Part shown: positions 1 through 64,000 of the stretch, piece after piece | Position numbering within the stretch: position 1 is the first letter of the stretch | Layout: each line of letters starts with the position of its first letter | Origin: Lophium mytilinum | Lineage: Eukaryota; Ascomycota; Dothideomycetes; Mytilinidiales; Mytilinidiaceae | Reading direction: 5' to 3' | Assembly: GCA_010093605.1 (NCBI GenBank) | Contig: MU004184.1 | Location: 2,405,737-2,469,736, forward strand | Length of the DNA: 64,000 nt | Notes under the pieces: model-generated | Seen by the model: only the letters and a program-made list of their open reading frames with translations | The model's database searches: none | What the model was told of the DNA's origin: nothing | Translations under genes and position numbers: made by a program

Positions 1-3000
1 CTAATAGAAGATTAGTTTCTAGATACTTCTTTAAAATAAGGTTAAGAGGAAATTTAGAGTAAAATAGTTTAGTCTATTTAAGATTATTACTACTTATCCT
101 CTTAGTATCTATATACTTTAAACGCCTACTAATTAAGTATTAAAGAACCTTATTTATAGTAATAGGTTAGTAAATGCACGCATTAATACTTATATAAAGT
201 TTTAGAACTAAAAAGACCCTAAATATAGCTTAAAATATTCTAATAATATATTAGAAGATAACTAAGTACTTTAGAACTAAGAGGATTTTAATAACGCTAA
301 TAAAGAGTATGCTACATATTAAGAAGAAGTTAAACCTAGTAATAATACTATTATAGATGTATTAGATATAGATAACGCTAATAGAAAGCTATAGTTTAAG
401 TTTACTATAATTTCTAAAGTAGAATAGAATTAGAAGATTACTAAGTATTAATTAAAATAGCAGCATAAGGGCGTAGAGCTCTTCTAGAAAGAAGAGAAGA
501 ATACTTAGAAACCGCCTAAACTAAAGCTATATTAAATACTAAGAGATTTTAAAGAGAGAGTTCTTAAAAGAGACTAACGGGCTACTAAGAAAAAGAGACC
601 TAAGAAGGGTTAATTAACTATTATACTAGCATAGGTTACTAGCTTTATAGTTATATAATATAAAAATGCAGGTAAAACTACTATAAATACTTATTAGAAA
701 GTTTATATATATAAGCTAGAGATAAGTTAAGATAAGCTTAATATTCTACAGGGAACTAGTAATTATACAGCACCTATAGAATAACCTAATAATATATTAG
801 TACTAGCTATAGATACTAATAATAGAAAGCTATTAAGATTAGCTTAAGATAGTAATAGAATACCTAAGAGTATAAATACTACTACCTAATTACCTAATAC
901 TATATACTAAGATAATAATAAGTATAATAGAGATACTATTATTATATAGCTAAGGGGTAATACTATTATTTAAACTAATAATACTACAGAGCTGCAGAAT
1001 AAAAAAATTAACTTAAGAGCTAAGGATACTAAAATGCGCATAAATAATAAGTCCTTAGATAAAAATACTAACTCTAATATTTAATTAGAGAGCTCCTCTA
1101 GTAGTAATACTAGTATAATAGATATTAAAGATAATAAGAATACTAGTAGTAATTATAAGTTAGATTTAAATAGTAATTTTAATACACCTATAATATAACC
1201 TACCTAAGCTCTTAATATAGAGTTATATAAAAGAAAGTATAAAAGAGCTTAAATAGCACTTCTATTCTAAGCTAATAGAGTATTAGAAGAACTCTATATA
1301 TTTATTATCTAGATTTTCTTTATTAATTTAGATTTAAGCGTTTAATTCTTTATTATTACTTATTTAGCTATATTTTATCTTTAGAGAATTAAAAAGATAA
1401 TAAATTTAAGAACCTATATTAGAGATTAACTAAGCTAAGCTTATACTTTTATTATACTTAACCCTTCTTATATCTAGAAGGGGAGGGAAAATTAATACTT
1501 TTCTATTAATACTAGCTAAGCTAATATACTCTTAGTTCTTCTAGATAGCTATTCTACTACTAAAACTTCTTCTACTAGGACTTCTATAGCTACTACTACT
1601 ACTAGAATAGCTATTATTATCCTTCTAAGGCTATTTTAGAGCAGCGCTCTAAGTTAATATATTTTAACTATACTTACTAGCCCTATTCTCCTAGAGAATA
1701 GTATTTAAAGAGTCTATCTAATACTAAGTAGATTTTAGAGGGGTCTCTCTAGTAGAGTTATTATTATTACTAATAGATAACTAGAATAAGCGGCGGCTTA
1801 ATAGTATATTAGAAGTAGGCTCTTAAAAGCGCTATAGAGAACCTAAAGAAAAATAATAAAAAGTTAAAGAAGTTAGAGAAGTTAAAGGCTAAGTAGAAGA
1901 GGTTAGAAAGTATTACCTTAGACTTTAAGTACTAGAACCTAAAGTAGCTATATTTTCTAAACCTAATACAGCTATAGATAATTACTAAAAGCTAGATCTT
2001 AAACTAGAAGCCTAAGTAGAAGTACTACTAGAGCTCTATAGGTAATATTAAGCTATTAAAGATTTAGAAGTATAAGAAATATCTAGATTATATAGTAGTA
2101 TAGTAGTTTTTTTTTAAATTAATTCTATTAGTAGCTATATAGCTAAGGCTAAGTATACTATATTTTTAGCTAGGTTTTTAAGAGATTCTTAGTCGCGAAG
2201 AGAAGATATAAACTTAGTAATATTATAGTAACCTTATTAAATATAAGCCCTAGTAGTCTTTTAATAAGCTATTAAAGTCTACCCTTCTATAATAGGTATT
2301 AGCTAAGTTTTAAGATACTCTAAAAGTAAAGCTAAACTTACCTTAGAATAAATAAGTCCTCTTACTACCCTACTAATAATATTCTATATAAAATCCTTAG
2401 TAGAGAGAAGAACTATCTAAATTATAAGCCTAAATATATTTACTAAACTAATAGCCTTCTAAGAATATTCTTAAGTAGTAGTTGCAGGCCCTATAGATAG
2501 AAGAAGCCCTAGAATTCTTACTATAATCTACTCTTAAGCCTAAATACTATTTAAGAAGCCCTATAAAGTATAAAGTATAGCTATAGTTCTTATTTAAAAT
2601 TAGTTTATTATTTCTAATATTACTAAGAAACTCTTAAAGTAGTATATTCCTCTAAACTCTACTACTGCCTTTAAACTTTAGAAGGTATTTAGCATAGTTT
2701 AGATAATTAAAAGCTATAGTATAGTATTAGAAGGCTTAAGAAAGTAGAATAGAGTTATTAAAGGCTATTAGCTATATATAGTATAGATTATAGAACCTCT
2801 AAACTATTAAAAGGTTAATAATTAATATAAGTATAATAGTAACTAGATCTTATTAGCTTTATTAAAAGAAAAAGCTAAACTATTATTAAAAACTTACTAT
2901 AGGCCTATAAGGCTTTATAGACTAAAATACCTAAGAATTTATAAAAGCGCGGAACCTTATAACTATAGCTAGGGTCTAAAGAATTATTATCTCTATCTCT

Positions 3001-4105
3001 ACCTCTTTCTAAATAAAGTAAGCTAGAGGCTATAGAACCTAGCTAGGTATTAAGTAATATTATAACGCTAATTTAGAGTAAAAAAAAGTAGCCTAGAAGC
3101 TAAGAGAGAGAAAGTTCTAATAAAAGAATTAATAAAGAAAGATAATAGTAATAAGAAGAGAAGCTATAAGAGTCTTTAATAAACCTTTAAAGTTAAGAGA
3201 AGCTTAAACCTTAAAAAAGAAAGTTAAGTATAGAAGAAAGAGTATAAGAGTATTAAAAAGGCCTTATATATACTTTAGATTCTTAAATCTATTACTTCTA
3301 GATTACTACTTACTACTCTATAACGCACTAATAGCTTCTTAGACCTATATAAGATTATAAGCTTCTTACTAAATTATAAGGAACTTTATAAAATCTCTAA
3401 TAAGCCTATTATTAGCTATTATAGCTCTAATTATATATTAGAACCTAATATATGCTAGCATACTAATATTTATATTACCTTATAATTCCCTCTATTATAA
3501 ATACTTTATAATCTCTTTTAATTCTTTCTTACTATTAAGCTATTAAATATTCTAATACCTCTATTATTTTCTACTAATATAGTAGTAGACCTCTAAAGAA
3601 TTCTAAACCCCTCTTAGATAATATTACTATAATATTACTACCTACTAACGCACCTTTTATAGTATTATATACCCCTAGAAGCTTTAAAGCTTCTAAAAAA
3701 GCTAATAGCCTAATATACTAATAATGCATAGTATAAAGTAGTAAGCGCAACGTGCTATTATAAATATAATTTAATAGTAAATTAGATCTAGAAGAAAAGA
3801 ATATAGAATTCTTAATATATAGTTAATATTTAGATATTATATATATAATATATAAATCTACTATAGAAATACTTTTCTATATAGATCTAGTATAATTAAA
3901 ATCTATATAGGCCTTTCTAATATATATATAGCCTAGCTAGATTTCTATATAGAATTAATATCTATTATTCTCTAAATTCTTATATTATATAATTAGAAAT
4001 ATTATATTTATTCTATATAGGTTCCCTAATAAAAATATAGATATAGGTATAATAAATATACTAGTTTATTAAAGAATACTATAATATAGATTATTATTCT
4101 ATCTA
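1..4105. repeat. RIP-degenerated repeat block
   Basis: This block is very rich in A and T and almost free of the dinucleotides CA and TG. The few that remain are mostly in GCA/TGC or TACA contexts. ATG is therefore nearly absent and no ORF of useful length exists on either strand. This is the known outcome of repeat-induced point mutation, which turns CpA into TpA on both strands of duplicated DNA. The change to normal composition near 4106-4140 is abrupt. The element that was mutated cannot be named from the remaining sequence. It starts at the window edge, so its left limit is unknown. Confidence 0.85.
3806..4015. repeat. RIP-mutated copy of the 18.7 kb repeat
   Basis: This stretch aligns almost without gaps to 18676-18885. 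Most differences are C to T or G to A relative to that copy. For example GAATTCTCGATACAC there is GAATTCTTAATATAT here, and the CACGTGATGTA arm there is TATATAATATA here. It is the direct evidence that the left block was shaped by RIP. Confidence 0.8.
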
Positions 4106-4728
4106 TAGTGTAACATTAGAGTAATAAGATGTTAAATATAGAAGGAAAATTGGCATTTTGTACACGAGATTGTCGATGCGCTAGATGCCTAGCGGCGGAG
4201 ATAGGATTTAGTAACGGTAGCTCATGAAGTTTGTCGTTAGCGCCATTGCCACTCTAGTGCTGGGATAAATAAGGCAAAAAGAGCAGTGAGATGATCCCAA
4301 ATTAAACCGAGAGCCGACGAAGCACGTTATTGCGGTCGAAAGAAGGAGCCTCTCCGTCTGGGTCCTCGACTGCTTCGGGAAACCGTGGCATACTAGGAAA
4401 TGGCCCACCCTCAAGCGAAAGATCGGTTGAGGTGCCGAAATGACAGATGGAAGAACATTGTGGCTGGTGAATGGAAGATGTAAGTCGAATGTGTAGAGCA
4501 GCGTCAGCGAAACTCGAAAACAATTCTTGTGAAGCATTCAAGCTGACTAGTGCATCCCTAGGCGCTCATATTTGAACCACATACGGTTCATCGTTCCTCG
4601 TCTACTAGACTCTTCCTCCTTACCCCAGACAAAACCACCGCACACCCCAATCATTACTCGTCCACCACGTCTTTGTAGAACTCTCCTGCTACGGGAACCC
4701 GATTCAGCCAATAAGAAGAATTACAGTA
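4106..4728. other. Boundary and upstream region, no clear gene
   Basis: Composition is normal from about 4140. A minus-strand frame (4302-4541, 79 codons, Pro-rich) is open but has no recognisable motif; it may be a relic or chance. The last 150 bases are C- and T-rich, as expected for the leader of the F-box gene at 4729. Confidence 0.4.
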
Positions 4729-5847
4729 ATGTCGCAGCGCCAGGCTACCTCAAACAAGAATGCTACCAAGCCGGGAAAGGAATGCGCATCTGCAGCATCT
4801 CGAGTTCTACACATTCCCGAGCTAGCGGAGATGATATTCAACGAACTTGGCGACACGACTGACCTTCGCCATTGTGCTATGGTGTGCAGGCAGTGGAAAG
4901 AAATCGTGTCAACCAGCCCAACTCTCCGGCGCCGTATGACTACGTGGTGGCCGGATGGACCACGGGATACATCTCTGATCAATGGCGACTTGTGGAACTT
5001 CTATTATGTCCGCGATCTAACGTTCCACGAGAAGAAGGGAGCGAATACCGCAAACTGCCGGGCCTGGCACGACATCGGTCGCTCTTGGGCTGCCGCTCCG
5101 TTGTACCAACACTCTATTCTCAAGGACAAGAAGTTCAGCGCTTCCGATATATCTATGTGCGTCACGTCGCGGCACAAACGCACTTTCTACCTCTCGTTCA
5201 AACACGATCTCAATGAGCCATTCTTGTCCAGGGGATTCGAATGCGAGACGGCAACCTGCCGTGATTTGCTAATCGCGGCGCCCGCGCCCTTGATCGTAGA
5301 GGTGCGATGCACGTTCTCGAACATCTCCAACTCCTGGGACTTGAAAGCCACGATCTCGAACGCCAACGGTGTCCAGATCGGGGATACGCTCGACTGCTTT
5401 CGCGACCTGGAAGCCCTCGCCAAGCTAGCTAACCGCATGGAGTCGAAGATCAATATCCTCCTTATCATTGGGGGATTGCTACCCTCCCCGGTACAGACCT
5501 TGATCTTCGGCCTCTGGCTTGCGCGCATGGGCTCGAAGTTGCTCATCTTCACGTTCCTCCTGCGGGCAATTGGAGGAAGCCGTCCGCTCTTCGGGCTCCA
5601 ACTCATGTCCCTCTTGCTAGAGCAGGCTCGAGCTGTCGCCAAGGTTTTGCGTCTGCGGTTTGGCCGGAACAAGATCCAATTTCGCGATGGCTATTTGTGG
5701 GGAGTCTTGCCAGCCCTTCCAGGGCTGTTACTCATCGCTGGTGGACCCTTGGGACTATTCTTCTTCGCTAACATGTTTGGCAACATTCTTGTCGCAGCAG
5801 CGGACGCGCTCAGGCTACTTGGCATTCGTGAGAACTCATGGGCTTGA
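4729..5847 (+). CDS. F-box protein with C-terminal membrane segments
   Basis: This single-exon gene encodes 372 residues. Residues about 27-68 form an F-box (LHIPELAEMIF ... VCRQWKEIV, then a Pro/Thr/Leu turn), the Skp1-binding part of SCF ubiquitin ligases. A family-specific middle region follows, with CRDLLIAA near residue 177 and IGDTLDCFRDLEALAKLA near 222-240. The last 130 residues hold several hydrophobic stretches, for example near 243-275 and 325-360, so the protein may be membrane-anchored. Two homologues lie downstream (6581-7736 and 10781-12055) and both are broken; this is the only intact member. The ATG is the first in frame and follows a pyrimidine-rich leader. The F-box call is good; the substrate and the membrane location are inference. 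Confidence 0.8.
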   Translation: MSQRQATSNKNATKPGKECASAASRVLHIPELAEMIFNELGDTTDLRHCAMVCRQWKEIVSTSPTLRRRMTTWWPDGPRDTSLINGDLWNFYYVRDLTFHEKKGANTANCRAWHDIGRSWAAAPLYQHSILKDKKFSASDISMCVTSRHKRTFYLSFKHDLNEPFLSRGFECETATCRDLLIAAPAPLIVEVRCTFSNISNSWDLKATISNANGVQIGDTLDCFRDLEALAKLANRMESKINILLIIGGLLPSPVQTLIFGLWLARMGSKLLIFTFLLRAIGGSRPLFGLQLMSLLLEQARAVAKVLRLRFGRNKIQFRDGYLWGVLPALPGLLLIAGGPLGLFFFANMFGNILVAAADALRLLGIRENSWA

Positions 5848-6580
5848 TCTGTAGGCCGCTCTGGCGACGAGGAAGAGGCGTTATGGTCTATAAACTTCCC
5901 TTCTAGGTAGCTACGACCTAGTTTGTGGTGCTACAGATCCAATGCTAAATACTTAAGACTTGGTTTCGGTGCTACAAGTCAGGGCATATTGGTATCTAAC
6001 GGTCTCGGTTGGACGTGATATTGTCTTTGGTGCGTTTGAGCCTCAGGCTAACTTGAACGTTTGTGAATTTCGTGAGCCAAACTACCCAAAGCACGCTCAA
6101 TGGTTAATTGCTTGATTGATATAGAGCTGAGGAAGCGGCGCAATCTGGTCAGTTATTCGATAACGAATGTACAGAGCTTGCTATAGATCTAGCAAGGCTT
6201 CTACACGTCTATACATCTAGTTCAACGGCGGCTCAATCCTTACATATGTAAGCGTAGAAGCCGAGAGTTCTTCTATCACGCATCACGATCAGGATTCTTT
6301 AGAAGAGACTGTGTATTGAGTTTCCTTTCTTTCTTTGACTGGGGTGGAGGGGCATAGCTGAAGATTTCATTCACTCAAAACTCTCGACACAAGACGGCCA
6401 GAGAGCCACATATTCACCATTAACTACCGCACTCTACAGCACATAAGAAACCCTGCTTTGGATGCATCTTTCTCCAAATCTTTTCCCCGCAATCAACCTC
6501 TAACACCCCCGCACACTACCGCCCGCCCGACAGGTATTTCTACCACCAGCCACTAAAGTAGACAACAACTCCTCTTCAAC
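5848..6580. other. Intergenic, nothing recognised
   Basis: I see no ORF or RNA gene here. The right end (about 6430-6580) is C/A-rich and looks like the leader of the broken F-box gene that follows. Confidence 0.5.
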
Positions 6581-7736
6581 ATGGCACCTTTCTTTCCCGG
6601 CAACCTGTTAAAACCCTCCAAGAAGGAAAGTCAGCCTTCTGATCAGGCAGTCGTACCTGCAGTGGGCCAAGTTCTACACACTCCAGAGCTTGCCGAGATG
6701 ATATTCTCCGAACTCGATAACCGCTCCGACATACTCCGATACCATGAGGTGTGCAAGCAATGGAGGAAAATCATTGACACTCGTCCGAAGTTGTCGTGCA
6801 TGCTCTAAAGAAGCATGCCCAAGCGCTACAACTGCCCAGAAAAACCGCAGCTACGCGACCTGACCGATCGAGAAAAGGAGGTACGTATCACGCTGGCATC
6901 GAATGGTGGCACGGCGATAAAGCCCCCGATGCCTCTGCGATGCTATAAACTACCGTTTCTTTGGAACCACTGGAAACTTCTCATGCTGGAGTGTGCCTAA
7001 GGACTCGCATACATTTTATCTCTCCTTCGTCCAAGACCTGCACGACCCTACCTTAGCCCGGGGTTACCGATATGAAAAAGCATCCTGCCGCAATATGCTT
7101 CTCGCGTTCCCACCACCCACGACAGCGATCATTCGATCAGCGCACTTAAGATGTTCTCGTGTTGCCCCTCGTTTCTTGCACTGGACGGCGCAGTCGACAG
7201 ACCAATTTTTCCAAGCCGAAGTCAACAACCCAGACGAGATTCGAGTTGGCGAAATTCTCGACTGCATATACAATTCGGAGAAGATGGCTAAATACACCAT
7301 CTGGGCTCAGTGGAATATCGGAATCTTCATGTCCTTGATGTTCGGGCCCGGCCTCCTCCGGTGCGGCTTTAGTCTCCTCGCCTACCAGCTTCTCCATACG
7401 ACTCCCAAGACCTGGCTCTCTACCTTCTACTCCATGTTGGGCTTTGTCGAGCTCTGCAACTTCATTGTAGTCACTCTCTCGCCCTATAGGTGGGTCCGGC
7501 TAGAGAGCTCTTATCGCTGGAATGTGGCTTTATATAGCTATGTGTACTTCGATTGGGTGTATCTCCAAGTCATCCTCCCGCCTATCCAGGTGGTGATTCA
7601 TGCCCACATGTGGTGCCATGGAAAAGTATCCAAGCAAAACGAAGCTAAGGCGCGGAATTTTACATCCTTGGAAGTCAGCGGTGGAGCTTTATCACTCTTT
7701 CGAATGGTTCATAACCATACCCTGTGGCACGCTTAA
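6581..7736 (+). pseudogene. Broken F-box/membrane-protein paralogue
   Basis: The first 75 codons encode an F-box (LHTPELAEMIF ... EVCKQWRKII) like that at 4729. A TAA at 6806-6808 interrupts the frame, and the same frame continues to about 6900 with a match to the paralogue (LRDLTDREKE). The reading then shifts by one base. From about 6924 to 7736 another frame carries the conserved middle (KASCRNMLLA, RVGEILDCIY) and hydrophobic C-terminus. I looked for an intron joining the two frames and found no GT-AG pair with the right phase. The TAA could come from CAA by a CpA to TpA change. Most likely a pseudogene with one nonsense codon and one frameshift; a sequencing error at the shift cannot be excluded. 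Confidence 0.7.
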
Positions 7737-8615
7737 GGAATACCGTAGCGAGAATAAATCCATAGTCTATAATCGAATGATTACATCTGTAGCTAGTACT
7801 TGATTTTGAAAAGATCATGTCTGCACTAGAGGTAAGATGTACCTAAAATTGCACGTCTAGCGGCGTGACTTGATACTATTTGGTTTGCATAATGATTCCA
7901 TTAAAGTGGCACACCCACGGATGGAAAGAAACTTATCGACATCACGATCAAGACATGAATACTTATTATCTCACTATTGTTTACACGCCTACAGATTACC
8001 GAAGACATTCACCTCATCGTTTCGGAAGTTAGCACCAACTTAAAAGACGAGGGAAACCCCAAGGGAGGCTAGCCGGCAATTGAGGCAATGTTCGCCTTGG
8101 CTACATACGCAGCAATCTAAAACTTAGGCGTTTCTTTACATACCCACATTGGCTTCTGAAACTCCTTCTTTTCTTTACGTCTTTCGTCTGCATTTCATGG
8201 TCTATTTCTTTTAATCGTGTACCAGTTAATGTTTTTGTACTGTCTCACATATTGCACTCCGACATCATCCACGTTTCCACTCCTCGATATACGTGAAATA
8301 CCACCTACCAGTTGCATCGAGCGGACGACTAAAAGAACCTCCACTATGTTGCCATTGGAGAGCAATTGACAGTCATTATAAAGAAATAAAAGACGAGTAT
8401 AGTCTATGTAAGACCTGCTGTAGTCAAGTATTCTTCAATTCACACTTGAAGGCTTCAATGCCTGCTTTCACTTTTGAGCCTGCAGTCATTTCTTAGATTC
8501 ACTTTCAGTTCTTCTTAGTTTTTTCAAGTCCTTATAACAATGCTTCCATTTTCAACACTCTGTCACTCACACCAACCTCCTGAACACCCGGCTAAATTCC
8601 ACCCCCACCCCCACC
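7737..8615. other. Intergenic, nothing recognised
   Basis: No coding pattern was found. The last 100 bases before 8616 are rich in C and CT runs, consistent with the 5' leader of the RING gene. Confidence 0.5.
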
Positions 8616-9191
8616 ATGGCCCTCCGGTTTACCTATCCGCTCAATAAACCCCCCCAATTCGACAAGGAGGTCCTGGGAAAGTACAACGACGGATGCCCCA
8701 TCTGCCTCCGCCCGTTCTCCACCCACGACATGGCCATCCAGATCATCGACCCACGATGTTATCATGTGTTCGGCCATGACTGCCTCGATACTTGGGTCCA
8801 AGCCCGTCCTACCTGCCCGCTTTGCAGACTCAATCTGCTCCCAGCTCCAGTGCTGGTTGCCGCGCTCCCTGTTCCACGTCGGACGCTGAAGGAGATCTGG
8901 AAGAAGCACGAGGACACTGCGAGCAGGGTTGCATTCCTGCTCGCCTGGATGCTGGTACTGTATGTCCTTCCCTCACTTCTTTGCCTTACGGGGCTGGGGC
9001 GTGCTTACATTATCATGCTCGAGATGCTGGCGGTCTCGGCTGTGATGTTTGTATATTTAGGGCCTTGGGTCACTGCTGCTTTGCTCTTGGCAGTGTGTAA
9101 CCCTTGGACTATGATAGCGTTCTTGTGCTGGATGTGTTGGGATGGACCGGTTACTGTGTGGGAGGGCTCAACTACGGTGCATCAACCATAA
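8616..9191 (+). CDS. RING-type zinc finger membrane protein, likely E3 ligase
   Basis: The gene encodes 191 residues in one exon. Residues 27-70 form a RING-H2-like finger: C27-x2-C30, then C48-x-H50, H54, C56 and C67-x2-C70 (CPIC ... CYHVFGHDC ... CPLC). RING fingers recruit ubiquitin-charged E2 enzymes. The spacing H54-x-C56 is one residue shorter than the usual H-x2-C, a variant I would expect to fold but cannot verify. After a basic linker (about 87-101) the rest is strongly hydrophobic, with about three membrane spans (near 105-122, 128-145 and 150-172). Its neighbours are F-box genes, so two kinds of ubiquitin-ligase parts lie within 8 kb. The ATG follows a run of CCACCCCCACC. The target is unknown. 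Confidence 0.75.
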   Translation: MALRFTYPLNKPPQFDKEVLGKYNDGCPICLRPFSTHDMAIQIIDPRCYHVFGHDCLDTWVQARPTCPLCRLNLLPAPVLVAALPVPRRTLKEIWKKHEDTASRVAFLLAWMLVLYVLPSLLCLTGLGRAYIIMLEMLAVSAVMFVYLGPWVTAALLLAVCNPWTMIAFLCWMCWDGPVTVWEGSTTVHQP

Positions 9192-9241
9192 GGTTGCGTT
9201 AGAGAGATTGAGGATCAGTCCGTGCGTGGCATGTCCTGAAG

Positions 9242-9860
9242 CTATATACGTTCCTGCCGGTTAGCGTTGACAGCTATGATTTTCTGGGCAGCACTTTTGA
9301 TCCTTGTCCTTAGGATAGATGGGAGGACTGGAACGAAAATAGGATGGTTTAGGCCGTTGTGAGTTCTGCTGGAATGCTAGAGGGATGGTTCGATGCACGA
9401 GGATGTCGAGCTTAAGCTCGAATAAGACTGATCATCACGTAAAGTGACTTCCGAGTTGGAGTCGCGAGCGACGTCTATGCTATATGCTTCGATGGTTGCT
9501 CTGACCATTTTCATTTCAGGGGCGTTTTGGAGGTCAGCATTCTTAGCATAGACCACAAGTGAAGAGGGAGGGCGTAGGATATGGACTCGTGTAAGTCCCT
9601 GGATCGGCGTGCCTACGTTCTCCAGATATTCAAAGTCTGGGGTCTAGAGGTTAACCTCGTGCCGCTGTGAAAGGCAGGGCTTCATGTATAGCAAGACGTT
9701 TCCTAAAGCTGCAGTGAAGTGACCCATAACGAAGCCTACCTCACACGTTTACCATCCTTGAATTCTGTTAGCTGTGAAAGGTACTGCTCTCAGACTAGTG
9801 CCCTTATCTCTCCTACGTCTGATAAGCTGCATCAGACCCCTCAAATCCGTATCAAAATCT
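9242..9860 (-). pseudogene. Relic of an unnamed gene with nonsense codons
   Basis: Read on the minus strand, one frame runs from about 9700 to 9242 with only two interruptions, both TAG (9644-9646 and 9377-9379). Between them it reads like a normal soluble protein (segments such as TPDFEYLENVGTP and EMKMVRATIEAYSIDVA). A 44-bp GT-AG intron at about 9709-9753 joins it to an upstream piece reading QYLSQLTEFKDALGNVLL. Farther upstream the frame has TGA codons. Both TAGs are explained by CAG to TAG changes, the CpA to TpA class. I do not recognise the family. It is supported only by frame continuity, not by a known motif. Confidence 0.45.
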
Positions 9861-10780
9861 ATAATCCCATCCTACTAGCTCCAGGTCGGCCTCGGCCTGA
9901 AACTCGCTCGAGTCCCCTATTTCGTGCTTGTATAAAGCGTGACTATTGAGTTGCCGCGAAACATCAAGCCAGGGTGACGGGATTCGCCTAAGGAACCGTT
10001 TCCTGAATATGGAAGGGTGAATGAGATCAAATGCCGGCTTCAGGTCCTAGTATCATGACCTCCATCAGCCAATCGACCTTACAAGAGTTGAATATAGGCC
10101 GCTAAGATACCGACTTCCTGCGTTGGTCGTGATGGGAGTTCTTCTTTCCTCGGGTGATTCCCAGTGCCATGGCTTGCTAATAAAGGGAAGCCGATAATCG
10201 GATAAAAGTGCAGTGGCTCTAACATCGCACAGGGAAATCCCTGCATGTACATGACCATCTAGCTAACGACGAGAGAGAGCCGTGCATTGGAGAGGAATGG
10301 AAGGTTATTATACCGTACAGGGTATGGATAGGGCAGAGGAGAGTATCGGAGAGGTTCAAAAAAGAATAGGAAGGAGGAGTCTAGCAGAAAAATGGACGTA
10401 AGCAGCAGTATCGATGGATAAACGATATCTGCGCAAAAGATCCAGTCTTTCACAAGCATTTTTTTCAAACTATAGGAAAGCTAAGCCCAGTTCATTTCAA
10501 GCTCTAGAACAGCATTTTACTTAACAGTATATTCTTTGCGCTGGTAATGTAGAAAGTGTAATCCCCAACTACGGATCAGTTCCCAAATTAATTTCCACCC
10601 TGAAAATTAGTATGGACAAGGCCAAAAGAAGAACTCCTGAAGCACCGAGTTCACCATTAGACATACATCTAAAGCCATACCCTAGTCGCTCGGTTGTTCA
10701 TGACCGCACATACCTCCTTTCCCAAGTTGATGTATCCACATTGTACGGCGACAGGTCATTTAGAAGCACTTCTTCCAGGA
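9861..10780. other. Intergenic, nothing recognised
   Basis: No convincing frame was found. The region around 9870-9960 may hold more of the decayed gene to its left, but stops occur in every frame. Confidence 0.4.
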
Positions 10781-12055
10781 TTACGTCGCCTTGTACCTCC
10801 TCCGAAATGCGGTTCGAGCTTCCTCTCCAAGAATCCACGGTCCTTTCAAGGGATTTTCGAGTGCACCAGTGAAGTAGTAGTATACCGACATTATGACAAA
10901 AGTAACAATCATCTCCATCGCTCGTTCCACTTGCATGGATCCAGGTTGCCCCCGGACTTTGTATCGCCCGTAGCGGATGCTCATCATTCGACACAACGCA
11001 TAGATGAGGAACAAGTAGTAACCCCACGAGTCAAGCTGAGAGAGGTAATGCGCAGCGTACACCCAGACTTTCTGCCATTTCGCGTACGGGTTTCCGTGCG
11101 TAAGGATGTCGTACCCGTACCGGAGAGTGGAGACGTAGCCGTCGATAGTCCCACACGGGAAGGCTTTCGCGCCGTAGTACGAGCTTGGGAACTTCCTAAC
11201 GTACTTGAAGACGCGGCGGAGCTTGTGGGGGCCCATGTTGAGCAGGAATGGGACGAGTCTTGGCAGGTAGATGGCAGCGAGAGCGGTGCCGATGTTCCAT
11301 TCAAGAGTTTTTGCTAGGTTCGCGAGCTCTTCCATATCGCGGAGGCAGTCGAGAAGGTCTCCTATATGGACGCCGTCCGGATTTGAGATTTTGGCGGTCA
11401 TGTCCCACTCTCGTGATCGAGCGGTCATGTGCCAGAAGCGAGTGCCCCGGGTAGGGCTGTAGAATCGGCATCGAACGACGAGGTGGGTTCGTGTTGGGAT
11501 CATGACGAACATGTCGCGGCAGGATGCCGTCTTGCATTGAAAGCCGTGGTCCAGCAGACGCTTGGACAGGTCGTGGGCGAGAGAGATACAGATGATCTTT
11601 TCCCGAGGATGTACATACCAAGTAGTAGGAGTATCCCAAGTAGTAGCAGTATCGACGTTGCTGAACACGTGGTTGAAGTCACTCGCCCCCTCTAACAGTA
11701 TGGGACAAATATCTGCAGGCACAGGAGCTTGATAACCTGGTGCGCCAAAACCATACGCAGCCAACATCTTACGGACGATCTTCGGAGAAGCGAGTCGCAT
11801 AGTAGCCACTGGTTGAGTTGCAGGGTGCTGGCGTCTATCTCGCCATGTCTGTTTCCGAATAGCAGGGCTAGTATCTACAATGCTGTGCCACTACTTGCAG
11901 ACTTGGGAACACTGGATCAAGTCGCCCTGGCTGAGGTTGGAAAAGATCATCTCGACGAGTTCGGGGATGTGTAAGGCTGGCGAGGCTTCGTCTGGTAAGG
12001 GCGTGGGCTCGCTCTTGGAGAAGCTGGGGAGGATATTGACGAGGAAGTGCTTCAT
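10781..12055 (-). pseudogene. F-box/membrane-protein paralogue with one TAG
   Basis: From the ATG at 12055 the frame is open for 54 codons, meets TAG at 11891-11893, and then stays open for the remaining 370 codons to 10781. The F-box spans the stop: ALHIPELVEMIF ... CSQVCK, stop, WHSIV. In the two paralogues the same place reads VCRQW and VCKQW, so the stop replaces a Gln codon (CAG to TAG). The middle region (KTASCRDMFV, HIGDLLDCLRDMEELANLA) and several C-terminal hydrophobic segments match the gene at 4729. No other lesion is visible. It is therefore a very recent pseudogene, or a gene whose stop is bypassed or edited in the RNA. Confidence 0.75.
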
Positions 12056-13066
12056 GATTGGCAAGCGAAAATGGCGGTAATTGTGGTGGTGTTGAGAGGA
12101 CAGTTGATGTAAGGAGAAGGAGAGGGAATGGAGGCGATTAGGCGGGCATTTAGTATCTACGAAGCCGGTCGCTACATTTGAATGGTAAATCACTAGAGCT
12201 ACACTCGAGTTTCTTCGTAGGTATACGTGAGCTGTAAGAGTGCGGGTGCCCGTGTGTACTACGTGAATGGGGAGATCGAGCGTTGACGCCGCGGAAGTGG
12301 TAGCTTCATATGCAATTTCTGTTCGGCGAACCTTCAACTTGAGCAGAGGCTTATTCATACTTGAGACTTTTCTATAGTAATCTAGTGGACACAAAGTCCC
12401 TTAATTTGGGTGAGTTACTGGCGCACCTTGTGTTGAATGGAGGCTGTACCATCTGATATAAGGCAGAACGCGACATTTATGCACATGGAACGAACCTGTT
12501 TGCTACCGGCAGTGATTGCTCCAGATATTTGTCATAGTGTAACACGTTGTGAGCATTGCCTTCTAATAAACCTTTTCCCAAGATATGCTTGCACGCTCCA
12601 GGCATTGGCTTTCGTTGCTTTCGTGTTCATGCCTCCCCAGCTCATGTAAGAATCTTAACGTAATTATGCACTCGTCTTTAGCCTTTTCGACCAGCATCCG
12701 CGAAAGTACCCGATCATTTGTCGTACAACTGAGGACGTGAACCAGTGGTTTGCGTAATACGCACGTGACAGACCATAGGCTGTAGCGCAGATGGAAGCGA
12801 AACGGTGATGGACATTCACCAAGAATTGTTCTTTGGGTCTCCTTAGTTAAGTTGCGGCTCGAAAAGGAACATATGCAGGCCATGCTAGCCAGCAGCTCTG
12901 TGGAGAAAATCAGACGTTAGGGGAGATATAGCGAGAAATTCTTGCCGCGCGGTGATCCGTTTAACTTTTTACCCTATACGGACGCTGCTCTTACATACCT
13001 CTCCCCTTAGGCGAACAGTCAGCGTATTTCTCTCATTACCTAAGAGGCCAAGCCACTCCAAGCAGT
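12056..13066. other. Intergenic, nothing recognised
   Basis: The minus frame continues open upstream of the F-box start to 12394, but that part has no family resemblance. Nothing supportable was found between 12400 and 13066. Confidence 0.4.
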
Positions 13067-13720
13067 TCAGACCGTTGTAACTTGGAGGCTAGTGTTTTCA
13101 CGGGTCACCAGTATCCTAGCGCTTTCGCGAGCGGATATATCGTTCCGTGGGCCGATCTGCACCCGTCGCCTTCCTGAGGCTGGCAAAGACTGGTTCTGGC
13201 GTGTCTTCAGGTTCCGGATCAGCCTCCGCCCCATCGAAGCTGTTGCATACAACAGCACCATGCTCAAGGTCTTCAGATCCCAGTATGTGCCTTTCTGTCC
13301 GCCAAACTTGAATCCGGGATTACTCAGGCCTTCATCTGCCTCGGCAATGATAATGCCGAACTGCCCTACATCGTCCGCTTCGGATCTCTATTTATCTTCC
13401 TCCTAAGCCGCACCATTCTTAGTATTGTTAGGGATGACCAGGTATCTCCAAGATTGAATCATTGACCGCCACAATGCATTGTTATCGCCGGTATGGCGCC
13501 AATGTTCCTGCATCTGGATTATCTTGTCTGATGATGGAGAGCCCGTTGAGACAGAAACACACCAGGTAGTCAGGAAATCACCAAGACGAGGGTTTTCTGG
13601 ATGTATACGGAACAGTAACGATAGCATTGCTACACCGTCAACATCGTTTTTCCAGCTAAGCTGGTAACCGTATCTAGGTATGATAGTTTCGACTTGTTGA
13701 CAAGTAAAAATGTCAGCTGC
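13067..13720 (-). pseudogene. Relic of an unnamed gene, two TAG codons
   Basis: One minus-strand frame can be read from about 13706 to the stop at 13067-13069, about 210 codons, interrupted only by TAG at 13403-13405 and TAG at 13388-13390. Before the stops it reads as ordinary protein (RYGYQLSWKNDVDGVAM, then RIHPENPRLGDFLTTW), and after them it continues equally well (EADDVGQFGIIIAEADEG, KGTYWDLKTLSMVLL). Both stops fit CAG to TAG. An upstream in-frame stop near 13710 may mark an intron acceptor. I do not know the family. No frameshift is needed, which argues for recent loss. Confidence 0.5.
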
Positions 13721-13895
13721 TTATAGCTTAACAGACTAGGCATTTATCTTCGCCCAAGAAGACTGCCCACTGGACGCTACATACTCCTATTCCAAAAGAA
13801 AAAAAAGAATAATGCTTCATGTTCGCAGATTGAGGATATTCGAGAGCCATCATCCACACCGCATCCCCCTTCGATCTAGACAGAACAGCCGCCTT

Positions 13896-14862
13896 CTACT
13901 TGCGGGTGCGAAGACTGTAAAAGCTATAACGGAAGGCGCCTTCATTGACAGCAGCGTCGGAGCCAGTCGGTTCGGCATCGTCATCCTCCCTACCGTCTAG
14001 GCTCATCTCATCAGTATCTGCGCCGGTGGCTGTATTAAAGTCAGTGGTTTGCATGTAAGCTTTCCGAGATCTTTTGCTTACGTGAGTCATCGTTGAAGCC
14101 GGGCCGATTCTCGGTTGTGTCATTGACATCCTTTGGGTCTAGGAGTTCACTGTCTTCCTTAGCGTAGGTGGGTGGGTTGTTGATTTCCGTGATGTTGGCA
14201 TCGGTTTGGGCACCAGCGTCATCGGAATCGGCACCAGTGCTGGAGCCCTGTTTCACTTCTGTCCGATGTGAAGCACTAGCGGCCCCTTGGGTGCCATCCC
14301 ATTCTTCGTCTCCGCTGTCTTCTTCGGTGCTGGTGACATCCTCGGTCTCGCTATTTCCCCATGCCAGCCCCATAGCAGCGAAATCAGCATCGGTTTCTTC
14401 GTCTGTGGCTGCAGTCACAACAGGATCCAACTCCTCGACGCTATTGGCGGCAGCAGTCTTAGTATCAGCATGTCTCGGCGCCAACCCCATAGCTACGAAA
14501 TCACCCCGAATCTCTTCCGCAGAGGCTCCAGTAACAAGAGACCTCGACTCCTCCACAGGCTCCGTCCTGCAGACCCGCTCCTCCACCGGAGGGTCCCCAG
14601 AGGTGCCATCCAAAAGCGCTTGTACTGTCGTAGTAGCCAAGGTCCGAGTAGTGCAGAATTCCATCACATCTGCCTCTGAGAGCTCTATAGCATGGACACG
14701 GCGTAGATGGGCGCGGAAAGCAGCGACGCCGTTGAGAAACTTGAAGTCAGGGGTGCCGTTTCCGTTCGTTCCGTTCCCATCGCAAACGCAGCACTCGAGC
14801 TCCGCCCACTGCTGGCCCCCAACGTACACGAAGTGCGGCCAGTTGGATACCTTATACTTCAT
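13896..14862 (-). CDS. WPH-type C2H2 zinc-knuckle protein, acidic tail
   Basis: Two exons (14082-14862 and 13896-14029) are joined by a 52-bp intron with GTAAGC donor, CTGAC branch site and ATACAG acceptor, giving 304 residues. Residues 8-10 are Trp-Pro-His. A single knuckle follows, C24-x2-C27-x24-H52-x4-H57. The rest is acidic and disordered and carries two copies of a short motif (EEIRGDFVAMGLA and EETDADFAAMGLA). The C-terminus is AFRYSFYSLRTRK. The knuckle spacing is the same in 23407-24129 and 20006-20900, and the tail and motif recur in 22113-22754, so these are local paralogues. The function is unknown; one knuckle could bind nucleic acid or protein. Without the intron the protein would end early and lose the conserved C-terminus. 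Confidence 0.75.
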
Positions 14863-16901
14863 AGTGGTGTTGTTGAGCTCTTCTTGAGTAGAGCAGCAAA
14901 AATATGAAGAAGGAGTAGCTTGGTTGTGGTTAGGATAGGGGCCTCGTTAGGAGTCTGATTTGAAATGTTATGGTGTGGGTGGTGGTGTAGATTGTATAGG
15001 TGTGCGATGAGGAGAAATGTGTGTCTCCAAGGAGAAGAAGAGGTGCTTTAAGTACTTTAGTACATCATGGTCCCGATTCACTGATCAGGTCGCGAAGCAG
15101 CCCTCCAGCGGGCGGGCAAGCTTCTCGTGAATTCTTGTGAGGTTTGGCGCTGGCCGCGCTCTCTGGTGAGCGGAGTCTCATTTGAAGATATAATAGTGAA
15201 TGATTGGTATAAAAGCATTCTGAGAGCATATCGCGTATGTTTATCTTCTCGCATACGCTTCTTTGCGTGTAGGGCTGACTGTGATATTGCAAAGGAGGAG
15301 AAAGTGTAATAGTGAGACCTACCGTCCCTCAGGCTTATATGAAGGCCGCAAACGCGATACGTTGAAGCTTGCTATGAACAAACTGTGGTCGATGCACTTC
15401 TCAATGTCGGATCCCTCATCCTGGACCCAACTTTGCCTTTCGTTCAATGTTTATACGGTTTGGGGCGTCTTGTTACTAAACAATGCATTACATTGGAGTC
15501 AACGCGCTTACCAAATCTATGTTAGGGATTTGATCCTGTACGATTCAATCTTACTGTTAACTCTCGACTGATTTCGTCTAACTCTTAGGCGAACAATCAT
15601 TTAGTGTTCACTGTAAGATTTGAGAGTCTGTGGAGGCTACACGCGGCGGGCGTGGTTTTACCTCTGACAGCTCTGAAGGAAAGGGGCTGTCTTCCTTATC
15701 CTAAAGTCTTGCTGGGAAATATGGTATTAAATTTCCTGGATCCACAACACCATCTAATCTGGCCTGGATCATAAATGCCCATTTCTACAATTGCTATGCG
15801 TGAGCCAGCGTATAGCATGGCCGCCTTAGTCTCCTTACTAGATCTGGGGCCATCTTCGCTCCACCCCTCCCCACACAGTGCCTCAACTCAACTTTCCTGA
15901 CTCACACGTCCACAAATCTTGCATCAGATGTACAAGTCCCCATCCCATGCGTCCCATGCAGGAGCAACCGGGTTTGACATGATCAAGCTGGCCACTTAAT
16001 ACCCCCGGGGTGTCTTGAAGCATCCGACGGTATGGCGAAGCAAAAATCTTTCTCGTGATTGCCCTAGTGTACAATACCATCCCTTTAGCGAGAGGTGGGG
16101 TGGCTCCCATCTTCTTAGACGCACATGCCTTCTCTTGTGTGTGTTCTTATTATTCTTTCCTCTTTCAAACCTGTAAACATGTCCATTGCAAGCGGCGAAG
16201 GGTTCCTTGCTGTCTGAGGTCGCTCATCTATTCTATAGGTCGCCCAAAAAGATGCATATGGGTAGAATTGATGATGGCAGCCAGCGAGGAGAAGGATGGA
16301 CGTTGGAGAATGTGGGGTGGATCACGTGAGCGGCTTGTGGGATGAAGTCGGCATGCCGATGCTGCGATGCCGATCGGCTTTCGGCGCGCCCCGCCATCTG
16401 TCATACTCTGTCATACGCCGAAAACTCGTCCTTCAGGCATCCCGCGGCCGCTCTATCAAGCTTTCCGAGGTCCATCTTTCACGATCCAGCCCGGTGTGCC
16501 GGTATCACGGAAGACGCTGAGAATGAGATGAGTCATGCTGTATTTCTGCTTACTCTTCCCGGTTTGCTGTCACAGTATCACAGTCTACAGGTTCTCGCGA
16601 CGTGCTACTACATGCAGCTAAGCAGTTCCCCGCTCGATTGATGTCTAGGCACGCCCTGCACTCCACATAAGCGGCAGGAGACGTCATGCGGACGGGAAGG
16701 TATAGCTGAGGTGGGGTCTACGCAAACTTCTTCATCGAAAAACCCTGCCAGTCACTCATCCACTGACTCTTCTACTGTCGCAACTGATCTACCATCCTGC
16801 ACACCCATTTCCATACCTCACATCCATTTCAGTTCCTTGATTGCGCTTCATTTGCCTTGCGACAATTGCACAACCCCGCCTGGCCCATTCGTTGAGTCAC
16901 A
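14863..16901. other. Intergenic, no gene recognised
   Basis: This 2-kb region holds no frame with a motif or sustained coding character. The ORF at 15263-15571 has none either. The last 200 bases are C-rich with CCACC runs and form the leader of the HeLo-like gene, whose start context (CACAATGGC) is good. Confidence 0.5.
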
Positions 16902-18326
16902 ATGGCCACAACCACCACCACGGCGAACGGCGCTGTTCATTTCACCCAAAATGCGCCCTCAAACACGGCGACAAATCCAGCGACGCCAGAAAACACCTCC
17001 CAAGAAGAGCAAGCCGCCATCCTCGCCTCCGTCATTGCCCTCACAGCCCTCTTCTCCACCACCGTCGAAGCCCTCACCCTCGTCCACCCCTCCGCCTCCA
17101 CCCACGTCCAAAAGCTCGCCCTCACGCGCCTAGGCATCCAGCAAGGCCGCCTCCTCATCTTCGGTGACGCCGTCGGCATCTCCTCACCGCCCGCAAGCAT
17201 CGCAACTCATTTCGTCCCGTCCCACGCCGGCCTGTCGAACCCAGACCCCGAGGCACCGATAAACTTCGGGCCGCGCGATGCACGGCTAGACGAACCCGAG
17301 ATGCGGAAGCAGGTCGAGGAGCGTCTCGATGCCATCGTCAGCAGGCCGGAGAAGCTGGGCCGGGAGGAGCTGATGTCTATGTACGGGCTGAAAGCGCCGA
17401 AGCGGTTGAGCGGCGCAGGGGCGGTGGGCGAGCAGGCAGTCGATATGAACCGCCTTGAAGCTTTCCGCGAGAAGTATGCGCTACTGCAAGATCTGTCACA
17501 CAAGAAAGCGCGGATCCCGCCGAGGCGGGGGATGAGCATGGTGGCGCAGCATTGGACGGTCAAGGATGTGGAGAAGTTTAATGCGTTTATTGGTATGGTT
17601 AAGATGCAGGTGGATCAATTGATTGCTTTGTTTGGCGTCGAGGAGCAGGTGGAAAGGGGGATGAAGATTGATATCAAGAGCTTGGGCTGGCACCCTGATC
17701 TGAGTGGGGCCCAAATGAGGAAGGATTGGAGCAAGCTGAAGCTGATTAGGCAGGCCTGCGAGGGGAACTATCCCGCGTTTGTTCAAGCAACCGACACGGC
17801 GTTGAAGTATATCAACCAAGAGCTGCGGGGAAATGCGAAGCTGCCTCCGTTGGACTATGCGGCGAAGGAGGAGACCCCAACGGCGCCGGCCATCCGTCCG
17901 GAGTCCCCGAAGCGACCGGGGTTGTTGAAGCTGTTTTCGGGGAGTGCCTGGAGCGGAAAGAAGAAGAAGGGCCCGCAAAGGAGTCTGAGTACCGCTGGTT
18001 TGAAAAAGCCCTTAGAAGACACACCGAGATCCATGTCAGAGGACATGCAAAAGGAGTCCTTGGCAGACCTAGAGCCGGTGAGGTCGAAATCGTTGTCTGC
18101 GATGTCAGGAAAGGCTCCGGTCACCATCGATAGCGTCCTGGTTCAATCGAGCTCCAACGACTCAAATGTTCCTGTTGCGGAGGACAATCCGGACGATGCG
18201 CAATATCAACTCTCGCAAGTCGAAACGGCAAAGAGTCTCGTTGATCGACATGATATGTGGGATGGGCCTGGAAGAGTCCCGACCAAGGACATCCGGTGGG
18301 CGGCTAAGAAAAATGCTGAGCGTTGA
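16902..18326 (+). CDS. HeLo-like (prion-inhibition N-terminal type) domain protein
   Basis: A single exon encodes 474 residues. The N-terminal 300 residues are helical: a hydrophobic first helix (ILASVIALTALFSTTVEAL, about 40-58), a conserved-looking RLLIFGDAVGI segment, and a later helical block with HWTVKDVEKFNAFI, DQLIALFGVEEQVERG and LIRQACEGNYPAFVQATDTAL. This layout resembles the HeLo domain of fungal HET-S/LopB proteins, which form membrane-active bundles in allorecognition cell death. About residues 320-474 are low complexity, with a Lys-rich stretch and many Ser. I see no HET-s-type amyloid repeat and no NLR gene next door. The assignment rests on pattern only, so the domain call is moderate and the role inferred. 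Confidence 0.6.
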   Translation: MATTTTTANGAVHFTQNAPSNTATNPATPENTSQEEQAAILASVIALTALFSTTVEALTLVHPSASTHVQKLALTRLGIQQGRLLIFGDAVGISSPPASIATHFVPSHAGLSNPDPEAPINFGPRDARLDEPEMRKQVEERLDAIVSRPEKLGREELMSMYGLKAPKRLSGAGAVGEQAVDMNRLEAFREKYALLQDLSHKKARIPPRRGMSMVAQHWTVKDVEKFNAFIGMVKMQVDQLIALFGVEEQVERGMKIDIKSLGWHPDLSGAQMRKDWSKLKLIRQACEGNYPAFVQATDTALKYINQELRGNAKLPPLDYAAKEETPTAPAIRPESPKRPGLLKLFSGSAWSGKKKKGPQRSLSTAGLKKPLEDTPRSMSEDMQKESLADLEPVRSKSLSAMSGKAPVTIDSVLVQSSSNDSNVPVAEDNPDDAQYQLSQVETAKSLVDRHDMWDGPGRVPTKDIRWAAKKNAER

Positions 18327-18675
18327 GTTTATTTTCACTTTCTTTCAGCTTCAAGATACCTCCTGAGGCGTTTTAATTTTGTTTCTTCTTCGACGACTTT
18401 CAGCGTTACTTTTAATATCAACACTTTGACAAAACGAGTCTAAGTTTTCATTTCGTACTCACGTACATTCGCATTTAATGAGCACATCTCTCTACAACGT
18501 CAATTATAATCCGACACACCTCTCATGCCGTTTTTGCATGATCACCGAAGCACATTGCAAAAACGTCCCATTGTATCCATATCCGTTAATATTCAAACTC
18601 CATCGCAAAGCCTAATTTGTCCAAGAAACTCCGCATTCATGAACGTCGAGATAACTAGGCGGCTTGGTGGTTGTG
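18327..18675. other. 3' flank, nothing recognised
   Basis: This is the AT-rich 3' region after the HeLo-like gene. No gene is seen. Confidence 0.5.
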
Positions 18676-18885
18676 GAATTCTCGATACACGGTTGATATT
18701 TGGATGTCGTGCACGTGATGTATAGATCTACTGGAGAAACGTTTCCTACATAGATCTAGTGTAATTCGAGGCCTGCACGGGCCTCTCAAACGTGTATAAA
18801 GCCTAGCTAGACTCCTACCTAGAATCGACATCTATTGTCCTCCATATTCTTACATCACGTGATCAGAAATATCACAGGGTTTTCG
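18676..18885. repeat. Largely unmutated copy of a dispersed repeat
   Basis: This is homologous to 3806-4015 but keeps normal CA, TG and CG content. An inverted pair CACGTGATGTA (18714-18724) and TACATCACGTG (18851-18861) lies inside it, and a smaller inverted pair TAGATCTA flanks AAACGTTT. No target-site duplication is evident, so I do not assign it to a transposon class. It serves as the near-original against which the mutated copy can be scored. Confidence 0.7.
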
Positions 18886-19939
18886 AACCGCCGGTGGATC
18901 ATTCACTAGTATTACGCGGTCCGAGGCCCACCTAAGCACTTTGGAGCTTACTAATATTCTCTCAATTCCAACGGCCGTTTTTCACATCCTTGCTTGAACT
19001 CTAGCCTACCGCACACCGGAATCAGCTGCCTGAGCGTTGTAGCAGCTACGTCGGTCTCCTTTGCTCTCGTTGAGAGAACTCTCAGTGTCTTCGGCTCTGC
19101 TATCAACCTCGTCACGCTAGACCAGCGTCGAATGTCCTCCGAGGCGGCAGAGTCATCTACCGCTTCCCGAGTGTTTGTTCTCGTGCACATTTGTCGCTGT
19201 GGCGTTGCGGGTGGCGAGTCTGCGGTTTTGCTGGAATACGATCGGCTTTTCGGGGGATGAGGGGGTGGGGCCTGACGTGAAGGCGCTCGTTATAACTGGT
19301 TGGGCCAATGTGGTTGGGGTGGTTGTTTTCTATGCGCTCCTGGGCTTTTTAGGCCCGGTTTTGCGGACTGCTGGGTCGATACGGGGTGGTGTGCTGATCG
19401 AAACACCGTGTGATTAGGTAGAACAAACTGGTTAACCGGGTAGGAGAGACCGTAGTCGATTGACGGAGCAAGCAGTTTGTATGCTATATTAGTATGCTAC
19501 TAAGCTCTGTTCGTAGGGTACGCAGTTTCTCGTTCAGCCGGACTGAACTCTAAGATTGGGAGAGTTAGAAAATTATGTAGAGGCCCACTAGACGGTAGAA
19601 GAAACGCGAAGAAACGCAACTTATACACAAGACGTTCTCATGCGTATAGACTAGGTATTCGAAATTTCATCCCCCCCAGGTAGGTCATTGAACGCGGCAG
19701 GCCGCCGTAAATGACGAACAGCTGTATTCAGTGGCGCCGTGTTGTTGCTCACTACTGGAACATTCACATTTCTGGCTCTTGAGGTGAACTGAAAAGCTCG
19801 AAAGGGGGTGCAGTAAATATGTCATCGTTGTTTTCTAGAGGAAGTTTGTTTCTAACAACATCTTCCTTACCACCACCACAAATCACAAGGGAACATTACC
19901 AAACAAGCCAGTCTTCGTGTTCTTTTAAAGTTCATATTC
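18886..19939. other. Intergenic with a possible membrane-protein relic
   Basis: At 19175-19417 (+) a frame encodes a hydrophobic segment (ALVITGWANVVGVVVFYALL) resembling the end of a multi-span protein, but no gene model upstream joins it. The rest shows nothing supportable. Confidence 0.25.
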
Positions 19940-20005
19940 TTGAAGGGAATGCTTCGCTCAAGTACCTTGTTCACGAGGACCGTGTCCGCTAGGAGCTCCA
20001 CTACC

Positions 20006-20900
20006 ATGACCAAAGAACTCCTAGACGAGGCTCTCTCGGCCCCGGACCTCCTCAACCGCTTTAAGGAGATCAAGGGATTGGAAAAAAAGATCACGGAGAA
20101 AGACGAGCAGGTCCAGACGGTGTTCAGAGACCTGATCACGAAGCCACAAACCCGAGCCACGGAGGACGACCTCGCATCGATAGAGCACGTACACAAGGTG
20201 TACCTCGCGCATCTCCTCAAGCTCTCTCTCTCGAAAACTGTATGGCCCTGCCTTATACCCTCTAATTCCCAGCCACTAACTAGGATAGAAACTCCTTTCG
20301 AAACCTCGACTCAGCCTCGCCGACTCCCTCAACCACCCACCTCCCCCTCCTCCTCGGCCTACAGCAGCCCGCCCAAAGCGCCCAGACTGGCCCCATCTCG
20401 TCTACGTCGGGAGCGGGAGGTCGATTGAGCTGCGCTGCTTCTGCTGCCATGGCAGTGGACACGAAACTGACGACGGCCATGGGTTCAAGTATCTCAGCGG
20501 CCTTGTTGGACTCGCCGAACACATCTACAAGGTTCATGGTGCTCAGCTCCCCGTTGCGATACTCCTTAAAGAGTGCGCTGTGCGGAAATTGTCAGAGGCG
20601 GAGGTGCGGGCGTTGTTGGTAGGCGGTTCGGTGTTGCGGCCGATGGTGGAGTGGCCGTGTAAGACTTTGGACGATGGGTAGGTGTTTGTGGGGTTGGCTG
20701 GTGAGCGGTCTGGGTAGATGGGTGAGTGGATGTATCTATATACAGGGGAATTGGACGCACTTATTGACTTCGACCTAGACGAGGATACCGAGACGAGGGG
20801 GGCTGTTGCGGTAGCTGGGGACAGGCAGGTCTGGAACTCTCGAGTCAAGAAACTGCGTGCCACCCCGCGCACGGGGAGCTTTTACCGCAGGAAGAAGTAG
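20006..20900 (+). pseudogene. WPH-type C2H2 paralogue, spliced, two TAG codons
   Basis: Exon 1 (from ATG 20006, or the upstream in-frame ATG 19940) is helical and charged and ends at 20239. A 49-bp intron (20240-20288: GTATGG donor, CTAAC branch, GATAG acceptor) keeps phase and joins frame 0. Exon 2 then gives the family signature: WPHLVYVG and a knuckle C-x2-C-x24-H-x4-H, identical in spacing to 13896-14862. The frame meets TAG at 20679-20681 and again at 20715-20717, then continues through an acidic stretch to a basic end (FYRRKK) at 20900, as in the paralogue ending LRQRKK. Both TAGs follow GGG and fit CAG to TAG. It is either a truncated protein of about 210 residues or a nonsense-mutated copy. 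No in-phase GT-AG intron removes both stops. Confidence 0.6.
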
Positions 20901-22112
20901 GGGTCGAATCTAAATAGCCCTGAGTAAGGCTTGTGTTGGATGAACACCCTCAGAGCATTAGGTGATGGGGCTAATATTGATACTTCTAATCATGACGTGG
21001 AGGGTGAAGCCTAGTATGTTAAATAGCAATAAGTTGTAGATAACCGTTCGTGTTTGCAACTCGGTCAAGGCTGTGTTATCACTTTCAATGGAGCGTAGCT
21101 GCAGATAGAACGTGTTAGGCGTTACATTGCCTCTTTTGAGACCTCTTTCAATCTGCAATTGAACTGCCAATCAATGCGCCGGGCAGCTAACAATGAACGA
21201 TATCCAGGTCATGCAGCACCCTAAGTATGGTTTCTTTGCCAACCGATCGGCTTGACGGCGTTGCCTGCTCCTTTAGAAACCTGTAAAGCTGCTGTCACTA
21301 CTATGCCGAGAGGAGGGCGGGAGAGGTATTCTCTCATCGGTCTTGGGGCTGCTTCCGACCTTGTCAGCCTTCCCTATTGATAAGATTGCTCTCAATTTGC
21401 TACGTAGTCCCTGGAATCTCAAACTAGACGGGTAAATGTTTGGCCAAGTGGCAAGAGTTTTCGAGAGAATGGCAAATCAACCGGACTGCACTTCGCCATA
21501 TATTGGGCAAGTGATCGAGTCAGCAACCGTTGAACTGATCAAAGATGAAATACCCATGTTCTATTCTATGTTCTCGTTTCTCGAAGTTGTTCATTAGGAG
21601 TAACAAATCGCAGAACCGAAGTGCGGTTAGTTTTATCTATTTTAAGCACGTATTACATCGAGGAGCCTGGGTAATAGACTTTGCCTATATATCCAAGCTT
21701 CATGACCAGTCGAAAATCGCGCTACTAATCTTATATCTTTACTTATTTACTCCTCCTTCATAGAGCCAGCAACAGTGCCAAGAACGATTGACTGTTGCGG
21801 CCTTCCCAACATTCACTTTTAGAATACAATGCGTACAATGTTCACCGGAAATCAGAAGCAGTCAACTCTAGCGACGCTTCTGGGTAAAAGAGAGGCACTC
21901 ACTTTGCGAGGTCTAGACTCTCCAGTGAACTGATATGCCATGATCTGTGATTATTTAAGGCTTTCATCCACTACGAGGCAGGGCTTCTGCACAACAACAT
22001 CCATCGGCCCACCACACACCCAAGCCTTCAAACCACACAACACACAAGGTCCCACTTTGTAGCCATCCTTCCTCTCCAACAACAGCCCAATTCCACCGTC
22101 GGTACCCAAGCT
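20901..22112. other. Intergenic, nothing recognised
   Basis: No coding relic was identified. A TATTTAAGG box-like sequence near 21948 and a CA-rich leader precede the gene at 22113. Confidence 0.45.
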
Positions 22113-22754
22113 ATGAATCGCTCACGCCACGGACGTGCCGCTATGCCGTTCAAGAAGAGGAAGTCTCGGGTGGTCGGAGCCACCGAAGCTGAGATTAGGT
22201 CGGACTTTGCAGCCATGGGCATAATCTTCAAGGAGGTTTCGGTGAATACTCCTGTCCGAGATCGCCAACCTCGTCGCGAAAATAAGGCTGCTGGAGAGGA
22301 GATTAAGACTGAGGTTTCCGCTGCCGATAGCGACGACGACGCCCAGGACCATGAGTACAGCAGCGACCTCGAGGCTGATACCGATCTGGACCCTGAGATC
22401 AATGCAGGAGAGGGCCGTATCGCCTGCACTAGGTCAGGCCATCCATACATCGATCTACGCGATGATGACGGAGGCAACAATACCGATCTCGACCTGGAGG
22501 TCAATGCGGGAGAAGGCCGTATCGCTTATACTAGGTTACGACATCCATACATCGACCGAACCGATGAGGACGAAGACAACGAAGGCGAAAACGGGCAGGA
22601 AATCGGGAGCATGACCGACAATGATGAGATAATGGAGGAAACAGGTTCGGAAGCTGAGGAACCGGCCCACACGACTCTTACTATTCCTGATGTGGCACTC
22701 ATGGCTAAAGCCTACCGGTATACTGACTACTCTCTTCGTCAGCGGAAGAAGTAA
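22113..22754 (+). CDS. Acidic repeat protein, relative of the WPH family
   Basis: A single exon encodes 213 residues. It lacks the WPH/C2H2 part but carries the family motif EAEIRSDFAAMG near residue 25 and a C-terminus (AYRYTDYSLRQRKK) matching that of the gene at 13896-14862 (AFRYSFYSLRTRK). Residues about 91-157 are two copies of a 34-residue unit (DLDPEINAGEGRIACTR, then DLDLEVNAGEGRIAYTR, each followed by HPYID). The N-terminus is basic, the rest very acidic and probably disordered. It looks like a family member that lost, or never had, the knuckle. Function unknown. Confidence 0.65.
   Translation: MNRSRHGRAAMPFKKRKSRVVGATEAEIRSDFAAMGIIFKEVSVNTPVRDRQPRRENKAAGEEIKTEVSAADSDDDAQDHEYSSDLEADTDLDPEINAGEGRIACTRSGHPYIDLRDDDGGNNTDLDLEVNAGEGRIAYTRLRHPYIDRTDEDEDNEGENGQEIGSMTDNDEIMEETGSEAEEPAHTTLTIPDVALMAKAYRYTDYSLRQRKK
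22382..22583 (+). repeat. Two tandem 102-bp coding repeats
   Basis: Two adjacent units of 102 bp inside the acidic protein gene differ at scattered bases and keep the frame. The encoded units differ mainly by conservative replacements, so the duplication is older than a slip in this isolate. Confidence 0.7.
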
Positions 22755-23406
22755 GCGCTTCAGCAAGGGTGGCAAGCGTTGGCTTTGGCATCGAAGGGGG
22801 TGGCCCGAGGTGTAGGGTGAGTTGAGGGACATAAAACGAGACTGGCCTTTCCCTTCCGTCTTTCTTCAATATACTTACCGCATTTGCTACGTGCTGTTAT
22901 GGCACGAGTTTAGGCGAGGGAGTAGATCCTGGATCAGCGGCAAAGCGGCTCTATAGATATCTTCCCTCTACACGATAATTGAATCATTGAATATGAAGAA
23001 ACTGATTATGAACCTCAATGCTATCTTCTCGAAAAGCCGATCCCATAGTGTGGAAGGTTTTCTCTTGTTTCTTTTTTCCCTATCCGGTACTAAATATTGA
23101 TAAATATCTAGAATGTTTGAGAATGTCGTCGTTGAGAGTAACTACAAAGAGATTTTAACTTCAATGCTTGCCATGTCCCTCTAATTTGTCGACACATTTC
23201 GCAGGCAATCCCCTACTGGTGGAGGTGAATCACCTCATGGGAAATTTCATCTTCCGCCCCAATAGACTCTTTTTTCACAACGGCCACCTTACCACCACCA
23301 CACCACGCACGTCCACGTACCCAGAGGCCTCCAGGTGACCAAAGATACCATCATCCTCCCACGTCCCTCCCTTCAACAGTTCAACCACATAGCCACTGTC
23401 CCTATC
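22755..23406. other. Intergenic, leader of next gene
   Basis: No gene is seen. The final 120 bases are CA- and CC-rich, typical of the leaders of this local family. Confidence 0.5.
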
Positions 23407-24129
23407 ATGGACCAACAAACCCCCACCCTTCGAACCCTACCCAAGATCAAGGTCTCTCATTGGCCGCACATCATCTACATCGGCGACCAGAAATGGGCAG
23501 AGCTTGAGTGCTACCTCTGCCACGGCAACGGATCCGACGGAAACGGCACCCACGCTTTCAAGTTTCTCAGCGGCATTACTGCCTTCGGTGTCCACCTCAG
23601 TCGTATCCACGGTGTCAAGCTAGAACACGACGAGATCCAGGCCAAGTGCACCGCTCGAGTCTTACGCCACGCGACATTGGTGGGGCTTTTGAATGGTACT
23701 GCTAGGGCGGCCCCGGTGGAGAAGCGCGGTTGTGAGATGATGACAGTTGAGGAGAAAGAGTCGGAAGTGAGCGTGGCGACCCGCGACGAGATCGACACAG
23801 ATCTCGCGGCGGTGGGACTGGGTGGTGTTGGGCTTGAGGCGTCCTCTCACAATAGCGACGACGAGGTTCCCGAGGACCAAGATGTCACTGGAACGCAAGG
23901 CATTGCTACGGATCTCCATGGGGATCAAGCGGAAGAGCGCGTTGGGGCTGATCTTGAGGTCTATACTCCCGCTTTCGATAATGACGAGTTCGCTGACAAG
24001 GACGAAAGCGATGAGGCCAATGAAGTTGAGGACGCAACGGAGAACGATGGCACCCGGGAACTTCAGGAGGATGCCAACGAAGTAACTTTAGGACAGAAGA
24101 CGAACATCGGGGCTTCGACGATACAGTAG
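23407..24129 (+). CDS. WPH-type C2H2 zinc-knuckle protein
   Basis: The frame is open from ATG 23335, but I prefer ATG 23407 (MDQQTPTLR), because the preceding residues match no relative and look like leader. The protein has 240 residues: Trp-Pro-His at 19-21, knuckle C35-x2-C38-x24-H63-x4-H68, then an acidic disordered part with a weak copy of the repeat motif (DEIDTDLAAVGL). The frame ends at TAG after GASTIQ. Just beyond, in another frame, the sequence VVDAALIAGVFT resembles the C-terminal part of the relative at 22113 (PDVALMAKAYRYT). The annotated end may thus be a frameshifted C-terminus. Function unknown. Confidence 0.7.
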   Translation: MDQQTPTLRTLPKIKVSHWPHIIYIGDQKWAELECYLCHGNGSDGNGTHAFKFLSGITAFGVHLSRIHGVKLEHDEIQAKCTARVLRHATLVGLLNGTARAAPVEKRGCEMMTVEEKESEVSVATRDEIDTDLAAVGLGGVGLEASSHNSDDEVPEDQDVTGTQGIATDLHGDQAEERVGADLEVYTPAFDNDEFADKDESDEANEVEDATENDGTRELQEDANEVTLGQKTNIGASTIQ

Positions 24130-25196
24130 TTGACGCGGCGCTCATAGCTGGTGTTTTCACACCACCGACTATGCTTTCCTCTCGCCAAAAGACCAAGGGC
24201 TCGAGTGCTACATTACTCAGTACCGACGACGGACAGCATACACGGCGTTTCTTATTTCTTGTGTGGGACAGGTTTCAGCTCTTAGCCAATGTCATTCGCT
24301 GGGACTGGGCGAAAGGGCAATACCCAGTGCTGCAAGTCGATACAGCTGTATAGATAGCTTCTCACAATAAGAACTTTGAGTCTTTCTATTAGAACAGGCC
24401 AGCGGGCTTTCCGCGCGCGTGTCTCATTATGTAGCGGCCTTAGTCTTGCCGTCCTCTTCCGAACTACTACACTGATTAGTGAATACCTAGATGTGCCTCA
24501 ACGGCACTGGAGGTGGCTAGATCTTAGGGCTATCAGAGCCTTAGGTATGGAGCCAAAACTTGCCTTCTTCACGCACTGGGCCATGACGTTGCCGAACTCG
24601 CTTAAGGCTCGGCTGCACCATGTGCAACGTCACGTGCATCACATCATCAGACCTCGACCACTTATACTCGCTCATTATAACGTCTGCAGCTCTACTAAGA
24701 GGCTCTACTAAGTGGAGTCGATTTTTAAGAAGTAGTTCATCCACACATGCAGTAAAGAAAATAGAAATCAAACCGTGAACATGAATCTGAGTGGACTGTG
24801 AGTCACAAAAAGGGTCTTTGACAAGGGAGGAATAATACTTGCCAGGCACACTGAGACATCACCCGGGATGATGAACCCTGTGTGAACACTGGCCCACCAG
24901 AGGAAAGTGCTGAGCTTTAACAAGGCGCCTGTGCAAGATGAGTGCGCCCGACCATGAAAGCATATACATTAATACTCGCGTATTTGTTCCACTTCGGGTG
25001 CAGCTTTAACTGACACGTGAAGGATAGATCTCGGCTGGCGAAAAAGGGTCGAATATTTGATCTTCGAGATTCTGGGATGTGTTTAGTGCTGCTTGCTTGC
25101 CTACTGTATGTTCGTCAACTTCTAGGTACAAAGAGTTTGGATTGCCCCCGGACGGACCCGCCAATGAACCATCATCCAGTGGTTCCTCCCTAGACC
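24130..25196. other. Intergenic, possible C-terminal remnant at left
   Basis: The first 60 bases may encode a remnant of the family C-terminus in a shifted frame. The ORF at 24376-24711 (+) and its antisense have no recognisable motif and are not called. Confidence 0.35.
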
Positions 25197-25345
25197 CCTT
25201 ATATCGTTCACCTCGGCGATGTTCAATACATAACCCTGCAGTGCCCCAACTGCCCCCTGACCATAGCAAACATAGACGAGGTGGCTTTCGGGGCATGAGT
25301 CGCCACCTGGAGGTTGAGCATGGTTACAAGTTCTTTTGGGCTTCG
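25197..25345 (+). pseudogene. Fragment of a fifth WPH-C2H2 copy
   Basis: From 25200 the frame reads YIVHLGDVQYITLQCPNC, matching the family pattern of aromatic, Val-Tyr-x-Gly, Gln-aromatic and Cys-x2-Cys. It hits TGA near 25297. Shifted by one frame, the sequence continues with MSRHLEVEHGYKF, supplying the H-x4-H half of the knuckle. The copy is frameshifted, has no clear start, and ends before the AT-rich block at 25440. Confidence 0.5.
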
Positions 25346-25439
25346 TGGCAAACCGATATCGGTGTCCGAGCGAAAGGTGTTGTGGCTTATTGCACAAGGC
25401 CAGCGTGGTTACTAAACCGGCAGCCTGCTGAACTAAGTA

Positions 25440-25930
25440 GCAGTTTGATTGGGTTGTTATATATATAACGAAGCTTAAACAATTAGACTATTTATATTCT
25501 TAGATTAAACCGTTTAGCCTAGGTTAATATAATCGCGCTTAGCCTATATAACTAAGGTGTTAGATCCTACGCCAGTAGAATCGCGTTCCTCCGCCATCGG
25601 AATGTATCGACAGCCTTACAACCACGGCCCCAGCACCCGTCTAGCACAATACTATAATAATAGAAGTCCACACTAATAACAAGAATTAGTTTCTGCAGGT
25701 TAAATTGCGTTTAGGGCAACTTACTAGGTATTCTAGGCCTCAAAAACGCGCCCCCTTTAGTACACCCCTAACGTTATCCTTCTTAATTAATATAGCCAAT
25801 TAGATCAATTGAATTAATCTAAAATTAGATTTTAATTAGCTATTAGATGGATCTAATTAGACTAACTATAAGTGATATTAATAAGCCGGCCGTCAATCCG
25901 ATTGAGGATTGGCCGGTTTACTAACCACGC
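25440..25930. repeat. AT-rich block, partly RIP-like, ending in a hairpin
   Basis: Stretches at 25440-25560 and 25780-25880 are AT-rich with TTAATTA and TAGATTA runs. The middle (25560-25640) is normal. It looks like a smaller, less mutated relative of the left block, but no ends, target duplications or coding traces could be fixed. Confidence 0.4.
25882..25920. repeat. Perfect-loop hairpin (inverted repeat)
   Basis: The two arms TAAGCCGGC..CAATCC and GGATTGGCCGGTTTA pair over about 13 bp, with a short bulge and one mismatch around a six-base loop (GATTGA). It sits at the right end of the AT-rich block and could be a transposon end or a terminator-like fold; I cannot tell which. Confidence 0.5.
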
Positions 25931-26712
25931 TGCACAAAGCCCAGACAGTCAAGACGGTGTATTAGGCTCTTTCTAGCTATAGCACATATAAACAGCTTAC
26001 TAGCTTGAATACTAGAATATAATCCAGAGCATTCCGATTTCGAGTACGAGGGCGAGGGGGATACTGGTGGTGCGTAGACCCATCCAAATATTTGCCAGAA
26101 TGTGACTAATTTAGAACGTAGATGAAAATGAAGACACCACGGACGGGAAGCCCAAGGCCTCTCAGGACGATGAGAAGTAAGAAGAGAGATATGGGTACTA
26201 TTCGTATGCTTCGAGTAAGTGCCTTTGTTTGGGTTAGATCTCGGCAACCGTTTGAGTGGGCTTGTCACGTATTGGAATGCCATTGGGCAAACGGGCTTCC
26301 TTGAGTCCGTTAGGAGAAGCGCCGAAGCCTCAGAATCGAACTGTGTGCTGCCAGGGCCGTATATCGAGGCTGATCAAGATATAGACTAGAAGCTGTCTTA
26401 AATTAAGCTTCACTTTACAAACGCCCGCTCGTGTATTGCACCTGGTGACTTTTCGGAGACACAAGTTTAATTTTTAGCTTCATGATCATTGCTTTGCAAA
26501 GGTGGGTTACAATTTAGAGCGCTCCTGAAATTACCGTTACGAGGTAGATATGATCTGAAGAGCTTAATGCCTAATATCAAGCCTCGCTTGAGCGCGTATT
26601 GATTCATGAAAAGAAAGACCAACATAGCTGCTCCAAGGCAGTATCGGTCTAGAGCCATCTCAAATTTCGTCTACCATTTGCGCCTATGCCCTGCCACATT
26701 GACCCCGCTGCT
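25931..26712. other. Intergenic, nothing firm
   Basis: A short minus frame at 26467-26658 has one hydrophobic stretch (CLGAAMLVFLFMNQYAL) but no other support. Confidence 0.3.
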
Positions 26713-26892
26713 TTAGGCCTCGCCCCTGTGAGCCTCCTTAGAGTGTTCCGCATGGCCACAGTCATCGTCCTCTAGAATCGACGTCCCTATCTCATTTCCG
26801 ACCTCGTTGAAGAATGCCGCCCTCATCGCCTTTTCCAGATCCATCTTTGAGATCTCTTTGTCTCTATACTTGATCTTGGAGTCGATTGTTGC
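26713..26892 (-). pseudogene. In-frame continuation behind the TAA
   Basis: These 59 sense codons plus stop follow the TAA of the small membrane-protein gene without a frame change. Their composition (Glu/Asp-rich) matches the tail before the stop. They are either lost coding sequence or reached by readthrough. Confidence 0.45.
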
Positions 26893-27327
26893 TTATTCGA
26901 TCGTAGACTGCGTGTACTCGCGCTCCTGAGCCCCGTGGGGAAGACACTGGATCGTGAAAGTATCGTTATCATCGTCCAACTCGATTATCTCTGAGGAGAG
27001 ACTGTTAATATCGAGTTCCTCATTAGAATCCCCAGCGTCATGACCTTCAAGAGCGTCGTCTTTTTCATCGTAGTGGCTAGCGGCGAAGGCGTGGACATCA
27101 CCGCGAAAAGCATCCCATACTTTGGGATGGTCAGACGTCATTCGAGTTCTAAAGCTTGGAATATTCTTACCATTGAGCGCAAGAAGGACGATTGCCAAGA
27201 AAGTCATTACTCCGACCAAGACCGCTACTTCGGGACGCATTGAGAGTTTTTCGAGGAGGCTAGTGCAATTGCAGTGCTCGGGGATAATATCGGTCCAGTC
27301 CCAGCTGGCTCGGCGGCGTTGCTGCAT
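26893..27327 (-). CDS. Small single-pass membrane protein, acidic tail (truncated)
   Basis: The start chosen is ATG 27327, directly after a 78-bp leader intron (27330-27407: GTAAGT donor, TACTGAC branch, TTGCAG acceptor). The same arrangement occurs in the two next genes. The protein has 144 residues: a short N-terminus with Cys-Asn-Cys, one membrane span (VAVLVGVMTFLAIVLLAL), then an acidic tail. The frame stops at TAA 26893-26895, yet continues open for 59 more codons to TAA 26713-26715 with similar acidic character (GTSILEDDDCGHAEHS). The first TAA fits CAA to TAA, so the full-length form would have about 204 residues. Function unknown; a membrane-tethered acidic peptide is all the sequence shows. 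Confidence 0.6.
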   Translation of the reverse strand: MQQRRRASWDWTDIIPEHCNCTSLLEKLSMRPEVAVLVGVMTFLAIVLLALNGKNIPSFRTRMTSDHPKVWDAFRGDVHAFAASHYDEKDDALEGHDAGDSNEELDINSLSSEIIELDDDNDTFTIQCLPHGAQEREYTQSTIE

Positions 27328-27480
27328 GTCTGCAACAAGTCGGTCGACTTCCTCCACGTTTCAAAGGTCAGTAATCGTCAAGTAAAAGATTAAAACAAGG
27401 AACTTACGAGGATACAGTTGTTGATTTGAGAGGTAAAGACTTGGTGTGGTGTGTTGGGGATAGGGTGTGTGTGGTGGAGC

Positions 27481-27627
27481 GATGGAGGAGTGGAAATTGA
27501 TCGTTAATCTGGGAGGGAGGATGCTGGTTTATATATGCCATCGATGAGTGGAGAGATGGAGGAGTGGAAATTGATCGTTAATCTGGAGGGAGGATGCTGG
27601 TTTATATATGCCATCGATGAGTGGAGA
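27481..27627. repeat. Tandem 74-bp duplication covering the core promoter
   Basis: Two head-to-tail units (27481-27554 and 27555-27627) differ by one base deletion. Each carries, on the minus strand, the TATA-like sequence GGCATATATAAACC (27526-27539 and 27599-27612). They lie upstream of the leader intron of the gene starting at 27327, so the duplication doubles its TATA region. Confidence 0.75.
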
Positions 27628-28095
27628 GAAGCGACCTCACGCTGAAACAAGGTGAATGTTCTGGCAATGTTCTCGCCTTCATTTTTGAACACGTCGATCC
27701 GTAGATTGCGGACTCATCGCAAGTTACTAGTGACTATTTTCCAACTCGTCTCGGAGAATCTTCTCCTTATTTGGCGCAGTCAGAGCCAAAGCCATAGCCA
27801 CCAGCCCCTCAAGCAAGAAAGCAATATGACTACTTCTATGTTTAAGTTCGAGTTTGTTAAGGAAGGAGAATACCGAGCGCAGCCAGGGTCACCTTCAATG
27901 TTTAGTTTTGCAATTCGAGTCACTCACACAATGGACAAAACCGCCATAAAAGTCTTGCATGCTTGTATTCCCGCTCGCTAGTCTAATAATTCTTTAGCTC
28001 CTTAGCCGTATTACCCAATTGAACCAACATTTCTGCGGCTCATTTTCTTCCTCGGCCAAGGTATGCCCGCTACCGCAGAGAGCTCGCTCTTTGAC
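27628..28095. other. Intergenic, nothing recognised
   Basis: No gene is seen. The right part approaches the acidic-tail frame of the next gene. Confidence 0.4.
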
Positions 28096-28211
28096 CTATT
28101 CAAAGTAACCAAAGCACCAAAAAAGATCGTTCAACTCGTCTTCCTCTAGCACCTCAACCAACTCTGGCCCATCGTCGTCGTCATCATGGCCAAAGGCACT
28201 GTTTCCCTCAG
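28096..28211 (-). pseudogene. Out-of-frame acidic tail
   Basis: A run of Asp and Glu codons ends at TAG 28096-28098, in a frame two positions from the membrane-span frame of the gene at 28212-28514. The relatives have span plus acidic tail in one frame, so this is probably its detached tail. Confidence 0.4.
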
Positions 28212-28514
28212 CTAGCACCGATATTCCGTTATCAGTATTGTCACCAGACCCTGCCCAAGGCCAATAGCCATTGTTTCGAGTTGCATTAAAATGGCACCTA
28301 TAACTCCCAAGAGGTACATATGCCAGTTCATGCGTGCAGTGAAGTTGGTTGTACGTCCTGCGCCACCGTTTGTTGTGGGCTCTTCGACTTGGAGTTTGGC
28401 TCTATCGAAACAATGTTTCGCAACGATATCTGCAGCGAACAGTGCGTAATCGCGGAAGTAATCCCACATCATTCCGAGCTCAGAGGGAGTAGAGCTGCTA
28501 GTGGCAGGGTGCAT
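28212..28514 (-). CDS. Small single-pass membrane protein (possibly frameshifted)
   Basis: ATG 28514 follows a 70-bp leader intron (28517-28586: GTAAGC, TACTGAC, ATATCAG) by two bases. A TATA box (TATAAAAGG, minus strand, 28693-28701) lies about 110 bp before the donor. The 100-residue product has one membrane span (MYLLGVIGAILMQLETMAIGLG) near its end and stops at 28212. Another frame, open across the span region, continues to TAG 28096-28098 and encodes a strongly acidic end (GHDDDDDGPELVEVLEEDE), as expected of this family. A frameshift near 28230-28260 would join them. No intron of normal size does so. Confidence 0.5.
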   Translation of the reverse strand: MHPATSSSTPSELGMMWDYFRDYALFAADIVAKHCFDRAKLQVEEPTTNGGAGRTTNFTARMNWHMYLLGVIGAILMQLETMAIGLGQGLVTILITEYRC

Positions 28515-28586
28515 TGCTGATATATAGTATTTGTTTCTTTCAATAGTCAGTATCATTAGAAGAGGTACACGAACGAAAATGCTTAC

Positions 28587-29099
28587 AAAGTGTTGATATT
28601 TGGCAGGCCACAAGATTGATTGGTAGTGGCGGTGGTGGTGGTGGTGGACAAGACTGTTTCGAAGCAATGAGTGGACTGAAAATAGGAGTGAGCCTTTTAT
28701 ACGTCCATTGGGGGTATCTTCTCGGTTCACCGGGAGAGGAGAGAGCGCTTTCGTCTTCACCTTAGAGCTGTTACTACCGCACCTAACTGTGGCCTAGCCT
28801 TGTCTATAATATTGAGTTTGTAGTGTTCCCAGTTCATCTTTGGGAGTACTACGGTCGAGATCTTAAGTTACTGACACTGGCGAACGCAGTGACTGAGTAG
28901 CCCAATTTCGGCTACACATTGGAGTTCGGATCTAAGAATGCAAAGTGATCTACACATCGGGAGGCAATCTCACCCTGACAATCCCTCTTAACTCCTAGGC
29001 TGCCAGCGACCTAATAATGCCTCGAGGCAACCACTGCGTGCTGCGCAGGACTATCAACGCACTCTCTGTTGGAGTTTCGTCATCACCACGGCCCTTGTT
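28587..29099. other. Promoter and intergenic sequence
   Basis: Apart from the leader and TATA box at the left, nothing is recognised. Confidence 0.45.
28693..28701 (-). promoter_or_regulatory. TATA box
   Basis: TATAAAAGG on the minus strand, correctly placed upstream of the spliced leader of the gene at 28514. Confidence 0.55.
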
Positions 29100-29465
29100 C
29101 TAGGTTAAGGGCATCTGATCTCCCTCCCAGTCGCCCGCACCCTCGAATGTCATCTTCTTTAACGAATCAGGGCCGTTCTCCCCCTCAGACTCCTCGTGTT
29201 TTGACACTGACATAGCTCCATAGTATTTGAAGGGCGCATAGCGATCGTGTGCGTCGCGGCGCTTTATATTGCCGCCGAGGTCTTCTGTGGTGTCGGTGCG
29301 GTCAAGTACGCCTTGGGTGATGTTAATACAGTCGCAACGGGGATTGTCACCAAAAATGGTCTTACCAGTGAGGATCACGAGGAGGATGATGCCAGCGAGA
29401 AAGAGAAGTGGATATGCAAGGGTTTTCTCGAAGACCGTCGCAACAAGTGATCCCATTGTGACCAT
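29100..29465 (-). CDS. Small single-pass membrane protein
   Basis: The protein has 121 residues from ATG 29465, or 118 from ATG 29456. A leader intron precedes it (29497-29553: GTAAGC donor, GCTAAC branch, AACAG acceptor), as in the two genes to the left; all three point leftward. One membrane span (LLFLAGIILLVILTG, about 20-34) is followed by Cys-Asp-Cys and an acidic, Lys/Arg-mixed tail of about 75 residues. The shared layout, more than the sequence, makes the three genes a family. Function unknown. Confidence 0.6.
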   Translation of the reverse strand: MVTMGSLVATVFEKTLAYPLLFLAGIILLVILTGKTIFGDNPRCDCINITQGVLDRTDTTEDLGGNIKRRDAHDRYAPFKYYGAMSVSKHEESEGENGPDSLKKMTFEGAGDWEGDQMPLT

Positions 29466-29553
29466 TGCAGTTGCAAGAAGAGCCAGTGAGTTCGCCCTGT
29501 TATCCGCACAAGGTTAGCTTACCACGGCGATACAGGATTATGCGCGGGCTTAC

Positions 29554-30050
29554 GACGTAGGTTTAATGTTAGTAAGAATAGCTTGATATGGAGACTTGGA
29601 GGTAAAGATAGGTCGATGTTATGATGTAACTTGGTGTTAGTGGAGCGTGATGGCGTCTTGAATGTTAGAAGGTGACCAGGAATTCGTACGTGGAGGTTCT
29701 AGAAATTCACACTCAAACGCACAGTCCCGCCCACGTGACGTGCCTTCAATTTACTCTGCGAGCACTTTGAACATACACCTATACATGAGTAGTATTTATG
29801 TGTCCCATGATTTGTTCTATGCTAGTAATTGCTTTATCGTGAGTTCCTAAGATGTATACATCTAGAACATAACGTTATCTCCCTCATGCTGGGAACAATT
29901 TGTTGTTAGATATTGCCCGCCGCGAAGTTCCCCAAGCGGCTCTTGGAAGATACGCTCTGAGATAAAAATGAGGCTCCTACGTGAGGTCCGTGTCAAGCTA
30001 TCTCTTGGACCGCAGGCAACCCCTTCAGCGCCTGTCGCGCCTTTTCCAAA
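29554..30050. other. Intergenic, nothing recognised
   Basis: No coding or RNA signal was seen. Confidence 0.5.
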
Positions 30051-30900
30051 TTACACGTGGGTGGTACCTAGGGGCTCCCAGTCATCGACGACATCTAGGC
30101 CATCGCACAACTCCCAGTTCTCAAGAGCCTCCCGCGTCGGTGTGTCTGCCGTCTCATTCGATTCGCCCTCCTGCTCGCCCAACGCCTTCCTCAACCTTTC
30201 CTTCAACTCCTTAATCTCCTGCGCCTGGCAGTCGTTCTCCCTCTTCTGTTCCTTGTAAATGCCCAGTAGTTCTTTCAGTGCTCCGCCCTTCATCTGTTCC
30301 TTCATATCCCGAACCAGCGTCCCGGCCTCTTCCACAGTCACGATAGTCGTATTCAGTTCGTTTTGACCCCCAAGAAGTGACCGATAATTCACATTTCTCC
30401 GATCCATGTACCTTGTTAGGCATCCGCGGATGACGCCGAGATTGTAACGAACATCTGGAACTCCTCTGAAACCCATCGTCTCGAGCATTTCGCCAGCGAA
30501 GAAGTCTTGTGTCTCCTCTACGATCACGAGGACCTGGCTCAACTGGTTCTGCGGCCCGTAAAGGGTTTTCAGGGTGGCGAGGATGGAGGTGGCGGCAAAC
30601 GAACGAAGCGACGTGTCGTGGGCTATGTGACGGTATGTCTTCACCTGTTCGCGGATGACGGATAAGTGCCAGAGCATGGTATCGAGATTTTCGTTCCACT
30701 GGAGGAACCGCTCCCCCTGTAGCTCTGTGGTGATGTTAGTTATGACACTAGAGATGTGTGCTTCACGAGCTTGGAGTGAATTTACCCTTCGGTGTGGTAG
30801 AAGGCGTTGTAGCATCGATGTACCCACTGGAACTTCCTTCCGCAGCATCAATGTGTCTCTTTGCCAAGAGCGGTATATTGCACTCTTTGGAGGTATCCAT
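30051..30900 (-). CDS. Unnamed coiled-coil protein
   Basis: Two exons (30786-30900 and 30051-30724) around a 61-bp intron (GTAAAT, ACTAAC, CCACAG) give 262 residues. Reading the second frame upstream to 30953 instead would replace the first exon with an unlikely N-terminus. The first 38 residues are Ser/Thr-rich; about 40-165 is helical (NENLDTMLWHLSVIREQV, VLVIVEETQDFF); about 195-235 is a coiled coil (KELLGIYKEQKREND, IKELKERLRKALGEQ). The end is acidic with Trp residues (ALENWELCDGLDVVDDWE). No catalytic motif is present. It may act through protein binding; I do not recognise the family. Confidence 0.65.
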
Positions 30901-31656
30901 GGTAAAAATGAGTAAAGATAGATATTAATAATATAGGTAATTTTTTTACTCAACTACCCCGCGATTCTGCGGTAGTATGGTGGGGTGTGGGCTGAATGGG
31001 TGGGATGGAGGGCAACGAGCTCGCCGGGAGATCGAGGAGCTTTATATAGCTAGCTTTGATACATCTTCGGATTCACCTTTAGATGCAGCCGCGCTGCTCA
31101 GAGTCTTCCGAGTATCCCTAACGCCAGTCAAGTGCCATTGCCCTACAATCGCAGCCCCCCTTGAGCTCTCTTGCTTGTACATGAGCATGAACTTTGAATA
31201 GAGCCAATTTCGTAATACAACTGGCGGCTCTGGCCTTTTCAGATCGGCTCAGGCCTCCCAGATCAGTTCACGGGGAATTCCCCCAAGTTGATCGAATATT
31301 CTAGGAATATTCTAGATCAAGCACGAAGAGCTAGATGATCACCAAGAATGATATAATTTTTAGAGTTGTTTGCCTGTCCTGATTCTATACCTTGTTTGAC
31401 CTATATCGGGAATTTTCATTTTTTATGTGGAGAATGGGATGCTCTCGGATCATAAGAAAAGAATCAAATCCAAAATCTAGGAAATTCCCAACCTCCGAAC
31501 TTCCTGCCAGAGCTAAAATGAGAGCTAGGACCCTCTACAGCCCCATCTCGTCCGTCCCCTACTGTAGGAGTACTCTAGAGGCAGCTCATATCAATGAAAC
31601 CTCGGAACTCACACCCGTTCCCCACCTCGCCTTCTCCGGCCATCTCACCGTGATCT
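30901..31656. other. Intergenic with paired palindromes
   Basis: This is the upstream region of the coiled-coil gene and the 3' flank of the next gene. The only structure seen is at 31272-31312, listed separately. Confidence 0.5.
31272..31312. promoter_or_regulatory. Palindrome cluster resembling heat-shock elements
   Basis: A perfect 12-bp palindrome GGGGAATTCCCC (31272-31283) is followed within 10 bp by two GAATATTC palindromes (31294-31301 and 31305-31312) separated by TAG. GAA-N2-TTC pairs are the building block of heat-shock factor sites. The cluster lies about 370 bp before the start of the coiled-coil gene at 30900. No binding has been shown; this is pattern only. Confidence 0.35.
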
Positions 31657-32421
31657 TCACTTGGCTGTCTCCTCTACCTTCTCCACAAGACGTGTCTCAT
31701 CCCCCTTGACGCGTCCCATCTCAGCGCCTTTTCCTCCCTTCGCCGCCTTCCTATCCCGGGATAGTGACCACTCAAGCAGATTCAACACCTTCTCGTTCCA
31801 CGATCCCTTATCGAACTCCTCACCGGTGAAGCGCCCTTGGTAACCCGCGAGTTTACCAAGGCCTTTGTTGCTCGCAAACATGCGCACGATGCTCGCTTCG
31901 ATAAGCTCGAGATCCTCCTGACCTTCCATCTCTTTCTGAACGCCCTCGAGAGAGACCCAGTCATTAGGACGTGTAGGTCTGGCCTTCTGGGCGGCGTTGA
32001 CGGGTCTGAAGGTCGCAGCGAGTGGGTTAAGACGAGGCATCGGGTTGGCGGGGGTCGGCTGAGCTATTATGGCTGTCAGCGAGATGATCAGTGGCCAGGT
32101 TGGAAGCAGCTCTTACTGTCGCTGATGAGGATTCTGGGTTTAGGAGGGGGACTGTTAATTCGAACGGCCTTGCGAAGGTTGTAGTATCGCAGAGCCTTCT
32201 TCAGCTGAGCTTGCTCGTCGTGGAATGGCTCTCTCTTCACGTCTTCGAGCTTGGGTTGCGTGTTCTGGATAGTTGGTGGAAGAGCAGTCGACATGGTGTT
32301 GGAAGGGGATCTGGATGCGTCATCGACGCGCTGACGGTATAGCATCCGCTTCTATTCAACATCAGACTCTTTCTTCCTTGATATTAAGTGGCGGGTTTGA
32401 ACGTACCAATCTGTCCGGCAT
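31657..32421 (-). CDS. Unnamed spliced gene, 218 residues
   Basis: Three exons were assembled: 32407-32421 (codes MPDRL), 32117-32351 and 31657-32063. The introns are 55 bp (GTACGT ... AATAG) and 53 bp (GTAAGA ... CTGAC ... AATAG), and phases agree throughout. The protein has a Pro/Ser-rich first half with a sumoylation-like VKREPF, then a more ordered second half (NDWVSLEGVQKEMEGQEDLE, SIVRMFASNKGLGKLAGYQG, NEKVLNLLEWSLSRD). The C-terminus is Lys/Glu-rich. No known domain is recognised. The mini-exon makes the start less certain than the rest. Confidence 0.65.
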
Positions 32422-32586
32422 AGTGAAGACGAGATTGCAGTAGAAAGAATGAGAAAAGACAGTAGAAAGGCAGATGGATCGTGGCAGGGCAGCTACGTTG
32501 TAGAAGGAATGTGTGAGAGGGCGTTCTTCCAATTCACCGCCTTTATGCTATGCCACAAGAATACGGATGTAGTACACAGTAGAAAT

Positions 32587-32965
32587 GAGGCATGCCTTTG
32601 ACAAGTTAGAGACATGCTACCCAGGGTGCTCCTTATGGTGGTGTCGAGAGAGCAAGAACGAAGCTATAACAGCCGCATATTCAGGTTTCAAACTTATGAC
32701 TTGGTACTTCAGAAACGTGGATGTCTTAGTGTTTAAATCAGTACAGTACCTAGACATACAGTTTGGCCACTCCTCACAACTGCTTGGGGTACCCCAGCAC
32801 GCTTTTGAAACTCCAGATACGATGTAAAGGTCAATGCAGAGGGAATTAGGCATCCTTTTGATTAGATAGAGATATGCTACCTAGGGCACTCCTTGCACTA
32901 GTATAGAGAGAGCAAGAGCGAATCCATGGTAGTCTTTTACCCGAGTGCCCAAACTCATGACCTGA
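32587..32965 (+). repeat. Dispersed repeat R, one partial and one full copy
   Basis: A partial copy (about 32587-32720) and a fuller copy (about 32745-32965) share blocks such as GAGAGAGCAAGA and CTCATGACCTG with each other. They also match 37950-38590 and, inverted, 41535-41752 (shared core CTGCTTGGGGTAC). No coding capacity. Confidence 0.6.
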
Positions 32966-33298
32966 TACTGGAGATTGAATGAGGAGCAGCTGATTTACAC
33001 TGAGACAACTAACCTAAGCTGAAACCGGAGACTTCAAAACTGAATGTTCAGTCGTGATTCTTCAGGTACCCTGAACCAACAAGTTAAAAGTCGAAGAAGC
33101 AGCACAGTTGATCAGGGATATATGATTGGTATAAACCCTGGAGCTATTGAACATGTTCCTTCTCTGCCAAAGCCTTCCCCCACCCAGTCTCTTGGTGTCT
33201 ATGTTGCAAACACTGCTAGCATTTCGCTTGGTAACTCCATCATCTCTGTAGGTAGGCTCACCCTTTTGGCGGCATGCCCCGATATCCGATGAGGTTCA
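32966..33298. other. Intergenic, nothing recognised
   Basis: No gene was seen between the repeat and the broken 2EXR-like gene. Confidence 0.5.
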
Positions 33299-34207
33299 TT
33301 AAACGTTTTCCTGACCCTCCGTCTCTTTGTTCACGGAGAGTTGCTCCTCGTCCTCCGAGACGGTCGTCATATACGCCTTCTGCTCATCCTCAACTGTGCT
33401 GTTCCCAGGTACTTCAGCCTCATCGTCTACATCTTGTAATGCCATCTCACGAATGCACGCCTGAACGTAGGGTCTCTTCCACTCTAACCCGTTCTTCCGC
33501 TTTGCACTGATCTCGCGGACAAAGTGTTCAAACAAATTCTTGACAGCGAGTCCGATGGCTTTTCGGTTCTTGTATTTGCCGGCTACGGCCTCTGGCAAGT
33601 ACAAGACCACCGGGCGAATCGAGCTTAAGTTCTTGAATTTCTCTAGCTCAGCCTCAACGGACTGTCTCTCTCTTTTGGAGCCCATTCTGCGGTTGGTCGG
33701 TAGACACGAGAACGCGATGTGCTTCACGCTACGAAGCTGTTGGTCCGTCAATATAGCTGTCAAGGAGGCAAGTTTTGACGACACGTCGTGCAGTCTCTGG
33801 CCTGGCTGAAGAGGCGACCCAGAGAGGTGGGAGTGGACGTGAAGTATATCGACATCGGTATTGAACGCAATTTCGGTGGTATATGCTGGAACCAAGGACG
33901 TCTAGAGGTACAAGACGTGGTCACGCTGCTTGAGCTCTACTCCGACCCTAGACTCTATAGACGCCTAGAGGATGACGACAGTTGGTGGCGCAATTTTTAT
34001 ACCTGCGTTGCCTGTGCCCCGACTTAATGTGACCCATTGCCGTCCTTTGGACTGAAACTCCGGTATTGGTAGTGGTATGCGCTCAAGAGGACTGGCGCTA
34101 TCAGAAGCTCGTGGTGTATGTGTGCTTGCATGCTCAGAGATTTTCTCCACCGCCTCAACGTGCTGTTCGCGGCGCGGTCGACGTTTACCCCGGGTTTTGC
34201 GGGGCAT
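33299..34207 (-). pseudogene. 2EXR-like gene with two TAG codons
   Basis: One frame runs from ATG 34207 to 33299 (about 300 codons), broken only by TAG 33965-33967 and TAG 33902-33904. It is a paralogue of the intact gene at 39974-40840: basic N-terminus (MPRKTRGKRRP), QWVTLSR, DVDILHVHSHL, KHIAFSCLPT, VVLYLPE and the closing MALQDVDDE all have counterparts. The first TAG sits in VIL-stop-ASIESR where the intact gene has GILQACAESR, so a Gln codon became TAG. The second fits the same change. The part matching the 2EXR LPPELR motif is degenerate. Confidence 0.7.
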
Positions 34208-34733
34208 GTTCTAGCTTCTTGGACGTCTTTCGGAGCGCAATAGAAGAGTTCGATGCGCAGTAGGATAGGGTGGGGAGCCGCCTAAAGAGGGAGAGCGGGT
34301 TGGAAGTCGTGAGTGGGAGCGCCAAGGAGTGCGACAGGAACAGTTTGACCTAGCTTGATGAATCAAATTCACCGTCCATAGTGTAATCACGTGCCCGGTA
34401 GAGCAAATGGTTTCTTGGCCCCACTTCGCGCAGGAAAAGTGGTTTGTACGTGCTGCTTACAACAGTAACCCCGGAAAAGTAGCTACAAAAACGTTATCGG
34501 ATTCCAATACTGCGCATAAACCTTTATCGTGTGATAGAATCCCAATAACCAATAAGTGTAGACTCCCACCAATATCGGCACGTTAGGAACTGACCAAACT
34601 CATGCTATGATAGGACATACTTCCTTCTCTCCGGAGCCAAACTTTGCTCCTACACTTATCAATATTTTGGTAGCCCTTCTCAGGATATCCCTTGCCAACG
34701 TTGCATGCTCCACCGTATTTATAGGAGCGGTAC
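34208..34733. other. Intergenic, nothing recognised
   Basis: 3' flank of the next gene and upstream of the broken 2EXR-like gene. No gene seen. Confidence 0.5.
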
Positions 34734-35686
34734 TCATAGGTCCTTGTGCCAGGCAGCAATCCCCTTCTCCAGATCGTCGAAAAAAGCATCGACTGCTTTA
34801 TTTCGCTCTGCATCATCGTTGATGGATGCCAGATGGGTCTTTGGCTGACGGCCCCAGCCGGACTCGATATGACCGCTGGCAGCCACATCACCCGTAAGAG
34901 TTTCGTCGCTTTTACGCGGCTGTAACTCACTCGGTTCCTGAATGATTTTCTGGGAAGGCGAGGTGCTATACTGTTGTGCCTGCATGTCAACGGGGTGGAA
35001 GTTCTCCACTCCGCCACCACGGATGCCAACTTCAGGCTCTTGCTTCACCACAACCACACTACTCCAATCCTCTTGCTTCACGGCCCCTCCCTGGTCCCTG
35101 TTCATATCAGGTTCTTGCTTGCCCATGAAGCCATCTTCCGGTGACTCGATCTTTAGCCGCTCTGAGTCACCATAATCCATGCCTGGCCGCCATGAATCGA
35201 CCGTCTCTACGCCCATTGCCTGATCCCGGAGCCTCTTCTCATGCTTCTTATGGCGGCGTTTCGCGGTTTTCGCATCCTTCTCAAGCTTGGACGCGCGGTT
35301 TTTGGTCCAGTTGGGACCTGCACCAGGAGGCGGTGCTAGGTCTCGTCAACCGTGATGTTCAAGGTACACTTGGAACGAACAGGTTTACCGATTTCTCCAC
35401 TTATCACACGCGCCAGCTCCTCCTCTCGACGCTGGCTCTGGTGCTCCTTCCAGGCATGGCGAGAGATTCCACCGGATCGGGGCGGTGGTGGCGAGTTCTT
35501 GCGACCGTTGCGCTTCTCTTCCGCCGTCCACTTCCGTTTGCCTTGCTTCTTTCCCGGCTGCCCGTTTACCGTATGTGGAGATGGCGTGCTTGGAGCCCAG
35601 TAAGATAGTCCGAGGAAGTCATCGTTGTGCTGCTCTGGGATGGAGTTGTGATCCTCGTATTCTTTCTTGATGAATTGCTCGTTCAT
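34734..35686 (-). CDS. Basic-acidic disordered protein with several SUMO-type motifs
   Basis: Two exons (35389-35686 and 34734-35335) flank a 53-bp intron (GTAAAC, TTGAC, CCTAG) and give 299 residues. The first ATG after the leader (35686, MNEQFIKKEYE) is chosen; the open frame upstream looks like leader. The middle is very basic (KLEKDAKTAKRRHKKHEK), compatible with nuclear import or nucleic-acid binding. At least four hydrophobic-Lys-x-Glu motifs occur (IKKE, LKIE and VKQE twice), the consensus for sumoylation. The C-terminus is helical (NKAVDAFFDDLEKGIAAWHK). No enzyme motif. The neighbour at 31657 has one such motif as well. Function unknown; nuclear location is inferred. Confidence 0.65.
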
Positions 35687-36388
35687 CGTAAGGTGGTTTG
35701 GGAAGTTCTGCGTTGGGCGAGATGTTCCGAAGATTCGTAGTAACGTGTGGGAAGGTAAATTAGTGTCGGAGTTCAAGAGATAAGGGAGAAAAGGAAGTCG
35801 AGTGGAAGTGAGGTCAAAACAGAGCATGCTCGGAAGGAACGTGCCACTCCTAGCGGCTTGGCAAGCACGATGTCACGCGCCAGAAGAATATGAAGGTGAG
35901 AGAGACCCAGCGATTGAACACATCTTCCCAATGACATACAGGGAGATCGTAGAAGTGAGGAAGAAGAAAATATAAACCATATTGAGACGATGCATTGTAC
36001 CCAATGATGAGATAATTTCAGAGGAAGCAATGAAGTTTATCGAAGAAGAGTTCGCGTGTTCGACCACGGGAAATTGAACGGCTTGTCGTATACAGGAGAT
36101 TTTGATCCTCGATCATGGTCGGGGTTGGATCTCTTGCGGACTTCCATACTCAGGGTGTCGCTCGTCACTTCAGCACATCTCGCACCAGGTTATACATCTC
36201 GCACCAGGTTATGTCGTGGCCTTTGCCAATCTTTCTATTGAAGTGTAGACTGGAACCGCGTGCTTCCATGTGGAGAGTAGCTTTGAGGCTGAGCCCCAAC
36301 CGTTGCGTCTAGGTTCTTCGAATCTATCCCAAGGCTCCAAGACCTGACCAGCGGAAAGTGATGCCTCGATTATCCGCTAGACTCATTT
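35687..36388. other. Intergenic with a 19-bp tandem duplication
   Basis: Two perfect or near-perfect 19-bp units (CATCTCGCACCAGGTTATA, 36176-36194 and 36195-36213) are the only structure seen. Confidence 0.55.
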
Positions 36389-37333
36389 CTATGTAGTAGC
36401 CTTCGCCTTCTCCGCTTCCGCCTTCGTGAACTCATAAAACGCTTTCCCTGCTTCCTCCCTCGCCTTCCCCCTATCCACAAACCACTCAGGCCTCGCAGCC
36501 GCTATCTCACTCTCTAGATCCGTGATTTCGTCCCGATCCACGAGCAAACTGACACCATTCGCATCCAAACCTTTCTCTACCAGATACGCTACCGCGTTCG
36601 CACACGTATAAGCGGAGCTCATATTCACCCCAACCTTCTTCATCTTCGCATCCATCTCTGCAAAAGCTTCCTTCCCAGGCTTATACGTCCCCGGGAACGC
36701 ACCAGGCGTATATGTCATACTTGGTGCCACTAGGCTCACTGCGATGTTGAGCGGTCCTGAGTTTCGTGGTAAAGAGCGTAGCAGGGCGGTGGCCGCGTGC
36801 TTGGACGCGGAGTAACCTGGCATGCCTGAGACGCCTTCGTAGCCAGCCATTGATGACATGATCACGATGCTTCCACCAGAGGGATTCTGGTTCTTCTTGA
36901 GATAGTGGATACCAAGCGCAACCGTGTACATCGTTCCCTTGATATCGATCTCCACCGCGATCATATCCAGCGGTTTTAGGCCCCCCTCGCCATCTTCCTG
37001 AAGATTGAAGTATTGCCCCGCGGGCTCGGCGAGGCCGGCGTTGGGAACAACGATGTCGATGCGGCCAAACTTCTCATATGTGGCAAGAAATGCGGCAGAG
37101 AGGGCGGACCAGTCGGAGAGATTGAGGTTGATGCGCAGGGTACGCGGAGATTCGAGCGGAATCTTGGTTGGCGGCGTTTTTCGGCCGCAGATGAAGGCGA
37201 TGTTGGCGCCAAGGGAGTAGAAAAGCTCTGCGGTTTCGAGGCCAATGCCAGAAGAGGCGCCGGTTATGAGAACCGTTTTACCTTTGAAGGAGTAAGAGTC
37301 GGTGGGGACCTGAATTGCTTCGCCGTTCGGCAT
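36389..37333 (-). CDS. Short-chain dehydrogenase/reductase
   Basis: A single exon encodes 314 residues. It has the Rossmann nucleotide-binding motif TGASSGIG (about 24-31), the NAG motif (about 98-100), the catalytic Tyr and Lys of YSASK (about 173-177) with an upstream SSMAG serine, and the usual length for a classical SDR with a C-terminal extension (helical, Ala/Glu/Lys-rich). SDRs oxidise or reduce alcohols and ketones with NAD(P)H. The Asn-less GRK after strand 2 suggests NADP preference, but that is a guess. It stands alone among family genes of unknown function, not in an obvious pathway. Confidence 0.85.
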   Translation of the reverse strand: MPNGEAIQVPTDSYSFKGKTVLITGASSGIGLETAELFYSLGANIAFICGRKTPPTKIPLESPRTLRINLNLSDWSALSAAFLATYEKFGRIDIVVPNAGLAEPAGQYFNLQEDGEGGLKPLDMIAVEIDIKGTMYTVALGIHYLKKNQNPSGGSIVIMSSMAGYEGVSGMPGYSASKHAATALLRSLPRNSGPLNIAVSLVAPSMTYTPGAFPGTYKPGKEAFAEMDAKMKKVGVNMSSAYTCANAVAYLVEKGLDANGVSLLVDRDEITDLESEIAAARPEWFVDRGKAREEAGKAFYEFTKAEAEKAKATT

Positions 37334-37949
37334 GATGGGCTTTCAGAAGATGTGGTTGAGGGCAAAGGTTCTAGTTGATTGCAGGAGAAAAGTGTGGTTG
37401 AAGCCATTTTCAATGGGACGGATTGGATCGTTATATGTGGACATAGTGGATATGGGCATCGAGGCAAGAACGGATCTGAGTATGTCCGAAACACTCTTCT
37501 TGAGTTCACATCGCTTCTCTATCTTCCGGACGGTTCAGAGTAAGTCCGTCTCCCTACTCTCAGAAGAGTTCCAATCAAGCTTTCCCCGCATAAGAAACTC
37601 CCCCGCGCCTATCACCCCGCACCGTCAATCTTAAATCCTACCAACACAATTTATACTGTTCCGGCGCGATCGCCGGACTTTACCGGGTTTTGGGGGCCGA
37701 ATAGTCCCGGTTTGGGATTCAACCCACCACGACTTCCTGGGAGACTTGGGAAGTAGCAGCACAGTCTGAGTGGGCAATGGGGGTGCTAATTTTCATTTAT
37801 TGGCCATGAACATGAAAGCATGCATTTGATGAGTGGGCTTACTAGCACGTCACGTGACAATCAGGTTCTCATCCAGGCGGCCTTCCCAGAGCTTTCAACT
37901 CGACACAACTCTCGGCTCGACACCAGTGTCGACTGGAATTATCTCAAAG
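37334..37949. other. Intergenic, nothing recognised
   Basis: Upstream region of the SDR gene; no further gene seen. Confidence 0.5.
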
Positions 37950-38590
37950 GACTGAGACATAAGTTTGGGCGCTCCATACAATTGCTTGGGGTACTCCGAC
38001 TGGCTTTTGAACTCCAAAATCGATGTAAAAGCTAACCTAGGACGAGCCTAATTATCACCCCCCTTTTTGCTACGTATCACCCCCCCATTTTGCTACATAT
38101 CACCCGCCCTGGATTTAGCCTCGCTCCAGCCTGTAACATCTTTCTTCCGCCAGTTAGGCTATTACTTTGGCTATACTAGTGCTTAATAAAAGTTCTAATT
38201 CACTAAAAGCACCGGATCTTTCTGCCGGACAAGCAGGCTCTATTTCTTTGTCCCCAGCAGTCAACCAGCCCTCAAGAATAGCCTTTGTCTACTCCTGAGG
38301 AGAAGGATATTCGTAGTAAAGGAATCGGTTGTGGACCGTGGTAATATGGGGTATGCGGCGTACCATTTAATTAGCAGCTAAGAGGTAGCTATCCAGGCGC
38401 TTTCGTTTGGGAGGGGGAGCAGGGGGTGATATGTAGCAAAAAGGGGGGTGATAATTAGGCTCGTCCCTAACCTATAGTATGTTGGGCTACCTTTTGACAG
38501 AGTGTCGAATAACCAAGAATGGAGCCAAAGCAGTGCTATGTTTACGTGCTCAGGCCTATAACGTGGTACTATAGGTGCACTCCCTACAAG
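37950..38590 (+). repeat. Dispersed repeat R, split by an inserted element
   Basis: The left part (37950-38039) and the right part (38467-38590) together match the repeat at 32745-32965 and, inverted, 41535-41752. The match resumes across 38040-38466, which is a separate inserted element. Confidence 0.6.
38040..38466. mobile_element. 427-bp non-autonomous DNA transposon (MITE-like)
   Basis: The element begins GGACGAGCCTAATTATCACC and ends with its reverse complement. The inverted repeats match for about 45 bp with one mismatch. The 8-bp sequence CTAACCTA stands directly on both sides (38032-38039 and 38467-38474), a perfect target-site duplication. Inside the left end, TTTTGCTACRTATCACCC is repeated. 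There is no transposase ORF. Eight-base duplications are typical of hAT transposons, though P and Merlin elements make similar ones, so I call it hAT-like only by duplication length. Confidence 0.85.
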
Positions 38591-38818
38591 AGATAATATT
38601 AGAGAGTTTTAGCAAGCGTGAGAGAGATGTTGCAGGCCATTATTAAAGAATAAAGGTATAAATCATCAGCACAGTCAAGCGGTGCGCTACACCCAAACAG
38701 ATAATGGAAGTCGTCACCTGTGAACAGTTTCTATCCATGAGAGAGCGTGAATAATGGTTAATATCTTCAACAAGCAGCACTAAAAGTTATTTTGTTTGCC
38801 CTAGTCTTATCCTTCTCA
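38591..38818. other. Intergenic, nothing recognised
   Basis: Short AT-rich spacer. Confidence 0.4.
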
Positions 38819-39343
38819 TTATACAATTAAGATTGCAAAGGTTATAAAAGACAAGATGTTCTTCTTCAACCTCCAGCGTAAAGCTAGAAAGCCAATGAAA
38901 AAAAAGGGTGCCAAAGGCACAAGCAGGACCGAACACCTCATGATCTCAGGGTCTACGAGTAGGACACCGCCCACCGATGTTGCCGCGCTCGCTATCCAGC
39001 GCAAGGTTTCAGGGAGGACCCTTATCTCTGCTGCACAAGGCTCGCAGGGGGTCAACTTCCGAGCATCCGCCACGGTCACATTGCGAACAATGAAAACCTA
39101 CAAGAGCCCACGGGCGAGACCCATCAGCGCTGTCTCCATGCCGATGGTGCAACAACATGAAGTGGAACGATACCTGTCCCGGGAAGCAAGGGGGAACGCC
39201 CCAAGAGTGGATGATAGCACCGATTTGAGAGACCAGAGAGCCCGAACCAAAATGGTCTTCGTGAACTCCAGAAACCCAGACCAGGCGTCCGTGCCCTCCC
39301 TTCCCTTCATCGAAAGTGGTGTCCGTTGATGATGATGGTGCAA
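38819..39343 (-). pseudogene. Possible multi-span membrane protein with one TAG
   Basis: The minus frame from ATG 39343 is open to 38819 except for TAG 39098-39100. It encodes several hydrophobic stretches (SVLLVPLAPFFFIGFLAL, then NILSFITFAILIV at the end). A TATA-like CTATAAAAACG lies at about 39525-39535 on the same strand. The opposite strand has an open frame of 157 codons, but that is basic, low in character and probably its shadow. I am not sure that either strand is coding. Confidence 0.3.
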
Positions 39344-39973
39344 TTCTTGTTTGAAGCTGAAATGCGAAGAAGCTCGAGCGGTAGTTTAGAGGCAATTGCA
39401 GCCCTGATGGCGGTGGGCGTCGAGCATCTACCAAAGACAAGCCAAAGACAAGTCAAAGACAGCGTGTGGCTTGCGAAGCTTGTTGCGCATGAGGAAAAAA
39501 AGTTCTGCTCGGGGGGCCGACGACGTTTTTATAGGCGAGATTCTTGGGGGTGACTAAGCAGCACGTGCGAGAGGCATGACCACAACCTCCAGTCACGAAG
39601 GCGGGGAGTCGCGATCTACGAGAGCGAGACACGTGATTACACTCCGATCTGTGAATTGGCGTCGCCCAAGCGGCTTCTCGCCTGGGTTTTGTGATGTCCT
39701 GGAGTCTGTCCAACCGGCCAGCCTGTTTTCAAGGAGCAACGCTAGTGGCTCTGAGTTACCATCTGGGTCTCTTTAACCACCTCGACACCACTACTTTGGT
39801 GCTTTCGAAGAACGGGATTGAGTGCAACTTTTACCTTGTGCCTATACCTTTCTCTCAACGCTTGTTCACTCGACGCGCTATATTGCGACCTGCTCCAACA
39901 ACTCCACCCCTTAAACCAAAGCCAAAGCCAAACACGGAAGCTTATACTACCAAAACAATCAACGGATACCACG
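39344..39973. other. Intergenic, leader of the 2EXR-like gene
   Basis: No further gene. A TATA-like box for the minus strand lies near 39530, and a CT-rich leader precedes ATG 39974. Confidence 0.4.
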
Positions 39974-40840
39974 ATGCCCCGACATAAGCACCGCCGCACC
40001 CGCCCTCCACCGAAGCGAGACCGTCATATCGAAGCCCTCCCGCCCGCCGACACTATGACTTCTACACCCGGAGTCCCTATAGCGCCCACAGCCCTCCCCC
40101 AAGCTCCTGTCCTTCCCCCCGAGCTCCGCCGCCAAATCTGGCCACAAGCCTTGATTCCCACTCAGCGTCAATGGCTCACCCTCTCGCGCAACGTCGGTGA
40201 CAACACCATCACGATAACGCCTCCGCCTCTTGGTATCCTGCAAGCGTGCGCCGAGTCCCGTAATTTCGCCCGGGAAGAGATGTTAGCGAAAGGCCTCGTC
40301 CTGACCCTGACGACGGCGTGGTGGCCCCTTAGCACACCGAGCGAGATATACTTCAACTATGAGACTGATATTCTCCACGTGCACACGAACCTCGACGGCA
40401 ATCCTCCCAAAGAACCAGGTGCCAGCGAACACAGCGTGGACAGAAAGCTTGCTTCATTGTCCAGTCGGTTGAGCGTCGAGCAGCGGGCTAGCATTAGTCA
40501 TCTGGCAGTCTCGTGCCTGCCGACGACGTACAAGATGAGCATGCAAGAACGGCACGCGGTCGGGGAGCAGTTGCAGTTATTTGAGAATCTGGCCAGTCTG
40601 AGGGTCGTGGTAGTGTATTTACCGGAGGACACGAAGGTAGCTGGGAAGAAGAAGAATTGGAAAGAGCTGGGCAGGCCAGTGAAGACATTGTTTGAGGGGA
40701 TCGTGAAGATGACCACTACGGCGATGAAGCAGAGGTCCGAGTGCTGGGGGCCGTACGTCCAACTTTACGCTCATGAGATTGAGTTGCAGGATGTAGACGA
40801 TAGCGATGATGAGCGGAGGCGTACGAATGCGCGGAAGTAG
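39974..40840 (+). CDS. 2EXR-like domain protein
   Basis: A single exon encodes 288 residues from ATG 39974; the open frame upstream to 39818 has no counterpart in the paralogue. The N-terminus is basic (MPRHKHRRTRPPPKR). The motif LPPELRRQIWPQAL (about residues 49-62) is the opening of the fungal 2EXR type, a family with F-box-like features seen in large copy numbers in Pezizomycotina. ILQACAESRNFA and DILHVHTNLDG follow, then a helical C-terminal half ending in an acidic stretch. The relative at 33299-34207 is broken by stops. Biochemical role unknown. Confidence 0.7.
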   Translation: MPRHKHRRTRPPPKRDRHIEALPPADTMTSTPGVPIAPTALPQAPVLPPELRRQIWPQALIPTQRQWLTLSRNVGDNTITITPPPLGILQACAESRNFAREEMLAKGLVLTLTTAWWPLSTPSEIYFNYETDILHVHTNLDGNPPKEPGASEHSVDRKLASLSSRLSVEQRASISHLAVSCLPTTYKMSMQERHAVGEQLQLFENLASLRVVVVYLPEDTKVAGKKKNWKELGRPVKTLFEGIVKMTTTAMKQRSECWGPYVQLYAHEIELQDVDDSDDERRRTNARK

Positions 40841-41534
40841 GATACTGGCTTGTCCAATGAGACTCTATAAATGCCCTATTAGAGAGATAGCTTTCTATGG
40901 ATTTCAAGCCTCGAAGCCTTCGCACTCCCCGTCAAGCAATCTTTCGGACACCTCGCCCGCAAATCTAGCGGATGTGTAAGATTAGTGAAGAGTGGAAGAT
41001 ACCTTATTCTTGCGCGTGTGTCCAGGAGATTTTAGTGCAAGATTTGAAAGATGAAGATAGTCCTCGGGATGTGGAAGTAATACAAGTCGATGTTTTTGAG
41101 GTTGAAGAAGCTGAAAGCCCAAGACTAAGATTGGTCAGGAGCTGCGAATCAACTGCCTAGACTAGAAAAGCTCAAGGCCAACTCTTCATGTCGCATCACT
41201 TGAAAGTGAGCGTTTTGCCTCTGTTTGATCACTTGGAAGAACCCCAGTCTAATCAAGAAAATGATAAAAATAATGTAATCTGTGTAGCGTTCAAATTCAA
41301 ACCTAACAGCAGACGTGGCATGGGAAAAAATGAAGGCCCCTTTGGCAATGTTACGTGTAGAGACGAGTTGTGCAATGCGTAAGGAGTCTAGATCGTAATG
41401 TTTACCTTAACGTACTAACACAAAAATGATCATAGTCCAGTGCTTCTCGCTATATCATTTCCGAATTGAAAGGTGGTGAAAAACCATGTTATATTATGCA
41501 GAGCACCGAGTGGCCAGATGTCATTCAGCCTACA
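40841..41534. other. Intergenic, nothing firm
   Basis: A short acidic frame at 40972-41160 (+) is not supported by any relative. Confidence 0.35.
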
Positions 41535-41752
41535 GTATAAGCTTATGAGTTTAGGCAGTCGGGTATACGACAGTTAAAGCTTCACTCTTGCTCTCTAGAT
41601 ACCACTGTAAGGAGCGCTCTACGCTGCATGACTCTACCTAATAAAAGTCCGTGTGGTTTCCACCGCATTAACCTTCACATCGAATACAAGGTTTCGACAG
41701 GTACCCCAAGCAGTGGTAGGGAGTATCCAAACTTATCTCTTTGTACTGCACT
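41535..41752 (-). repeat. Dispersed repeat R, inverted copy
   Basis: The reverse complement aligns with 32745-32965 over its length, including CTGCTTGGGGTAC, TAGAGAGCAAGAG and the CTAAACTCATAAGCT/CAAACTCATGACCT block. It lies next to the 3' end of the first PHD gene. Confidence 0.6.
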
Positions 41753-41842
41753 TTTAAGCTAAATGACTTACTAAACCATCCCGTGCTCCTTTGAGATCAC
41801 CTAGGGACCTCCAAAAAGATTTTCGAACATAGCCAGCATCCT

Positions 41843-42868
41843 CTACATCTCATACCCATACCGCTCTGGCGCCTGGCCTTTATTCCGCCTCTCAGACCTC
41901 ACCTTCTCCGCCAAATCATAATCCCGCCGCGTCTTTTCGGCTTTCGCTATCTTCTTCGCCGCAATAGCCCTCCGTTCTGCCTTCTCGAGACACTTCGCAC
42001 ATACCCACTTCTCATTCTCCTTGGGTATCTCGGCTTCCTTCATTCCAATACACGGGATATGATACCACTCAACCTCACACTTAACTCCCTGGCACATCTC
42101 GCAGTCTTTCTCAAACACCCCGCAACTCTCGCAGCCCTTGTTCGTATTATCGCACTTGATCATAGTGCCGCCAAAATCGTGGAGCCCGCAGGTGCAGCAG
42201 TGAACCTCACCTACTTGCTCGGTGCAGATAGGGCAGAACCAGTCACGCTCGTCGAGAAGCTGCTCCGGGGTAACGGTGATGCTAATGCAAGAAAGGTGGA
42301 AGAGGGGATCCCCGGGGTGGTTCTGAAATTTACATCGCATCAGCTTCTCTCCGGCGTTTTTGCGACCTTGGCAGAAGCAGTGGTTCTCTAGACTACGGCA
42401 GTCGGCGCAATACCATGCAGTGTTGCCGCGTGGGCGACGGAGAAGACCGGCGCATGATTTGAGGTGGGACGTCTTCTTGCACCATTTGTTGTGGCATGAG
42501 ATGAGGCTCTCGGCTTTCTTCTTCCCGCAATGGCAAGCGGACTCGGCGTTGGGTGGAGCCGTCTGAGCTCCTTCGTTGGTGGTCAGTTTTCCGAAGGAGA
42601 GGGTGAAGTTGGTTGGCGAAGCTTCACGACGGCGCAGGTTTAGGGCGGAGCGATTCGGAGGTTCTGCAGTAGTTCTATCGTACTGTTGTCGAAGGTGAGA
42701 GCGCCGTCGTGCACGATTGGATTCGTCAGTCATTTCCGGACTCCGACTCCTTGTCCGCCAGCTAGGCTGAGCCACCTTGTTCGATCCATCGCGCTTCAGT
42801 GCCTTGAACATATTAAACATCCCGACCTCCCGGTCCCCTAATTCACTAAAGCCACCCGCCTTACTCAT
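41843..42868 (-). CDS. PHD-finger protein, C-terminal half of a decayed gene
   Basis: The frame from ATG 42868 encodes 341 residues with three PHD fingers (C4HC3): CHC...CHNKWC...HLKSC...WYCADC, then CFC...WFCPIC, then CTC...WYHIPC...WVCAKC. The third resembles ING-type fingers, which read histone H3K4 methylation. Its loop carries an inserted knuckle CESCGVFEKDCEMC (C-x2-C-x6-C-x2-C). The paralogues at 44599 and 47470 have an N-terminal Cys/His module of about 200 residues before this part. Here that module exists upstream only as a stop-ridden relic (42869-43367), so this gene is a truncated survivor if expressed at all. A WRTRSRSP linker is conserved. Confidence 0.65.
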   Translation of the reverse strand: MSKAGGFSELGDREVGMFNMFKALKRDGSNKVAQPSWRTRSRSPEMTDESNRARRRSHLRQQYDRTTAEPPNRSALNLRRREASPTNFTLSFGKLTTNEGAQTAPPNAESACHCGKKKAESLISCHNKWCKKTSHLKSCAGLLRRPRGNTAWYCADCRSLENHCFCQGRKNAGEKLMRCKFQNHPGDPLFHLSCISITVTPEQLLDERDWFCPICTEQVGEVHCCTCGLHDFGGTMIKCDNTNKGCESCGVFEKDCEMCQGVKCEVEWYHIPCIGMKEAEIPKENEKWVCAKCLEKAERRAIAAKKIAKAEKTRRDYDLAEKVRSERRNKGQAPERYGYEM

Positions 42869-43367
42869 CTAAATTACTAGCTGGTTATCCTTGAAGTTCT
42901 TTACGGCGAACTTATTCGTCTGCCAAGCATTTGGATTAAATGTCGTTACAGTTAGTGTAATTGTTCTTCCTGTGCTGCTTTACAATATCTATATACTTTG
43001 CCTTCGCCTCATTAACTTGGCCCTATAGCTGCTCTTAATACTTCTCTAGTTTCTTGCGATATTCGGCCGGCCCATCAGGTTGTGTCCGAAGGCTCTTGAA
43101 TCTAGTGATGTTACGAGCCTTTTTAACCTCCGGCTAAGAGTCAACGGTGTTGAGCAAATATATCTTGCAGAGAAACTTGCGAGAATGTTTACTTACCCTC
43201 GCAGTTGAGTTATGGTCCACGCAGTTCGGAGCGCAGAATGTAGGCTTGGTTATATGAATCTAGTGCTTACATTGGAGTTTGTGATAGTAACCGCTGTATA
43301 ACCAGGGGGTAGTAGTTAGTGTAGTCCTAAAGTTGTGGGTTTTAAGGAAGTGGGCGTCGAACGGCAT
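42869..43367 (-). pseudogene. Decayed N-terminal module of the PHD gene
   Basis: From ATG 43367 the sequence matches the N-termini of the paralogues: YYHKLQCKH, stop, IHITKPTFCAPNC; DS, stop, PEVKKAR; QL, stop, GQVNEAKAKY; then, in another frame, FNPNAWQTNKFAVKNF. Three stops are TAG where all three paralogues have Trp (for example 43260-43262), and one is TAA at a probable Gln. One frameshift separates the last block. TGG to TAG and CAA to TAA are the two RIP-type outcomes. Confidence 0.65.
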
Positions 43368-44598
43368 TATGGCTGTATGGGTGCTACGTGCATTTAGTGG
43401 AGTAGAGACTAAAAGTTTAGGGTATAGGATTGAAGTGGTTGTAGAAAAGTAACGAGTTCAAAGCTAGGAAATAAAGCAACAGAGTAAACGGATTATCAAT
43501 GCACAGGCACCCTAGTGAATTAGAGCACCCTGTGTTATCTTACTAGATGCTCCTTAGCTTCAATGCGCTCTTACTTGTGTTTTAGGGAAATAATGGTCAC
43601 GGTGAATCTGAAGAGGGGCCTTGCATTGTTACGGAAAAAGATAGGGCTAGCTCTTGACTGATCTTGGAGGCTGATTGAAATCAGAGACTCTGATATTCTC
43701 AAGATGGGACGATTATAGAATAGTGTACGGACGGTTACCCAACCATAACTTCTGTGGCTACGACTATGTTCGGAGCAAACCCCGAGACTAGCGGGAAACA
43801 GAGACCTCAGGACAGAGAGTTTACAGGATAGACGAAACAGCTCATTCTTTCACGTTAGTACCTCAAATCACCGTCGAGCGCTTACGCATGCTGATCCTCT
43901 TTTCTCGCCTTCCTTCTCGCGGGTCATAAGGACCATAAAAATATATCAAGCGGAGGCCAGATTAGTACAACGATGAGAGGTGTGCACTTTGGCTTTACCT
44001 CCTTGTTCGATGAGATGTTGTTGGTCCTGCTAGTGAAATAGTCGCTGTATGACCTCATGAACGTAAGCGTGAGCGGGCAAGCGAAAGGTGTAGTGGGCTA
44101 CTAGCCGAGCACATGATCACTAAAACGCAAGCGGCTCGGGCATATTGACAAAGGTATCGATTTCATCACGGTGAGGGTCATGGAGGGCATCAATTTATCA
44201 GATTTATCTCGAAAGCACTTCACATTTAACCCGTTAATCCAACAGAGTAAGAGTCTATTACTATGGAGGTCTTTCGTGACCATAAGATCATAGAGATAGT
44301 AAGCTACAAGGACAAGCCCAGTGCTTCACACTAAGCCCTACAGTTGAGATCAGGGACCTCAAGCCGCCTTGCTTACAGCATCCGAGAACGAAGATTCTGA
44401 AAAGATTGTGAGAAAGCGACCTGTAGCGAGGAATCTGATCACTACTCTCACAAAACCGCGCGTAAAGGCAGTCTCCTTCATCATGCGATTTGGAGAGACT
44501 TGCTCAATAATCGTTCACCGCTATAGCTCTCGGTCCGTCCCGCTAATAAGTTTGTCTGACGCCCCCCCATGAGCGCCTACCATATGTTATCGAGCCGT
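43368..44598. other. Intergenic, nothing recognised
   Basis: Minor ORFs (44101-44283 and 44369-44572) have no support. No repeat ends were found. Confidence 0.45.
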
Positions 44599-46212
44599 CT
44601 ACTGTTCCATATCCATTTGGCGTATTCCTTGCGCCAAGTCGCCCACATCGACGTCGCGAAATCGCTTCGGTAGCAAACCCTTCGTTGCCCGCTCTGATCG
44701 CCTCAGCCCTGCTACTTCGGGCTTATGCTGTTTCACAGCGCCTTCTTTCGCCTTCTCCGCTGCGAGGCGCTTGCATTGAGCACGGTCTAGGCACTTCCTG
44801 CACTCCCACTTTTCTTGCTTTGGAACTTCCGTCATGCCCACGCATGGAAGGTGATACCATCCCACAGGGCATCGGTCGTCAGAGACTCGGCAAAGCGGGC
44901 AATCTTCATCGTAATGGTCGCAATCTTCACACCCTCGGTTCTCGTATTCACACGCAATCATAGCGATGCCGAAGTCAGGAAGCCGGCAAACACAGCACTT
45001 TGCCGCACCTTTGTTGGCCAAGTCGCAAGAGGGACAATACCAGTCCTGCTTGCCTAGTCGCTGATCTTCCGTGACAGTCAGCTCTACGCAGGATAGGTGG
45101 AACTGAGAGGTCTTGCAGCCACGTCCGTGACAAGAGATTAGTGCGTCCTCTTTGCGTCCACGGCAGTAGCATTGCTCCGGCAGGTCGCTACAGGACGCAC
45201 AAAGCCATCGCCTAGACGGACGCTTCTCAAGCTTAGCGCACGACTTCAAGTGATAGGTCTGCTGGCACCATTTGTTGTCGCAGATGATAACGAACTCTTC
45301 CTTTGAAGATCCGCATGGGCAAACGGACTTTGAGGCTGGGAGATTGGGATTTCGAGTGTCGTTTTTTTCGTATTGGGGCTTGGGTTTCAGCGACATGCTA
45401 TCGAACATGCAATGCATGTCCGTCGGCGAGGCGGAACGGGGTCGCCATTTACCACGTCGGTCATTCTGCGGCTCGTTTGCGAATCGATCGTGCATACGCC
45501 TGAGGCCTCGTCCAGGGGACCGCTGTCGAGTTCCATCCGAGTTTGGATTTGTCGACCGGCCATCTCGACCAGGGCTCCTACTTCGATCGCGCCATGGGCG
45601 TTCAGGGGCGACAGCTTGACGCATTTTTGTGTCCGCCTTTCGTGCGGCTCGATCGAATCGCTCAAGGATGTTGAAATTTTCAGTCTCCTCCAACTCTCCC
45701 AGCCCGTCGATTCCGTTCTTGGTAGTCATGTCCTCCAATCTCGCAGCGAGTTTATCCCCATCAAGGTCATCTACAGCGAATCTGTATTTATCCCATTCCT
45801 TGATCTCGAAAGAGTCGCTACCAACGTAGTACTCCCTCGATTTGTTAATGCCTTCAAAGTACTCCAGTTTGACCTCCACAACACGCCTCCACAGCTTACG
45901 GCGCTCAGCAAGCACTTCTCGAATTCCCTTGCCATTACCGGCAACCAATGGCTTACGTTCCTCGGCCCTAGCAGCCGCCAAGGATTCTGCCACCCCTTCC
46001 CAAGTCTCCATGACCTTAAGCATACATATTACGCAAAGGAACCTAGGATTCTGCTCGTTGCGGGCCATGTGTGGGTAAGGCTCGGAGCAGTTCGGCGCAC
46101 AATAGGTCGGTTGGCTGGTGTGTGCCCAATGACCGCATACCAGCTTGTGGTAATTAGCCAGGAAGATGCAGGGCACGGTCGTAGGCGTGGTTCCAAACTC
46201 CCTTGCTGCCAT
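44599..46212 (-). CDS. Three-PHD-finger protein with N-terminal Cys/His module
   Basis: The protein has 537 residues from ATG 46212 (MAAREFGTTPTTVPC), which aligns with the starts of the paralogues; the open frame farther upstream does not. Residues about 15-65 form a Cys/His module (PCIFLANYHKLVCGHWAHT, YCAPNC, CVIC). A helical region follows, then a linker with WRDRSRSPGRD, then three PHD fingers (CPC...CDNKWC...YHLKSC...WLCASC; CYC...WYCPSC; CVC...WYHLPC...WECRKC). The last is ING-like with an inserted CEDCDHYDEDCPLC knuckle in its loop. The C-terminus is basic. PHD fingers usually bind histone H3 tails, so a chromatin role is likely but inferred. The large ORF on the opposite strand (45373-46386) is a shadow. 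Confidence 0.75.
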   Translation of the reverse strand: MAAREFGTTPTTVPCIFLANYHKLVCGHWAHTSQPTYCAPNCSEPYPHMARNEQNPRFLCVICMLKVMETWEGVAESLAAARAEERKPLVAGNGKGIREVLAERRKLWRRVVEVKLEYFEGINKSREYYVGSDSFEIKEWDKYRFAVDDLDGDKLAARLEDMTTKNGIDGLGELEETENFNILERFDRAARKADTKMRQAVAPERPWRDRSRSPGRDGRSTNPNSDGTRQRSPGRGLRRMHDRFANEPQNDRRGKWRPRSASPTDMHCMFDSMSLKPKPQYEKNDTRNPNLPASKSVCPCGSSKEEFVIICDNKWCQQTYHLKSCAKLEKRPSRRWLCASCSDLPEQCYCRGRKEDALISCHGRGCKTSQFHLSCVELTVTEDQRLGKQDWYCPSCDLANKGAAKCCVCRLPDFGIAMIACEYENRGCEDCDHYDEDCPLCRVSDDRCPVGWYHLPCVGMTEVPKQEKWECRKCLDRAQCKRLAAEKAKEGAVKQHKPEVAGLRRSERATKGLLPKRFRDVDVGDLAQGIRQMDMEQ

Positions 46213-47469
46213 TTTGCCAGTGGAGTAACGCTTCGACCGGGATGTTGGAGGAGAAAGATAGAATGTTTGGGAGTTGGGATTGACCGATTGAGTGGGGTGG
46301 TGGGTGTGCTGCTCAGTGGATCTGTGTTTGAAGCCGCGGCTCTGTGGTGCGAGAGGTCGCCCTTTGTAGTCCCACGGAAGAGGTGAAATTGAAGAAACAG
46401 ATCCGGCAGCTGCTCTCCGCAACATCCTTGTGCATTCACATGCACCAGAAAGACATATACGCCATTTCTTGACTGTGAATCATCCGGTCGAAAGGATCTT
46501 ACCACTGAAACCAGTGTTATGAACTACGGCAGCCTGATTTTTAAACGGGATGGCGAGCTCGTAGGCTCAGCGACCATCTAGAATGGTTGCCTTTGGAGGA
46601 GAACTGAAGCTTTTTGAGAACCGAAGCTATCATCTCATCTCTAGTTAGAGCTTGGGGTAGTGCGGTGGTATTAAATGCTTATTTCTTGATTCTTCTATTG
46701 CTTTAGGCATCGTTACCATTTAAGCCAGCCTACTCTCAACTTTCTTTACGTCAGGTTGTTATGATTGTAGTGTTAGTGAGCTGAATATATGCTAAGCCGA
46801 ACACTTTGCTGCTCCGTGTGAAGTTTACAACAGCTTTCGGCTTTCGAGATTCTCGATGTAGCGATGACCTCTTGTACATGAAATCCGCCTACGACCACTA
46901 TTAAGGACTTACCAACTTCTAGGGTTGGTCACTAAGAGGTCGATATAGAGCTATGCTCACGGAGCTGCATGATATACAACACATAGAGCCCCTCATGTTC
47001 AATGCACTGAAAGGTATACGGCACTAGAAAGGATATAGCGGCTATCCCACACCAGCGCAGGGACACGGCGCTGAAATATCTGCTTAAGAATGCATTGTTC
47101 AGAGCATGTGTTCTTTGTGGTCGCTCACAGTTTGTCCCTTGCTTGCTTCCAATACGGATCTTGAACATCACATCAGTACTGGCAAACACTTTCCGTCGTC
47201 ATCCACTAAGTCACTAGATCGCAGTCTTGAAGGTAAAGGGCACTGCATACGTAAGGACAATCTACCCAGCAATGAATGAATTATTCTCTAATATCGCAAC
47301 GTTCATATGCCACTTCCCAAACACAGCGAGTTATCGGGAGGATCAAAGATCTATCCGGTGGCGTCGGGCTTCATTACTCCGCCATGAGATCAATGGACTG
47401 CAACTATGGATACATCTTTAAAACATAGTCAAGAATGAGTACCTCTGCTGGGGAGACATAATGCCCTCT
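46213..47469. other. Intergenic, nothing recognised
   Basis: The first 200 bases are the leader of the PHD gene at 46212. A minus frame at 46932-47189 is hydrophobic but unsupported. Confidence 0.45.
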
Positions 47470-49158
47470 CTACTTGAAAAGCTTCTGCAAGCCCTCAGCC
47501 AGTCCATCCACATCAAATCCCAGTCGCGCAGGGGCCTTGCCCTTGTTTTCTCGCTCGGACCTCCGCTTCGCTGCTTGTTCAACTTCTTTGCGCTTTTGCT
47601 CGTCTTTTACGGCCTTCTTCGCCTCAGCAACCTTTCGTTTCTTCTTTTCAATGCATTTACCGCAAGTCCACTTCTCGTCCTCACCAGGTACTTCGTCCTC
47701 CTTCATGCCAATGCACGTGATATGGTACCACCCGACAACGCATTTTGAGCTCCGGCAACCAGCGCAGTCGTCGTCATACCGATCGCATTCACCACAGCCC
47801 GTCTGCGAATTCCGGCTCTGACAGTTTGGACAGTCATCGTCATAGCGATCGCATGCATCACAGCTCTTCTTTGCGTTCTCACACTCGACCATCAGGGCCC
47901 CAGCCATGCAGAGTTTGCAGATGCAGTAGTGCTCATGCTCTGCCTTTGCGCACGAGTCTTCCCAACATGCAGGGCAGGACCACACTGCTTCGCCATGGCG
48001 CTGAGCCTGATTAACCGTGCCCTTGACGCAAGAGAAATGAGAGAGTCGGCTTTTGGACTTGCACTCAATGCTCTGACATCGCATAGTGGGTTCGCTGGCA
48101 GGCTTGCGACCACGGCAATAGCAAATGTCCTTCAGCCCTCGGCAGTCGCCGCAGTGCCATCGCCCTTTTGGTTTGCGTAGGAGCCCAGCACAACTCTTAT
48201 AATGGAACCGCTTGCGGCACCATTTGTTGTGGCAAATAATGATGGGCTCCTTGATATCCTTCCCACACTCGCAGTCTACCTTGGGATTGGGTTCGCCTGC
48301 CCTGACCTCTTTTGATACGGTACGATCTGTTCCAGCATTTGGATCCACCGTAAGCTGACCAAATATCTCCATCACATCCGCTCTTAGAGGTGAGATCGAG
48401 CGGCGCCTGTACTTCGGATTGGCGGCCGGATCAACAGCATCTCGATCGTGCATTCGACGTCGAGGCGATCGATCACGGCGTCTTCCCCGCCGGCTACGCT
48501 CGTCATCAGACATACCACCGGGACTCCGACTACGATCGCGCCACGCGGGCTGCGGCACTCGGGGAAGAGATGAAGGCGGAGGCTCGGTCAAGCCCGGGAT
48601 TCCCAGCTCTCGCTTATCTTCCACAACCTTCTTCTTGTCTTTCGAGCCTTCGGAACTAGCCATTGCGGCAGCTGCGACATCATTTTCAAAGTCTCGCCGG
48701 GCAAAGTCGTACTCGAGCCAGTCATCCGGGGAGAACTGGTCGCAGAGTGTCTCGTAGGCCCTGTTGCCAGTATGGCGCTTTATATGCTCGAAGTTCATCT
48801 TCTTAAGGAAATGGTATGCCTGCCACAGGCCATGCAGTTCTTCTTGAAGCTGATGACGATTCTTTAATGGGATCGCGAGCTGAACCCTGACCTGTTCGGC
48901 CTTGGCCTTAACACGGGCTATGTCTGGCCATGACTCCAATTGTTCCGAGAGACAGGCCTCACAAAGAAAGGGGCGGGAGCGTTCGAGTGGGCCACTCGTC
49001 GGGTACGGTTCGACACAATTCTCAGCGCAGTATGTCAAAGTGCTCGTGTGTACCCAGTGCTTGCACTCGAGGATATGATAATGGCCGTAAAAGATGCAGG
49101 GTGTCGTACTAGGCGTAATCCCAAAGTGGGCGGCCTCCATCAGTTTTCCAGACATCAT
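47470..49158 (-). CDS. Three-PHD-finger protein with doubled loop knuckle
   Basis: The protein has 562 residues from ATG 49158 (or 49155); upstream residues do not align with the paralogues. It has the N-terminal module (PCIFYGHYHILECKHWVHT, YCAENC, CEAC), a helical region, the WRDRSRSPGG linker and three PHD fingers. In the third finger the loop holds two successive knuckles, CDACDRYDDDCPNC and CGECDRYDDDCAGC, where the paralogues have one. Both keep C-x2-C-x6-C-x2-C. The finger then closes with WYHITCIGM and WTCGKC, as in ING proteins. Lys-rich C-terminus. This is the most complete member of the four-gene minus-strand tandem. Chromatin binding is inferred from the fingers. Confidence 0.75.
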   Translation of the reverse strand: MMSGKLMEAAHFGITPSTTPCIFYGHYHILECKHWVHTSTLTYCAENCVEPYPTSGPLERSRPFLCEACLSEQLESWPDIARVKAKAEQVRVQLAIPLKNRHQLQEELHGLWQAYHFLKKMNFEHIKRHTGNRAYETLCDQFSPDDWLEYDFARRDFENDVAAAAMASSEGSKDKKKVVEDKRELGIPGLTEPPPSSLPRVPQPAWRDRSRSPGGMSDDERSRRGRRRDRSPRRRMHDRDAVDPAANPKYRRRSISPLRADVMEIFGQLTVDPNAGTDRTVSKEVRAGEPNPKVDCECGKDIKEPIIICHNKWCRKRFHYKSCAGLLRKPKGRWHCGDCRGLKDICYCRGRKPASEPTMRCQSIECKSKSRLSHFSCVKGTVNQAQRHGEAVWSCPACWEDSCAKAEHEHYCICKLCMAGALMVECENAKKSCDACDRYDDDCPNCQSRNSQTGCGECDRYDDDCAGCRSSKCVVGWYHITCIGMKEDEVPGEDEKWTCGKCIEKKKRKVAEAKKAVKDEQKRKEVEQAAKRRSERENKGKAPARLGFDVDGLAEGLQKLFK

Positions 49159-50004
49159 GACGGCGATTGGGCACTTATTACACAATGATGTTACTGGCTG
49201 TCGATTGGGCGTTGTGAAGAAAGGTTGCCGGTGGTGGTGTGGTGTGAAGAGAAGACGGATTCTGAAGAGAACGAACAGAGACCTGGGCGATTTATAGGCA
49301 GGGAAACAAGTGCAACTCACAAAAACCAGTGAATGTGCACTCGATCGTGGGCCCACTCCATGCAATACGTAATTCACTGCGCCAAGCTATCCTTTCATAA
49401 TCTACCCTCAACTTTTCTACAGGAACAAGCCAGAAGTCTGGCCAAAGGTTTGTGCATACTCATTTAGCACTGCATGTACTTACCCCATGGGGTCTTACAC
49501 GTCTAGATACAGTGACAAGTCCCTGGCAGTGTAAACTAGATTGCCCCATGGCTCATTGACTGCTACCTAGCCTGGCCACCCCTCACAGTCCAGGCGGCAG
49601 TGAATCCGTGTGCCGTGACTTGCGGCCTATCATTATAAAATACATATAAGGGACTTCCCGGAGAACTTTTCCGTCTTGAAAAACAACCCATGCTTGACCG
49701 GGTCGAACTAGGACTCAAAAGCAATGTACGCTTGTCTAGGATATCTATGTATACAGACAATGCGGTACAAGAAGACGAGGCAAGGTCACTCAATTCTGGG
49801 AGTTGGTAGACGCAGAGCGCTCGTAAGATACGCAGCGCCAAATAATCTCAGACATTACCTACATTTCGAAGGCTTCCCAGGAGGGATGCAAGAGAATATT
49901 AGTTTTCAGAGACGTAGGTACCTTTGTAGATTATTACAGCCATCAACCTAGTACCTGACCATTATCTAGATTTCACAAGGCAGGGAGTACATCGAAGCCG
50001 TCTC
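49159..50004. other. Intergenic, nothing recognised
   Basis: Leader of the preceding PHD gene at the left; otherwise no signal seen. Confidence 0.5.
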
Positions 50005-51078
50005 TCAGTTCCACAGCTTCTCAATGCCCTCCACCAAGCCCTTCAAGTCGAGCCCAAGCTGTGCGGGAGCGTCGCCCATCACTTCTCGCTCGGACCGGCG
50101 GTGTTCACCCTCATCATGTGTTTTCTTCTTACCTTCATCCTTCGTGGTAATCTGGGCAGCAGGCGCTCCGCGTCCCTCGCGCTCGATGCACTTCGAGCAT
50201 ACCCAGGTATCGTCTTGCCCTGGTTTATCCTCAACAACGCAAGTCGCATGGTACCAGCCAACAGGACATCTGGCCTCTTGACAAGCCAGGCAATCGTTGT
50301 CATAACTGGCACATCCTTCACACCACTTGTCGGCGTTTTCGCATTCGATCACGGGCTCATCGGCTGGCTGATGGCCTCCACAGTAGCAGGCTTCAAGGAG
50401 ACCACGGTCCTCATCGTCCTCCGAGTTCATACCAGGGCTAGGACTGCGATCTTGCCAGGAAGCTTGTGTTACCGGTGCTGGAGCAGCTGGTTGTTCCATC
50501 TCCTTGAACATGGCGAAGGGTCCTAGCGCTCGCTGCTCTTCAGCAGCTTGTTGCTCTTTGCGCTTGATATCTGCAAACGTTCCCGTCCGGACGAATGCGT
50601 CTTCCTCGAGGTCCTTTACTGCGAAATCGTAGTCCGACCATTGGCTAGGCGAGAATGTGTCGCCATGTGTTTCATGAATCGCCTTCCTCCGAAGCTCTTT
50701 GATGTTTTCCTTCTTCATGAAGTCGTAAGCTCGCCAAAGGCCGCGCTGCTTCTCTAGAAGTTGTCGTCGAGTCTCCTTCGGCAGTGCGTTCCCAAGCTCA
50801 GATGTCACCCACTCAGCTTTGGTCTTTGCGTGTACTATATCCGGCCATAGTTCTATCATTTCCATGGCGCACTCCTCACAGAAGAATGGTTGCGAGTGCT
50901 CCTGCGCGTGGGTATCCGGGCACGGCTGACGACAATTCTCGGCACAGAACGTGGGAGCCGCGGTGTGGACCCAGTGGTTGCATCTAAGTCGATGATAGGA
51001 CCCGAAATGTATGCAAGGGGTCGTGCTTGGAGACGTCCCAAAGCTCGTGGTATTGAGTAAATTATGATTCGAAGACAT
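50005..51078 (-). CDS. Short PHD paralogue, N-module plus one partial PHD finger
   Basis: The protein has 357 residues from ATG 51078. It keeps the N-terminal module (PCIHFGSYHRLRCNHWVHT, FCAENC, CEEC), the helical part (GLWRAYDFMKKENIKEL, FSPSQWSDYDFAVKDLEED) and the linker (WQDRSPSPG), but lacks PHD fingers 1 and 2. The remaining finger begins CYCGGHQPADEPVIEC, contains the inserted CEGCASYDNDCLAC knuckle, and ends WYHATC ... WVCSKC. It looks like a joining of the start of finger 2 to the loop of finger 3, that is, an internal deletion that stayed in frame. Open and free of stops, so probably functional as a shorter form. Confidence 0.7.
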   Translation of the reverse strand: MSSNHNLLNTTSFGTSPSTTPCIHFGSYHRLRCNHWVHTAAPTFCAENCRQPCPDTHAQEHSQPFFCEECAMEMIELWPDIVHAKTKAEWVTSELGNALPKETRRQLLEKQRGLWRAYDFMKKENIKELRRKAIHETHGDTFSPSQWSDYDFAVKDLEEDAFVRTGTFADIKRKEQQAAEEQRALGPFAMFKEMEQPAAPAPVTQASWQDRSPSPGMNSEDDEDRGLLEACYCGGHQPADEPVIECENADKWCEGCASYDNDCLACQEARCPVGWYHATCVVEDKPGQDDTWVCSKCIEREGRGAPAAQITTKDEGKKKTHDEGEHRRSEREVMGDAPAQLGLDLKGLVEGIEKLWN

Positions 51079-51975
51079 CCCTGTGGTGAGATCTGTTCTC
51101 GTGCGGAGAAACTATAGTAGTCGAGGTAGTCGAGCCTTCGAGTCCGGAAGGGTTGCGAGAACTCGGTCGTGTGGTGGATAATGTGGTGTGGACGATAGTC
51201 TGTTGGGGTTGAATCTTACGAACGCTACAACTCTGCAGCAGGGGAGGCATTTATATGGTGAACATGTAAAGAACATTCACAGGACATACTCCGTTCCCTT
51301 GTGCACTCAACATTCACCGGTTTGGCCAAGCGTGTACGATCGTGGCAAGGCTTAGCCAAGTGGCGAAGAACAAATCGGATCTCGGGACTAGAGCCCGTGT
51401 CTAGCTCCATACCATGATCTGAGCGGGCCTCGTGTTGAATGTAGGCCATAGCGTTTGACATTAGGCGGAGGACAGCCTAATATACAGGAACGACCCTATT
51501 GTGCTACCGTGAATGCTTGCTGTAGGCGATTGTCAAAATCCAACACTTTGTAAGTATACTATTGGTTCTGAATGCTGAAGTAGAATCAAGTTTGCAATTA
51601 CAAAGATGAGTCGGAGTACCACAAATAGTCGTATAGAGGTGTAGAGATAGTACATGATGATGCATTCAAGCGTCGTTATCCTGTCGCGTCCAGGAAGTTT
51701 GATAGTGAAGAGCGACAGTAGATTCGAATGCATATAAGATCATCAGTCATTGCATTTTCGTCATCTCATCGTGAAGAGATTTTGCAGGGCATTGAGCCTA
51801 CAGGCGGAATGGCTACGCAGGGTATAATTTAAGTTTGTGACAGATCATCCCAAGGAGGACTCGGGTCGTTTGAGGTCCTGATATCTCCGCGCCCTGACTT
51901 TGAGAGTGACTAGATGCGTATGCAGATCGACGAGGATGCAATAATACCTCACAAACTGGCTCAAGATAGCCACTT
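51079..51975. other. Intergenic, nothing recognised
   Basis: Leader of the short PHD gene at the left; the rest is AT-rich in places without a pattern I could name. Confidence 0.5.
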
Positions 51976-53926
51976 TCACACCTCTTTGCCGGCAACGTGC
52001 TCCTTTTCCACCCCTTGTAGCCTCCTCTCAACCCGTTCGGTGAAGAACTGGTTAAACGGCTTCGTGCAAAACGCGCAGATGATCGCCACGGCCCCGAAAG
52101 CCAGACTAGAGTAGAACACCATATGATATGCCTTCACGTTCCCATCCTGAACCGCCTTCACATATAACGGAACCCTGTCGGCGGCGATCCCGGGGATCTT
52201 TGCGAATGTGGCAACAGCACCCAGGAGTCCAGACTTGATGAGGAGAGCCGTCGATTTCGCAGAGAGGTGGTCTTCGACCGCCAATTTTCTTAACCTGGGA
52301 GGTATCTCATCCGCCTTGGTGCTTGTCAAGACGCTAGAAAAGATAGCGAGAGCCACGCTGCCCAGGGTCGAGCGACATGACCCAAGCAGGCCACTGGCGA
52401 GGCCAAGATCCGCAGGAGGAACGCAGAAGGGCACAGCGACAATGCCTACAACTTCAACGACGCCGACGGCTAGAGCGCCGAGGCAGCAGAAAACGATGGA
52501 CATGGTGCGCGTGGAGGCATCGGCGGCGGCCATAGCACCGATAAAGGCGCACATGAGCAGAGCGGCAATGCGGAGTTGCCAGTGACCGAAGCCGAAGCGA
52601 ACTGTGAAGCCTCCGAGGACTTGACCGAAGGCGATGGAGCCTCCAAGCGTACCAGACATGAGCCCGATCATGACTTGCTTGTTTTCGTAGAGAGAAGTGA
52701 TCATTTGCGGCCAAATGACGGTCAGAGAGTAGTAGAACATCTGCAGAACTGTTAGAGTCAGGCATAAAAAAGCCAGCACTTAGTACGTACGCTTGCGACG
52801 GATGCGACGCCCACAAGCGCCATAAAGCGACCGTTCATAAAAAGGGACATTGGAATGAGAGGGTATTTCAGCGGCATGTATATTTCTGTCACGGTTAGCT
52901 TTTCGTCCATGACGCATTCTGAAAGTATATTTACCATAGAAGGCGAAAGCCACAAGTATAGCAAATCCGACAACGATTGGAACGATGACATGATACGAGT
53001 CCCAAGGATAGAGGCCTCCGCCCCAAGAGAGGCCCAACACGAAGGATGTGAGCCCGCTGGCAAAGAGAACGATTCCTCCCCAATCTAGTTGACGGAGCTG
53101 CTTGGCCATGCTCGTATCCTCGTGGAGCTGCTTGTGTGTTGGAGGATGATAGCAGATAAAGAACAAGATGCCAGACATGGAGCAAGTGATGAGATTGAGC
53201 CAGTAGTTCCAACGCCAACTAAGAGCGGTGTACTGAGCCAGACAACGGGCGATGAGAGGGCCAAAGGCAGCAAGTGGGCATGTTGTGAGAAAGAGGAGGC
53301 CGGTAACAATGCCGCGATGCTTGTTTGCGACGAGTTCCATGAGGACAAAGCTGAAGCAAGTCTGGATGGCTCCAGCAAGGCCCATGAAGACGGTGCCCCC
53401 GAGAATGGTGTTGATGTCCTTGGCAGTGCCATTGATGCATGATCCGATGATTCCAAGTATAGCTCCCGTGATCATGAACCACCGGCGTCTGATTGTAGGT
53501 CAGTAAATGCGCCATAGATCGTGCAATGCTTCAAGAAACCCACCCAAATATGTCGCTCAACCGTCCAACAAGTGTCAAGCCCACTCCTCCACAGAGTGTC
53601 TTTATCACGGGGATCAAGGCATAGTTCGGATCGGGGCCTAGGTCGGCATTGATTATGGTAATGGTATTGGCGGGCAGGATATAGCCTATGATGGGTGAGC
53701 GGGAATCAATTGAGGTCAAACGAGTTATAATACCTAGGTAGAGGCCCTGAGCCATGAATGCAACGGCAGCAACAGATCCAATGAACCGCCAGTTCCGATA
53801 GTAGCCTTCTGGCATATCTTCGAGGTCGCCGCCTCGCGCCTCTTCGGCGATCTCTAGTCGAGTACCATCGGTGGCGTGCTCGATATGGACATTGTGAAGA
53901 GAGGGCTCAAGTTCTTTCTCGTCCAT
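51976..53926 (-). CDS. MFS transporter of the TRI12 type
   Basis: Five exons (53734-53926, 53544-53685, 52935-53488, 52791-52885 and 51976-52740) give 582 residues. All four introns (48-55 bp) have GT-AG ends and consistent phases; the 48-bp one keeps frame whether or not it is removed, so it is the least sure. Features include about 14 hydrophobic spans, GRLSDIFGRR between spans 2 and 3 (the MFS loop signature), WRWNYWLN and KYPLIPMSLF, all typical of the TRI12 branch of proton-driven drug antiporters at the plasma membrane. It is the left end of a group of metabolic genes and plausibly exports their product. Confidence 0.85.
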
Positions 53927-54661
53927 GATGGCAGCGAAGGAGTAAAGTAAATTCGCAATGGACTTGCTGTACGAAGGGAAGGCGAAGCTTAAGTTTGATG
54001 CAGATCTACATAGTGAGACAGAGTGTTCATATACTATTGCTGGCCAAGGGTGGCGCATGTCCCCAGATTTTTCATCCCCGCACTGGGTAGCTTCGTTAGC
54101 AATTCTGGGGTTGGAAACAACATTCCGGGGTGCTCGATTTCTCGGATAACGATTTGCTGCCTGTTGAATGCATGTTGGCGATCATTTGACACTGCTTAGT
54201 GGCTGGGCGATGATTCATTGCTGGAGGGACCAGTCTACGATAGGTACAGGTACCGCGAGTCAGTGTACTATCAGTAGTCATCGCTGCTGTCCTAGTGTAA
54301 TCGGTGGCATATCACGATGAAGCTGGTGGGTGCGAATGACTTGTAAACGCGCAGGCCATCTACGACACGCCGTTTTCTCATTCGCAGGGTAAAGATTAGT
54401 GGAGAGAAGACATGCGTAGCCTGAGGAGCTACAACATCATGCTTGATAAGTTCTAAAGTCTAGGATGGTTGCAAATACAGAGTTTCGAGACAGATGGAAG
54501 GGGGTTGAGATGGAGGTGAGGCAAGGCAGCTGGAGTCGTGGAATGTGACGCTAGGCCCAATCGGAGTGTGCCAAGCATCCCCCACTTCCTCTCCTCCGAC
54601 GTCCGCAGACCTTCACCCATTCACCCATCTGCATCCATCTCGTACACCACCATGTCCATTC
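53927..54661. other. Intergenic between transporter and ABM-like gene
   Basis: Promoter of the transporter at the left and 3' flank of the next gene at the right; nothing else recognised. Confidence 0.5.
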
Positions 54662-55427
54662 TCATACTGACCCCCAGGTCAGCTTCAACCCCACAATGTG
54701 CCACGGAACCACAAACGACGCGTAGTAATTGAAAAGCGCGTCGATGCAGGCCTTGAAGCCTGGCCGCTTCTCGAATTCTTCATGATGTGCCTGTTCAACG
54801 TCAGCACATTTTCGGGGGGCAAAGTCGAGGTTGATTACTCACATCGACAGTCTTCCAGTTGATCAGGAGAATCTGATCCTGGGGGTTCTCAATCTGCGGG
54901 CTAATAAAGTAGCCATCACACCCTGGGTCTTCCTCGAGAACTTTGGTCACCACAGCTCTGAACTGATCATAGTATCCTGATACGCCTCCCTCTACCACCT
55001 TGGTCAAGGCCACCTCGATGGCTGGGCTGTTGAGAATGCTCTTCAACCGGGCGTCACTATCGAGATCGGACGTCCCGAGGAGAGCATGCTGCTGCCATTC
55101 CACTTTGCGCCCATTCAACGCTGGCTGCACCACCTTGTGGAACTTTCCATACGCTGGACTAATGAAAAACGCGTGACTTGATGCTAATGACTCCCACACC
55201 AGCACCAGCACCTGTGTGTACCGCTCCTCATATTTCTTCCCTCGGAAGACTGCTTTTAAGCCCGGAGCACTACCACAGAACCGTTAGTATCTTCGCTGGG
55301 CGCAGGTTTACGTATCAACAAACCTTTGCAATATCTCTATCGCAGGGGCCAAGTCGGCATTGATCTCTTCTTCCGTCGGCGTTGGACGGTGAGGTATGAA
55401 AATTAATTGTAGTGCTTGTTTGGACAT
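54662..55427 (-). CDS. ABM-like (dimeric alpha-beta barrel) protein
   Basis: Three exons (55312-55427, 54843-55269 and 54662-54790) with introns of 42 and 52 bp, the first with TACTAAC, give 223 residues. The start MSKQALQLIFIPHR aligns with the first strand of this fold; the longer upstream frame is not needed. Two barrel halves can be seen: SKQALQLIFI ... YEERYTQVLVLVWES ... AFFISP, and DGYFISPQIEN ... QILLINWKTVDAHHEEF ... FNYYASFV. Fungal proteins of this kind include small cofactor-free monooxygenases, but no catalytic residue can be named. It is divergent from the SDR at 55770 with a shared 342-bp promoter. Confidence 0.65.
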
Positions 55428-55769
55428 GGTTGGCAACGGTATTCGAGAACTTTCTTGTTTGTGTAACGCTTCCACCCCGGCACTCGTTGAAAGCATATAT
55501 TGCATCTCAAGCATCGAAACCGATAACCGGAGTTGCTTCCCCGCAAGTAGGACGGTCATCGGAGAGAAATTGGCCGAAGACTTGGCCGAAGACATTCCGT
55601 CCGTTCTGACAAATCTCAAATGCTTCTCATTGTTTCAAGTTTGCGTGTAGTTCACTCCCAAGAACGACTCTATAGAAGACACAACCATATCTCCCCATTT
55701 CGAAGACCGCAAACCAGTATCTTAGAAGTCGTAGCCTCCATCGCCTTACACAGCCCAAAGACACAAAAG
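55428..55769. promoter_or_regulatory. Shared bidirectional promoter
   Basis: 342 bp separate the divergent ATGs of the ABM-like gene and the SDR gene. CGG-type triplets occur (CCGATAACCGGAG and CCGTCCG), but no clear paired site for the local Zn2Cys6 regulator was found. Confidence 0.4.
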
Positions 55770-56663
55770 ATGGCATCCACAACAACAGCCCCACGGCCTG
55801 GCCGCCTCCAAGATCGCATTGCCATTGTCACGGGCGCCTCATCGGGCATGGGAAGATCAATTGCTCTTACCCTTGCCAGTGAAGGAGCTCACGTGGTTTG
55901 CGCAGACTTGCGGGCGGAGGCATCGCCAAACGGATTCGAAAAGGACATTCACATTCCTACTCACACTGTCATCGCCAACAACGGTGGCACATCTCGATTC
56001 AAGAAATGCGACATGGGGGTACCGGAAGAAGTTTATGCGCTGATAGACTTTACCGTGCAGGTACACAATGACGTATATGCCTATTCGAGGTAGACAGCGA
56101 GACTAACCCAATTCCAGGAGTTCGGTCGGCTAGACATCCTGATCAACAATGCAGGTCTTTGGATGCCGCTCCGCGAGTTCGTTGAGGAAACGGACGAGAT
56201 GTGGGACCGCATGATGGCCATCAACAGCAAAGGCTCGACCATCGCTATGCGACAAGCCATCAAGCAGTTTCTCAAGCAGGACGTCACCAGCTCTGGCTCG
56301 CGCGGTCGCATAGTCAACATCTCTTCCAGCGCGGGTATTACGGCCATCGCACGCGAAGCGACCTACTGCGCCTCGAAAGCTGCCGTGTCGATGCTCACGC
56401 GCGCAGTCGCCCTCGACCACGCGAAAGACTCGATCAACGTCAACGCAGTCTGTCCAGGTGTGGTGCGGACGGCGCTCTCGAGCACGAACTTCAATGACCC
56501 GGAGATCATCAAGAACATGAAGAAGGGCACGCCGTGGCCGCGGCTGGGAGAGCCCAAGGACGTGGCTGGCGTCGTGGTGTTCCTGTGCACGGATGAAGCC
56601 GTGTGGGTCACCGGGCAGAACATCGCCGTGGATGGCGGGTTCACCGTCGGGATCCCTCTGTAG
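55770..56663 (+). CDS. Short-chain dehydrogenase/reductase
   Basis: Two exons (55770-56060 and 56118-56663) with a 57-bp intron (GTACAC, ACTAAC, TTCCAG) give 278 residues. Motifs: TGASSGMG at residues 21-28 (cofactor binding), DLR after the second strand, NNAG at about 107-110, SSSAGI with the catalytic Ser, YCASK with Tyr and Lys, and a C-terminal VTGQNIAVDGG. Length and layout are those of classical SDRs. It probably reduces or oxidises an intermediate of the pathway encoded by its neighbours; the substrate is unknown. Confidence 0.85.
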
Positions 56664-57443
56664 ACTGACCGCCGCATCATCAATTCAAGCTTCAATCTTC
56701 TCAAGCCTCGCGCACTTCACATTTCAGCCGCGGGTCTTTACGCATCGCCACATGACGACGAAGTCGAGCTTGGCAGGCCAGCAAACAAACCCCGCGAAAT
56801 GCAACTGACCGCGAATATTAGGGTCCATGGCTTTTGACTAGGCGCTGATTCGCTGCTACGTAGCATCCTCTTGAATTGGTCCGGAGCGAGGGTCTTCGGA
56901 CGGACTATTTCTTCCCCGCCTTTGCCCAGCGATCAACGTGCGGAAACTTACCACGTCCAGAAGGTCATTGGACAGCCGACGCCGCCGGATCTCTTCGAGT
57001 GCGGTCTGGTGCATGCGGGGCCCCGACTTGCTGTGCCTGGAGAGCAGCTTTGCTCGAAACTCAGAGCCGGTGCTTGGACGTGCTGGGGCTGCTGGGGCCG
57101 GGCGTGCTTGGGCCTTCACCCCCCGAGTTCCGGCTTCTCCCTGCTCCCTGCGTCTGGCCCCCCAAACCCGCTTCAGACGCGGTTGCATGACTCGAGCCCG
57201 GATTTGGCTGGAGCTCTCCCTGGCCACTCATCTCCACTTTGTGGAGAAGCTGGCACGGCTGGCACGCGGGGTACAGATCGCTGCCCATCAATATTCGCCA
57301 GCGCCGTCTGTCTCTGCTGATATTCACACCACCCGTCTCCCACTCTCTGTCTTTGGTCATCAATTTCTGTGCTCGCTTTGTTTCAATCCACGCAGGGGCC
57401 TCAGACGACCCGGTAGAGCTATCTGCGAGATAAAGTAGTAATA
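56664..57443. other. Promoter of the regulator gene, G/C-rich
   Basis: No gene is seen. Several antisense frames are open because of high GC content; none has a motif. Confidence 0.5.
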
Positions 57444-60315
57444 ATGGCACCGACTACCGATTCCCAGCCCCAAGCTGCGTTGGCTTGCCAGCTCTGTCGC
57501 AAGTGAGCCTCTTCCCCAGCGCTTTCTCCACCCGCGTCGCGTCTGCAAAGCATGAACCCCTTTCGACCTTGCGTTCTCCTTGCCTCAATTTGAGCATGTT
57601 TTCGCATGCGCGCCGTGACTGAATAGCTGCTGACTTTTAACGCAGGCGCAAAATAAAATGGTAGGTCTGATGTTCTAGCTGCAGTCGCCGCATTTCTGAC
57701 TCCAGTCCCTCCAGTGGTCGCGAGCTTCCTCGGTGCGCAATATGCGTAGGCTCACAGCAAGACTGTCAATACCCACCAGGACCCTTGAAGCCAGGCCCTA
57801 AAATCGGAGCATCGCAGCGAGGTCGCAAACGACAAAAGACCAATCCCTCGGAAGAGAGTTCTTCCCAGCCGCCTCGCAATTCAGATGGCGATTCCACGGA
57901 CGCGAGGGGCCCCAACGCGGATCCCGCGGAATGGGAGAATCGCCCTGCAAACACTGGGGGAGCCAATTCATCACGATCCAACGAGTTTACTGGAAACCAG
58001 GACTTCGCAAATCGCCGCGGCTCCTCCGTTTCGAATACTGAGCTTGGAATCCAAGCGAGGGCTGCACACCGGCCCTCACAAGCGGGACTGGATGGGCGCA
58101 GGCCACTCTCGCCCGCGACCACTCCGTCTACCGGGAGCCCAAGAGACCAGCTGAACATGCAAAGTCTTTCCTTCATCATTCATCCTTCGCACGAAACTTG
58201 CACCCCCGAGACGGCCAAGTCCGATTTCGGAACCCCATCCCGAACAGAACCCGTGACGTTGATCATTGCGCGCACCTGGGTTGCTCTTGGCGTGAAGCCT
58301 CAGGTCATCTATCGATTGTACGTTGCTGAATCCTTTGAAAACGAAGATAATGCCATGCTTACCTCTTTTCTAGGGTCGACTTGTATTTCGAGAATTTTAC
58401 AGCCTTTTCGTTATTTCAACAACCGGTTTTCGAAGTGAAAGCGCAAAATGTCGCCTCATCTCTGCATCTCCACGCTCTCTTAGCTGCCATGTTCTCATTC
58501 GCGGCCCCCTTTTATGTTCCCGACACCACGAGCCCGAACGGCTTCCCCGATCCTGACAACCCTGCTGTACCAAATTCTGAACACTTTGCCGACCTCGCGG
58601 AGAGATTCGTGCAAGAATCGCTCATGAAGCTCGAAGATGAATCGCCGCCCCTCTGTTTACTCCAAGCCCTGATACTAACCACATATCGAAAGCTCATCAA
58701 AGGCGCTCGTGGTCGAGCGTGGAGATCACTTGGTACTTGCGTTCGCCTAGCTTACGAAATGAACCTCCATTTGATCGACTCGGAGGGCATTGGGCGAGGA
58801 GATGCACCACAGTCTCAAAGTCGAGATCAATGGGTAGTAGACGAAGAGCGCCGGCGCGCATGGTGGGCAGTTTGGGAGATGGACACTTTCGCCGGAACTG
58901 TGCGGAGATGTCCAGCCGCAATAGATTGGTCGCAGAACGAAACATACCTCCCCGTCGACGACGAGGCATTCTTTAGCGGAATTCCGAAGCGGAGCTGCTA
59001 CTTGGAAAGAAATGCGATTGACCGATGGAAGGCCTTGCATGAGAGCGGGAACGAGTCCTCGAAAGCCTGGTTCATCATCGTGAATTCTCTCATGCGAGAA
59101 GCACAGATGCTTGCAAGCCCCCGGGGAGTGCCAATTTCTATATCAGGGGCGTCCGATGATCGAGCATCGTCTTCAAGGACTGGCTGGCGCATGCTCCCGG
59201 GCAAAGCTTCTAAAGACGTGTCTGAAAGGCTGGGAGCAATATCGAATGCCCTTCGCTGTATCTCTCTGACGCTCCCACCATCCCTTAAGTACCGGAACCA
59301 ATATTTGAGCTTCGAGTCCACAGGACCCGACGATGCGAATTCCCCGCGCAGGCTGCATAGTGCCATCTACAGCATTCATCTCATGATTGCGCTAGCCAAG
59401 CTCATGATACATCACTATTACGTCTTCTCGGTGCCACCAGAAAACACGCCAACTGTTTCAACTGAGGATCCTACCCACACTACAAAGGAGAAATCTGGAC
59501 ACTGGCAGTATCGGCCTTCTGGACTCGCCCTTGACCAGTACTTCGAAGCCGCCGACGACATCCTCACCATCATTAACAGGAGCCACGAAGACCATGTCCG
59601 CTACGTGAATCCATTCCTAGCAAGCACCGTATGGCTTGCGGCGGCAGCTCAACTTATTTCGAGAGTTTTTGGCTCTCCGAACACGGACGCAAACCTTGCG
59701 AGGTCCAAATTTGAGGTCCTGTATCTGCTGCATAAGCAATTCGTCAACTACTGGGGCATATTCACGGCATTGCAGGAGAACTTGAACACTCTTGAAGCAC
59801 GTCTTGAACGCATCAGCGCACGACTGAATGGAAGTGAAGATCCGGGTTCTCGGCCTATGACTAATGGGCAGAGTTCGCGCCCGAAGACAGCGGCGAGCAA
59901 TCACACAAACCCCAACGACTCGCAGACGGCGTCGAACAACACCACCAATCATGCCTCTCCAAACCTCTACCACATTCCTCGCTCCGAAATTCCCCCATTC
60001 TCGACTATGAACCACCTACAGCTGGTCCAAAGCCCGCGCCAACAGCAGCAGCATCCACAACAACAACAGCAGCAGCAAGAGCACACCATGCACGACCCAT
60101 TTGCTCATAACATTGGAAACTTCCCTTCGTTCGGAGGGGCTCAGCAGAACGAGATGTTGGCCGGATCAATGGATGACCCAAATACGTTCAATGCGATGCA
60201 TGATTCAACTGGCGATATGATTGACGATCTGGACTTCAGCATGAGCCTGGATATGAGCGAGAGCGAGCTGCAAGGGTACTTGGGGGGCGTTTTGTCCGGT
60301 GCATTAATTGGGTGA
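57444..60315 (+). CDS. Zn(II)2Cys6 transcription factor
   Basis: Four exons (57444-57502, 57646-57660, 57706-58317 and 58374-60315) give 875 residues. The zinc cluster is split by two introns: C15-x2-C18-x6-C25-x9-C35-x2-C38-x6-C45, with the basic RKRKIK between. The second exon is only 15 bp. A disordered region follows, then a fungal transcription-factor middle domain (ENFTAFSLFQQP, LGTCVRLAYEMNLH, DEERRRAWWAVWEMD), and a C-terminus with a Gln-rich run (60032-60085) and an acidic end (DMIDDLDFSMSLDMSE) suited to activation. It probably binds paired CGG triplets and controls the surrounding genes. Confidence 0.9.
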
Positions 60316-60566
60316 ACAATTCTCTCAACGGCTTTTGGGTTGGGAAAATGGATCGCAGGAGCGGAGACGCGGCATTTGTTTTTGGGCGGCAGCATTGAGG
60401 TTTCTTGCGCTTTGTATTCCTATGAGGAACATCTCTATTTAGCGTCAAATTCGATACCCCGTCTCTTCCATCTTTCCTCCATCTTTATTTATTCTCCTTC
60501 TCCAGGGCCGAGCAATCCCTGTTCGATCTGGCGTAGAGCTCCGATTTCGCATATGTATTTCAGTCC

Positions 60567-61705
60567 TCAATGAAGAGTGTATCCACCATCGACCTGCACC
60601 AATTAGCAACCCCCCATTACGCAATCGGCATCGGACCCACTCACCGTCAATGCTGTCCCAGTGATGTAGCTCGCACGCTCGCTTGCCAAAAATGCAACCC
60701 CATCAGCGATCTCTTGGACATGGGCCAGCCTGCCCATGGGCGTCTTGTCGATGTTCGGCTTGAGCACCTTCTTGACGGCGTCGGTCACGAGCGGGGTATC
60801 GACGAAGCTAGATCCCTGTATTAGACCGAGAGAACCCTTTTTCCACTAGTTTGTGCGAGGCTGAGTTCGACCGAGCACGACGACCTACCCTGGACACACC
60901 GCGTTAACGCGAACGCCTTTCTTCGCAAAGTCTAGGGCGTCCGTTCGGGTCGGGCCGAGAAGACCTGGTTTGAGATTCAGCGGTTGGAATCGGGTTCGAA
61001 GATTTCTCGAGCCGAGAGGCTTCCGGGGTCTTGCGTACCATGTTTCGACATTGCGTATATCGCGTTTCCGGGGACGACAAGCATCCCCAGCACGGAGTCG
61101 ATGTTCACGATCGAGCCTCGACTGGGTGTTCTCCCGACGCTGTGGGAGTGGTCAGTGCTTCAATCCGGGGTATTTTGGCGGAGGTGGTGGCGGCAGAACG
61201 TACACGGCGTCTGCGCTCACCAACGGCTCTTGCGCCTCCATGATCGCCAGCTCTGCCTTCTCGCACAGCCATGTTCCTTTCAGGTTTATGTTGAGTACGC
61301 GGTCGTAGTCTGAGGAGGGCACTTCAGTCGTTGGTCTTAATTGCGCGCCCACGCCCGCATTGTTGACTGCGTAGTCGATTCGGCCGAATTTCTTGACCGT
61401 GTTGGCGAAGATGCGGTCGATGTCTGTTTCTTTGGTGATGTCGCCTGTGTTTTGCAGCAGCTCGACGTTCGGGAATTGAGCGGCTACAATGGCGGCCGTG
61501 GATTCGAGGGCGGCGGCAGAGATGTCGACGGCCGAGATCTTGGTGCAGCCATCGCGGGCGAATTGGAGGAGTATAGCTGTGCCTATGGCGCCACCGGCTC
61601 CGGTGAGGAAGAGGACGCTGCAAGTGTCAGACGAAATTTCAGGCGAGGTATAATTCAGGTAGAGAGATGGAAAATGGCAATGTACCCGTTCAGAGATAGT
61701 CCCAT
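60567..61705 (-). CDS. Short-chain dehydrogenase/reductase, six exons
   Basis: This gene is invisible as one ORF. Exons 61686-61705, 61204-61617, 61039-61139, 60889-60964, 60645-60807 and 60567-60593 join in phase to 266 residues. Introns of 51-81 bp all have GT-AG ends. The product has TGAGGAIG at 12-19, NNAG, an SI VNI-type strand with Ser, YAMSK with Tyr and Lys, VCPGFVDTPLV, and ends ALTVDGGYTLH, all standard for classical SDRs. The 20-bp first exon and the acceptor before FVDTP (TCTAG) are the least certain parts. Convergent with the regulator gene. Substrate unknown; a second reductase step of the same pathway is plausible. Confidence 0.8.
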
Positions 61706-62142
61706 TTTGATGGCGGTGCAATGGATAACCTCTGGTCAGAAATCGATGTTTGATATTGGCCCGTTTAGGATCCCGTGCTCGGCAAAAGTCCCGCGTAGGT
61801 AGAGGAAAAAACTGGCGGACAGACCTATGATATCTATTCAAGGGTATGTACAACCGGACTTTCTAGAAGCATTGGCGTATCAGTGGGTACATGCGGGGGA
61901 TCGACTTCGGCCAAACGCCCATATCTACTGTGCTTCTACGTCAGGTACAGGTGGGTTCTCGGGAGGTCCAAGCAGGCGGTCCAATCTGTCATTGGCTACT
62001 CATTCAAGAACACGTGATCAGGCTCGAGTTGTAGCGAAATCGGTTGACTACAAACTTCATGGTCGAATTTCTCAAGGCCAATTCTTCACATATCTAGGTC
62101 CGCTCAAATATCTTTCAAACAACACTACTTCACGTCGACCCT
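61706..62142. other. Intergenic, upstream of the six-exon SDR
   Basis: CCG-N4-CGG occurs near 61773. Nothing else seen. Confidence 0.4.
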
Positions 62143-62801
62143 CTAGAATGAGAAAGCCTTCTTCGGGTCAATCGACGAGGTGAAATCCGCCTCCCTGGTC
62201 GCCATATTGACCGGGAATGAAACATGCTCGTGCACCCACTTCCACACACCGTTGTCCTTGGAAAGCAGACCGGTGATACGGTAGATCATCTCAAACTCCT
62301 TGTCATCCTTGGACTTCCCGCGGAGTCGCTGGACCATGGTCGCATAGCCGGACGTCTTGGATGTCGCGAAGACTTCTAGGTCCTTGAAGTCGACTTTGGC
62401 GTTCGCGAAGTCTAAAGCAGGGTAAGCAAGTGGCATTCGGGATAATCACTGGGATGAACTGACATGGGAAGGTCTCCTCGAAATGCTCCTTGAAAGCACC
62501 ACGGCCGGTGAAGCCGAAGAGGTCGAATGTGACTACTTCATCGATCTTGTAGAAGGGCTTGCCGGACTCAGAGTCGTCGAGGAAGTCACGGTTCAGGCAG
62601 CGCGCCCATCCCTTGTAGAACTCTAGGATCTCTTCCTCTTCCTTGAGCAGCTCGGGCTTGTGGGACTAGGGGAGACATATGAGTCCAATGACGGGTGATG
62701 CAGTCTTCCGAGATCGACAAACATACCGTGCTAGGAGGGTAGCTCAGGTTCTTTTGAAGGTCCTGGACCGTGGTCAAAGTGTTCTCGTCGAAATAAGACA
62801 T
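62143..62801 (-). CDS. SnoaL-like (NTF2 fold) protein
   Basis: Three exons (62727-62801, 62464-62665 and 62143-62411) with introns of 61 and 52 bp give 181 residues. The middle reads EEEILEFYKGWARCLN, DEVVTFDLFGF and GRGAFKEHFEETFPYF; the end YATMVQRLRG ... WKWVHEHVSFPV matches the strand pattern of SnoaL/NTF2-like proteins. These small cone-shaped proteins often catalyse cyclisation or isomerisation in polyketide pathways, without cofactors. I cannot point to a catalytic His or Asp with certainty. It is divergent from the P450 gene. Confidence 0.7.
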
Positions 62802-63446
62802 ATTGGAGGTGTAAGATTTGAAAGACTATTGACGGGTTCGGAAAAAAGCTTTCTTGGGTGGATGACAGTGATTTTTACTATCTGCACACTCAGACCTACC
62901 AACATTTATACCTCTTCTCGCTCAAATCTCTCCGCACCCTGCAATACGCCACTGATGCCTGTAACCCCGCATTCTACTTTCACATATGCAATCCTTCCGC
63001 TGCCGGGCCGTTTTTTCAATGTCCATGACCGTGAATGTCACGTGTTTGAAGTCTTGCCGTACCTACAGGGCTACGATTGGACTGCGAAGTTTGGCCGGTT
63101 GAAGTAGACAAGAAGGGTAGTACAGATATTCCAGATGCCGCTCTGGGAAAAATTGTCCCCGGGAGTTCGGGCGCGAGTTTCCCCATGGGGTCGCACGGAT
63201 ATATGCATTCTCCAATGATGGATCTACGCTCGCACAATTGAGTGCACTGCATGATGCAGTACTTCCAGGTTCTCCGTACTTTGTGCCAGCTATGTTGGTC
63301 CACATGCAAAAAGCTCGGAGCCATTCAGATCTGGCCCGGGAACCACGGCGTCAAGGTAATATAACTAGGGATATCACCAGATGTTTTCCCCGGATCGCTG
63401 AGATTAAGTTGACTCTCTTAATACCGAGATATCGGTATATACCATC
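62802..63446. promoter_or_regulatory. Shared promoter of SnoaL-like and P450 genes
   Basis: 645 bp separate two divergent starts. CCG-N6-CGG at 63424-63435, 11 bp before the P450 ATG, is an everted CGG pair of the kind bound by Zn2Cys6 dimers. This close to the ATG it could equally be chance. Confidence 0.4.
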
Positions 63447-64000
63447 ATGACTCCAACCACTCTTTCCATCATCATCGCCTTGCTCTCCTATGGCGTCTAC
63501 CGAGTTCTTCAGACTGGCAAGCGGGATCCTCGCATGCCCAAAGGGCCGCCGACGCTCCCCATCATTGGCAACCTGCACCAGATTCCTATGACTGGATTCT
63601 ACAAGCAGTCAGTCCCCTTTCTTGTTCTGATTAAAATTACCGAATTGCTGAAATGTGCTCAGACTTCGAGAATGGGGCAAGGAATACAAAGGCATCTATT
63701 CGCTCAAATTTGGGTCCACCAATGTGATTGTATGCGCCGACCGGAAGAGCGTCCATGACATGGTCGATAAGAAAGGCCTGATGTACGCGGATCGGCCGTT
63801 CAGTCATGTTGGACATATGATAACTGGTGGTGATCATATGGTGCTGTCCAGCAATGATCCACTCACCAGAGAAAAACGAAAAGTCACGACGCACAATCTT
63901 TCGGTAAGACTAAATCCCCTCAACACACCTTTCTTTGCTGACCTGTCCTAGCCAAGAAACATCGACGAAAAGGTCGCTCCTATTCAGGAATCCGAGTAAG
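63447..64000 (+). CDS. Cytochrome P450, N-terminal part (cut by window end)
   Basis: Exons 63447-63607, 63663-63903 and 63952-63995 are joined by introns of 55 and 48 bp; a GTAAG donor at 63996 shows that the gene goes on beyond the window. The 148 or so residues seen include a membrane anchor (TLSIIIALLSYGVYRVL), the proline hinge (PKGPPTLPIIGNL), then LREWGKEYKGIYSLKFG and YADRPFSHVG, as at the start of class II microsomal P450s. The heme-binding Cys region lies outside. It probably hydroxylates a product of the neighbouring cluster genes at the endoplasmic reticulum. Confidence 0.85.

Follow-up and report, generated by a model that had tools for sequence, protein, structure and literature searches.

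A candidate repeatable Cys4 insert within a zinc-ligand pair of ING-like PHD fingers in a tandem gene cluster of Lophium mytilinum

Can a PHD finger take up an additional cysteine module inside one of its own zinc-ligand pairs? The question is raised by four tandemly arrayed genes (g1 to g4, all on the minus strand) in the window, i.e. the whole stretch of 64,000 nucleotides of Lophium mytilinum DNA analysed here, which forms part of contig C4 (the genome comprises 24 contigs totalling 43.2 Mb). A first-pass annotation had described a 14-residue C-x2-C-x6-C-x2-C motif in the last PHD finger of all four paralogues, in the loop between zinc pairs, and had proposed a modular histone or nucleic-acid reader.

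The gene cluster and its motif copies

The array consists of g1 (41843..42868, an ORF of 341 aa), g2 (44599..46425, an open frame of 608 aa, for which the ATG at 46212, MAAREFG, is the likely start), g3 (47470..49377, an open frame of 635 aa from a GTG, its translation probably starting with the ATG at 49158) and g4 (50005..51078, an ORF of 357 aa). In alignment g2, g3 and g4 are 39-45% identical to g1. Three PHD-like fingers are encoded by each of g1, g2 and g3 (in g1, the C4 position of finger 2 has no Cys) and one by g4, so the motif-bearing finger is the last of three in the former and the sole finger in the latter. The g4 finger is a hybrid, with residues 225-250 matching finger 2 of g3 and residues 240-357 matching finger 3, and g4 looks like an in-frame fusion of the beginning of finger 2 with the remainder of finger 3, with one finger left. 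All four proteins share a C-terminal tail of pattern RSER...G..P. Upstream of the g1 ORF lies a decayed N-terminal domain (42869..43365, minus strand), broken by stops, with three TAG and one TAA in the matched stretch. This Cys/His domain (roughly YHxLxCGHxVxT...C..NC...C..C) recurs at three loci on contigs C14 and C7 (L015, L016 and L017), where no PHD finger was seen beside it in the open frames inspected.

A six-frame scan of the window found seven matches to C-x2-C-x6-C-x2-C, five of them inside the four genes and with the letters as previously given. All five lie on the minus strand: CESCGVFEKDCEMC in g1 (42092..42133), CEDCDHYDEDCPLC in g2 (44890..44931), CDACDRYDDDCPNC and CGECDRYDDDCAGC as first and second copies in g3 (47821..47862 and 47755..47796) and CEGCASYDNDCLAC in g4 (50281..50322). 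The scan thus bore out the presence of the motif in this finger in 4/4 paralogues, the doubling in the gene at 47470 and the varying copy number, with one copy in g1, g2 and g4 and two in g3. The remaining two matches overlap in a poly-Cys run (60042-60092) on the opposite strand of a long plus-strand ORF. Shuffling the residues of whole proteins gave a mean of 0.0085, 0.006, 0.0165 and 0.001 motifs against the 1, 1, 2 and 1 observed, and shuffling the C3-C4 loop alone produced the motif 198 (g1), 155 (g2) and 213 (g4) times per 200,000.

An ING-like core with a widened ligand pair

The fingers themselves, all on the minus strand, span 41990..42196 in g1 (C225 to C293, an ING-like core plus insert) and, as placed by alignment and a profile of the PHD N-terminal half, 44791..44994 in g2, 47653..47925 in g3 (with both inserts) and 50188..50388 in g4. 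When the insert Cys are passed over, the C4HC3 ligands align in order in all four genes. A ten-finger profile gave 2.4e-14 against the ING1 PHD, and the AlphaFold2 model of g1 finger 3, the only gene modelled, reached a pLDDT of 81.2, a result that depends on the supplied alignment, which favours the insertion reading. Superposition of this model on the ING3 PHD covered 51/53 residues at 1.4 A and left 25 residues of the model outside. Together with phmmer, these results support the PHD core with an ING-like ending that had been proposed. The Pfam PHD profile (PF00628) scored 22.2, 14.8, 10.1 and 20.1 bits for finger 3 alone (g1-g4), below the gathering threshold of 24. By its ligands and predicted fold, finger 3 is a PHD finger; we file it as a variant because its C3-C4 gap exceeds the usual spacing and its score falls below the cut-off.

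PHD ligands follow the order C1xC2, C3xC4, H5xC6, C7xC8. The motif falls between Cys3 (MIKC-DN) and Cys4 (KC..WYH), and so splits one ligand pair rather than lying between zinc pairs as first described. The C3-C4 gap is 24, 26, 46 and 24 residues in g1-g4 versus 2-4 in a panel of 16 PHD fingers parsed from this genome. The panel was picked by Pfam and read by a parser accepting gaps of 1-5 only, so that fingers with inserts elsewhere could have been missed. For this panel 22 PHD places were read and 17 entered; the five omitted had a cut frame, a stop or a start inside the finger, and C9:1695143 was entered but did not fit the parser. Read by eye, five of these six have a C3-C4 gap of 2; in C1:1987907 the C3 is not visible. 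Compared with the PHD fingers of ING1-5, Yng1/2, Pho23 and Png2, the motif-bearing fingers of g1-g4 are longer by 20-42 residues between C3 and C4. The length of 14 residues is right for the Cys motif itself; relative to an ING finger, whose C3-C4 gap is 4, a single copy lengthens the finger by 20-22 residues and a double one by 42.

Reading the motif as an insertion, so that ligands 1-3 are the CxC and MIxC(D/E) lying upstream of it (register A), is favoured by the N-half profile and the model. Alternatively, the insert could itself supply the true ligands 1-3, through its first CxxC and last Cys, to a PHD or extended-PHD-like finger without a gap, with the upstream CxC...MIxC half as the extra part (register B). 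Indeed, the Pfam PHD alignment takes the first CxxC of an insert as the PHD start in 4/4 genes, phmmer aligns the insert end with the second ING pair, and CKICKTSVGACVSC of an extended-PHD-like protein from the same genome has the C-x2-C-x6-C-x2-C spacing. Against this, the upstream half scores as a PHD N-half in all four genes (in a profile whose control is weak), it aligns with fingers 1 and 2 as well as with two ING PHDs from this genome, and both structure models place strands in it. Furthermore, zf-HC5HC2H is matched in g4 alone, at 9.5 bits versus a cut-off of 29.1. The weak control of the N-half profile and the narrow range of the gap parser limit these two tests but leave their direction unchanged. 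On this evidence we regard the second register as improbable. The first-pass annotation had named insert Cys sitting in the normal PHD places as the outcome that would speak against a separate module; the N-half profile and the model point to a separate module and the Pfam alignment to the opposite.

With the insertion reading, the proteins can be set beside known families. The ING N-terminal domain (PF12998) was absent among the Pfam matches of g1-g4 (E up to 1), so that an identity as ING proteins was rejected; elsewhere in the genome it is matched on C7 and C1, and below cut-off on C12. The presence of three fingers in g1-g3 also sets them apart from the ING family. An extended PHD identity (BRPF and AF10 type) is not supported by profile, with zf-HC5HC2H unlisted for g1-g3 and below cut-off in g4; the ING-like core and CxC start are further differences. 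The protein with CKICKTSVGACVSC, which shares the insert spacing, is encoded at L018 (minus strand, 1133-3076) and looks like an extended PHD. A Zn2Cys6 cluster was rejected on a single weak phmmer match to LEU3 (E 0.049) and no Pfam match, and NCBIfam gave one match for g1, far below cut-off, and none for g2-g4.

Two known systems combine a PHD finger with additional zinc binding. Spp1, a fungal PHD protein, shares the PHD core with finger 3 (6j2p) and has an extra integrated zinc finger, which lies beside the PHD and outside its ligand pairs. In the PHD-zinc-knuckle-PHD module of BRPF, a zinc knuckle likewise accompanies PHD fingers; there the knuckle stands between the fingers, whereas here the motif lies inside one. 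Among the titles and abstract openings listed in searches of open-licence literature on PHD fingers with additional zinc elements, a body of text that largely excludes subscription journals, none describes a Cys module inside the C3-C4 knuckle of a PHD.

Constraint, age and relatives of the insert

All 20 insert Cys are kept across the five copies. Of the ten pairwise comparisons between copies, two give a dS (1.58 and 0.75), and in eight it lies beyond estimation; pN ranges from 0.14 to 0.45, and all these values are based on small counts. One pair, g1 versus g3b, has no synonymous excess (pS 0.48, pN 0.45). This calculation supports constraint on the insert module. Between the two g3 copies there are differences at 6.0 of the 7.2 synonymous sites and 5 of the 34.8 nonsynonymous ones, with CDRYDDDC preserved at the protein level. 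With so many synonymous differences, the doubling hardly seems a recent event.

The conservation bears on a rival view, in which the insert would be no more than a spacer drifting within a gene cluster that is decaying near a contig end, its Cys metal-free or in disulfides. Such decay would fit the loss of the g1 N-terminal domain to stops, the two fingers missing from g4 and the distance of only 25.5 kb from the cluster end to the contig end. It would also fit the dinucleotide ratios of 42869-43365 (TA/AT 1.48 and (CA+TG)/(AC+GT) 0.89, where the four ORFs have 0.52-0.68 and 1.19-1.39, respectively), which are RIP-like by the usual thresholds, most strongly in this 5' part of g1. However, RIP-like ratios are absent from all four ORFs, and the retention of every insert Cys while dS is beyond estimation in 8/10 pairs argues against drift, to which we give little credence.

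Searching the own genome with finger 3 of g3, g2 and g1 returned the four window genes and weak matches on C5 (E 0.116), C12 (0.024 and 0.113) and C1 (0.0042). Beyond such weak PHD matches, these three queries revealed no relative away from the cluster, in a search that scores only its best candidates, treats each exon separately and may overlook split copies. Relatives were also sought in viral and prokaryotic collections: a first search of viral contigs gave no pattern match, a second gave 106 pattern-matching stretches without a relative, and the 40 stretches from prokaryote genomes held none either, negatives that say nothing about fungi.

Zinc binding and histone recognition

Calculation supports the anatomy, the ING-like core, the insertion point and the conservation of the insert, and from these we infer zinc in the insert, an extra metal site and a histone contact. 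Finger 3 would keep its own eight ligands (CxC, C(D/E), KC, WYH, C, CxxC), with a compact acidic C-x2-C-x6-C-x2-C module inserted between ligands 3 and 4. The module would form a short two-knuckle hairpin whose ends meet at one zinc ion, which could allow it to pop out of a tight turn and, in g3, to stack; each finger would then hold three zinc ions, and that of g3 four. The insert follows the C(D/E) turn and would lie beside the edge of the ING PHD that binds the H3 tail, a placement obtained by alignment to ING PHDs with the groove where we take it to be. From this location, it would most likely add an acidic contact for basic histone-tail residues or cover part of the groove. We consider the chances evenly balanced for this reading as a whole, i.e. 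an ING-type PHD with its own ligands intact and a repeatable Cys4 pop-out at C3-C4 that provides an extra zinc site and a histone contact.

The five insert copies have net charges of -3, -6, -4, -4 and -3. This acidity makes the nucleic-acid reader suggested earlier unlikely, disfavours an identity of the insert as a nucleic-acid knuckle, and favours basic partners such as histone tails. At the place that we take to correspond to W238 of ING2, W is found in 4/4 finger 3s and in 0/6 of fingers 1 and 2; the presumed place of Y215 is occupied by F in the finger 3s of g1 and g2, and by A and P in those of g3 and g4, respectively. One report lists W238 of ING2 among the residues recognising H3K4me3 (PMC4225485), and another states that the binding of H3 with K4 di- or trimethylated depends critically on Y215 (PMC3395697). 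Reading of H3K4me3 would thus be possible for g1 and g2, which keep the W and have F where the tyrosine would stand, and the cage looks changed in g3 and g4.

As the second cage aromatic is missing in g3 and g4, histone reading itself is uncertain, which would suit an insert that binds zinc as a structural or protein-protein module and leaves histone recognition unaffected; an acidic, self-contained module would likewise suit protein contacts. The position of the insert after the C(D/E) turn, aligned to a site presumably adjoining the histone groove, speaks against such a purely structural role, which we hold to be rather unlikely. More tentatively, and with less than even confidence, we suggest that a self-contained, stackable Cys4 zinc module, in effect one zinc finger inside another, splits a PHD ligand pair with the fold unbroken, and that its copy number tunes the reading of basic histone tails.

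Since finger 3 scores below the Pfam cut-off, similar fingers could be missed elsewhere. The C3-C4 knuckle of the compared PHDs has 2-4 residues, and if it can accept one or two metal modules with the fold intact, the PHD scaffold would be more changeable than its consensus suggests. These fingers would then give experimenters a naturally grafted loop next to the histone groove to study.
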